From Alphaproteobacteria bacterium (GTDB lineage: Bacteria; Pseudomonadota; Alphaproteobacteria; Caulobacterales; Parvularculaceae): DNA of 36,964 nt. Of the stretch, positions 1 through 36,964 are shown one piece after another. Position 1 is the stretch's first letter. Every line of letters starts with the position of its first letter. Location of the stretch: positions 1 to 36,964 of the forward strand of contig JAADIQ010000027.1 in the NCBI GenBank assembly GCA_013151255.1. Reading direction: 5' to 3'. The position numbers were made by a program, and so were the translations under genes. Under the pieces are notes generated by a model that worked only from the letters and a program-made list of their open reading frames with translations, was not told where the DNA came from and searched no databases.

Positions 1-18
1 CCTGGATTCTCGTGGCAA

Positions 19-34
19 GACGGCTAGCGCCGTC
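19..34. repeat. Short inverted repeat near the window start
   Basis: GACGGC (19-24) and GCCGTC (29-34) are separated by TAGC, with TCGT/ACGA outside adding a few bulged pairs. It follows a CTGGATTC-like stretch resembling one arm of the repeat at 14524-14593, so it may be the tail of a palindromic repeat cut by the window edge. Apart from the operator at 230-248, nothing else was recognised in bases 1-259. Confidence 0.35.
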
Positions 35-229
35 ACGATCACACTGGTCAGCCATAGACTACCCCGATGTTTCATTGAACTACTGCTACTGAGTGGAGAA
101 TATAAGGAAATCTGATTTTTTCAAGACCATTGTGGCATTTTTTTATACCCCTTAGTTTACCCAGAAACCCTTGGTTTCTTAGTATGTATTGGTTGCTTTG
201 AGAATTTTATCGCGTAAAACTCAGAAATG

Positions 230-248
230 ATATAAGTTAAACTTATAT
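230..248. promoter_or_regulatory. Palindromic operator, probably autoregulatory
   Basis: ATATAAGTT (230-238) and AACTTATAT (240-248) form a perfect inverted repeat around one central base. It ends three bases before the GAGGG ribosome-binding site (251-255) of the regulator gene that starts at 260. A palindrome in this position in front of a Cro/CI-like regulator suggests autorepression; that is inferred from position and symmetry only. Confidence 0.5.
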
Positions 249-259
249 TTGAGGGCGCA

Positions 260-919
260 ATGAGCAACGTCGAACAATTTGAACGGGCCCGGTCGATTGG
301 CGAGCGAATTCGCCAGGCGCGAAAGTCATCCGGCATGAGCCAGGCTGACCTGGCGCGGCGTTTGGGCGTTAGCCAGCCGGCGATCGCCAATTGGGAGAGC
401 GGGCTGCATGACCCGCGGCGGATGATGCTGGCAAAGCTCGCCGCGGCGCTGGAATCCCCGCTCGACTGGCTCGCCGCCGGCGACCGCTCGGTCGGCGAGA
501 GCGACAAGCATGCCGCGGCCGCCTACTTACGCCGGCCGGTGCAACATGTGCCGGTGATCAGCTTTCGCTCCGCCGCGCTGCTGGCGCTTGATATAACGGC
601 GGACCCGCACACCATGGCCGAGGACTATATTCCGGTCACCGCCGGCTCGCCAAAAATGTTCGGCGTTTTTATGGAAGACGAGGCGGTCAATCTGGTGTTT
701 CCAATCGGCACGCTGGTGGTGATCGATTACGGCGATAATGCACCCAATGACGGCGTCTTTTGTCTCGCTTCGGTTGCGGGCGATCCGGTATTGCGCCGCT
801 GGCGCGAGGGGCCGCCGCGATTTGAACCGGCCTCCAGCGAAGACCGCTATGAGACCGTCTTTGCCGATGACGCCATCCGCATCATTGGCTGCGCGCGCCT
901 GTCAATCCGGATTCACTAA
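260..919 (+). CDS. XRE-family regulator with inactive S24/LexA-like domain
   Basis: 219 aa. An N-terminal Cro/CI helix-turn-helix (about residues 13-68) contains the typical pattern SQADLARRLGVSQPAIANWE. The C-terminal half (about 97-215) looks like the S24/LexA/CI domain: residues 134-156 match the region around the GDSM serine, and DPVLRRW matches the beta-strand that carries the catalytic lysine. Here the GDSM site reads EDEA and the lysine position appears to be Arg, so RecA-stimulated self-cleavage is unlikely and the domain probably only dimerises. GAGGG at 251-255 supports the ATG at 260. The gene ends 21 bp from the 3' end of the opposing kinase gene. The 19-bp palindrome just upstream suggests autoregulation. 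No phage genes are nearby, so a domesticated or stand-alone regulator is likelier than a prophage repressor; its targets are unknown. Confidence 0.85.
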   Translation: MSNVEQFERARSIGERIRQARKSSGMSQADLARRLGVSQPAIANWESGLHDPRRMMLAKLAAALESPLDWLAAGDRSVGESDKHAAAAYLRRPVQHVPVISFRSAALLALDITADPHTMAEDYIPVTAGSPKMFGVFMEDEAVNLVFPIGTLVVIDYGDNAPNDGVFCLASVAGDPVLRRWREGPPRFEPASSEDRYETVFADDAIRIIGCARLSIRIH

Positions 920-940
920 ATTCTGCTCGCCAGGCGCCGG

Positions 941-3679
941 TCAGGCTGCATTGCGCGCATAATAATCGAGCATCTTAGGCAGGTGCGTTTGTGCTTCGCG
1001 AAATTTTTGACCGGCAATATTGACCAGCGTTGCGATCTCGCCGAGCGAGGCGCCGGCCATCGCGTTTTCTTCAATATCAGCGCAGGCTTGCGCCAACCTT
1101 ACGGCGCCGACATTCACGCTCATGGATTTCAGTGCATGAGCGGCCTTGGCAATTCCGGAACGGTCCGTTTGCGTACTATCATTGAGCCGCGCCATAGCCT
1201 CGCGCGAATGCGTCTGGAACAACTTGAGCGCGCGTTCAGGCAAGTTGGAGCCGCTCGACTGCATCGCCGCAAGCTGGTCTAGCACGGCGCGATCAAACGG
1301 CCCGGCGCGGCGTTCGCCGCGAGCCGTAGCTTTGTCCGACGACAGGGGTCGCGCAGCGCCATCCGATAACGGATCAAAATGTTTTTGAATGAGATCAGAC
1401 AGCGCTTCAATGGTGAAGGGCTTGGTCAGATAGTCAGTCATACCAGCCTCGCGCCAGCCGCCGCCGGCGCCAGCGACATCGGCTGTAAGGGCGACAATGG
1501 GGGCCGGCTGGCGCTTGGTTTGCGCCTCGATTTTTCGGATCGCCCTTGTGGCTTCAAAGCCGTCCATTTCCGGCATCGAGCAGTCCATCAAGATCAGGTC
1601 AAAGGCGCGCTCCCGCGCCGCCGTGACCGCTTCGCGGCCGTCAGCGACCAGCGTCGGGACAAGGTTCAGGCGGGTTAGCGCTTCCTTGACCACCTCGCGG
1701 TTTACCGCGCTGTCGTCGGCGGCAAGAACGCGTTCACGGTTGAAGATAGCGGCTATGCCGGACGGCTCTTCTGCATAGGTAAGGGCGGCTTTGCCGCGTA
1801 ATTTATTATCGAATATCCGGCCAATCTGATCCATGACTTCGCGGCGCGATAGCGGTGCGATAAGCAAGTCCTCCGCAACGCCGCTCGCCAATAGCCGGTC
1901 CGGTGCTGCATCTCCAAGTTCACTGACGCAAATGCGCGCCGGCGCCCATTGATTGAGCGCGCCCTTGGCGGCTTTTTGGAATGCGTCAAGAAACACCGGG
2001 TCGGCAAAGATCATGTCCACATAGGCGAAATCTGCGCCGATCGGGCTGTTGCGATCGATGACCTTCGCCGAAATGCGCGCCTCTTCCAGATAACGCGACA
2101 ACACCGTCGGGGTTGCAGTACCGTCTATGGCGATGATGGCGCGTTTGTCATCCTCTGCGCGACGCGGCCGCATCGGCGCCGCCAATATCTCCGCCGGAAA
2201 ACGAAAGTGGAAACGCGCGCCCTTGTTTTGCCGGCTGGAAACGCCAATCGATCCTTTCATCGCCTCAACCAGCCGGCGGCTAATAGCAAGGCCGAGGCCG
2301 GTGCCGCCAAATTTGCGCGTTGTTGACTGGTCGGCCTGCGAGAACGCTTCGAAGATTGCTTTTTGCTTATCCTCAGCGATGCCGACGCCGCTATCAGAAA
2401 CTGAAAACTCGATAACGCATTCGCCGCTATCGGCCGGCAAGCGCTTTGCGGAAACAACCACATGGCCCTTTTCAGTAAATTTCAGCGCGTTGTTAACGAG
2501 GTTGGAAAGGATCTGGCTGATCCGCACCGGATCGCCGGTAATCAATTCAGGCGTTGATGGTGCGACATAAGCGGAAAGGTCGATGCCCTTGCTTGTCGCG
2601 CGTTCCCAGAAAAGCGCCACAACATCGTCGATAATCTCGACCGGCCGCAGGGGGATTTCCTCCAGATCAAGTTTGCCGGCCTCGATTTTGGAAAGGTCGA
2701 GAATGTCGTTGATAATCGCCAGAAGGCTTTGACCGGATTTTGAGATGACGTCCGCATAGCGTTTTTGACGCGGCGGCAACTGGGTTTTGCTCAACAGCTC
2801 GGCCATCACCATCATGCCATTCATGGGCGTGCGGATTTCATGGCTCATGGTCGCCAAAAATTCAGACTTGGCGATGCTGGCGGCTTCCGCGACCTCCTTG
2901 GCGGTTTGAAGTTCACGGGTTCTGCGGTGGACGATTTTCTTCAGATTGCGCTGATGGCCCTGAAGCTCAGCGTCGCGTTGCTGGAGCTGGTCCAGCATAT
3001 CGTTAAAGGCGTCAATCAACTGTCCGGGTTCGTCATTGTTTTCACTGGGCGCGGCGCGCATTGAAAAATCACCGGTTTTTCGAACCTCGCCCATCACTTC
3101 TGCAAGCGCGAGAATGGGATCGGTGATTGACCGCTGCATTTTGAGGGCGATCAACAATCCGATGCCGCCGGCGAAGATGCCGGCCACGAGCGCATCGTAA
3201 ATCAGCGCGCCGAATCTTTGATATAGTCCAGGTGTAGCGGCGTGAATTGTAAGCGTGCCAATCTTCTCGCCCGTATGCGTTATTGGCGCGGTTGAGATGA
3301 TCGGCTTTGCGTCAAGAAAACTGGCAAACTTGGCAAAACGCGTATGCGTTGCATCATCGTCAGCTATCGGCTTTTCGGCGCCATACTCGATAATGGCGTC
3401 GCCGTTCATATTATCTATACGGGCAAAATCAATTGTCGCAATTTCAGCGATCGTTGTAACGGCGCTCAATGTCCCCGGCCGGTCGCCAGCCGCCATCGGT
3501 TCTGAGACAGCAGACGCAAGAATTTTTGCGGTCGCATCAAACGCGTCATGCTCGCCGCCGCCATTTTGCGTCGCCTCGCGCAAGACGGAAGACACGGCGA
3601 CGATTGCCACCGTTCCGAATATAGCGACGATGACCAGCGCTGTAAGCCGGCTGCGCAGCGAAATGATACGCTTTTTCAC
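941..3679 (-). CDS. Hybrid sensor histidine kinase with receiver and Hpt domains (BarA-like architecture)
   Basis: 912 aa with a GTG start preceded by AGGGA. TM1 (about 11-31) and TM2 (about 158-180) bracket a roughly 125-residue periplasmic sensor region. A HAMP linker (about 181-235) and a coiled coil follow. HisKA carries the phospho-acceptor H280 in [10 protein letters not shown]. HATPase_c has its N box at N393-N397, G1 at DSGVGI (429-434) and G2 at GGTGLGLA (458-465). Residues about 512-625 look like a degenerate receiver without an aspartate pocket. A true receiver (about 649-768) has acceptor D699 in [13 protein letters not shown] and K753. A C-terminal Hpt domain has H848 in AHALKS. 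This gives a full His-Asp-His relay in one chain that ends by phosphorylating a separate regulator. It is divergent from the kinase at 3810, sharing about 130 bp of promoter region. The signal sensed is not evident. Confidence 0.93.
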
Positions 3680-3809
3680 CTAAGTCCCTTGCCCCGCTAA
3701 TCGGACGCCAAGAATGCCTTCTTCTGCGACAAGTCATTGCTTAAATTGCTTGCGATTTGCTTTCCTGCGGACGACAGCAATCACTTTTTAAGGAACTTTT
3801 GCTTAACTA

Positions 3810-5018
3810 ATGACTGTCGCAGGCCGAATGCCGAGGCCTTTGCCTATGAAAAGGGGCTCGTTTGTGTCCTCAGCGCCTAGGGTTTTACTGGTTGATGATG
3901 ATCCGATCATGCGTGAGTTGGCGTATGAAAAGCTCACCGCGGCGCATTATCGGGTATCGACCGCCGAAAATGGCGTGGACGCGCTCGCCATCTTGAAAAG
4001 CGACGGCGCCGATCTGGTTATTTCTGATCTTGAAATGCCGCTTATGGACGGGTTTGAACTCACCCGGGCTATTCGCGCCGAGCGCGCCATCGCCCAAATT
4101 CCGGTTATCGTTATCACGGCAAGCGATTACGCTGATGCGGTAGACCGTGCATTTGCCGCTGGCGCGACGTCGTTTCTGGCCAAACCGATTAACTGGACGC
4201 TGTTCAACCAGGCGGTAAAATTTGTGTTGCGCGCGAGCAATGATCAGCGCGCTTTGCGCCTGGCGCGCGACCAGGCTGAGGCGGGCGCCAAATATAAAGA
4301 CGGGCTGATGTCGGTCATGAGCCATGAGCTCAGAACGCCGCTCAACGCCATTATCGGCTTCGGCCAGCTTTTGGGCGAACGCTTCGCCCAGCAAAACGAC
4401 CCTCTCCATAAAGAATATGCAGACTATATCATCGATGGCGGCAAACGGCTCCTCAATACCATATCGGATATGTTGCTTGCCTCTGACGCTGGCTCCGGGC
4501 CGATTGCAATTGCAGAGGCGGACACCACGGTTGGCGATATCATCGCCGCCGCCAGAACCATTTCCGCCGCTGTTGTCGCGACTGCCCAAACGCAAGTCGT
4601 TGAGACAGTTCAGGACGCGAACCTCACCATCAACTGTGACCAGCGGCTGGTGGCGCGGGCGCTTTCAAAGCTGATTGAAAACGCCGCAAAATTCTCCCCG
4701 CGCGGCGCCAAAATCATTATTGGCGCGGCGCTGACCAAAAAGGGCGACCTTGCGCTGATGGTGAAGGATGCCGGGCCTGGAATAGCCCCCGACCAGTTGA
4801 AACAGGTTTTGGCGCCATTTGCTCAGTCGGATATGTCGCTCAAACGCTCCGAGCAGGGGTTGGGTCTCGGCCTGCCGCTCGCCGGCGCCATCGCGCGCGC
4901 CCATGGCGCGCAGCTTAAGATGAACTCCACCGTCGGTCTCGGCACCCGTGCGGTCATCGTGCTGCCCGCTCACCGCATGCGTTCGCCAGCCGCCAGGGGC
5001 GCCAGAAACGCCGCGTAG
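3810..5018 (+). CDS. Cytoplasmic receiver-histidine kinase hybrid (REC-HisKA-HATPase)
   Basis: 402 aa with no membrane segment. The receiver domain (about 24-140) has the acidic pair D30/D31, acceptor D73 in VISDLEMPLMDG and K125. HisKA has H172 in SHELRTPLNA. HATPase_c has its N box around N291, G1 at DAGPGI (320-325) and G2 at QGLGLGLPL. An N-terminal receiver ahead of the kinase core suggests a kinase switched by upstream phosphorylation, so it could receive phosphate from the Hpt domain of the divergent kinase at 941-3679; that partnership is inferred from position only. The start is uncertain: ATG 3810 has AAGGA about 15 bases upstream, whereas ATG 3846 has GAGG at better spacing and removes 12 residues that are not part of the receiver. 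A strong terminator follows at 5079-5106. Confidence 0.9.
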   Translation: MTVAGRMPRPLPMKRGSFVSSAPRVLLVDDDPIMRELAYEKLTAAHYRVSTAENGVDALAILKSDGADLVISDLEMPLMDGFELTRAIRAERAIAQIPVIVITASDYADAVDRAFAAGATSFLAKPINWTLFNQAVKFVLRASNDQRALRLARDQAEAGAKYKDGLMSVMSHELRTPLNAIIGFGQLLGERFAQQNDPLHKEYADYIIDGGKRLLNTISDMLLASDAGSGPIAIAEADTTVGDIIAAARTISAAVVATAQTQVVETVQDANLTINCDQRLVARALSKLIENAAKFSPRGAKIIIGAALTKKGDLALMVKDAGPGIAPDQLKQVLAPFAQSDMSLKRSEQGLGLGLPLAGAIARAHGAQLKMNSTVGLGTRAVIVLPAHRMRSPAARGARNAA

Positions 5019-5078
5019 CCGGCGCTGCAGTTTTACTGTTCTAATCGGCGCATCGGAAAAAACCTAACAGGGGACCAA

Positions 5079-5106
5079 AAACGGACGGTCTGCGGACCGT
5101 CCGTTT
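5079..5106 (+). terminator. Rho-independent-like terminator
   Basis: A perfect 12-bp stem (AAACGGACGGTC 5079-5090 with GACCGTCCGTTT 5095-5106) encloses a TGCG loop and is followed by a short T-rich run. It lies 60 bp after the REC-kinase gene and about 105 bp before the next gene on the same strand, so it most likely ends the kinase transcript. Confidence 0.75.
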
Positions 5107-5210
5107 GTCATCGCAGAGCCAGAAGATTGTTAAAATTTGAACCATGCCTTTCATACGATCTAAAAAATTCTTGTCTTGAGTAAAGTTGGGCAAAATGGGC
5201 GAGGCATGCG

Positions 5211-5600
5211 ATGGGATTGCGTGATAAAAAACCGGTGGCGCAGATCAGTCTGGACAGGCTGGCTGCGGTTGCTGGCGGCGGCGTTGTTAATACAGCCGAA
5301 CCAGTGGAGGCGCGTCCGGTAAGGCCGGTTACGCTTGAGCCGGATATTTCGCGCATTCGTAAAACCAACATGGTCGACGAAACGCTGGAAGCACACAAGC
5401 GCCGCCTTGCAGCCAAGACCGTTAATTACTCAATGACATTCCTTGTGCGAATCATTATTTTCGCAGCGGTAGTATATTATGCCTGGGACCAACACCATCT
5501 TACGGGACAGATCCATCGCGGCGTGGCTATTGGCTTGCTGGTGATGGCCGCCGATTTCGGGCGGGTCGCCTTAAAAGCCATGACCCCGGGCTCGAAATAG
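5211..5600 (+). CDS. Small membrane protein with two TM segments, unknown function
   Basis: 129 aa. The N-terminal 65 residues are polar and probably cytoplasmic. They are followed by two hydrophobic segments: about 76-94 (FLVRIIIFAAVVYYAW) and about 105-122 (GVAIGLLVMAADFGRVAL). GAGG at 5201-5204 lies 6 bases before the ATG. It stands alone: terminator upstream, no close downstream partner. No family was recognised. The composition and clear ribosome-binding site support a real gene; the function is unknown. Confidence 0.65.
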   Translation: MGLRDKKPVAQISLDRLAAVAGGGVVNTAEPVEARPVRPVTLEPDISRIRKTNMVDETLEAHKRRLAAKTVNYSMTFLVRIIIFAAVVYYAWDQHHLTGQIHRGVAIGLLVMAADFGRVALKAMTPGSK

Positions 5601-5755
5601 GCCCCGCCGGGACCAGCAACACTAGGGCCGCCAGCCTGTCTCATCGGGTTGTGAACGCTCGTGACCGCATGGGCCATTGGAATTTCTTAATTCAGCCCTA
5701 AATCCTCCTTCATTGGCGGCGAGGCTTGCCCACGCCACCGGTAAGGAGAGAGACC

Positions 5756-5845
5756 ATGGGCGTTCTAGAAATCGCATTAATCAGTTTTATCGCCGTCAAT
5801 TCGGCCCTTGGCGTATTGAGCTTCTTTACAACGCGCCGGAATTAA
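5756..5845 (+). CDS. 29-aa single-pass membrane peptide
   Basis: The reading frame ATG GGC GTT CTA ... AAT TAA encodes 29 residues: a hydrophobic stretch from residue 3 to about 24 (LEIALISFIAVNSALGVLSF) and a basic tail TTRRN, giving an N-out/C-in type single transmembrane helix. AAGGAG (5743-5748) sits 7 bases before the ATG, one of the best ribosome-binding sites in the window. A short GC hairpin (5847-5862) follows the stop. A longer overlapping frame covers this region but lacks a ribosome-binding site and has poor composition. No homologue was recognised; peptides of this size often modulate membrane complexes. A second peptide gene of exactly the same length lies at 35484-35573. Confidence 0.6.
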   Translation: MGVLEIALISFIAVNSALGVLSFFTTRRN

Positions 5846-5846
5846 A

Positions 5847-5862
5847 GGCCCTCCTGCGGGCC
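5847..5862 (+). repeat. Short GC hairpin after the peptide gene
   Basis: GGCCC (5847-5851) and GGGCC (5858-5862) can pair around a 6-nt loop, one base after the stop of the 29-aa peptide gene. There is no T-tract, so it may be a weak or processing-type 3' end rather than a true terminator. Confidence 0.35.
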
Positions 5863-6048
5863 CTAATGCGCAGCGCGTGGCTTGATGCCGTGCCGCCAGT
5901 GTTATCCGTTTCCCTATCAAGCCGCGTATTCCTCCAACAAAATCAATGAACAAGCCGTTCCCACGCAGCGACCGGCGAAAATTCTCGCAAGCCGGCGCTG
6001 ATTGGGGCTAGGTTGATGCAAGCTATGCGGGCGAAAAGGGAGATCATT

Positions 6049-6609
6049 ATGCGCAAATCTATTGCAATCATCATCGCGTTCACACTTGCGGCGGGCAGCG
6101 CCCAGGCTGCGGGATATTTGAAACTGGGCGATATCAAGGGCGAGGCGACCGAGGCTAGCGATCCCGACCACGACAAATGGATCAATGTCATCAGTGTTAG
6201 TTGGGGTCAGTCCAAGCCTGGCTTGACCGGCCGCCAGAGCGCGACGCTCACCATCAAGGAAAACCAACAGGCGGTGTTGATCGGCCTGTTGTTGCCTGCG
6301 GTGCAAAAAGCGCGCAGCACGCAACCCAGCCGTGCAGGCGTTGCCGCAACCACCAAAAAAGCCCGGCGCATGACCTATGACGAGACCTCAGGCAGGCGCG
6401 TGGTTAAGCGCTGGACTTTGCACGATGTTGAATATCAGCGTCTGCGCGCGCGCGGCCGCGACGGCGCGAGCCACACGCTCAACATCACTTATAAGTGCAA
6501 GGACTGGACGGTTATCGCCTCCGGCAAGACCGGATCGGATTGCAACCTCCCGGCGCGCAAGAAAGGGGGCAATGTCGAAACCAATTTCAAGGTTGAAGAA
6601 GGCGAATAG
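6049..6609 (+). CDS. Secreted Hcp-like protein (Hcp1/T6SS tube-protein fold)
   Basis: 186 aa. ATG 6049 follows AAGGGAGA (6036-6043) and begins a clean Sec signal peptide (MRKSIAIIIAFTLAAGSAQA|AG). The mature N-terminus, YLKLGDIKGEATEASDPDHD then KWINVISVSWG, matches the hallmark start of Hcp-family proteins (LKIDGIKGES...IEVLSWSWG), and ATLTIKE continues the beta-barrel pattern. Cytoplasmic T6SS Hcp has no Sec signal, and no other T6SS gene is present, so this is probably an Hcp-fold protein with another envelope or extracellular role. Residues about 78-88 (VLIGLLLPAVQ followed by KARS) are an unusual hydrophobic patch where Hcp hexamers carry a loop. Two late cysteines (YKCKDW and SDCNLP) could form a disulfide. 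The alternative ATG at 6013 would add 12 residues and mask the signal peptide. Confidence 0.7.
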   Translation: MRKSIAIIIAFTLAAGSAQAAGYLKLGDIKGEATEASDPDHDKWINVISVSWGQSKPGLTGRQSATLTIKENQQAVLIGLLLPAVQKARSTQPSRAGVAATTKKARRMTYDETSGRRVVKRWTLHDVEYQRLRARGRDGASHTLNITYKCKDWTVIASGKTGSDCNLPARKKGGNVETNFKVEEGE

Positions 6610-6645
6610 GCTGCGCAAGAAAAGGGGCCAATAAGCCCGCCTTGC

Positions 6646-7017
6646 CTACTTGCTGAGTTTTGCCTGCCATAAAAGCAACAATGGCAGCGCAAGCTCCAGC
6701 GCCATGCCGCCAAGCATCGGCATCGGCGGCGCGCCAATTGTAATGGTGGAATAAACCCGCGTCAGGCCGCCGAGGAACAAGGCACCAATCACGATGCGGA
6801 ACAGGGTCGTGTGACGCTCGATATTGGGAAGAATCCACCAGATGAGCACCACCAGCCCCAAATAATAGGCCGACAGAAACCGAAACTGACTGTCGAGCGC
6901 CGGCGTCACTTGCTCCGGCGCAATGAACATTGCTGCGCCGTCCATCATACCCGTTATCCCGAAATAGGCCGGGATTAGGCTCAGTACAACAAGGATAATC
7001 TGTAAGCCTAGTTTCAT
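6646..7017 (-). CDS. DUF4345-like four-TM membrane protein
   Basis: 123 aa from the ATG at 7017, which has GGAGG 5 bases upstream; an earlier in-frame ATG (7041) would place that ribosome-binding site inside the gene. There are four hydrophobic segments (about 4-22, 46-64, 73-92, 98-118). The stretch ALDSQFRFLSAYYLGL after a short loop is characteristic of DUF4345 proteins. Function is unknown. It faces the Hcp-like gene tail to tail with a 36-bp gap. Confidence 0.75.
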   Translation of the reverse strand: MKLGLQIILVVLSLIPAYFGITGMMDGAAMFIAPEQVTPALDSQFRFLSAYYLGLVVLIWWILPNIERHTTLFRIVIGALFLGGLTRVYSTITIGAPPMPMLGGMALELALPLLLLWQAKLSK

Positions 7018-7246
7018 GGCGGCCTCCAATGTCGCGAACATGCATCGTTTCAGATTACATCCCGGGTGGGAAGAGACGGAACTACAAAAAGGCGCGGCGC
7101 ATCTTTACGATAAGCCGTTTGTTATCCGCGACAAAATTCACATCCCTCCCCGTTTGCCGCATCTCACAAACAACACATCGCATCGTGATTGAGGGATAAT
7201 CAGCGGGGTGATACGCTTTATCCGTATACACTCAGCATACCGACAG

Positions 7247-7270
7247 CCTGGCAAAAATAAACTTGCCAGG
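7247..7270. promoter_or_regulatory. Inverted repeat in leader of small exported protein gene
   Basis: CCTGGCAA (7247-7254) and TTGCCAGG (7263-7270) are perfect 8-bp arms around an 8-nt A-rich loop, 40 bp upstream of the ATG at 7311 and inside the roughly 290-bp divergent intergenic region. It could be an operator or a leader-RNA hairpin. No known regulator motif was matched. Confidence 0.4.
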
Positions 7271-7310
7271 ACGGGGGTCGTGTACGCAACATTTAGAACA
7301 GGACCCTGCC

Positions 7311-7709
7311 ATGAAAAAAACCGCCCTTGCGTTTGCCGCAGCACTAGTAGCAACGACCTCACTAGCGGCTACCTCGGCTTCTGCCTTTGAATATAGCACC
7401 CTTGCCGCGGCTGTGGACACCACCGCTTTTGAAAACGCCGACGACGCCTGGCGACGCATGCATGCTAAGCGTATTTCTGAGTGCCGCAGCTTCGGCAAAG
7501 ACAGGATCCGGCGCGTAGATGTACTTGTTGACCGCTACCGCGCACTGGCCGATGCGGTTACGGCTGGCGACGAAAGCGCTGCGATCAACGCGGCTGGCAG
7601 CCTCTCCAGAGCCATAAAAGCCAACCCGCGATTTGAGACTTGTTGGAAACGGATATCCCGTAAACAGGGCATCTCCAGCAAATTTACACGGATGATCAAA
7701 AACGGCTGA
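7311..7709 (+). CDS. Small exported protein, unknown function
   Basis: 132 aa. ATG 7311 begins a typical Sec signal peptide (MKKTALAFAAALVATTSLAA then TSASA|FEY). The mature protein is about 107 residues, helical and Arg-rich, with two cysteines (SECRSFG and FETCWKRI) that could form a disulfide. AGGA lies just upstream of the ATG. The gene has its own terminator at 7755-7798 and a hairpin in its leader, so it is probably a monocistronic unit. No family was recognised. Confidence 0.7.
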   Translation: MKKTALAFAAALVATTSLAATSASAFEYSTLAAAVDTTAFENADDAWRRMHAKRISECRSFGKDRIRRVDVLVDRYRALADAVTAGDESAAINAAGSLSRAIKANPRFETCWKRISRKQGISSKFTRMIKNG

Positions 7710-7754
7710 AACGACAGGCGGTGTTTATAGCACTGCGTGCCTTCGACCCAAGAC

Positions 7755-7798
7755 GGCCCGCCCCAAACGCGCTCGCGCAACGGGTCGGGCCATTTTTT
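7755..7798 (+). terminator. Rho-independent terminator
   Basis: GGCCCG (7755-7760) pairs with CGGGCC (7786-7791); CCC and GGG just inside extend the stem with a mismatch. The stem is followed by A and a run of seven Ts. It ends the transcript of the small exported protein gene. Confidence 0.75.
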
Positions 7799-7815
7799 TG
7801 CGTCTGGCGCGCGAG

Positions 7816-7843
7816 GCTGCATCGCATCCGGGATGACGCCGTT
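7816..7843. repeat. Left copy of direct repeat flanking the GIY-YIG gene
   Basis: The 23-nt stretch from GCTGCATCGC to GGGATGACG (7816-7838) recurs exactly at 8270-8292, and the next five bases differ at one position. The copies are 454 bp apart and bracket the nuclease gene; this one abuts its stop codon. It is half of the larger palindromic element seen at 8161-8291. Confidence 0.75.
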
Positions 7844-8130
7844 CAATGATTCAGCGTATCAAAGAGATCATCCCAATCGGGGTTCATTGTTTCGATAAGG
7901 TTGACCTTCCAGGCCCGCCGCCATTTCTTGATCTGCTTTTCCCGGTCAATCGCATCTTCAATGCGTTCATGGTCTTCGCAATAGACAAGCCTCATAAGCC
8001 CGTAGCGCTTGCAGAACTTTGAGCCGATGCCGGTCTTGTGCTCGTAAATATGCCCCTCAAGATCAGAGGTCACGCCCGTGTAGAGCGGTCCATCTTTCTT
8101 GTTGCTCATCATGTAAACGTAGCCGGGCAT
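7843..8130 (-). CDS. GIY-YIG nuclease domain protein (UvrC N-terminal/YhbQ-like superfamily)
   Basis: 95 aa from the ATG at 8130 (MPGYVYMMSNKKDGPLYTGV). The GIY-YIG pair reads GYVYMM...LYTGVT. The conserved arginine position after it is replaced (DLEGHIYEHK, where family members usually have LxxRxxxH), while YCEDHERIEDAIDREKQIKKW carries the glutamate-containing helix typical of single-domain members. Upstream in-frame codons to 8238 would read through the repeat element and are not convincing. The gene is framed by direct repeats and a double-hairpin element, which suggests that it moves or is maintained together with them. Its cellular role is unproven; stand-alone members of this family are common and poorly characterised. 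Confidence 0.8.
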   Translation of the reverse strand: MPGYVYMMSNKKDGPLYTGVTSDLEGHIYEHKTGIGSKFCKRYGLMRLVYCEDHERIEDAIDREKQIKKWRRAWKVNLIETMNPDWDDLFDTLNH

Positions 8131-8160
8131 GGCCCTAATATACTCAACCCACCCATCTTC

Positions 8161-8291
8161 GTCATCCCGTGTGCTGTGCGGCACGCAGTGATGCACTGCT
8201 AGCACGGGATCGCTATCGGCATGCCCAACCCGCTGCAACAGATCCCGGACCAGCGAAGCAGCATTTCATGCTGCATCGCATCCGGGATGAC
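8161..8291. repeat. Composite palindromic (REP-like) element
   Basis: Two hairpins lie inside an outer pair, GTCATCCCG (8161-8169) and CGGGATGAC (8283-8291). Hairpin 1: ATCCCGTG 8164-8171 with CACGGGAT 8203-8210, and inner GCAGTG 8185-8190 with CACTGC 8194-8199. Hairpin 2: ATCCCGGA 8242-8249 with TCCGGGAT 8281-8288, and inner GCAGCAT 8258-8264 with ATGCTGC 8268-8274. This is the architecture of bacterial REP/BIME-type elements. It lies just upstream of the GIY-YIG start codon. Confidence 0.75.
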
Positions 8292-8359
8292 GGCGTTGAG
8301 TGTGGAGAGTATTTTTAGGTAGGTTAATTGTTGGGGGGCACCTGATAACTCGCTTCAAG

Positions 8360-9013
8360 TCATTGCATGCTGAATATACGAGAGTCCGTTAGGACGTGCA
8401 CATTACTAAAATTTGCCGCCGCCGAACTGGTTGCCTCGGTTACTATCTTTGGCATTTCCTCTTCCAAGGGCCAATAATCGTTCAAATAGATTACAAGTTC
8501 GACCGATTGACATAGACTTCCGTACTTTTCGACTTTCTTGCGGCAACCGACTTGCACTGCCGTGATGCAATTAGCAGAAGAAAACAGATAGCGAGGTATT
8601 TCTTTTGGCGGTGTTGTTTTTCCCTCGCTCCGAATTTCTTTTAGCACTCTATATTCATCACTCCGCTTGCGATGAGTGCCCATCACTTCAGTGCATTCAA
8701 AATCACGGTACGAATTTATGAAATAGATTCGGAAATCTGGGAACTCTTCGTCGAGCATTTCCATTTCCGTGGCATTCAAATGTTTAGCTAAGCGGCAGCA
8801 AACGTATGCCTCACGTAAAAAAGCCACGTCGGGTCGCGTAAAAAAATTCTCTTTTAATACGCGTTTCATCGCCTTGAATGTACGCTCTGCACGCCAAGCA
8901 GGTTGTCGTCGGCTTAGTTTTTTGCGCGCCACCGCAACATATTTATCTTGGCGCGTGAGTTGACCTTTGGACAAACTTAGCTCGCCATCACTGACAAGCC
9001 AAGCACTCATCAT
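8360..9013 (-). CDS. Unrecognised protein, possibly foreign; overlaps nrdA 3' end
   Basis: 217 aa. The ATG at 9013 lies inside the last codons of nrdA, a 26-bp overlap in another frame, so translation is probably coupled to nrdA. By eye the DNA is clearly more AT-rich than its neighbours and uses more A/T-ending codons, suggesting horizontal origin. The middle contains EEFPDFRIYFINSYRDFECT followed by EVMGTHRKRSDEYR, a pattern (PDF, then ExTE, then RRxDEY) that hints at a PD-(D/E)XK-like nuclease fold; this is weak. There are several cysteines and no membrane segment or signal. Bases 8292-8359 beyond its stop hold nothing recognised. Function unknown. Confidence 0.6.
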   Translation of the reverse strand: MMSAWLVSDGELSLSKGQLTRQDKYVAVARKKLSRRQPAWRAERTFKAMKRVLKENFFTRPDVAFLREAYVCCRLAKHLNATEMEMLDEEFPDFRIYFINSYRDFECTEVMGTHRKRSDEYRVLKEIRSEGKTTPPKEIPRYLFSSANCITAVQVGCRKKVEKYGSLCQSVELVIYLNDYWPLEEEMPKIVTEATSSAAANFSNVHVLTDSRIFSMQ

Positions 9014-10913
9014 AATCCGTCGGCGCTGCCGCCTGCATCATGGCTTCCACGCCATCGAGCGCACCGTTCGCCGCTGGCTTCGACCCATTGGCAAAACCTG
9101 CGCGTTGGACTGATTTTGAGCGGCAGTAATAGAGGCTTTTGACGCCCTTTTCCCAGGCGGTCCAGTGCAGCATGTGGAGGTCCCATTTGTCGACGTCGCC
9201 GGGGATGAAGACGTTTACTGACTGGCCCTGGCAGATGTAGGGCGAGCGGTCAGCGGCGAGTTCGATCACCCAGCGCTGGTCGATTTCGAACGCGGTTTTA
9301 AAGACGTCCTTTTCATCCTGGCTTAAAAATTCAAGCTGTTGGACCGAGCCTTCATGTTCGAGGATTGAGGTCCAGACCTCTTGCGTGTTCTGGCCTTTTT
9401 CACCGAGCAGTTTTTCAAGCGCAACATTCTTCACCGTCACCGAGCCGGAAAGCGTCTTGTGGGTAAAGATATTGGCCGGGATCGGCTCGATGCACGGGGA
9501 CGCGCCGCCGCAGATGATGGAGATTGAGGCGGTCGGCGCAATCGCCAGCTTGTGGGAGAAGCGCTGCTTCATGCCGGCCTCTTCCGCGTCAGGGCAGGCG
9601 CCTTTTTCTTCCGCCAGCTTCACCGAGGCGGCGTCGGCGCCCATGCGGATATGTTTAAACAGCCGCGTGTTCCACGATTTCGCCATCGCGCTTTCAAACG
9701 GGATATCCATCGATTGCAGGAACGAGTGAAAGCCCATCATCCCCAAACCGACCGAGCGTTCGCGCTTGGCTGAATAGACGGCCTTTTCCATCGACGCCGG
9801 GGCGCGGGCGATAAAATCGTCGAGCACATTATCGAGGAAGCGCATCACATCTTCGATGAAGCGCTCGTCGTCTTTCCACTCCCAATATTTATCGGCGTTC
9901 ACCGAGGACAGGCAACACACCGCGGTTCTGTCCTTACCCAGATGGTCCTCGCCCGTGTGGAGCATGATTTCCGAGCAGAGATTGGAGGTTGAAACTTTAA
10001 GGCCAAGCTTTCTTTGATGCGCAGCCATCTGCCGGTTGACGGTGTCGGAGAACAACAGATACGGCTCGCCGGTTTGCAGCCGGATATCCAGGATTTTCTG
10101 CCACAACTTGCGCGCCGAGATGGTGCGTATAACCTCACCGGTTTTCGGCGAGAGTAGGCTGAACTCCTCATCATTGGCGACCGCGTGCATGAATGCATCG
10201 GTGATGTTAATGCCGTGGTGAAGGTTCAGGGCCTTGCGGTTGAAATCGCCCGAGGGTTTGCGGATTTCAAGAAACTCTTCGATTTCCGGATGGTGAACAT
10301 CGAGATAGCACGCCGCCGAACCGCGCCGCAGCGAGCCCTGGCTGATGGCCAGCGTGAGCGAATCCATCACCCGGATGAACGGAATGATGCCGGAGGTGGC
10401 GCCGGCGTCCTTCACCTTCTCGCCAATCGAGCGCACGCCGCCCCAATAGGTGCCGATGCCGCCGCCATTGGAGGCGAGCGCGACATTTTCATTCCAGGCG
10501 CCGACAATGTGGTCGAGGCTGTCGCCGACCGCGTTTAAAAAGCACGAGATCGGCAGGCCGCGATTGGCGCCGCCATTCGACAGCACCGGCGTCGCCGGCA
10601 TGAACCACAGCTTCGAGATATAATCATAGAGGCGCTGAGCGTGATCGGCGTCATCGCCATAGGTGCGCGCAACGCGGGCGAACATATCCTGAAAGCTTTC
10701 GCCGGCCAGGAGGTAGCGGTCCTCCATGGTCTTCTTGCCAAAGGCGGTGAGCAACGCGTCGCGGGAATGGTCGAGCTTGATGTCGCGCACGACTTTAAGC
10801 GCGGGCTTTGGCGCCGGCGGCTTATTCAACGTCTCAGTCGGGGCTTTGTTGAGCGTCTCAACAGTTTCAGCGCCAGTGACTTCCAAATCTTTTGCAACTT
10901 CAACTAACGACAT
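8988..10913 (-). CDS. nrdA: Ribonucleoside-diphosphate reductase class I alpha subunit
   Basis: 641 aa from ATG 10913, preceded by GGGAG at correct spacing. It reduces ribonucleoside diphosphates to deoxyribonucleotides with the NrdB radical subunit, which is not in this window. Recognisable parts: PISCF (first active-site Cys), STSNLCSEIML (the N-x-C-x-E catalytic trio), CCLSSVN (second active-site Cys), and a C-terminal CLAC pair (YDECLACQ) for thioredoxin/glutaredoxin re-reduction. The N-terminus is a short Ala/Pro-rich segment with a doubled ETLNK motif, not an ATP-cone, so dATP overall-activity control through this subunit is not expected. A GTG at 11048 would extend the frame by 45 residues but overlaps an NrdR box, so 10913 is preferred. 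It is likely repressed by NrdR when dATP is plentiful. Confidence 0.95.
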   Translation of the reverse strand: MSLVEVAKDLEVTGAETVETLNKAPTETLNKPPAPKPALKVVRDIKLDHSRDALLTAFGKKTMEDRYLLAGESFQDMFARVARTYGDDADHAQRLYDYISKLWFMPATPVLSNGGANRGLPISCFLNAVGDSLDHIVGAWNENVALASNGGGIGTYWGGVRSIGEKVKDAGATSGIIPFIRVMDSLTLAISQGSLRRGSAACYLDVHHPEIEEFLEIRKPSGDFNRKALNLHHGINITDAFMHAVANDEEFSLLSPKTGEVIRTISARKLWQKILDIRLQTGEPYLLFSDTVNRQMAAHQRKLGLKVSTSNLCSEIMLHTGEDHLGKDRTAVCCLSSVNADKYWEWKDDERFIEDVMRFLDNVLDDFIARAPASMEKAVYSAKRERSVGLGMMGFHSFLQSMDIPFESAMAKSWNTRLFKHIRMGADAASVKLAEEKGACPDAEEAGMKQRFSHKLAIAPTASISIICGGASPCIEPIPANIFTHKTLSGSVTVKNVALEKLLGEKGQNTQEVWTSILEHEGSVQQLEFLSQDEKDVFKTAFEIDQRWVIELAADRSPYICQGQSVNVFIPGDVDKWDLHMLHWTAWEKGVKSLYYCRSKSVQRAGFANGSKPAANGALDGVEAMMQAAAPTDYDECLACQ

Positions 10914-11044
10914 TGCGCTCCCGTCCCTTTTACCAAGTTTCGCCCCCAAAAAGGCGCGCAAAAACCCTGTCGCCGGTTGCCCAAATGGGACCGCTACCGA
11001 CGCGGTTTCGCTGTTCTTTTGTGAATCGCCGAGGTTCCCCACCG

Positions 11045-11060
11045 GCACAAGATATAGTGA
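11045..11060 (-). promoter_or_regulatory. NrdR box, proximal
   Basis: Read on the minus strand the core is CTATATCTTG inside CACTATATCTTGTG, matching the NrdR consensus (CWATATATWG core) with one mismatch. It lies 132 bp upstream of the nrdA ATG. Its centre is exactly 32 bp from the second box, the pairing required by tetrameric or higher NrdR assemblies. Confidence 0.75.
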
Positions 11061-11076
11061 TAGAGGACGGGCCCAA

Positions 11077-11092
11077 CGTCAATATGAAGTTG
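11077..11092 (-). promoter_or_regulatory. NrdR box, distal
   Basis: The core CAATATGAAG (11080-11089 on the plus strand) matches 8 of 10 positions of the NrdR consensus. A 16-bp gap separates it from the proximal box, giving the three-helical-turn spacing known for NrdR operators. The nrdA promoter must lie in or beside this pair. Confidence 0.65.
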
Positions 11093-11156
11093 TTCGATGG
11101 GCAAAAGTTTTTCGTTAACGAGGCCTTAACGCGGCGCACTCAGTACGCTCAAAGAA

Positions 11157-12563
11157 TTAATCGCGGCGCGGTTTTTTAAAGCCCAAAAGGCCTCGTTTCG
11201 CTTCCGGGTCCGGGGCAAAATTTTTCCCAAAAGCGTCCGTCCGCCACGTCGCCGGCGCCGCCTGAAAACCGGTATCGACGAACTTTGCCGACGAATCGCG
11301 GCGCCGCCAGGGGGGAATTTCGTCATCATCGGCGGAAAAGCTACTCCCCGAGGCGTCCGTCTGATTCGATTTGCCGGAGGAGCGATTATTGCGCGCGCTG
11401 ACGCGGGCCTGGAACACATCCACCGCGTCTTCTATCCGCCGCACAATGTCGGCCGGGCGCGGCGCTTCGCGGGCCGTAAAGGCGCTGCGCAAGGCGTCTA
11501 GCGCCTCGCCGCGGGCCTTGCCGGCGACGCCGCCGGCGATCAGCCCGCCCATCGCCGAAAGCAAGACGCCAACACCTGCATAGAGCGCGCCGCCAAGCAA
11601 TATGGCTTTTGCAGCCCAGGGATATTGCGCAATTTCAGGCGGCGCCGCGGCCGGCAGATCCGGGCGCGGCACATAAAGCACCGCGATCACTATCGCGCCG
11701 AGCAAAAAGCCGAGCAAGAACACAGGCCCCGCTGGCACCGGTTCGGATTTGCGCTTTAAAAAGCCCCTGAACCGCACCGCGGCATCGTCGCCCTCGGCGG
11801 TCAGGAATTCGATCTCCCGGAAATAGGCCTGAGCGCCGAGCGCGGTGAGATGCGCGCGGGACAAATCCCGCACCGCATCGGCGGGGTTGTTGTGGCTGTT
11901 CATGGCGTTGCGAAAATGCGTCAGATCCGCATCGAAGTCGCGCGCGGTCTCGGCGATATATTGGCCAAGCTGCGTCGCCTCATCGCGCACTCGCTGATTG
12001 CGGCCATTGCCGGTAAACCCGACCAGCGCCGCAACCGCCAGCGCAACACCGATCCCCGCCGCGCCCAGCACGAAGAACACCCGCGTTAAAACCAACGCAT
12101 CCGCCGCCGGCATTTGCGCCGCATAAGAGGACAGGTTAAGCCCTGAAACGCCGCCAGCGCTGACATAAAGCCACGCCGCAACACCAACCCAGGCGCCGCC
12201 AATCAGAAACCGCAAGGCTTGCGTCGCCAGCGTAATCTCGCCTTCAGCGCGCTGGCCAATGCGGAGGATCAAATCATCCGCGCGCTCGCGCAGCGCGCGC
12301 CGGCGCGCCACCATGTCATGGGCGGTTTTTTCAAGCAGCATCGACAGCGGCATCTGCGCCGTCTCGTCATCGCCAGACTGGCGTCCGCCATAAAGCCCAA
12401 TGGTCGGGTCGAGCGGCGCATAGAACGCCTCCGCCTGGCTTTGCTCAGCTTTGTCCATAGTTTTTGTAGAAAATCGCGACACCGCAGAAACCCGCGACCA
12501 GCCCCGGCGGACCCCATTGCTGAGGCCTTCAAACAGTCTTGTCGCCTTGCCGCCGGTTTTCAT
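11157..12563 (-). CDS. Large hypothetical membrane protein with four TM segments
   Basis: 468 aa from ATG 12563, preceded by TAGGATC; earlier in-frame starts up to 12842 give low-complexity sequence and would cover the region in front of the divergent gene. There is a basic N-terminal segment, an Arg/Glu-rich helical region (about 75-115), a first TM pair (about 120-145 and 160-185), a long cytoplasmic helical region (about 190-265), a second TM pair (about 275-295 and 315-345, Gly/Ala-rich), a helical segment ending around 390, and a disordered Ser/Asp/Arg-rich C-terminus. No family was recognised. It lies upstream of nrdA on the same strand, but the NrdR operator separates the two units. 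Confidence 0.7.
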   Translation of the reverse strand: MKTGGKATRLFEGLSNGVRRGWSRVSAVSRFSTKTMDKAEQSQAEAFYAPLDPTIGLYGGRQSGDDETAQMPLSMLLEKTAHDMVARRRALRERADDLILRIGQRAEGEITLATQALRFLIGGAWVGVAAWLYVSAGGVSGLNLSSYAAQMPAADALVLTRVFFVLGAAGIGVALAVAALVGFTGNGRNQRVRDEATQLGQYIAETARDFDADLTHFRNAMNSHNNPADAVRDLSRAHLTALGAQAYFREIEFLTAEGDDAAVRFRGFLKRKSEPVPAGPVFLLGFLLGAIVIAVLYVPRPDLPAAAPPEIAQYPWAAKAILLGGALYAGVGVLLSAMGGLIAGGVAGKARGEALDALRSAFTAREAPRPADIVRRIEDAVDVFQARVSARNNRSSGKSNQTDASGSSFSADDDEIPPWRRRDSSAKFVDTGFQAAPATWRTDAFGKNFAPDPEAKRGLLGFKKPRRD

Positions 12564-12761
12564 GATCCTACCCCGCCCCATTAGAGGCCCCGGCGACAGC
12601 ATAGCGCAAATCAGCCCTTGCGTTAACCGTCTTCGACGGGACCTCAAATGGCTAGAACTGGTGGTTTTGAGTGGTTTTAGCGCAGCGCTGAAATTTTCTC
12701 TCCCGTTCCCGGCAAAAACAACCTTAGGGTCGGCAAAAGCCTGCTCAACGGAGGGGAATTT

Positions 12762-13400
12762 ATGTTCGTCGGTCATTATGGGCCCGCTGCGGCGGTCGCC
12801 GGAAAACGCATCAAACTGTGGCACGGATTTGTCGCCGTCCAACTGCTGGATATTTTATGGGCGCCGTTTGTGCTTGTCGGCATCGAGCATGTGCGCATCG
12901 TAGAGAATTTCACCGCCTCCAACTCTTTCGACCTCTATCATATGCCGTATACGCATAGTCTCGTGATGGCGCTGGTCTGGAGCCTTGTGGCGGGGCTTGC
13001 CTATAATGCCTGGCGCAAGGACGGCGGGGTGATTATCGGCGCGCTGGTTTTCTCGCATTGGATTTTCGACTTCATCACCCATAAGCCCGATCTCGAACTA
13101 TGGTTTGGCGGGCCAAAAGTTGGGCTCGGGCTTTGGGACTATCGGACGGTTGCGATCAGCGTCGAACTTGGCCTGTTGCTCGCCGGCTTCATGATCCTTC
13201 TGAGAGAGACAAAGGCCAAAGGCGCCGGCGGCGTGATTGCGCTGCTGGTTCTTCTTGTCGCCCTGGCGGCGGCGCAACTCTATGGCAATTTCGGCCCGCC
13301 GCCGGGCAGCGCTGGCGCGGCCGCGCAATCGGCAATCATCGCCTATGGGGTGTTTGCAGGTCTCGCCTTCTGGGTCGATGCAACGCGCACCGCAAAATAG
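12762..13400 (+). CDS. YdjM-like membrane-bound metal-dependent hydrolase family protein
   Basis: 212 aa. GGAGGGG (12750-12756) lies 5 bases before the ATG. It begins FVGHYGPAAA and has His/Asp motifs in loops between membrane helices (YTHSLVMALVWS, FSHWIFDFITH), as in the YdjM/DUF457 family of inner-membrane proteins annotated as metal-dependent hydrolases. There are about five to six hydrophobic segments, including C-terminal helices around 131-150, 155-175 and 190-207. It is divergent from the large membrane protein gene with a roughly 200-bp gap in which no further feature was recognised. Enzymatic activity is unproven for the family. Confidence 0.75.
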   Translation: MFVGHYGPAAAVAGKRIKLWHGFVAVQLLDILWAPFVLVGIEHVRIVENFTASNSFDLYHMPYTHSLVMALVWSLVAGLAYNAWRKDGGVIIGALVFSHWIFDFITHKPDLELWFGGPKVGLGLWDYRTVAISVELGLLLAGFMILLRETKAKGAGGVIALLVLLVALAAAQLYGNFGPPPGSAGAAAQSAIIAYGVFAGLAFWVDATRTAK

Positions 13401-13444
13401 CAGCGCCAACTGCGCAACATCATTGGCGATGCGCATGCGGGCGC

Positions 13445-13486
13445 CTAGAATATCGGGCGAGCAACAAGAATCGCCCGATATTCTAG
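13445..13486. repeat. CTAG-ended perfect palindrome (42 bp)
   Basis: CTAGAATATCGGGCGA (13445-13460) and its exact reverse complement (13471-13486) flank a 10-nt loop. There is no T-tract, so it is not a standard terminator. A second palindrome of 43 bp, also starting and ending with CTAG but with different internal arms, lies at 35868-35910. Confidence 0.8.
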
Positions 13487-13535
13487 ATTCATTGCTGCGC
13501 GCCGGCCCGCGCGCGAAGGCGCGCAGATTATGACT

Positions 13536-13587
13536 CGACCGCCTTCGCGGTCGGGGGGGCGAAAAACCGGTTTCCACTTTTTCGCCC
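13536..13587. repeat. Two adjacent inverted repeats
   Basis: CGACCGCC (13536-13543) faces GGCGGTCG-like arms ending at 13553, a tight hairpin. GGGCGAAAAA (13557-13566) pairs exactly with TTTTTCGCCC (13578-13587) around CCGGTTTCCAC. The second resembles common alphaproteobacterial intergenic repeats containing AAACCGGTTTCCACTTTT. Together with the CTAG palindrome it fills most of the 225-bp gap before the thioesterase gene. Confidence 0.6.
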
Positions 13588-13625
13588 GGCGCTGTAGATA
13601 ACGCCTTCGACCAACCGGAGGTTAT

Positions 13626-14408
13626 GTGACCTATTCCACCCTTATCGGCAGCGCGTCCTTTGTTGATGGCTGTCTGTCGCTGACCATTCCTGAAGCCTGG
13701 ATGCAAGGGCGCACCACCTATGGCGGGTTGTCGGCTGCGCTGTGCCTTGAGGCGGCGCTGCAAACGTTTACGGACCTGCCACCCTTACGCTCGGCGACGG
13801 TCTCCTTTATCGGCCCGGCGGGTGGCGCGGTCGAGGCGCGCGCCAAGCTCTTGCGGCGTGGCAAGTCGGTTACATTTGTTGAAGCGGACGTCTCCGGCGA
13901 CAAGGGGCTTGCAACGCGCTGCGTGTTCGCTTTTGGCGGCGTGCGAGAGAGTGCGCTTGACCAGTCCTTTACGCCCGCGCCAACGCTGCCGGCTCCGGAA
14001 GAGTGCGAGGCGTTTATGCCGAAAGACGTCGCCCCCGCCTTCGCGCGCCATTTCGACACCCGCCTCGCCAAAGGCGCACGGCCGATATCCGGCGCGCGCG
14101 AGCATGATATTTTCGTCTGGGTGCGCCATAAGGTTGAGGGCGCAGAAACATTGCCTGCGTTGCTGGCGCTGGCGGACATGCCGCCGCCGGCGGTGTTGGC
14201 GATGTTTACCGCGCCCGCGCCGATCAGCACGATGACGTGGATGGTCAATGTCCTCACCGACCGCCCGACGACGCGTGATGGCTGGTGGCTGTTGCAGTCC
14301 CGCGCCGACAACGCAAGCCAAGGCTATTCGAGCCAGGATATGCAGGTCTGGAACCGCGACGGCGAACTGGTCATTGCCGGGCGCCAAAATGTGGCGATCT
14401 TTTTCTAG
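13626..14408 (+). CDS. Acyl-CoA thioesterase-like protein (TesB-type double hotdog)
   Basis: 260 aa with a GTG start; GGAGG (13617-13621) lies 4 bases upstream and the overlapping ATG at 13624 is followed at once by a stop. The order fits the acyl-CoA thioesterase II / thioesterase-like superfamily: an N-terminal hotdog with QGRTTYGGLSAALCLEAA (about 25-42, the helix region), strand LRSATVSFIGPAG, strand GKSVTFVEADV, then a second hotdog about 125-260 with STMTWMVNVL and GWWLLQSRADNASQGYSSQD, the latter matching the family's catalytic Asp/Ser/Gln region. It probably hydrolyses acyl-CoA thioesters; the substrate is unknown. It stands alone between repeat regions. Confidence 0.8.
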   Translation: MTYSTLIGSASFVDGCLSLTIPEAWMQGRTTYGGLSAALCLEAALQTFTDLPPLRSATVSFIGPAGGAVEARAKLLRRGKSVTFVEADVSGDKGLATRCVFAFGGVRESALDQSFTPAPTLPAPEECEAFMPKDVAPAFARHFDTRLAKGARPISGAREHDIFVWVRHKVEGAETLPALLALADMPPPAVLAMFTAPAPISTMTWMVNVLTDRPTTRDGWWLLQSRADNASQGYSSQDMQVWNRDGELVIAGRQNVAIFF

Positions 14409-14523
14409 CTTGTCCCTAAAGTTGCATGAAATTCGGGTGAGACCTGCGCATTCACCCGAATGGGCGATTGTTTTAGGTGACAGGGTGACGCGTTTAATAA
14501 GCTTGAAGTCACAATCTACCACC

Positions 14524-14593
14524 GCTCATTCCGGTGAAAGCCGGAATCCAGATAGGTGTTGTAGTCTGGATCCCGACTTTCGTCGGGATGAGC
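14524..14593. repeat. REP-like double-hairpin element
   Basis: Outer arms GCTCAT (14524-14529) and ATGAGC (14588-14593). Hairpin A is ATTCCGG (14528-14534)/CCGGAAT (14541-14547); hairpin B is ATCCCGAC (14570-14577)/GTCGGGAT (14582-14589); CCAGA (14548-14552) and TCTGG (14565-14569) close the middle. It would fold as a multi-branched cruciform. The motif family (ATTCCGG...CCGGAATCCAG / CTGGATCCCG...) is widespread between alphaproteobacterial genes. No gene is evident in 14409-14661 outside it. Confidence 0.8.
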
Positions 14594-14661
14594 GAAACTC
14601 TGATTGTGGTTCGATCGATCAGCCGGCCCAATGCCGGCTGCAAAATAAAGGGAGCTAAACA

Positions 14662-15033
14662 ATGGATCTTGGGAATTTCTCGCTAAGCCTTGCCGTCAAG
14701 GATATTGTCGCCTCGCGGGCGTTTTATGAAAAACTTGGATTTGAGGTGATGCATGGCGAGGCCGACCAGGGCTGGTTGATTATGAAATGCCCGAGCTGCG
14801 TTATTGGCCTGTTCCAGGGCATGTTCGACAAGAACACGCTCACCTTCAATCCCGGCTGGGATAGCGCCGGACAAACGCTCGATGCGTTCACCGATGTCAG
14901 GGACATTCAAAAAGCGCTGAAAACCGACGGCGTAGAGTTCACCATTGAAGCCGACGAGGCCACGACTGGGCCGGCGAGTTGCGCGTTCCTCGACCCTGAC
15001 GGCAATCCGGTTTTAATCGACCAGCATGTTTGA
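14662..15033 (+). CDS. VOC (glyoxalase/bleomycin-resistance fold) family protein
   Basis: 123 aa. AAGGGAG (14648-14654) lies 7 bases before the ATG. Two beta-alpha-beta-beta-beta modules are visible: NFSLSLAVKDIVASRAFYEK then LGFEV, and a second ending SCAFLDPDGNPVLIDQH, the typical FxDPDGNxxxL signature. The metal-ligand pattern is incomplete and the substrate cannot be predicted. It converges tail to tail with the bufferin operon (2-bp gap), so it is probably a separate unit. Confidence 0.85.
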   Translation: MDLGNFSLSLAVKDIVASRAFYEKLGFEVMHGEADQGWLIMKCPSCVIGLFQGMFDKNTLTFNPGWDSAGQTLDAFTDVRDIQKALKTDGVEFTIEADEATTGPASCAFLDPDGNPVLIDQHV

Positions 15034-15035
15034 CG

Positions 15036-15530
15036 TTATGGGGCCGGTGAGTTAGCGCGTTTGCCGAGCACATAATCCAGCGAGAACGCGCCGGGCCCGC
15101 GCGCCAGCACCAGTAATAACGGCGCCGCCCATAACAGATGCAGCGACCAGTTGCCGTTGGGGTTTAAGAGATCGCCCGGAAAAACATAGAACTGGATGAA
15201 CGCCGTCATCCCCAACAGGCCGAGCGCGCCGAACCTCGTGGCGAACCCAAACACAAGCAAGATGGGAAGAAAAAATTCCCCGAGCGCTGCAAGATGGGTC
15301 ATCGCCGGCGCTAATGGCGCGGGGATGCCAAAAACATTTTCAAACAGGTAAATTTTCTTCTCAACGACGCCAAAGATGTTCCAGTTGACGCCGAGAAACT
15401 CGCCGCCATCGAGCTTGGTCTGGCCGGAGCGCCAGAACGGAACCGCCGCCGCGATGCGTGCGACAAACGCCAGAACGGCGTAGGGGATTAACTCCGCCAG
15501 GCCGACAAATTTCTGATAATACGCAGTCAT
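15036..15530 (-). CDS. DoxX-family membrane protein of bufferin operon
   Basis: 164 aa with four membrane helices (about 10-28, 70-90, 95-118, 127-147). The region LVARIAAAVPFWRSGQTKLDG near TM1 and AALGEFFLPILLVFGFATRFGALGLL are typical of DoxX proteins. AAGGAAG upstream supports the ATG at 15530. It follows bufC by 12 bp and is the last gene of the operon. DoxX proteins are common fourth members of DUF2282/DUF692/DUF2063 operons, perhaps as an electron-transfer or redox partner in the membrane; that role is inferred. Confidence 0.88.
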   Translation of the reverse strand: MTAYYQKFVGLAELIPYAVLAFVARIAAAVPFWRSGQTKLDGGEFLGVNWNIFGVVEKKIYLFENVFGIPAPLAPAMTHLAALGEFFLPILLVFGFATRFGALGLLGMTAFIQFYVFPGDLLNPNGNWSLHLLWAAPLLLVLARGPGAFSLDYVLGKRANSPAP

Positions 15531-15542
15531 GTGTTGGCTTCC

Positions 15543-16337
15543 TTATTTGCGCGCGGCGGCGATCACGCAGCCGCCGCCCAAAATGATTTCAAACGTCGCC
15601 TGCGGATTGAAACTGTCATCGATCATCGCCGCATGGCCCAAAGCCTCAGCGACGCTCTCGCCGGCGTTCAAGCGCTCAAGCGCGGCGAAGGCGCCAGCGC
15701 TGATGATGCTGAGGTGAACCTCGCGCTCGGGGCGGACAATCAAAATGCATTCACCGGCGCTGGCGTTGATGTCTTCCGGCGCGGCGTCGCTTTGGTGCCG
15801 GCGCCATATCGACCCGACCGCAAAGGGCGATTTAAAAAGCCGCAAGGACGGATGCAGGGTGAAGACAAGACCAGACGGATCGCCATCGCCGGCCGCCATT
15901 ATCGCCTGCGCATCCAGCGGGTCTGCGTCAGCGGCGCGATAGGCCTCTAGCCAGGCAATTTCCAGCTGCGCCATATCGGCGAGATAAGGAACGCTTCGCG
16001 CCGGCTCAAAAGCGTCGAGGAATTGCGGAAACCTGTCGCCGTAATTGGCGATCAGCGGCGAGGATGGCGGCGCGGCGTTGAAATATTCGTTCGCCGCGAA
16101 TTTGAAAAATTCCTCGCCCACCAATTGCGCCACGACCGGGAATTTATCGGCAAGCGCTTTGGAAAGGCTGGAGCGGATATTATTGCGGTAGACCGCAAGC
16201 GCGGCGGCGATTTTGTCCGTATCACCCGTATATTCAAACGGCGCAGCCGGCGGCTGTGGCGCGCGCAAAATATCTGCGAGCTTATCGAAGGCTTCGCGGT
16301 CAGCAGCCGGGAGGTCTGTTGGCGTGTGATCAGGCAT
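15543..16337 (-). CDS. bufC: Bufferin maturation partner BufC (DUF2063, putative DNA-binding fold)
   Basis: 264 aa from ATG 16337; the upstream in-frame extension to 16427 is Arg-rich, lies inside bufB and is not used. The N-terminal DUF2063 domain (about 10-105) shows the family pattern AAALAVYRNNIRSSLSKALA then FPVVAQLVGEEFFKFAANEY and the SPLIANYGDRFPQFLD box. The C-terminal half (about 120-264) has LADMAQLEIAWLEAY and a mixed alpha/beta domain. Despite the database name (putative DNA-binding), these proteins act as partners of the DUF692 enzyme, delivering the precursor peptide. Its start overlaps the bufB stop by 8 bp, indicating translational coupling. Confidence 0.88.
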   Translation of the reverse strand: MPDHTPTDLPAADREAFDKLADILRAPQPPAAPFEYTGDTDKIAAALAVYRNNIRSSLSKALADKFPVVAQLVGEEFFKFAANEYFNAAPPSSPLIANYGDRFPQFLDAFEPARSVPYLADMAQLEIAWLEAYRAADADPLDAQAIMAAGDGDPSGLVFTLHPSLRLFKSPFAVGSIWRRHQSDAAPEDINASAGECILIVRPEREVHLSIISAGAFAALERLNAGESVAEALGHAAMIDDSFNPQATFEIILGGGCVIAAARK

Positions 16338-17265
16338 TTTCAAAAGCGCCGGTTTGCGTCGTGGTCTTGGACGTCGCCGCCCGCATCCATTCACAGGCTT
16401 TTTTCGCCTCGCGCGCCAACGCATCAAGCGGCGGCGTGTCGGTGTCCCATTCTACCAAGGTCGGACGCGGGCCGGCTTGCGCAATAAACCGGCGATAGAG
16501 CGCGCCAACCTCATCGCAGACCGGCGAGCCGTGATCATCGACCCGGATTTCAACGCCGCGCGTTTCAACGCCGCGTGCGCGGTCAATCGCATGGCCGGCA
16601 AGGTGAATTTCCTCGACTTTGCTGGCGTCGATTGCGTCAAGATACGCCTCGGCGTCAAACCCCAGATTGCAGGCGCTGACATAAACATTGTTGATGTCCA
16701 ACAACAGCCCGCAACCGGTCTGGCGCGCCAGCGCATTTAAAAAATCAGGTTCCGACATATCACCGGGCATGGTGAGATATTGCGACGGGTTCTCTATGAG
16801 GATGCGCCGCGCCAGCGCCTCCTGCGTCTGGTCAATATGCGCGGCGGTGCGTTTCAACGTCGCCTCGGTCAGCGGCGGGGCGATCAAATCATTATAAAAC
16901 ACGCCGTCATGCGCGCTCCAGGCCATATGCTCGGAGACCAGCGCGGGCTGGTATCGCTCAACGACGATGCGCAGCCTTTCAAGGTGGTCGCGGTCGAGCG
17001 CATCATGGCCGCCAAGCGACAGGCATACACCGTGTACGGATAATGTATGAGATTTGCGGATTTCCGTGAGCCACGCATGCGGCGCGCCGCCGGCGCACAT
17101 ATAGTTTTCGGCGTGGACTTCAAAAAAATCGATATGGGAAAGCGGGTCGCCCGCTCCTATGCGTCCGCTATTGGGGGAGAGTACGTCGCAATAGTGAGCG
17201 GGCTTTAAGCCGACCCCGACGCTGGTTGGCGCCAGGACCGGATTGGTGTGTTCTTGATCGGTCAA
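16330..17265 (-). CDS. bufB: Bufferin maturation enzyme BufB (DUF692, multinuclear non-heme iron oxidase)
   Basis: 311 aa. A TIM-barrel DUF692/MNIO enzyme that uses two or three iron ions to oxidise cysteines of the BufA precursor into thiooxazole-type groups. Likely metal ligands and signature boxes are all present: SVHGVCLSLGG (H78), SEHMAW (E112, H113), IENPSQY (E158), LLLDINNVYVS (D190, N192), EIHLAGH (H221, H225), DDHGSPV (H245) and LVEWDTD (E272, D274). The N-terminus GVGLKPAHY is also typical. It lies 20 bp after bufA1 and overlaps bufC. An active enzyme is expected because no key residue is missing. Confidence 0.92.
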   Translation of the reverse strand: MTDQEHTNPVLAPTSVGVGLKPAHYCDVLSPNSGRIGAGDPLSHIDFFEVHAENYMCAGGAPHAWLTEIRKSHTLSVHGVCLSLGGHDALDRDHLERLRIVVERYQPALVSEHMAWSAHDGVFYNDLIAPPLTEATLKRTAAHIDQTQEALARRILIENPSQYLTMPGDMSEPDFLNALARQTGCGLLLDINNVYVSACNLGFDAEAYLDAIDASKVEEIHLAGHAIDRARGVETRGVEIRVDDHGSPVCDEVGALYRRFIAQAGPRPTLVEWDTDTPPLDALAREAKKACEWMRAATSKTTTQTGAFENA

Positions 17266-17285
17266 GAATGAGACCTATTCAGAAT

Positions 17286-17582
17286 TTAAGTTTGCGGAAG
17301 GTCCCGGTCGAGTTCTTCGAGGCTGCCGCTGCGGCCATCGGGAAGATCGACGCTGTCACATGTGCCGGCTGGAACCAGCGTCCAGGCATTGCCCTGATAA
17401 TCAATCGTCGACGTGCCTTCGCAAGAAGTGCCCGGTCCCGCGGCGCAGTCATTTTCACCGGCGAGCGAAACGCCATAGCATTTGTCCATGCCTTTTTTGG
17501 CGGCGTTTGCGGGCGCTGCGACGACGAGGGCTGCGGTAAAGGCGCTAGCGATCACCGCTGTCGTCAATGCTGATTTATTCAT
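17286..17582 (-). CDS. bufA1: Bufferin precursor peptide BufA1 (DUF2282)
   Basis: 98 aa from ATG 17582 with GGAGA 8 bases upstream. A long Sec-type signal (residues 1-27, cleavage at ANA|AKKG) is followed by a core with four cysteines (C35, C46, C54, C75) in the family pattern [15 protein letters not shown]...TSC...WTLVPAGTC. The first three blocks match DUF2282 bufferins, whose central cysteines are modified by BufB before export to bind copper. After the last cysteine there is an acidic 23-residue tail ([20 protein letters not shown]) of uncertain family distribution. It is the first gene of the four-gene operon; the promoter must lie in 17598-17765. Copper-linked expression is expected from the family but no operator was recognised. 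Confidence 0.9.
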
Positions 17583-17596
17583 CTTATCATTCTCCA

Positions 17597-17622
17597 TGTT
17601 GGCTAAGCTGGTTGTTGGCTAA
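17597..17622. repeat. Short direct repeat in bufferin promoter region
   Basis: TGTTGGCTAA occurs at 17597-17606 and 17613-17622 (period 16 bp), just upstream of the bufA1 ribosome-binding site. It may be a regulator site in the 5' leader or a chance duplication. Confidence 0.35.
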
Positions 17623-17765
17623 ACTCTAACCGGATGCACACCTCCTGCGCATCGGACAGCCGCACCCTACAAGCCGCGCCAATACCGGCACAACTCAACA
17701 CTCATCACGAGCGAGTGAGGGCGCAGGTTTTTCGTCTTAAAATTGCGTAATTCGGCTTGAACGCG

Positions 17766-17853
17766 TTAGCTGCGCCCTTGGCTGAGATGTTCGCGTTTTA
17801 TCTCCAGCGCCAGCCATTCTTCCTCGGCCGCCGCCAGCGCTGTTTCCGTGCGC
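17766..17853 (-). pseudogene. Out-of-frame C-terminal tail of the ABC-F gene
   Basis: On the minus strand this segment reads (R)QVERTETALAAAEEEWLAL then EIKREHLSQGRS and a TAA stop, continuing the coiled-coil hairpin seen at the end of Uup/ABC-F proteins (ALAAAEEEWLxLE is a family signature). It is one base out of frame with the main ORF. It is either a real recent deletion or a sequencing or assembly error. Confidence 0.7.
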
Positions 17854-19587
17854 TCAACTTGCCGTCTGGTTGAAGGCTTGCGGGTCGCGGTCATAAAACC
17901 CGGCGTCGTTAAGCTTTGCGTTGAGCGCTTTCACTTTGGCTTCAAGCGCGGAGATTTTCGCCGGCAAGCTTTCCAGCGCATATTTTTCTTTATAGCTGAG
18001 CTTGGTTTGCGCTTGTGGTTTTGCGCCGTCGCGTTTGGCAGCCGGTTTTGGCGCCTTCACGGCGGCGCGCATGCCGGGCGCTGAACCGCGTTGGCGCACC
18101 ATGTCGTCATAGCCGCCATCATAGGTTCGCCAGGCGCCGGCGCGGTCCGGGTCAGTGGTGATCACCGAGGTGACGATGCGGTCGAGAAAGCTGCGGTCAT
18201 GGCTGATCAGCAACAGCGTGCCCTGATAGGCGGCGAGCAACTCTTCGAGCAGATCGAGGGTTTCCAAATCGAGGTCGTTGGTCGGCTCATCCAGCGCCAG
18301 AAGGTTTGACGGTTTGGCTAGCGCCGAGGCCAGCGCCAGGCGTCCGCGCTCACCGCCGGAAAGCGACGACACCGGCGCGCGCCATTGTTCGGGTGCGAAC
18401 AAAAAATCTTGCAGGTAGCTGGCCACATGACGCTTGGCGCCGGCAATCGTCACCCAGTCGCCGCGCTCATCGGCAATCGCGTCCGCAAGGCGCATCTCCG
18501 GCTTGAGACTGGCGCGGCGCTGGTCGAGCGAGACGAGGTCGAGATTGGTTCCGAGTTTAATCACGCCGCTATCGGGCGCCAACGCCCCGGTCAACATGTT
18601 CACCAGCGTAGTTTTGCCGGCGCCGTTGGGGCCGACAATGCCGATTTTTTCACCGCGGGTAATCTCCACGGAAAAATCATCAACGACTTTATTGTCGCCG
18701 AACGCTTTTGAAATATGTTCCGCGACGATCACCCGCTTGCCGGAAGCGTTGGTCTCAGTCTTGGAAAATTTCACCGTCCCTGTCGGACGCCGCGCCTCGC
18801 GCAGGCCTTTGCGCATCGTGTGCAGCTCACCCAGGCGGCGCACATTGCGTTTGCGCCGCGCGGTGACGCCGTAGCGCAGCCAGTGTTCCTCAGCGACAAT
18901 CTTCCGGCCAAGCTTGTGGCGGGCTTGTTCTTCTTCTTCCAGGGTCTTGTCGCGCCAGGCTTCAAACTCGCCAAAGCCGCGCGCAATGGAGCGGGTTTTG
19001 CCGCGATCTATCCACACCGTTGCGGTGGTAAGGTTTTCCAAAAACCGCCGGTCGTGACTGATCAACACAATCGCTGACGGCGATGCGCGCAGGCGTTTTT
19101 CCAATTCGGCAATTGCCGGCAGGTCGAGATGGTTTGTCGGCTCGTCGAGCAGCAAGATATCGGGCTTGGAAACCAGCGCCGCGGCAATCGCGATGCGTCG
19201 CGCCTCGCCGCCGGAACATGCAGCGAGCGTAATGCCCGGCGCCAGATCAAACGAGGCCATGACAATGTCGATGAGATGCTCGTCAGCGTCGTCGTTCAAA
19301 CCCTCGGCGATATAGTCTTCGGCGGTTTTAAACCCGGAAAAGTCCGGCTCCTGCGGCAGATAGCGGATGGTGGCGCCCGGATGAACGAAGCGCTCGCCGC
19401 GATCGGGCTCAACCGCACCGGCGGCGATTTTGAGCAACGTGGATTTGCCCGAACCGTTGCGCCCCACCAGCGCAATGCGCGCGCCAGGCTCCACATCAAG
19501 CCGAGCGCCCTCAAGCAGCGCGTCGCCGCCAAAGGTGATGGAAATCTCGGTTAAGGAAAGCAGAAACCCGGCCATGACGGGGGTCAT
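17854..19587 (-). CDS. uup: ABC-F family ATPase (Uup type), C-terminus truncated by frameshift
   Basis: About 577 aa as read. Two ABC domains: the first with Walker A GRNGSGKST, signature CSGGEARR and Walker B LLLDEPTNHLD; the second with GPNGAGKTT, LSGGERGRL and LALDEPTNDLD; each followed by an ISHDR H-loop. The Uup-like linker and a C-terminal Lys/Ala linker with YKEKYALESLPAKISALEAK follow. ABC-F proteins act on ribosomes or on branched DNA intermediates and have no membrane domain. The frame stops right after DRDPQAFNQTAS, but another frame resumes without a break as RQVERTETALAAAEEEWLAL and runs to a stop at 17766-17768, the usual C-terminal coiled coil. One missing base near 17862-17868 explains this. 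The start could be ATG 19587 or 19575; neither has a clear ribosome-binding site. Confidence 0.88.
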   Translation of the reverse strand: MTPVMAGFLLSLTEISITFGGDALLEGARLDVEPGARIALVGRNGSGKSTLLKIAAGAVEPDRGERFVHPGATIRYLPQEPDFSGFKTAEDYIAEGLNDDADEHLIDIVMASFDLAPGITLAACSGGEARRIAIAAALVSKPDILLLDEPTNHLDLPAIAELEKRLRASPSAIVLISHDRRFLENLTTATVWIDRGKTRSIARGFGEFEAWRDKTLEEEEQARHKLGRKIVAEEHWLRYGVTARRKRNVRRLGELHTMRKGLREARRPTGTVKFSKTETNASGKRVIVAEHISKAFGDNKVVDDFSVEITRGEKIGIVGPNGAGKTTLVNMLTGALAPDSGVIKLGTNLDLVSLDQRRASLKPEMRLADAIADERGDWVTIAGAKRHVASYLQDFLFAPEQWRAPVSSLSGGERGRLALASALAKPSNLLALDEPTNDLDLETLDLLEELLAAYQGTLLLISHDRSFLDRIVTSVITTDPDRAGAWRTYDGGYDDMVRQRGSAPGMRAAVKAPKPAAKRDGAKPQAQTKLSYKEKYALESLPAKISALEAKVKALNAKLNDAGFYDRDPQAFNQTAS

Positions 19588-19708
19588 AGCCGCGCCGCGC
19601 CGTAACGCCAAGGGTAACGTGCGACGCCACAAAATTTAACAAAATGTTGCGAGTCTCGTGACACAAAATGGCGTCTGTCACGCGCCATGCACCATCGGAA
19701 TTGCCCCC

Positions 19709-20284
19709 ATGCACCCGTTAAAAGCCTATCTGCGAGATGTCGGCGAGACCATTCAGGCGTTTGGCGCGCGCGTCAGCGCCTCGCGGCAAACGCTGTATCG
19801 CATCATCGGCGGCGCCCAGGCGCCCAAGCCGGCACTGGCGCGCCGCATCGTAGAGGCGACCGGCGGCGCGGTGACGTTTGAGGCGCTGTATCCGAGGCCA
19901 TCGGGCGGCCCTAAAACCGGCGGCGAGGTGGTGGGGCTGAACACTGGCGAGGCCGGCGGCGGGCTCAACCCAGAGCGCGTGCGCGTGGCGCTGGCCATCG
20001 TCGTTGACCATCTGGCGGTGAAAGACAAACCCGAACCGCCCGACGCGGCGGTAACGATTGCCGCGGAAGCCGTGGTCAATACTTATATTGCGCTATCAAC
20101 GGTTACGACCCGTCAGGGTCCGGAGCGTTTTTGTCAAGCACTGCGGCCAGTTCTCGAAGAAATTCTGCGAGAGTATTCGGCGTCGCCGCCTCCCCCGGCA
20201 GCGCTTGACCGCGGGGCGGAACTGGCGACGCAGATTTATTTTCAATCCTGGAACCTCGACCAGACCGAGACGACGGCCGGGTAA
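19709..20284 (+). CDS. HTH (Cro-like) regulator, unknown targets
   Basis: 191 aa from ATG 19709 (MHPLKAYLRDVGETIQAFGA); the longer start at 19658 lies next to the divergent ABC-F gene. The N-terminal 55 residues form a helix-turn-helix of the YdaS/Cro type (FGARVSASRQTLYRIIGG then KPALARRIVEATGG). The middle (about 85-150) is helical, and the C-terminus is Pro-rich then EL/ATQIYFQSW. It is divergent from the ABC-F gene with about 120 bp between them. The target is unknown; it could control either neighbour. Bases 20285-20520 after the stop contain no gene I can support. Confidence 0.65.
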   Translation: MHPLKAYLRDVGETIQAFGARVSASRQTLYRIIGGAQAPKPALARRIVEATGGAVTFEALYPRPSGGPKTGGEVVGLNTGEAGGGLNPERVRVALAIVVDHLAVKDKPEPPDAAVTIAAEAVVNTYIALSTVTTRQGPERFCQALRPVLEEILREYSASPPPPAALDRGAELATQIYFQSWNLDQTETTAG

Positions 20285-20520
20285 GCGCAGCCCCCGGTTC
20301 ACGCGCACGCCGCTTCGCCAACCGCCACATATTCCGGCCAATCCGAGCGGCGTAAATGTCTTCCTCAAGGCTCAATTGGTTGCTCCCGAAGTGCTGCGCC
20401 GGTGGCGGCGTGAGGCGTTGATTTGGGAGTTTAGCACGGGTGGGGGTGGTGAGGATGAGGTTTGCTCAATGTGCTGCGTCCCTTGGGCTCCTTCACTGAT
20501 TTTTGCCGACAAGCAGATCT

Positions 20521-22245
20521 CTAGTAGTGAACTTCTTCGAGAAGGGCGAGAGTGCCGGCGTTCGAAAGGTTCACGTATCCGTCTTTTACCACACCGGCCA
20601 CGCCGGAATATGCATCTCTTACATGGGCGCCTTCCGGCCAGATGTCGCCTACCGGAATGGCCGCCCTTCCTGGGACGAGGTCCATTGCAATGACGACCCG
20701 GTCGGCTTCTCTGGCTTCGTCCAAAACGCGGCTAAATACATACGGCGCGGATGCCGAGATTTCCGAGTGGCGGCCTGCCCCGATGGCGAGATGGGCTTGC
20801 CGAAATTTTCCGAGCTTGCGCCAGTGCGACAGCAACGCCGCGCCGGTTGAAGTTTCTGCTTGGGCCCAGTCCATATTTGAGCGTAGCGTTGCATCGCCCT
20901 TGGCGCCTTCTATCGTCAGGTCGCGGCCGACTTCGTCACCGTAATAAATCTGAACCGCACCCGGCGCGAGCATCAGCTTGGCGGCAGACTCAAACGTCAT
21001 GCTGCGGTTCGGGTCGAACGGGTTCATGTCGTCATGCGACGTGATGTAGTTAATAATACCCTTACCGGAAAATGGCCCATCTTCAAGCTCGTCTGAGTAC
21101 TGATTGAAAAGTATGCGAGCAGAGGCTTGGGCATGGGTGGGAAAGGCCATGTTGCTGAGCGCGTCGAACCCGTAGTCGAAAAAATCGACCTGCCGGTCTC
21201 CATAATCATAAGCGCGCCCGCCATCGACGGCGCTCGCAAAGCCTGAAAGCCCGTAATTGAACACTTCGCCGACCATGTAGAATTCCCGGTCATCAATCTT
21301 CGCATCCGGGTGTGAAGCCTTCCATTCTTTCAGCGCAAGGCTCGCCTCCCGCTTCAGGACGGCCCAGATTTCGGGATCGACGTGCTTTGCCGTATCCACT
21401 CGAAACCCGTCGATTCCATAGTCCCGCACCCAGTCGGTCAGCCACTTCACAATGTAGTATTTTGGAGCGCGCGGATAGCCGGTGCGAGCGAAGAAGACGT
21501 CTAGCTCCATCATCTCACGGTCCAGCCGTCCCTCGTTCCGCCAAGCTTTAATCAGAAAGTCCGGCAGCTCCACCGGCGCCTCGGATTCTGTGAGGATGTC
21601 TTGTAGCGTGAACGACAGTTCGCACGGCACGCTTCCCGCATAGGATTTGTAATCACAGGTAGGTCCGCGGCGCACCCAGGTCTCCGGCCAGACAGGATCA
21701 ACAGGCGTTGGCGCGCCAGCGTGATTGATGATCACGTCAGCCAACACGCGAATGCCACGCTCATGTGCGGTAGCAATCATCGCTGCGAGGTCGGCCTCCG
21801 ATCCAAAGTTCGGGTCAACCTTGGTCCAGTCACGTGGCCAGTAGCCGTGATAGGCGTATGTCTTTCCCCATTCTTTTTCTACCACCGAGCCATGCGAATT
21901 CTCGATCAGGGGCGTAGTCCAGATTGCATCGACGCCGAGTAACGAAAAGTAGCCCGCGCGAATCTTTTCCGTCACGCCCTGAATATCTCCGCCCTCAAAG
22001 CCGCGAAGCAGATCGGCGTCCTGCTTCCGGCCTAAGGATGTATCGTTCGCCCGGTCACCATTCGCGAACCGGTCCGTCATGAGGAAATAAACTGTAGCGT
22101 TTCGCCAAAAGGGATCTAAGGGCTGCGTGTCTGGCGACGGTTTGCCGGCCCGTTGTTTGTTCGCCGGAGTGGGTGCGCCATAGTCGGTGCATGCGGCCAC
22201 AACGGCTACCGCTGCGGTCAGCATCGCCAATAGGTGTGTCTTCAT
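20521..22245 (-). CDS. GH13 alpha-amylase family lipoprotein
   Basis: 574 aa from ATG 22245, with GGAGGAG 6 bases upstream. Residues 1-19 form a lipoprotein signal ending in the lipobox VAAC (C19). The catalytic TIM barrel starts about residue 48 (FWRNATVYFLMTDRFANGD). Conserved regions: DVIINH (170-175), DGFRVDTAKHVD with nucleophile D284, FYMVGEVF with acid/base E327, and ITSHDD with D405. Calcium and loop regions follow the maltogenic/alpha-amylase pattern. It probably hydrolyses alpha-1,4-glucans (maltodextrins, starch) at the outer membrane or in the periplasm. No sugar transporter, TonB receptor or LacI regulator is nearby, so it is not part of an obvious utilisation locus. A near-palindrome (TGTAATATATTGCA, 22373-22386) lies upstream; its role is unclear. 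Confidence 0.9.
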   Translation of the reverse strand: MKTHLLAMLTAAVAVVAACTDYGAPTPANKQRAGKPSPDTQPLDPFWRNATVYFLMTDRFANGDRANDTSLGRKQDADLLRGFEGGDIQGVTEKIRAGYFSLLGVDAIWTTPLIENSHGSVVEKEWGKTYAYHGYWPRDWTKVDPNFGSEADLAAMIATAHERGIRVLADVIINHAGAPTPVDPVWPETWVRRGPTCDYKSYAGSVPCELSFTLQDILTESEAPVELPDFLIKAWRNEGRLDREMMELDVFFARTGYPRAPKYYIVKWLTDWVRDYGIDGFRVDTAKHVDPEIWAVLKREASLALKEWKASHPDAKIDDREFYMVGEVFNYGLSGFASAVDGGRAYDYGDRQVDFFDYGFDALSNMAFPTHAQASARILFNQYSDELEDGPFSGKGIINYITSHDDMNPFDPNRSMTFESAAKLMLAPGAVQIYYGDEVGRDLTIEGAKGDATLRSNMDWAQAETSTGAALLSHWRKLGKFRQAHLAIGAGRHSEISASAPYVFSRVLDEAREADRVVIAMDLVPGRAAIPVGDIWPEGAHVRDAYSGVAGVVKDGYVNLSNAGTLALLEEVHY

Positions 22246-22484
22246 GGCAGACTCCTCCAAAGCGTCAGAGAAGGACGTTACGTTTTTGCAGTTTTTTTCA
22301 TTTGGTTCCGTCCTTCCAACTCTGTTTTCCAATAGTAAAATAGATTCCGAGAATTCGAAAGCGGTCAATTGATGTAATATATTGCATACTGCCGACGTCC
22401 GCTCGCTGAGCGACAATGTAGAGGGCGGTCACGAAGTAGAATCGCGAAATTAGTTGGCGTTAACGACAACCCAAACACACACCC

Positions 22485-23423
22485 TCAAACCCCTTTCACA
22501 AACTCCGCCAAATCGCCATGCGCACTGCGCGTCTCTTCCAGGCTCCAATGCATGTGGAAGCGGTGGAACATGCCGTCGAAGACCCGCAGGCGGACATCAA
22601 CGCCGGCCTGTCTTGCGGCTTCGCTGAGGCGGGCGGCGTCGCCTAAGAGGACTGTGCGCCCGCCCACATGGATCATAAACGGCGGCATGTCTTCAAACCT
22701 GCCGTAGATTGGCGAGACGGCGGGGTCGTCTGGCTTTGCATCTGGCGCGTAAAAGCTGAACAGCTGGCGGACATATTTGCCGCCCATGGAGCGGATTACA
22801 GGATCGCTCCGGTCGTTGGCGATGTGGCTGTCGCTGGCGCCTTTGCCGTCGATGCAGGGCGACAGGAATATCGCGCCGGCCGGCGACACGACGCCGTCAT
22901 GGCGCCAGCGCATTAAGGCGGCGAGCGCAATCGCCGCGCCGGTGGATTCCGACAACAGAATAATTTTGCGCGTCGGCGCCATCTCGACCAATGCGCGGTA
23001 GGCTTTGTCGACCTCATCGATTTGCGTCGGGTACTGCGCTTCGGGCAGCAGCGAATAATCCACCCCCAATCCCTCGCAGCCGCTAAGCTGGCAGAGTGGC
23101 AACAGATTGCCGGCGGTAAGCTCTGACGAGCCGGCGACAAAGCCGCCGCCATGGATGTAAAAAATCAACGGCGCATCGGGCGACGATGCGGCGGTTTCAA
23201 ACTGCGTGCAGGCGACGCCGTCAATGTCGAACGCGGTGGTGCGATAGTCGAAATCAATCTCGCCAAGAGTTTTGCGCCACGCATCATTCATCAGCCGGCG
23301 CGCAATCGGCCGCGTCAGCGGATTGCGCCATGTGTCGATGGTTGGATAGGGCTTGAGCGCGGCGATGCGTTGCTTGGCCGCATCGCTAAGCGTCGCACCT
23401 GAGCGCCGTGCAATGACCGGCAT
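22485..23423 (-). CDS. HSL-family alpha/beta-hydrolase (esterase)
   Basis: 312 aa from ATG 23423 with GAGG 6 bases upstream. The oxyanion motif HGGG (91-94) with FVAGSS, the nucleophile S160 in LLSESTGAAIAL (GxSxG relaxed to SESTG), the acid residue D262 in VGGRTVLLGDAARLSEAA and H287 in GMFHRF follow the hormone-sensitive-lipase family order. It likely hydrolyses carboxylic esters; the substrate is unknown. It is on the same strand as the amylase gene but 240 bp upstream, probably a separate unit. Confidence 0.88.
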   Translation of the reverse strand: MPVIARRSGATLSDAAKQRIAALKPYPTIDTWRNPLTRPIARRLMNDAWRKTLGEIDFDYRTTAFDIDGVACTQFETAASSPDAPLIFYIHGGGFVAGSSELTAGNLLPLCQLSGCEGLGVDYSLLPEAQYPTQIDEVDKAYRALVEMAPTRKIILLSESTGAAIALAALMRWRHDGVVSPAGAIFLSPCIDGKGASDSHIANDRSDPVIRSMGGKYVRQLFSFYAPDAKPDDPAVSPIYGRFEDMPPFMIHVGGRTVLLGDAARLSEAARQAGVDVRLRVFDGMFHRFHMHWSLEETRSAHGDLAEFVKGV

Positions 23424-23710
23424 ATGCGCCTCGCTGAAATACCCGCATCCGCTCCGGGCGCACCCGGAACGTTGATTGATCCCCACGCCCAAGCCTGCCG
23501 TGTGCTCCACAATATCGGGTTAATAGAGCGGCGTGAAACGCCGGGGTTTGCGCGCAACTTCATTAAATAAAAGAGAGGCGCGAGGCGCGCGCGGCGGCTG
23601 TCAGCACTCGCCGCATGCGACTGACAAGAAGTTGTAATTAAATTGAATATATCAACCGGGAGGCCACCCCCCTCGCCTAACATGAGCGCACGCAAAAGAG
23701 GGGATGCGCT

Positions 23711-23980
23711 ATGGCTTGCGATAAAGCACTGAGAACACAAATGCGGGGCTATCGTCTGGCGACCGCGGAAATTCTTTATCATATGCCCGACCATCCGGGG
23801 CTTTTGCAAAGCTATGTTTGGCAGGACTATGATATCGCCCCGGCCTATCCGGTGCTGTCGGATTTCCTGCGATTTTGGGGCAAGGAGCTGGAAGGCCCGC
23901 TGCATTCGGTGCGCCTGGCCGGCAAACGGCTGATCTCGGCGGCGGAACTGCGCGCCGTCAGCGTTGTTGGGCTGATTTGA
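23711..23980 (+). CDS. usg: Usg-family protein
   Basis: 89 aa. AGAGGGG (23697-23703) lies 7 bases before the ATG. The sequence matches the short alphaproteobacterial Usg family (RGYRLATAEILYHMPDHPGL, LQSYVWQDYDIAPAYPVL, HSVRLAG), first noted beside tryptophan genes in Caulobacter. There are no trp genes here. Function is unknown. It is a good taxonomic marker for Alphaproteobacteria. Confidence 0.88.
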   Translation: MACDKALRTQMRGYRLATAEILYHMPDHPGLLQSYVWQDYDIAPAYPVLSDFLRFWGKELEGPLHSVRLAGKRLISAAELRAVSVVGLI

Positions 23981-24047
23981 GAAGTCCTTAAACTTTCATT
24001 GAGAATCCTATTAGCCTAACTCGGAAGCTGATTTTGCGAGGCGCGTC

Positions 24048-24665
24048 TTGGCGAGCATCTATGATTTAAAACCGAAATTTCAGGCGCTGTTGCGCCCGCT
24101 CTGCGCCTGGCTGGCGGCGCGCGGCGTCACCGCCAATCAGGTGACGGTTGCGGCGTTCGCGCTGTCCGTTGCCCATGGCGCGGCGAATTATGCGTCGGCT
24201 GGCGGGCGGGTAATTTTGCTGCTCCTGCCGTTTGTTTTATTAATCCGTATGGCGATGAATGCGATTGACGGGATGCTGGCGCGCGAGTTTGACCAGAAGT
24301 CAAAACTTGGCGCGGTGCTGAACGAGTTGACCGATGTGCTGTCGGACGCGGCGCTTTATCTGCCTTTTGCTATCATTGCCGGGGTTAATGCTAGCCTCGT
24401 CTTTGCGGTGGTGCTTGGCGGTGTGATCGCCGAGATGACCGGCGTTATCGGCGTCCAGATCGGCGCATCGCGACGTTATGACGGCCCGTTCGGCAAGAGC
24501 GACCGCGCGGTATTCTTCGGCGCGTTTGCGGTGGTCTCCGCGTTCGGCGCCCAATACGGCCTGTGGAGCAATCTGCTATTGACCGCCGCCGCGCTGCTTG
24601 GCGCGCTTACGATATTCAACCGCGCCCGCGGCGCGTTAAAGGAAGTTGCTGATGGACACCCCTGA
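24048..24665 (+). CDS. ynbA: CDP-alcohol phosphatidyltransferase, YnbA-like
   Basis: 205 aa with a TTG start; GCGAGG lies 6 bases upstream. A multi-pass membrane enzyme. The CDP-alcohol signature spans about 71-100: NAIDGMLAR, then KLGAVLNELTDVLSD. The first acidic position is Asn (N71) and another is Asn (N92), as in the E. coli YnbA type as far as I recall, while D74, G75, A78, R79, G88, D96 and D100 are kept. Later FGKSDRAVFFG is typical of YnbA. The family transfers phosphatidyl groups from CDP-diacylglycerol to an alcohol; the acceptor is unknown. It is the first of four overlapping genes, and its stop overlaps the next start by 14 bp. Confidence 0.88.
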   Translation: MASIYDLKPKFQALLRPLCAWLAARGVTANQVTVAAFALSVAHGAANYASAGGRVILLLLPFVLLIRMAMNAIDGMLAREFDQKSKLGAVLNELTDVLSDAALYLPFAIIAGVNASLVFAVVLGGVIAEMTGVIGVQIGASRRYDGPFGKSDRAVFFGAFAVVSAFGAQYGLWSNLLLTAAALLGALTIFNRARGALKEVADGHP

Positions 24666-25608
24666 AGGCTTGTCGGTGCGCGTCTTATGGGCGATTGGCG
24701 TCATCTATGCTTTGCTAATCGCCGCCAGCCTCATCGTTGCGATCATGAAACGCCGGGGGCCGAGCGAAGCGACGAGCGAGCTTTCCCGGCGCGTCACCTC
24801 ATGGTGGTTCATGATCACCATCTTCACCATCGCGATTGTCACCAACCGGATTGTCTCAACGGTGTTTCTCGGCCTGATGGCGTTTTTAGCGTTCAAGGAA
24901 TATCTCTCGCTCATCCCCACACGACGCATCGACCGGCTGATTGTGTTGTTCGCCTATCTGGCAATCCCGGTGCAGTTCATTTTCGCCCATCAGGACCGGT
25001 ACGGATTATTCCTCACCTTCATTCCGGTGTGGATGTTTTTGTTCTTCCCCATCGCCATGACGCTGGCGGGCAAGACCGAAGGGTTTTTGCGTGCGGTGGG
25101 AACCTTGAGCTGGGGGATGATGATCACGGTGTTTGCGCTCAGTCATACCGCGATGCTGCTTGGCGCCGGCGACAAGGCAGGCCCTGCCGGCGGCGCCGGG
25201 CTCTTATTGTTTCTGGTGGCGCTGACGCAGTTTAACGACGTTGCGCAATTCACCTGGGGCAAGCTGTTTGGCAAGCGCAAAATCACGCCGACCGTCAGTC
25301 CCAACAAAACCTGGGAAGGTTTTCTCGGCGGGCTCGCCACCACAGCCGTCGTCGCCGCGCTTGCCGGCCCGTTCCTGACGCCGCTATCGATGCCCTGGGC
25401 GGGGCTCGCCGGCGCCATGATCGCGGTTTCCGGGTTTTTTGGCGACGTGACGATTTCGGCGTTCAAACGAGACCTTGGGGTTAAAGATTCCGGCGGGCTC
25501 ATCCCCGGCCATGGCGGCATTCTCGACCGCGTTGACAGTCTGATTTATGCAGCGCCGGTATTTTATCACGCCATGCATTTCTTTGTCTTCAGTGGGCGGA
25601 TTTCATGA
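24652..25608 (+). CDS. ynbB: Phosphatidate cytidylyltransferase-like protein, YnbB/CdsA type
   Basis: 318 aa from ATG 24652 (AGGAAG 6 bases upstream); a TTG at 24646 is less likely. It has about eight membrane helices. The C-terminal CdsA signature is present: KITPTVSPNKTWEGFLGG, SGFFGDVTISAFKRDLGVKD then SGGLIPGHGGILDRVDSL. Overall order and length match E. coli YnbB. CdsA proteins make CDP-diacylglycerol from phosphatidic acid and CTP. Pairing with the YnbA-like gene and the PlsC-like gene suggests a dedicated supply line for one phospholipid class, in addition to the housekeeping CdsA expected elsewhere. Confidence 0.9.
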   Translation: MDTPEGLSVRVLWAIGVIYALLIAASLIVAIMKRRGPSEATSELSRRVTSWWFMITIFTIAIVTNRIVSTVFLGLMAFLAFKEYLSLIPTRRIDRLIVLFAYLAIPVQFIFAHQDRYGLFLTFIPVWMFLFFPIAMTLAGKTEGFLRAVGTLSWGMMITVFALSHTAMLLGAGDKAGPAGGAGLLLFLVALTQFNDVAQFTWGKLFGKRKITPTVSPNKTWEGFLGGLATTAVVAALAGPFLTPLSMPWAGLAGAMIAVSGFFGDVTISAFKRDLGVKDSGGLIPGHGGILDRVDSLIYAAPVFYHAMHFFVFSGRIS

Positions 25609-26240
25609 GCCGATATTTACGCATCGCATTTTTCGCCATTATCGTGCGACCGATATTGTTGATTGTGCTGGGCATGAATGTGCGCGGGCGCGAACATCTG
25701 CCGAAAACCGGCCCGGCGATTATTGTCGCTAATCACAATTCGCATCTCGATACGTTAACTTTGCTAGCGCTGTTTCCGTTGCGGGACTTGCCGCGCCTGC
25801 GCCCCGTGGCGGCGGCGGATTATTTTTTGTCGAACAAGCTGCTGGCGTGGTTTGCGCTCAACATTATCGGCATTTTGCCGCTTGAACGCGGCGGCGTTAA
25901 AAAGAACCCGCTTGCCGATCTTGAAGCCGCGCTCGACCGTGGTGAGATTTTAATCCTGTTTCCCGAGGGCTCGCGCGGCGAACCGGAGCAGCGCGCCGAC
26001 TTCAAGCGCGGCGTTGCGTTCCTTGCCAGGGCGCGGCCGCAAACGCCGGTGCATCCGGTGTTTATTCACGGGCTCGGCAAGGCGTTGCCCAAAGGCAGCG
26101 CTATTCTGGTGCCGTTTAATTGCGACGTCATCGCCGGCGCGCCGTTCCAGTGGCAGGGTAAGGCGCCGGAATTTATGGAAGCGCTGGAAACACAAATGAC
26201 GATGCTCGCCGGCCAGGGCCAGTTTCAACCATGGGACTGA
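25605..26240 (+). CDS. 1-acyl-glycerol-3-phosphate acyltransferase family protein (PlsC-like)
   Basis: 211 aa. ATGA overlap with the preceding gene. One N-terminal hydrophobic segment (about 5-24). Motif I is NHNSHLDT (HX4D), motif II is RPVAAADYFLSNKLL, and motif III is LFPEGSRGEPEQ, as in the PlsC/lysophosphatidate acyltransferase superfamily, followed by PVHPVFIHGL. It would acylate a lysophospholipid or related acceptor, feeding phosphatidate to the YnbB-like enzyme. Confidence 0.9.
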   Translation: MSRYLRIAFFAIIVRPILLIVLGMNVRGREHLPKTGPAIIVANHNSHLDTLTLLALFPLRDLPRLRPVAAADYFLSNKLLAWFALNIIGILPLERGGVKKNPLADLEAALDRGEILILFPEGSRGEPEQRADFKRGVAFLARARPQTPVHPVFIHGLGKALPKGSAILVPFNCDVIAGAPFQWQGKAPEFMEALETQMTMLAGQGQFQPWD

Positions 26241-26794
26241 AACACCAGCGCGCGTGGTTTGCCGGCGCAGCGCTGTGGGGCTTTGCCGAAGCGACCACGT
26301 TTTTTGTGGTGCCGGATGTTTTATTGACGGCGGCGGTGTTGATGCTCGGCGTTGCAGCGGCGTTGCGCTTTGCCGGCGCCGCGGCCATCGCTGCGGTTGT
26401 CGGCGGCATGGTGATGTTGGCGTGGGGCGCCGGCGACGTTGATGGCGCGCGCGGATTTCTCCTCGCCATTCCGCTGATCGGCGGCGACCTACTTGCGCGC
26501 GTGCAGACCGACATTGCCGGCGCCTGGCCGGCAAATCTCACCATCGGCGCGATCACCGGCGCGCCTTATAAAATCTATGCGGTCGAGGCCGGCGCGGCGG
26601 GAATTACCCCCCTCGCCTTCGCAGTGGTTTCCTTCGCCGCCAGATTGGCGCGCTTTACGCTGGTGATCGCGCTGTTCGCGCTCGGCCTGCGATTGTTGCG
26701 GCTGGTGGGCGGCGCCCGGTTTGGCCTGGCGTTTCTCATCGTGGTTTGGGTGGGGGTCTACGGGATTTATGGGTTTATCCGGGTTCATAGCTGA
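26231..26794 (+). CDS. Polytopic membrane protein of phospholipid operon
   Basis: 187 aa with about five Ala/Gly-rich membrane helices. It overlaps the PlsC-like gene by 10 bp, so it is translated in the same operon. The stretch ANLTIGAITGAPYKIYAVEA then GAAGITPLAFAVVSF, with AARLARF, recalls DedA/YqaA-type proteins (GxPYKxxAxxAG). A lipid-handling or scramblase-like role would fit the operon, but this is inference. It is the last gene; no terminator was seen in 26795-26917. Confidence 0.65.
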   Translation: MGLKHQRAWFAGAALWGFAEATTFFVVPDVLLTAAVLMLGVAAALRFAGAAAIAAVVGGMVMLAWGAGDVDGARGFLLAIPLIGGDLLARVQTDIAGAWPANLTIGAITGAPYKIYAVEAGAAGITPLAFAVVSFAARLARFTLVIALFALGLRLLRLVGGARFGLAFLIVVWVGVYGIYGFIRVHS

Positions 26795-26917
26795 CTAAGT
26801 CAGTAGCTGACCAATTTGTAGGGTTTGGCGCGCGGGTCTTTTGTTGGATCGCGCCGGTGTCTGGGCTAGGGTCCGGCAAAATCGGCCAACTGTCGAATCG
26901 CTTAGAGGAGATATCAA

Positions 26918-27907
26918 TTGCGCAATTTTTGGATCATAACCGCCGGCGCCGCTGCACTGACATTGGCGGGCTGCGGCGGCTCGGATGAGAGCAAGGCGGC
27001 CGAGGCCACGGGGCAGAGCGCTGCCGAAGAGGGCGCGCCGACAAGTCTCCAAGCCGCTCAAAAATCGCGCGCCGAACGCAAAGTGGAATTAGAGAAGCTG
27101 GCGGCCGAACGCCTGGTCACGGCGGAGAAATTTCTTGCGGAAAACGCCAAGCGCGAAGGCGTTATCGTCACTGATAGCGGGCTTCAATATATGGTTTTAG
27201 AACAAGGCCCCGAAGGCGGCGCCACGCCGGTCTCGACCGATCTGGTGGTCGTTCATTATGTTGGTACACTGAAGGATGGTGTTGAGTTTGATTCCTCGCG
27301 CGCCCGCGGCGCCGCCTCCGCCTTCCGCCTCAACGCCGTCATTCCCGGCTGGACCGAGGGCGTTCAGCTGATGAGCGAAGGCGATCGCTACCGCTTCTTT
27401 GTGCCGCCAGGCCTTGCCTATGGCAAACGCGGCGGCAGGCCCGGCAGCCCGATCGGTCCCAATGACGCTTTGATTTTCGATATAGAGCTTCTCAAAGTGC
27501 AAAACGCAGACACAAACCTCGCGACGGCGAAAAAGTTTCTCGATGAAAACGCCAAAAAAGACGGCGTGAAGACAACGTCGTCGGGCTTGCAATATCAGGT
27601 GCTCGCAGAGGGGAAAGCTGATGGCGCGTATCCGAAAAAGACAGACACGGTGCGCGTCCATTATCGCGGCACACTCCTCAACGGCACGGAATTCGATTCC
27701 TCTTACGCCAGCGGCAGGCCGTTTGAAACTCCTTTAAACCGCGTTATCGGCGGCTGGACCGAGGGCGTTCAATTGATGAGCGAGGGCGACAAATTCCGCT
27801 TCTTCATTCCGCCAGAACTTGCTTATGGCAAAGCCGGAACGCCGGGTGGGCCGATCGGTCCTAACGAAGCGTTAATTTTCGAGATCGAGCTGGTTGCGGT
27901 GAAATAG
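26918..27907 (+). CDS. Lipoprotein with two tandem FKBP-type peptidyl-prolyl isomerase domains
   Basis: 329 aa with a TTG start; GAGGAG (26905-26910) lies 7 bases before it. Lipobox LAGC (C19). An acidic/Ala linker and a charged helix (about 45-80) precede FKBP domain 1 (about 85-185) and FKBP domain 2 (about 200-329), each with its own short leader helix (AEKFLAENAKREGV and AKKFLDENAKKDGV). Both domains keep VHYxGTLxDGxEFDSS, the IPGWTEGVQLMSEGD/IGGWTEGVQLMSEGD box, RFFxPPxLAYGK and IGPNxALIFxIEL, so both look active. This is a duplicated domain, most likely a periplasmic foldase anchored in the membrane. Typical FKBP lipoproteins have one such domain. Confidence 0.9.
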   Translation: MRNFWIITAGAAALTLAGCGGSDESKAAEATGQSAAEEGAPTSLQAAQKSRAERKVELEKLAAERLVTAEKFLAENAKREGVIVTDSGLQYMVLEQGPEGGATPVSTDLVVVHYVGTLKDGVEFDSSRARGAASAFRLNAVIPGWTEGVQLMSEGDRYRFFVPPGLAYGKRGGRPGSPIGPNDALIFDIELLKVQNADTNLATAKKFLDENAKKDGVKTTSSGLQYQVLAEGKADGAYPKKTDTVRVHYRGTLLNGTEFDSSYASGRPFETPLNRVIGGWTEGVQLMSEGDKFRFFIPPELAYGKAGTPGGPIGPNEALIFEIELVAVK

Positions 27908-27996
27908 CGGGTGCGGCCTGCCCCTAATTTAGACCTGTAACAGCCGATTAACCATAATGGTGTAGTGAACTGGTTTTGCGAAATCAGGAGCGCCCC

Positions 27997-28434
27997 ATGG
28001 CCTTTGACCCTAAAATTATTGAAGACAGCTTTGAAAAAGCCAAACCGATCGCCGCCGACGTGGCGAACAAATTTTATGAAATTCTCTGGGCGGACTACCC
28101 GCAATCAACCGATCTGTTTGCTGATGCGAATATGGACAAGCAAAAAGTCGCGCTGATGAATGCGCTGACGCAGGTTGTCGATCATATTCGCGACCCGGAA
28201 TGGCTGACGGAATATCTCTATCAAATGGGCGTGCGTCACATGCAATATGACACGCTGCCGGAACATTTTGATTGGGTTGGCGCTAGCCTGCTCAAAACCT
28301 TTGCGCATTTCTTCGGCGATGACTGGACCGACGAATTGCAGCAAAACTGGCTTGAGGCCTATCAGGCGATTGCCGGTCTGATGCTGGCCGGCCTCAATGA
28401 TGCGCTGGCGGGCGATATCCGTAAAAGCGCCTAA
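27997..28434 (+). CDS. Single-domain globin (bacterial haemoglobin type)
   Basis: 145 aa from ATG 27997, preceded by AGGAG; the extension to 27976 is not needed. Globin helices are visible with the proximal histidine H81 in [21 protein letters not shown], the FGH pattern of bacterial haemoglobins (compare KHCQAGVxxxHYPIVG in Vitreoscilla). It likely binds O2 or NO for respiration or NO detoxification. There is no FAD/NAD reductase domain, so it is not a flavohaemoglobin. A hairpin follows the stop. Confidence 0.88.
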
Positions 28435-28449
28435 CCACGCCGTTTCGCT

Positions 28450-28490
28450 CCGGACCCGCGCTGTTGAACCTCTTCAGCGCGGCAATCCGG
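28450..28490 (+). terminator. Hairpin after the globin gene
   Basis: CCGGA (28450-28454) and CCGCGCTG (28456-28463) pair with CAGCGCGG (28475-28482) and TCCGG (28486-28490), an interrupted 13-bp stem with an 11-nt loop. There is no T-tract, so termination strength is uncertain. It separates the globin gene from the metH promoter region. Confidence 0.45.
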
Positions 28491-28498
28491 GTCTTGCC

Positions 28499-28526
28499 AA
28501 TCATATAAAGATATCTTTATATGATT
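28499..28526. promoter_or_regulatory. Perfect 28-bp palindrome, likely operator of the methionine-cycle gene
   Basis: AATCATATAAAGAT (28499-28512) is followed directly by its exact reverse complement (28513-28526) with no spacer. It lies 14 bp before the ATG of the methionine synthase module and overlaps the likely promoter or leader. AT-rich palindromes of this kind upstream of metH/ahcY genes are known operators of ArsR-family SAH/SAM-linked repressors (SahR type) in Proteobacteria; assigning this site to that family is inference. Confidence 0.7.
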
Positions 28527-28540
28527 TTTGCGAGGTTTTT

Positions 28541-29614
28541 ATGAGCGATCCTTATCCAGGCCGGCCGGGCCGTATTGCAGCGCTGAAGAAAGCGCTCACC
28601 GAGCGTATTTTGGTGCTCGACGGCGCCGCGGGCACCTTCATTCAAGGCTACGAGCTTGATGAGGCGGGCTATCGGGGGACGCGCTTTGCCGACTGGCCCT
28701 CAGACATCAAGGGCAATAACGACATTCTCAACCTGTCGCGCCCGGACATTATCGCCGAGATGCACAAAGCCTATCTTGGCGCCGGCGCCGACATTATCGA
28801 GACCAACACGTTTTCATCGACCGTCATCGCGCAGGCCGATTACGCGATGGAAGCGCTTGCTTATGAGCTCAACGTCGAAGGCGCGCGGCTTGCGAGAACA
28901 GCCGCGGATGCAGCCTCGAGCGATGACCGCCCAAGATTTGTCGCCGGCGCCATCGGGCCGACCAACCGCACCGCGTCGCTGTCGCCTGATGTCAACGACC
29001 CAGGAAAACGCAACACCGATTATGACGAGCTAGCCGCCGCTTATGGCGAAGAGGCGCGCGCGCTGATAGAGGGCGGCGTTGATATGTTGTTAATCGAGAC
29101 GATTTTCGACACGCTGAATGCAAAAGCCGCGATTTTCTCTGTACAGACATTATTTGACGAACTTGGTTTTGAGGTGCCGGTGATGTTGTCGGTGACCATC
29201 ACCGACCAGTCCGGGCGCACGCTGTCCGGCCAGACCACGGAAGCGTTCTGGAATTCTGTGCGCCACGCCAAACCGCTATCGGTCGGCATTAATTGCGCGC
29301 TCGGCCCGGACCTGATGCGCCCTTACGTTGCCGAGCTTGCTGCTGTCGCTGATTGTTATGTCTCAACCTACCCCAATGCGGGCTTGCCGAACGCCTTTGG
29401 CGGCTATGACGAGACCCCGGCCTCGATGACCGCGCATATGGAAGAATGGGCGAAAAGCGGGCTTATCAACATTATCGGCGGCTGTTGCGGCACCACGCCG
29501 GCGCATATTGAAGCCTTTGCCAAAGCGGTCGATGGCGTCGCGCCGCGCCAGGCGCCTGCGCAAGAAAGAGTGATGCGGCTTTCCGGCCTCGAGCCTTTTT
29601 CGCTTGCGGGGTAG
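28541..29614 (+). CDS. metH: Methionine synthase, homocysteine-binding module (split MetH, part 1)
   Basis: 357 aa from ATG 28541 with GAGG just upstream; an in-frame extension to 28397 crosses the palindrome and is rejected. It covers only the homocysteine S-methyltransferase module of MetH (E. coli MetH is over 1200 aa). The zinc-binding cysteines are present: C252 in GINCALG and C315/C316 in [18 protein letters not shown] and IETNTFSST are typical. In many Alphaproteobacteria metH is split and this module is a separate protein; the folate, cobalamin and reactivation modules must be elsewhere, because the next gene is unrelated. It transfers a methyl group from cobalamin to homocysteine. 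Confidence 0.92.
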
Positions 29615-29678
29615 ACTTACGGCGGAATAATCGCGCGCGGATGTTGCGATTTGCAGCCAGCCCGGCCAAGTTGCGCCC

Positions 29679-30836
29679 ATGACCGATATCACCCACCAGC
29701 GCGAGTGGATTTCGCGGCTTGTCGCGTTTGACACCACCTCATCAAAATCAAACCTCGCTTTAATCGAGGATGTCGAAACGTATCTTGCCGGTCTCGGCAT
29801 AGAGAGTTTTCGCGTCGCCAATGACGACAAAACCAAGGCCAATCTTTACGCCGTCGTCGGTCCGAATGTTGAGGGCGGGGTGGTGTTGTCCGGGCACACT
29901 GATGTGGTGCCTGTCACCGGACAGGACTGGAGCACGAACCCTTGGGAAGTGGTGGAAAAAGACGGCAAGCTTTACGGCCGCGGCGTAGCGGATATGAAAA
30001 GCTTTTTCGCCATCGGCCTGTCGCTGGTTCCGGACATGCTTCGCGCGAGGCTGAAGCGGCCGATTATTTTTGCGCTGTCCTATGACGAAGAAGTCGGATG
30101 CCTCGGCGCCCCGCGGATGATTGCCGAACTGGTGGGTAAAATCCCACAGCCTTCAGCCGTTATTGTCGGCGAGCCCACAAGCATGAAGGTGATTGACGGC
30201 CATAAGGGGATCGCCTCTTTTCGCGTCACCGTCACCGGCTACACCACCCATTCCAGCCAGACCGACCGCGGCGTCTCGGCGGTGGAAGCGGCCGCCAAGC
30301 TGATCGCCAAAATCTCTGATATGCGGACCATTCGGGCCGCGAATGCAGACCCCGCCTCGCCGTTTGAGCCACCTTATTCGTCGATGACCGTCAATGTCGT
30401 GCGCGGCGGCACGCAATTGAACATCATGGCGAGCGAGGCGTATTTTGAATGGGATTTGCGGGTGGTTCCCGGTGATCCGCCGCACGACATCATAGAAGAG
30501 TTCAAAGATTTTGCGCGCGGCGTCGAGGCGGAGATGCGCGCCGTCGCCGCCGGGTGTCGCATCGATATCGAACAGATGACCAATGCGCCGTTCCTGGCGC
30601 CGGCCGCCCATAATCCTTCGGCTGACCTTGCCAAATCGATTACCGGGCAAAATGCAACCGGCGTTGTCGCTTACGCCGCTGAAGCCGGTCAGTTTCAGGA
30701 GGCGGGATTTTCAACCGTCCTGTGCGGGCCGGGTTCTATCGATCAGGCGCATCAGGCGGATGAGTTTATTTCGCTGGAACAGATCGGCGAGGGAACGATT
30801 TTCCTGCGCAAGCTGATTGAACGCATGAGCGTTTAG
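29679..30836 (+). CDS. argE: Acetylornithine deacetylase (M20 family)
   Basis: 385 aa. M20 di-zinc motifs: SGHTDVVP (H73, D75), GRGVADMK (D105), SYDEEVGCLG (E137, E138) and a later GEPTSMKV. The lid/dimerisation domain starts about residue 180 (GHKGIASFRVTVTGYTTHSS). The ending GPGSIDQAHQADEFISLEQI is characteristic of the ArgE branch. It removes acetyl from N-acetylornithine in arginine synthesis. No other arg genes are adjacent, so a related N-acyl-amino-acid hydrolase is possible. Weak ribosome-binding site; 64 bp after the metH module. Confidence 0.88.
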   Translation: MTDITHQREWISRLVAFDTTSSKSNLALIEDVETYLAGLGIESFRVANDDKTKANLYAVVGPNVEGGVVLSGHTDVVPVTGQDWSTNPWEVVEKDGKLYGRGVADMKSFFAIGLSLVPDMLRARLKRPIIFALSYDEEVGCLGAPRMIAELVGKIPQPSAVIVGEPTSMKVIDGHKGIASFRVTVTGYTTHSSQTDRGVSAVEAAAKLIAKISDMRTIRAANADPASPFEPPYSSMTVNVVRGGTQLNIMASEAYFEWDLRVVPGDPPHDIIEEFKDFARGVEAEMRAVAAGCRIDIEQMTNAPFLAPAAHNPSADLAKSITGQNATGVVAYAAEAGQFQEAGFSTVLCGPGSIDQAHQADEFISLEQIGEGTIFLRKLIERMSV

Positions 30837-31026
30837 AGTTTGTTTACGATGGTTACTTTTATCCGGCGATAATTTCTTAAATCCAGCCCCCAGCAACAGT
30901 AACGTTTCCTTAAAAGACGTAAGCGGAACGTATCGCAAACCCAGTATTTTTGCGGTCTTCATTTTGTGTTTACACAGTCTTGCGAGGCTTCGCGCAAGTG
31001 TGATTGCGCGAAATGAGGCGGACGCC

Positions 31027-32379
31027 GTGAAAAAAGTAACACATTGCCGGGCCTGCGGGTCAAAGGCGCTAACGCCGGCCTTTTCAATGCCGGTCGGCGC
31101 GGCGCCGCGCCGTTTATGGCGCAATGGTTCGCAAACGCTTGATTACCTGTTATGCGACCCGACGCGCGACGCCAGGGCTTGCGGACTTTTGCAGGCCGCC
31201 ATTGTTGGCGCTGAAGAAGCAACCGTTCCCTCCGGGCGCCACCGCTCCAACCGCGCGCATTTGCGCGCTGTCGCCACTGAAGCGCTGGAATTAATTTCGG
31301 GCCGTGACTGCGCCGCGCTCGATATTGGTTGCAATGACGGCGCACTGCTCTCCTATTATCCGCGTTGGGTGGAGCGCTTTGGCGTTGACCCGAGCGATCA
31401 TGTGGAGGAAATCGGCGAATGGGCGTGGACAGCGAAGGCGGCGTTTCCATCAGCACAGCTGGACGAAGTCTTTGGCGACAGGAAGTTCGACATCATCACC
31501 GCGGTCTCCGTTCTTGAACATTGCGACAATCCGCGCGCATTGCTGTCGGCGATAAAATCGCGCCTTACCGATGACGGCGTGTTGGCGCTTGAAACGCTTT
31601 ATTCGCCTATGGTGCTAACCCATAATTCTATCGATGTGCTGCAAGTTGGCGTCGCCGCGGTCTACTCACTGTCGGTTATCGAATGGCTGGTGCGCGAGGC
31701 GGGACTGAAAGTTTTCAAAGGCGCGCTGACATCCAAAGAAGGCGGCTCGATCCGGCTGTTCATCACCCACAGCGACAATAATGAATTTGATTTCGACCCG
31801 TGGTATGAGCGCCTGGCGCGGCTTTGGGACGAAGAAAACGTGCTCGCGATGCGCGCGATCCAGCCTTACCAGTCTTTCGAGCAGCGCGTTGACGGCGTGC
31901 GCGAGGCTTTCGTTACCCTGCTTGAGGAAATCGCCTCGCGCGGCGAGTGCATTCATATTATCGGCGCCGATCCGCAGACCGAAGCGCTGTTGCGCTGGGC
32001 GGGACCGGCGGCGAAAGTCGTCACCGCCGTGGTCGACACCGCTGTTGCGCGTGAGCATGACCGGCTGGGCGAGCGCGGTTTGCGCATTATTTCCGAAACC
32101 GATAGCCGCGCGGCGGAACCCGACTTTATCATCGCGCCGGCGCGCTTTAAGCGGCAAATGCTTGAGCACTGGCGCGAGACCATCCTGCTTGGCGGGCGGA
32201 TGATTTTCGTCACGCCCACGCCGCATGTCATCAATGCGTCCAACTATGCCGGCGAATATGGCAAAACCATTGCTGGCGGCGACAACGCATCGGGCGCGGA
32301 GAGCCTGCGCTCAATCCTCGCCGTTGCCGGCGGGCCGCGTCTCATCTCAGAAAATACCGAGCACGTTAAATCGGCTTAA
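31027..32379 (+). CDS. Class I SAM C-methyltransferase of sugar-nucleotide type
   Basis: 450 aa with a GTG start (GAGG 8 bases upstream); a TTG at 30964 adds 21 residues without support. An N-terminal zinc-binding domain has C7, C10, C43 and C52 (HCRACG ... LLCDPTRDARACGLLQ). A SAM-binding Rossmann domain follows with motif I ALDIGCNDGALL (97-108) and motif II region VSVLEHCDNPRALLS. A C-terminal Methyltransf_14-like domain (about 300-430) has IHIIGADPQTEALLRWAG. This order (Methyltransf_13/SAM/Methyltransf_14) is that of NDP-sugar C-methyltransferases. Neighbouring envelope-sugar genes (galE, kdsB) agree with a surface-polysaccharide role, though they lie beyond a phosphatase gene on the other strand. 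The exact sugar is unknown. Confidence 0.85.
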   Translation: MKKVTHCRACGSKALTPAFSMPVGAAPRRLWRNGSQTLDYLLCDPTRDARACGLLQAAIVGAEEATVPSGRHRSNRAHLRAVATEALELISGRDCAALDIGCNDGALLSYYPRWVERFGVDPSDHVEEIGEWAWTAKAAFPSAQLDEVFGDRKFDIITAVSVLEHCDNPRALLSAIKSRLTDDGVLALETLYSPMVLTHNSIDVLQVGVAAVYSLSVIEWLVREAGLKVFKGALTSKEGGSIRLFITHSDNNEFDFDPWYERLARLWDEENVLAMRAIQPYQSFEQRVDGVREAFVTLLEEIASRGECIHIIGADPQTEALLRWAGPAAKVVTAVVDTAVAREHDRLGERGLRIISETDSRAAEPDFIIAPARFKRQMLEHWRETILLGGRMIFVTPTPHVINASNYAGEYGKTIAGGDNASGAESLRSILAVAGGPRLISENTEHVKSA

Positions 32380-32383
32380 GCCC

Positions 32384-33121
32384 TCAGGTTGAGAGAAACC
32401 GCCGCGCCTTACCTTCAAGTACAACGGCAGTGAGCTTGCCGGACCAGCAGGCGCCCGTATCAACGTCAATGCGCCAGCCCTTATCGAGCGGTTTTTTCAC
32501 CGGCTGGTGCCCATGCACAACCGTGAACGACGGACGTTGGTCGCGCGGCGTATTATGAAACCGTTTTCTTATCCACAACAAATCGTCTTCGCTCTGCTCA
32601 TCCAGGCTGACGCCAGGGCGCAGCCCCGCATGGACAAAGACATAATCGCCCGCGCGATGGGTGAGCGTAAGCGCTTTCAAAAACGCCAGGTGTTCTGGCG
32701 GCATCGCTTCGGCAAATTCGGCGGCGAGGTCTTCATGCGGGCGCAGCAAGATATCGCTTAGGCCATAGCTCACAAGCGTTTCTTCACCGCCCCAATCGAG
32801 CCAATGCGCCATGTCTTCCGGATGCTCAAGGAAATCCAACAGCAGGGCTTCGTGGTTGCCTTTCAGGAACACCGCACCCGGCTGGCGCTGGCCCAACCCG
32901 ATCAGCTGATCGATGACGCCCTGGCTGTCCGGCCCGCGGTCAACATAATCGCCCAGGAAAACCAGTTGCGCCGCATCCAGCCCACCCGCATCGGCGTCAA
33001 TTTTCGCAAGCAGCTGGCTCAACAATTCATCGCAGCCGTGAATGTCGCCAATTGCGTATATGGTCTTGCCTGCCGGCGCGGCGGCGGAATTTTTGTCCCT
33101 GTTGATGAGTTTGCGTATCAT
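32384..33121 (-). CDS. PPP-family serine/threonine-type protein phosphatase
   Basis: 245 aa. All metal-binding signatures of calcineurin-like PPP phosphatases are present: GDIHG (25-29), GDYVDRG (57-63), GNHE (88-91), plus VFVHAGLRPG and VHGHQP near the C-terminus. It is similar to bacterial PrpA/lambda-type phosphatases. It dephosphorylates Ser/Thr or Tyr residues or small substrates; the target is unknown. It is divergent from galE (about 150 bp gap) and ends 4 bp from the methyltransferase stop. Confidence 0.9.
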   Translation of the reverse strand: MIRKLINRDKNSAAAPAGKTIYAIGDIHGCDELLSQLLAKIDADAGGLDAAQLVFLGDYVDRGPDSQGVIDQLIGLGQRQPGAVFLKGNHEALLLDFLEHPEDMAHWLDWGGEETLVSYGLSDILLRPHEDLAAEFAEAMPPEHLAFLKALTLTHRAGDYVFVHAGLRPGVSLDEQSEDDLLWIRKRFHNTPRDQRPSFTVVHGHQPVKKPLDKGWRIDVDTGACWSGKLTAVVLEGKARRFLST

Positions 33122-33272
33122 GAAGCCTTGGCTCTTGATTTCAGCATTACAATTAATCGTTATTTGCGCGCGCGGATAGTATCGGCAAAGCTGTAAATTG
33201 GATATGAAAGACCTTCAATTCCATCGCGAACCCATGGATTATCGCGCCGTCCGCCAAAGGAATGGTCTTTAA

Positions 33273-34268
33273 ATGAGCGTGCTCGTCACCGGCGCCGCCG
33301 GATATATCGGCTCTAACATGATGCTGGCGCTGCTTGACGCCGGCGAAGAGGCGGTTGCGCTTGATAATCTCGCCACTGGCGCACGCTGGCTGCTGCCGGA
33401 GGGCGCGGCCTTTGTCGAGGCCGATGTCGGCGATCGTGAGACCCTGGCGCGGGTGTTTAAAGAATACGGCATTAAGGAAGTCATCCATTTTGCCGGGTCG
33501 ATATTGGTGCCGGAATCAATCCGCCATCCGCTCGATTACTATCACAACAACACCGCCAACACGCTGGCGCTGTTGCGCGCTTGCGTCGATGCGGGCGTTA
33601 CGCGGTTTATTTTTTCCTCCACCGCATCGGTTTATGGCCGCCCGGAACGGGTGCCGATTTCCGAGGCCGCGCCATTGCAGTCAATCACGCCTTATGGCGC
33701 GACCATGGCGATGAGTGAGCGCATCTTAGAGGACGCCGCCGCCGCGCATGACCTTTCCTATGTCACTTTGCGCTACTTCAATGTCGCCGGCGCTGACCCT
33801 GAAATGCGCGCCGGAGAGATTGGCAAGCCGACACACCTGATTAAGGTCGCGGCGCAAATCACCAGCGGCGCGCGTAAAGAGAAGCTACAAGTCTTTGGCG
33901 GTGATTATCCGACCCCGGACGGAACCGCGATACGCGATTTTGTTCATGTCGCCGACCTGGCGCAGGCGCATTTGAAGGCGCTGAAACGATTACGCGATAA
34001 TCACACATCGGCGACGCTGAATTGCGGCTATGGCCGCGGCTATTCCGTGTTGGAGGTGATTGAGGCCTTTAAGCGGGTGACCGGCGAACCGCTCGCCTAT
34101 GAAGTTGCGCCACGCCGCGCCGGCGACCCGCCACAGCTCATTGCCGACAACGCCGCCATCCGCACCGCGCTTGATTGGCGCCCGCGCTATGACGATATCG
34201 ACTTCATCGTCGAGACCGCGCTGAAATGGGAACGCCGCCTGGCGGAAAAATCCGGACGGGGCGGTTGA
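33273..34268 (+). CDS. galE: UDP-glucose 4-epimerase-like SDR, catalytic Lys replaced by Met
   Basis: 331 aa. An NAD-binding Rossmann fold with TGAAGYIGSN (6-15), LDNLATG, HFAGSILVPES, SSTASVYG (115-122) and RYFNVAGADP, and a C-terminal PRRAGDPPQLIAD as in GalE. The YxxxK active site normally reads YGxxK; here it is Y141-GAT-M145 (codon ATG 33705-33707, where AAG is expected), so the lysine that positions NAD and lowers the tyrosine pKa is missing. AAAGGA lies 11 bases upstream of the ATG. It overlaps the next gene by one base and forms an operon with the VanZ-like gene and kdsB, suggesting a lipopolysaccharide or exopolysaccharide function. Activity of this protein should not be assumed. Confidence 0.88.
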   Translation: MSVLVTGAAGYIGSNMMLALLDAGEEAVALDNLATGARWLLPEGAAFVEADVGDRETLARVFKEYGIKEVIHFAGSILVPESIRHPLDYYHNNTANTLALLRACVDAGVTRFIFSSTASVYGRPERVPISEAAPLQSITPYGATMAMSERILEDAAAAHDLSYVTLRYFNVAGADPEMRAGEIGKPTHLIKVAAQITSGARKEKLQVFGGDYPTPDGTAIRDFVHVADLAQAHLKALKRLRDNHTSATLNCGYGRGYSVLEVIEAFKRVTGEPLAYEVAPRRAGDPPQLIADNAAIRTALDWRPRYDDIDFIVETALKWERRLAEKSGRGG

Positions 34269-34681
34269 TGGGCGCTCGGATTGTCTGGGCGCGCGGGTTG
34301 TTTGTCGTGCTGCTGGGCGTCGTCACCTATCTCACCGTAACGCCGAACCCCGACGAAGCGGAAAAAGGCTTTGCCGCCGCCCGGTTTATTGCCGCGCTAC
34401 TGTTCGGGGATGCGCAACTGGGCGACAAGGTTGCGCATTTTGCCGGCTATGGGGCGCTCGGCGCCTCAGCCTTTTGGGCCGGGATTAAAATCTTCGCGCA
34501 CAGACGATGGACGCCGCTTGTGCTGGGCGTTTACGGCGCGTTGCTGGAAGGCGTCCAGGGGCTCGGCGGTGTTCGTTCTCCCGAACTTGCCGATGCGCTC
34601 GCCAATGCGTTCGGCGCGTTTGCCGGTTTTGCCGGCGCGGTGGTCTTAGCGATGGTGATCACGAGGTTTAAATCCGCATGA
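34268..34681 (+). CDS. VanZ-like membrane protein
   Basis: 137 aa with a start overlapping the galE stop by 1 bp; a longer frame to 34226 lies inside galE. There are four hydrophobic segments, and the family pattern LGDKVAHFAGYGALGASAF (DKxxHxxxY) then VLGVYGALLEGVQGL (ExxQ) matches VanZ-like proteins. Function in Gram-negatives is unknown. It is translationally coupled between galE and kdsB. Confidence 0.85.
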   Translation: MGARIVWARGLFVVLLGVVTYLTVTPNPDEAEKGFAAARFIAALLFGDAQLGDKVAHFAGYGALGASAFWAGIKIFAHRRWTPLVLGVYGALLEGVQGLGGVRSPELADALANAFGAFAGFAGAVVLAMVITRFKSA

Positions 34682-35448
34682 GCGCCGCCATCATCATTCC
34701 CGCGCGCTATGCCTCAACGCGCCTTCCCGGCAAGCCGTTATTGGCGGAAACCGGCAAGCCGCTTATTCAGTATACCTATGAACAGGCGATGAAATCCAAA
34801 CGCGCCTCGCAAGTGGTGGTGGCGACAGATGACGCCCGCATCAAGGCGATGGTGGAAGGTTTTGGCGGCGCGGTGATGATGACGCGCGAGGGCCATGACA
34901 CCGGCAGCGCAAGGGCAGCGGAGGCGGCGGGCGCCTTGGACGCAGACATCATCGTCAACCTGCAAGGCGACGAGCCGGAAATCGACCCGGCGCATATCGA
35001 CCGGGTGATTGAGCTTGCCGCAAAGCATGATGCGTTTGCCGCAACACTCGTCTGCGCCTTTCCACCAGAGGCGCGCGCCGGACATGGATCGCCGGACGAC
35101 CCATCTGCAGTCAAAGCGATTTTAGGAAAAAGGCTCGAAGGCGACGCCTTTGAGGTGCGGTATTTCACGCGCCACATTTGCCCCTACCCGCGCGCGCCGG
35201 ACGGTGCGATCAGCCATCCGGAAAAATATTATCTGCATCTGGGGATTTACGCTTTCGCCAAAGAGAACCTTTTAACCTTCGCGCAGACGCCCCCGGGCGT
35301 GCTGGAGCGCGCAGAAAAGCTCGAGCAATTGCGCATTCTGGAGGCCAGCGGCCGGATTGTGGCGGGGTGCGTCAGCGCAGCGACGCCGGGCATCGATACG
35401 CGCAGCGACTATGACGCTTTTGTCAGGCGCCAGGCAGCGCGGCGCTAG
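34678..35448 (+). CDS. kdsB: 3-deoxy-manno-octulosonate cytidylyltransferase
   Basis: 256 aa. ATGA overlap with the VanZ-like gene. Characteristic motifs: IIIPARYASTRLPGKPL (5-21), VVVATDDARI, IIVNLQGDEPEIDPAHI, KYYLHLGIYAF and EKLEQLRILE with a C-terminal GIDTRSDYDAF. It activates Kdo with CTP for lipid A-core assembly, showing an outer membrane with LPS. The usual THxSGTDR region reads REGHDTGSARAAEAA, a noticeable but conservative divergence. Confidence 0.93.
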   Translation: MSAAIIIPARYASTRLPGKPLLAETGKPLIQYTYEQAMKSKRASQVVVATDDARIKAMVEGFGGAVMMTREGHDTGSARAAEAAGALDADIIVNLQGDEPEIDPAHIDRVIELAAKHDAFAATLVCAFPPEARAGHGSPDDPSAVKAILGKRLEGDAFEVRYFTRHICPYPRAPDGAISHPEKYYLHLGIYAFAKENLLTFAQTPPGVLERAEKLEQLRILEASGRIVAGCVSAATPGIDTRSDYDAFVRRQAARR

Positions 35449-35483
35449 TAGATGGCAATCCAGCGGCGCTCCTTGCTGTTGCC

Positions 35484-35573
35484 TTATATGAGCGCTGCAT
35501 AAGTATAGGCGGCAGGGGAAATAGCCACCACGATAAGACCGACAATCGTCAGTAGTGTGATTAGTTTTGTCAT
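35484..35573 (-). CDS. 29-aa single-pass membrane peptide
   Basis: On the minus strand, ATG at 35573 to TAA at 35484-35486 encodes 29 residues: MTKLITLLTIVGLIVVAISP then AAYTYAALI, one transmembrane helix. GAGAGGAA precedes the ATG with an 8-base gap, as good as for any gene here. It lies in the kdsB-terC gap on the opposite strand. It has the same length and layout as the peptide at 5756-5845 but no sequence identity beyond hydrophobicity. Function unknown. Confidence 0.55.
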   Translation of the reverse strand: MTKLITLLTIVGLIVVAISPAAYTYAALI

Positions 35574-35805
35574 TTTGTTGTTCCTCTCTTACGCCAGGAG
35601 ATAGGGATCGGGACTGGCAAAGAAAAGACGGCTCAACCGCAGCTCAGCGCATTTTGAAAACGCCTCGGCGAATGACAGTTTCGTTACCTTCGCTTCACCG
35701 CAATTGCCCGGCGCTTTGCCGCCCGGCAAGGGGTTAACGAAAAACCCGAGGTGGGGCGGATTGGTTTTGGCGCTTGCGCTTTGCCGGCGAACATGGCCCA
35801 ACGGC
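35574..35805. other. Gap without supported gene
   Basis: The only frame longer than 60 codons is on the minus strand (35589-35801); it is Pro/Ser/Ala-rich with no ribosome-binding site. The region probably contains the promoter of the peptide gene ending at 35484; no hairpin terminator or motif is convincing. Confidence 0.4.
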
Positions 35806-35812
35806 GCTAGAG

Positions 35813-35853
35813 CATTTCCGGATAAGTGTGACGCGGTTATCCGCTAGAAATGC
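35813..35853. repeat. Alphaproteobacterial palindromic repeat
   Basis: GCATTTC (35812-35818) with GAAATGC near 35847-35853, and GGATAA (35819-35824) with TTATCC (35837-35842), bracket the centre GTGTGACGCGG. This AGAGCATTTCCGG...GTGTGACGCGG pattern belongs to a repeat found in large numbers between alphaproteobacterial genes. It directly precedes the CTAG palindrome. Confidence 0.65.
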
Positions 35854-35867
35854 GGCAAACAAAGAAT

Positions 35868-35910
35868 CTAGAGCAAATCCATGATTCAATTTAACTCGGA
35901 TTTGCTCTAG
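35868..35910. repeat. CTAG-ended palindrome upstream of terC
   Basis: CTAGAGCAAATCC (35868-35880) and GGATTTGCTCTAG (35898-35910) are exact 13-bp arms with a 17-nt loop. It lies 12 bp before AAGGAG of the TerC gene, so it falls in its leader and could affect expression. Same end signature and size as the element at 13445-13486. Confidence 0.8.
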
Positions 35911-35934
35911 CGGAAATAACGAAGGAGAACCGCG

Positions 35935-36735
35935 ATGGAAGGGCTCTTGGCGCTGGAGAACTGGCTCACCCTAGTGATGTTGATATTGCTGCAGGCGGTA
36001 TTGGGCTTTGACAACCTGCTTTACATCTCGATTGAGGCCGGCAAAACGCCGCAAGCTAAACAGCGTTTCGTGCGCCGCGTGGGGATTGGCCTGGCAATCA
36101 TCTTTCGTCTGATATTGATGTTTGTCGTGCTCGGGCTCATCAGCCGGCTCACCCAGCCAATGTTCGCCATTGCCTGGAGCGGCGTCTTTGAGGCCGCGTT
36201 CACCTTCCATGCGCTGGTCTCAATCCTCGGCGGCGGTTTCATCATGTATACGGCGATCAAGGAGATTATGCATCTTCTGGCGGTTGATAATATTGAGAAT
36301 ATCAACAAACCGCGCAAGCGATCTGTCGCCGGCGCGATAACGCTAATTGTTTTGATGAATCTGGTTTTTTCTTTCGACTCGCTGCTCTCCGCCATCGCAC
36401 TGACGCGCGTCCCCTGGGTTATCGCCACCGCGATCATCATCAGCGGCGTAATGATGGTTATGCTCTCAGATCAAGTCTCCGAATTCTTAAAGAAGAACCG
36501 AATGTTTGAAGTGATCGGTTTGTTCATCTTGTTCATCGTCGGCATCTTGCTGCTCACCGAAGGCGGCCATCTTGCGGAAATGAAACTGTTTACCTTCAAG
36601 GTCGAAGCGATGTCGAAGGCGAGCTTTTATTTCATCATCTTTGTGATGGTCATCGTCTCGGTCGTACAAACCCGCTACCGCAACAAGCTCGAAACCTTAC
36701 GCGCAAAAGAACGCAGCAATCCCGCCGGCGCATAG
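35935..36735 (+). CDS. TerC/Alx-family membrane protein
   Basis: 266 aa. AAGGAG (35922-35927) lies 7 bases before the ATG. It has about seven to eight TM helices. Family motifs: LGFDNLLYISIEAGKTP (about 23-39, conserved Asp in a helix) and VLMNLVFSFDSLLSAIALT (about 139-157, second Asp). TerC/Alx proteins export Mn2+ or support metal loading of exported proteins. No yybP-ykoY riboswitch was recognised upstream; the leader instead holds palindromic repeats. Confidence 0.88.
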   Translation: MEGLLALENWLTLVMLILLQAVLGFDNLLYISIEAGKTPQAKQRFVRRVGIGLAIIFRLILMFVVLGLISRLTQPMFAIAWSGVFEAAFTFHALVSILGGGFIMYTAIKEIMHLLAVDNIENINKPRKRSVAGAITLIVLMNLVFSFDSLLSAIALTRVPWVIATAIIISGVMMVMLSDQVSEFLKKNRMFEVIGLFILFIVGILLLTEGGHLAEMKLFTFKVEAMSKASFYFIIFVMVIVSVVQTRYRNKLETLRAKERSNPAGA

Positions 36736-36743
36736 AGCGCCGG
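36725..36743 (+). repeat. Hairpin overlapping the TerC stop codon
   Basis: CCGGCGC (36725-36731) pairs exactly with GCGCCGG (36737-36743) around ATAGA, spanning the TAG stop. Without a T-tract it is at most a weak terminator. Confidence 0.4.
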
Positions 36744-36762
36744 TGAGATTGCGAAAGTGATT

Positions 36763-36964
36763 ATGCGAAAATTGCGTCCGGAAGTTACGCCGTATTATGT
36801 AAGGTCACGTTCGCGATCGGGTTATGTAAGATCACGTTCGCGATCGGGTTATGTAAGATCGCATTCGCGATCGGGTTATGTAAGATCGCATTCGCGATCA
36901 GGTTATGTAAGATCGCATTCGCGATCAGGTTATGTAAGATCGCATTCGCGATCAGGTTATGTAA
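36763..36964 (+). CDS. Candidate repeat protein, partial (runs off window)
   Basis: From ATG 36763 (or GTG 36757) an open frame runs without stop to the window end. After MRKLRPEVTPYY it encodes the 9-residue unit GYVRSRSRS, then GYVRSHSRS, six times, an Arg/Ser-rich tandem repeat. The frame is open because 27 is divisible by 3; another forward frame (LCKIAFAIR units) and one reverse frame (LHNLIANAI units, stop at 36785-36787) are also open, so coding is unproven. Two of the four unit-to-unit base changes are synonymous in this frame, none in the other forward frame. No good ribosome-binding site is visible. It starts 27 bp after the TerC stop. Confidence 0.35.
   Translation, partial: MRKLRPEVTPYYVRSRSRSGYVRSRSRSGYVRSHSRSGYVRSHSRSGYVRSHSRSGYVRSHSRSGYV
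36795..36964. repeat. 27-bp tandem repeat array (6 units plus partial, continues past window)
   Basis: The unit is TTATGTAAGATCGCATTC plus GCGATCAGG. Full copies start at 36795, 36822, 36849, 36876, 36903 and 36930, and an 8-base partial starts at 36957. Copies 4-6 are identical; 1-3 differ stepwise (GGTCACG, then GATCACG, then GATCGCA, all with GGG ends). From copy 3 on, GATCGC-ATTC-GCGATC forms a perfect 6-bp hairpin. There are no unique spacers. Confidence 0.95.

Follow-up and report, generated by a model that had tools for sequence, protein, structure and literature searches.

The window, by which we mean the whole stretch of 36,964 nucleotides that was analysed, constitutes the entire contig C92 of the source genome (3.12 Mb, 131 contigs, 92% complete), and hence the tandem array found at its right edge, past a terC-family gene (Table 1), runs off the contig end. 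Tandem Repeats Finder recovered four arrays in the whole window, the 27-bp one being the strongest (score 284; runner-up 59) and placed at 36795-36964 (6.3 copies, 97% matches). Together with the unit listing, this bore out the preliminary description of the locus (made from the letters alone), according to which six full copies and a partial one reach the window end, change stepwise from left to right and close with three identical units; the perfect hairpin that it attributed to each later unit was recovered by folding (six pairs and an ATTC loop; -9.1 kcal/mol, z -2.9, matched by 4 of 200 shuffles). Three units taken together have a good fold on either strand (z -4.4 and -5.9).

No known RNA family reached its gathering score within 35400-36964, and no intrinsic terminator (a G+C hairpin plus T-run) was detected on the plus strand of 35800-36964, the lone minus-strand site falling inside terC; the terminator scan returned no terminator-like site in the array, and its hairpins have no T-run after them. 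The units are contiguous and without unique spacers, an arrangement that differs from CRISPR architecture. With regard to a viral origin, the exact 24-base core had 0 matches among viral contigs, and a degenerate 24-mer had 0 among genome contigs, both in scanned sets that perhaps did not contain the source genome. Upstream of terC, a weak partial match to the Brucella sRNA CI408 (35810-35854; 25 bits vs 398) overlaps a palindromic stretch (35804-35918) that resembles a second interspersed repeat.

Table 1. Positions of the array, its units and the associated features in the window
Feature	Position	Strand	Details
Intact single copy of the parent element	13509..13556	+	hairpin 1 GCGCGC-GAAG-GCGCGC, linker, hairpin 2 GACCGC-CTTC-GCGGTC; 69.7 bits, E 1.8e-16
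terC-family membrane protein gene, 266 aa	35935..36735	+	Pfam PF03741 TerC, E 5e-34; left neighbour, transcribed towards the array
Strong hairpin over the terC stop codon, without a following T-run	36716..36752	+	36705-36765 folds at -29.9 kcal/mol (z -6.6); the dot-bracket gives the stem limits
Degenerate first copy of the two-hairpin element	36774..36822	+	hairpin 1 (decayed) + linker + hairpin 2; weak match to the covariance model (20 bits)
27-bp array, head to tail	36793..36964	+	unit = linker + GATCGC-ATTC-GCGATC hairpin; reaches the contig end
Array unit 1	36793		TATTATGTAAGGTCACGTTCGCGATCG
Array unit 2	36820		GGTTATGTAAGATCACGTTCGCGATCG
Array unit 3	36847		GGTTATGTAAGATCGCATTCGCGATCG
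Array units 4-6, all identical	36874, 36901, 36928		GGTTATGTAAGATCGCATTCGCGATCA; then a 10-base partial unit
Perfect 27-bp-period tract, 91 bp	36874..36964	+	assembly stop point; C25 tract equally long

The same array recurs, on the minus strand, at the end of contig C25 (80,625 bases), the reverse strand of which starts with it. A 26-base unit query (<= 3 mismatches) found eight places in the source genome, five at the C92 end and three at the C25 end (opposite strand), with no match elsewhere. On C25 the last unit is succeeded by GGGGCGCTA, i.e. the end of an opposite-strand gene of 99 amino acids (no Pfam match of its protein at E 0.01), beyond which lie a tRNA-Ser gene and an IS3-family transposase. 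Hence, the array lies where the terC and 99-aa genes converge, filling the space from one to the other, and we infer from the common array and the synteny that C92 and C25 would be adjoining pieces of the chromosome. Perfect 27-bp periodicity extends over exactly 91 bp at both contig ends. A k-mer assembler would leave such ends at a perfect tandem tract longer than its words, and palindrome-derived repeats turn up at contig ends because they bring the assembler to a halt. As the equal perfect ends resemble a repeat collapse in assembly, the count of six is probably truncated by the break and the true copy number probably higher.

The 99-aa protein is present in 22 of the 28 same-genus genomes, and at 17 of these 22 loci terC lies beside its gene in convergent orientation (the five without a visible terC are the source genome, where the contig breaks off, G024, G002 and G021, where terC is not near, and G007, in which the contig ends inside the 99-aa gene, although its product is no more distant than the one of G006). 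Measured as the distance between the aligned protein ends, the gap spans 47-96 bp in 15 of the 17 relatives and holds no hairpin-2-like site at <= 4 mismatches; some of these array-free gaps (e.g., G022 and G015) carry, as judged by eye, a hairpin followed by a T-run. The G013 gap (L258) is 1420 bp long, also lacks a hairpin-2-like site and possibly holds an extra gene. In G006, which has the most similar TerC found (86%), the gap measures 131 bp and harbours two diverged units, and alignment shows a counterpart of the degenerate first copy in this genome (L018); the ATG that opens the GYVRSHSRS frame in the window is absent. The array-free gaps of 15 relatives and the ATG missing from G006 speak against the coding claim of the preliminary description, and the array appears to have expanded in a single lineage, at a site that would already have borne the element in the ancestor common with G006.

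This longer element, first recognised from weak matches in relatives and from the G006 gap, takes the form GCGCGC-GAAG-GCGCGC, a 12-nt AT-rich linker and GAYCGC-NTTC-GCGRTC. We described it by a covariance model of 48 positions built from nine copies, one of which is the intact copy in the window (Table 1), and against which the array itself scores 14-32 bits in a window-wide scan. The intact copy is flanked by two other palindromic stretches (13448-13600), and similar composites are found on C36 (L053) and C112 (L071). Within the source genome, 84 model rows at E <= 0.1 collapsed (strands and neighbours within 150 bp merged) into 40 places, a number that includes weak matches and counts both ends of the window array separately; by hand count, 20 places have a match above 50 bits. 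The model matches on both strands at 21 of the 40, in keeping with the two inverted palindromes of the parent element. From crude ORF calls for 34 of the places (the window array excluded), 25 are intergenic (18 between unidirectional, 6 between convergent and 1 between divergent genes), 7 fall in ORFs and 2 at contig edges.

Among the 50 genomes scanned at E <= 0.01, the model matched 30, comprising 27 of the 28 of the genus (own included; none in G002), one of two from other genera of the family and two of 20 from the order, all three outside matches being weak (best E 0.002). Model rows ranged from 0 to 115 per same-genus genome (both strands counted). A strict two-hairpin pattern, found in 3 of 28 genus genomes, proved too strict, and the covariance model was used in its place. 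When named genomes were scanned with an exact pattern, 103 stretches matched; of the 80 that were listed, 77 carry the label Marinicaulis, Parvularcula, Parvularculaceae or unplaced Alphaproteobacteria. Three more came from contigs assigned to Leptolyngbya, Opitutales and Deltaproteobacteria (L139, L140, L147), which are likely misbinned or contaminating, since two of them have the OFTM isolate prefix that many Marinicaulis bins share. An exact copy of one stretch of G018 (same genus) lies within a contig of Marinicaulis sp. OFTM310, and thus the genus of the window includes this organism.

The pairing of the two hairpins was assessed in an alignment that drew 50 model matches, 48 of them distinct, on 49 chosen sources, with the best-scoring strand taken by E-value cut. 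Paired stem cells amounted to 99.3%, and double changes occurred in 9 cells over 3 pairs, which none of 500 shuffles reached, in an alignment that was fitted to the structure and is therefore biased towards pairing; further pair types stayed at chance level (272 of 500 shuffles). For the nine copies underlying the model the support was weaker, as 24 of 500 shuffles had at least as many doubly changed pairs. As modelled here, hairpin pairing is a conserved feature of the element.

Tandem growth is not confined to the window. Across all loci, 33 array rows contain the core (nine of period 26-27, 23 of 44-49 and one of 53), with some arrays entered twice, through a second reading or through their other end. 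One-hairpin arrays occur in the source genome on C9, C73, C106, C109, C112 and in the window, the last having the most copies and the most uniform units, and the periods of the sister arrays in this genome include 26, 46 and 53 bp, i.e. multiples of three are not kept. A 27-bp array of 3.1 hairpin 1 units lies in a crude 219-aa ORF on C9 (11187-11334; L284). At C71:10690-10872, four 45-bp palindromic units stand in frame near the N-terminus of a 238-aa frame (G000:C71:10591-11304; L058:1286-1999) with a PDDEXK_11 nuclease-like domain and, by eye, an N-terminal hydrophobic stretch. The predicted repeat peptide is AREGAQTIIRSPSRS, the last three units reading fully AREGAQ(S/T)IIRSPSRS; a relative of this protein in G002 (54% identical over 147 residues) is without repeats. 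A coding guess is hence not absurd for this element family, being simply unsupported at the window array.

Short palindromes of a comparable kind are known as REPs (GTAG and CGTC families), which number many per genome, lie mostly between genes, form dimers and tandem clusters, and are sometimes found in genes or in longer palindromes (PMC3733652). The studied element resembles them in being a short palindrome at 40 places in its genome, mostly intergenic, and differs in having no conserved GTAG/CGTC tag: among 69 flank-distinct single copies, such a tetramer occurs within 8 nt in 10, near the chance expectation of about 11 (calculated by hand, with equal base frequencies). With REPINs and BIMEs, BIME-2 included (PMC3116915, PMC2817692), the parent element shares two hairpins with inverted common cores (CGCGAAGGCG and CGCNTTCGCG), and the array shares near-identical units in tandem, whereas the window array consists of one hairpin type (hairpin 2), all head to tail, so that the inverted pairing is lost. 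Rickettsia is among the genomes known to carry palindromes in frame within genes (PMC10969869, PMC3733652), a likeness found in the C71 array alone, which apparently lies in frame within a gene. The window array, by contrast, lies between genes, and the reviewed Rickettsia elements (RPEs; ~150 bp; PMC10969869) are longer than the element studied here, although RPE-4 and RPE-6 are short CGTC-type REPs (PMC3733652). In the titles and abstracts of the open-licence literature we found no paper on this Marinicaulis/Parvularcula palindrome, and the family has apparently not been described before.

A mobilising enzyme was sought among Y1_Tnp proteins (PF01797), of which the source genome (92% complete) shows no match. 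The gene occurs in 9 of the 28 same-genus genomes (7 above the family cut-off), and the median number of element rows was 46 in genomes with it (n = 9) and 9 in those without (n = 19; p 0.03, kinship uncorrected). All five of the nine matches that we examined (173-178 aa; L233-L237, in G006, G017, G021, G025 and G003) are RAYTs (NF047646). They differ from a REPIN-with-RAYT arrangement for the present element, which does not flank them (one weak model match, 23.5 bits, lies ~1.2 kb off at L236); instead, they are adjoined by inverted palindromes of their own, unlike the studied element when compared by eye, with GTAG at one or both sides. On these grounds (no Y1_Tnp in the own genome, RAYTs of relatives beside other palindromes) we rejected RAYT as the mobiliser of the element; a link to a Y1_Tnp enzyme may yet exist, copy numbers being higher with the gene, although the direct RAYT-flank test was negative.

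The flanks of the element were compared in 179 copies with 40-nt flanks, reduced to 115 without a second core nearby and to 69 single copies after collapsing similar flanks. In 10 of the 69 the flanks are complementary at >= 10 of 12 positions, a count that averaged 1.8 and never exceeded 7 in 500 re-pairings. Insertion of REP dimers within palindromes has been reported in other species (PMC3733652).

We weighed several explanations of the window array. The preliminary description had proposed that a low-complexity protein, (GYVRSHSRS)n, is encoded here or that the minus strand holds a gene with LHNLIANAI repeats. The forward frame of the former is indeed open from the ATG at 36763 to the window end, and the C71 array, read in the matching hairpin frame (RSPSRS) within a frame with a PDDEXK_11 nuclease domain, lends it some plausibility; an open frame is, however, not unusual by itself in such an array, because three of the six frames are open through the repeated unit and shuffled units average 3.4 (83% with at least three). 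When the downstream sequence was followed from C92 onto C25, the frame was found to continue for 33 residues antisense to the widely present 99-aa gene (22 of the 28 genus genomes) and then to stop, if whole units are assumed in the gap. Considering also the 15 relatives with array-free gaps of 47-96 bp, the ATG missing from G006 and sister periods (26, 46 and 53 bp) that cannot hold a frame, we regard the coding reading as very improbable and, chiefly on the synteny and the frame past the array, reject it; the LHNLIANAI gene meets the same objections. Of the further proposals of that description, a noncoding array beside terC is the best reading. It is scarcely credible that the assembler made or multiplied the units: both contig ends halt after exactly 91 bp of perfect period, which suggests that a loop was met, but the diverged units that precede this tract (36793-36873) would not be expected from such a loop, and the uncertainty touches the copy number, not the existence of the array.

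A functional bidirectional 3'-end element, with hairpins that would terminate the transcripts converging from terC and the 99-aa gene or protect them, is a possible reading that we hold on balance to be doubtful; such a role has been proposed for REPs in convergent intergenic gaps. The array stands beyond both stop codons and folds well on both strands, and of the REPs located between convergent genes in two REP-rich species, most are reported to lie < 20 bp from both 3' ends (PMC3733652); its hairpins, however, lack a T-run, no terminator-like site was detected in it, and the 15 relatives do without it here, some with a hairpin and T-run in the gap. By analogy with E. coli BIME-2 arrays, i.e. 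tandem REP units that bind DNA gyrase (PMC2817692), the units could instead form a protein-binding array (a gyrase-type site, iterons or a segregation site), which identical recent copies would suit. This appears improbable, given that 16 of the 17 relatives with both genes have no array and G006 has two diverged units, and that no replication- or partition-like gene was noticed in the adjacent ORFs (named in part).

Accordingly, the array is most probably noncoding and the product of tandem expansion, in which one hairpin with its linker multiplied between the convergent terC and 99-aa genes; the hairpin would come from a two-hairpin palindromic repeat (REP/BIME-like) that is interspersed and genus-specific. 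The preliminary description would have taken the array for a simple minisatellite if the 27-mer were scattered over many noncoding sites, which holds by half: in the source genome the 26-base unit as such is confined to the two contig ends, but its hairpin plus linker belongs to a dispersed family. Descent from this family thus rests on hairpin 2 and the linker and not on identity with the whole element. An element copy would have entered the gap before the species of the window split from G006, since the first copy has a degenerate hairpin 1 in each of the two. Later, in the window lineage, the linker and hairpin 2 would have been duplicated head to tail through slippage or unequal recombination, the identical copies presumably representing recent duplications. 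The likeliest effect would be slight, in that the transcripts of terC and of the 99-aa gene would finish in stable hairpins, and we think that the array is mainly a selfish or neutral repeat. It is, then, a REP-like repeat array and as such of a familiar kind, although the family it belongs to is apparently undescribed. The case also advises caution, as a repeat whose period is a multiple of three can have an open frame and perfect hairpins and still derive from a dispersed palindrome.

A wider reading, which we put forward speculatively and consider rather unlikely to hold in full, is that Marinicaulis and its kin may carry an undescribed family of mobile palindromes that is independent of the known RAYT tags, prefers, as the complementary flanks of single copies would suggest, the loops of older palindromes, and forms head-to-tail arrays in two registers, with either one hairpin (26-27 bp) or two (44-49 bp) per unit. 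Its copies would now and then turn into protein sequence, the nuclease-like gene on C71 being an example, and the window array would show the one-hairpin register in recent growth. The element family could serve the study of how untagged short palindromes spread and grow into arrays.
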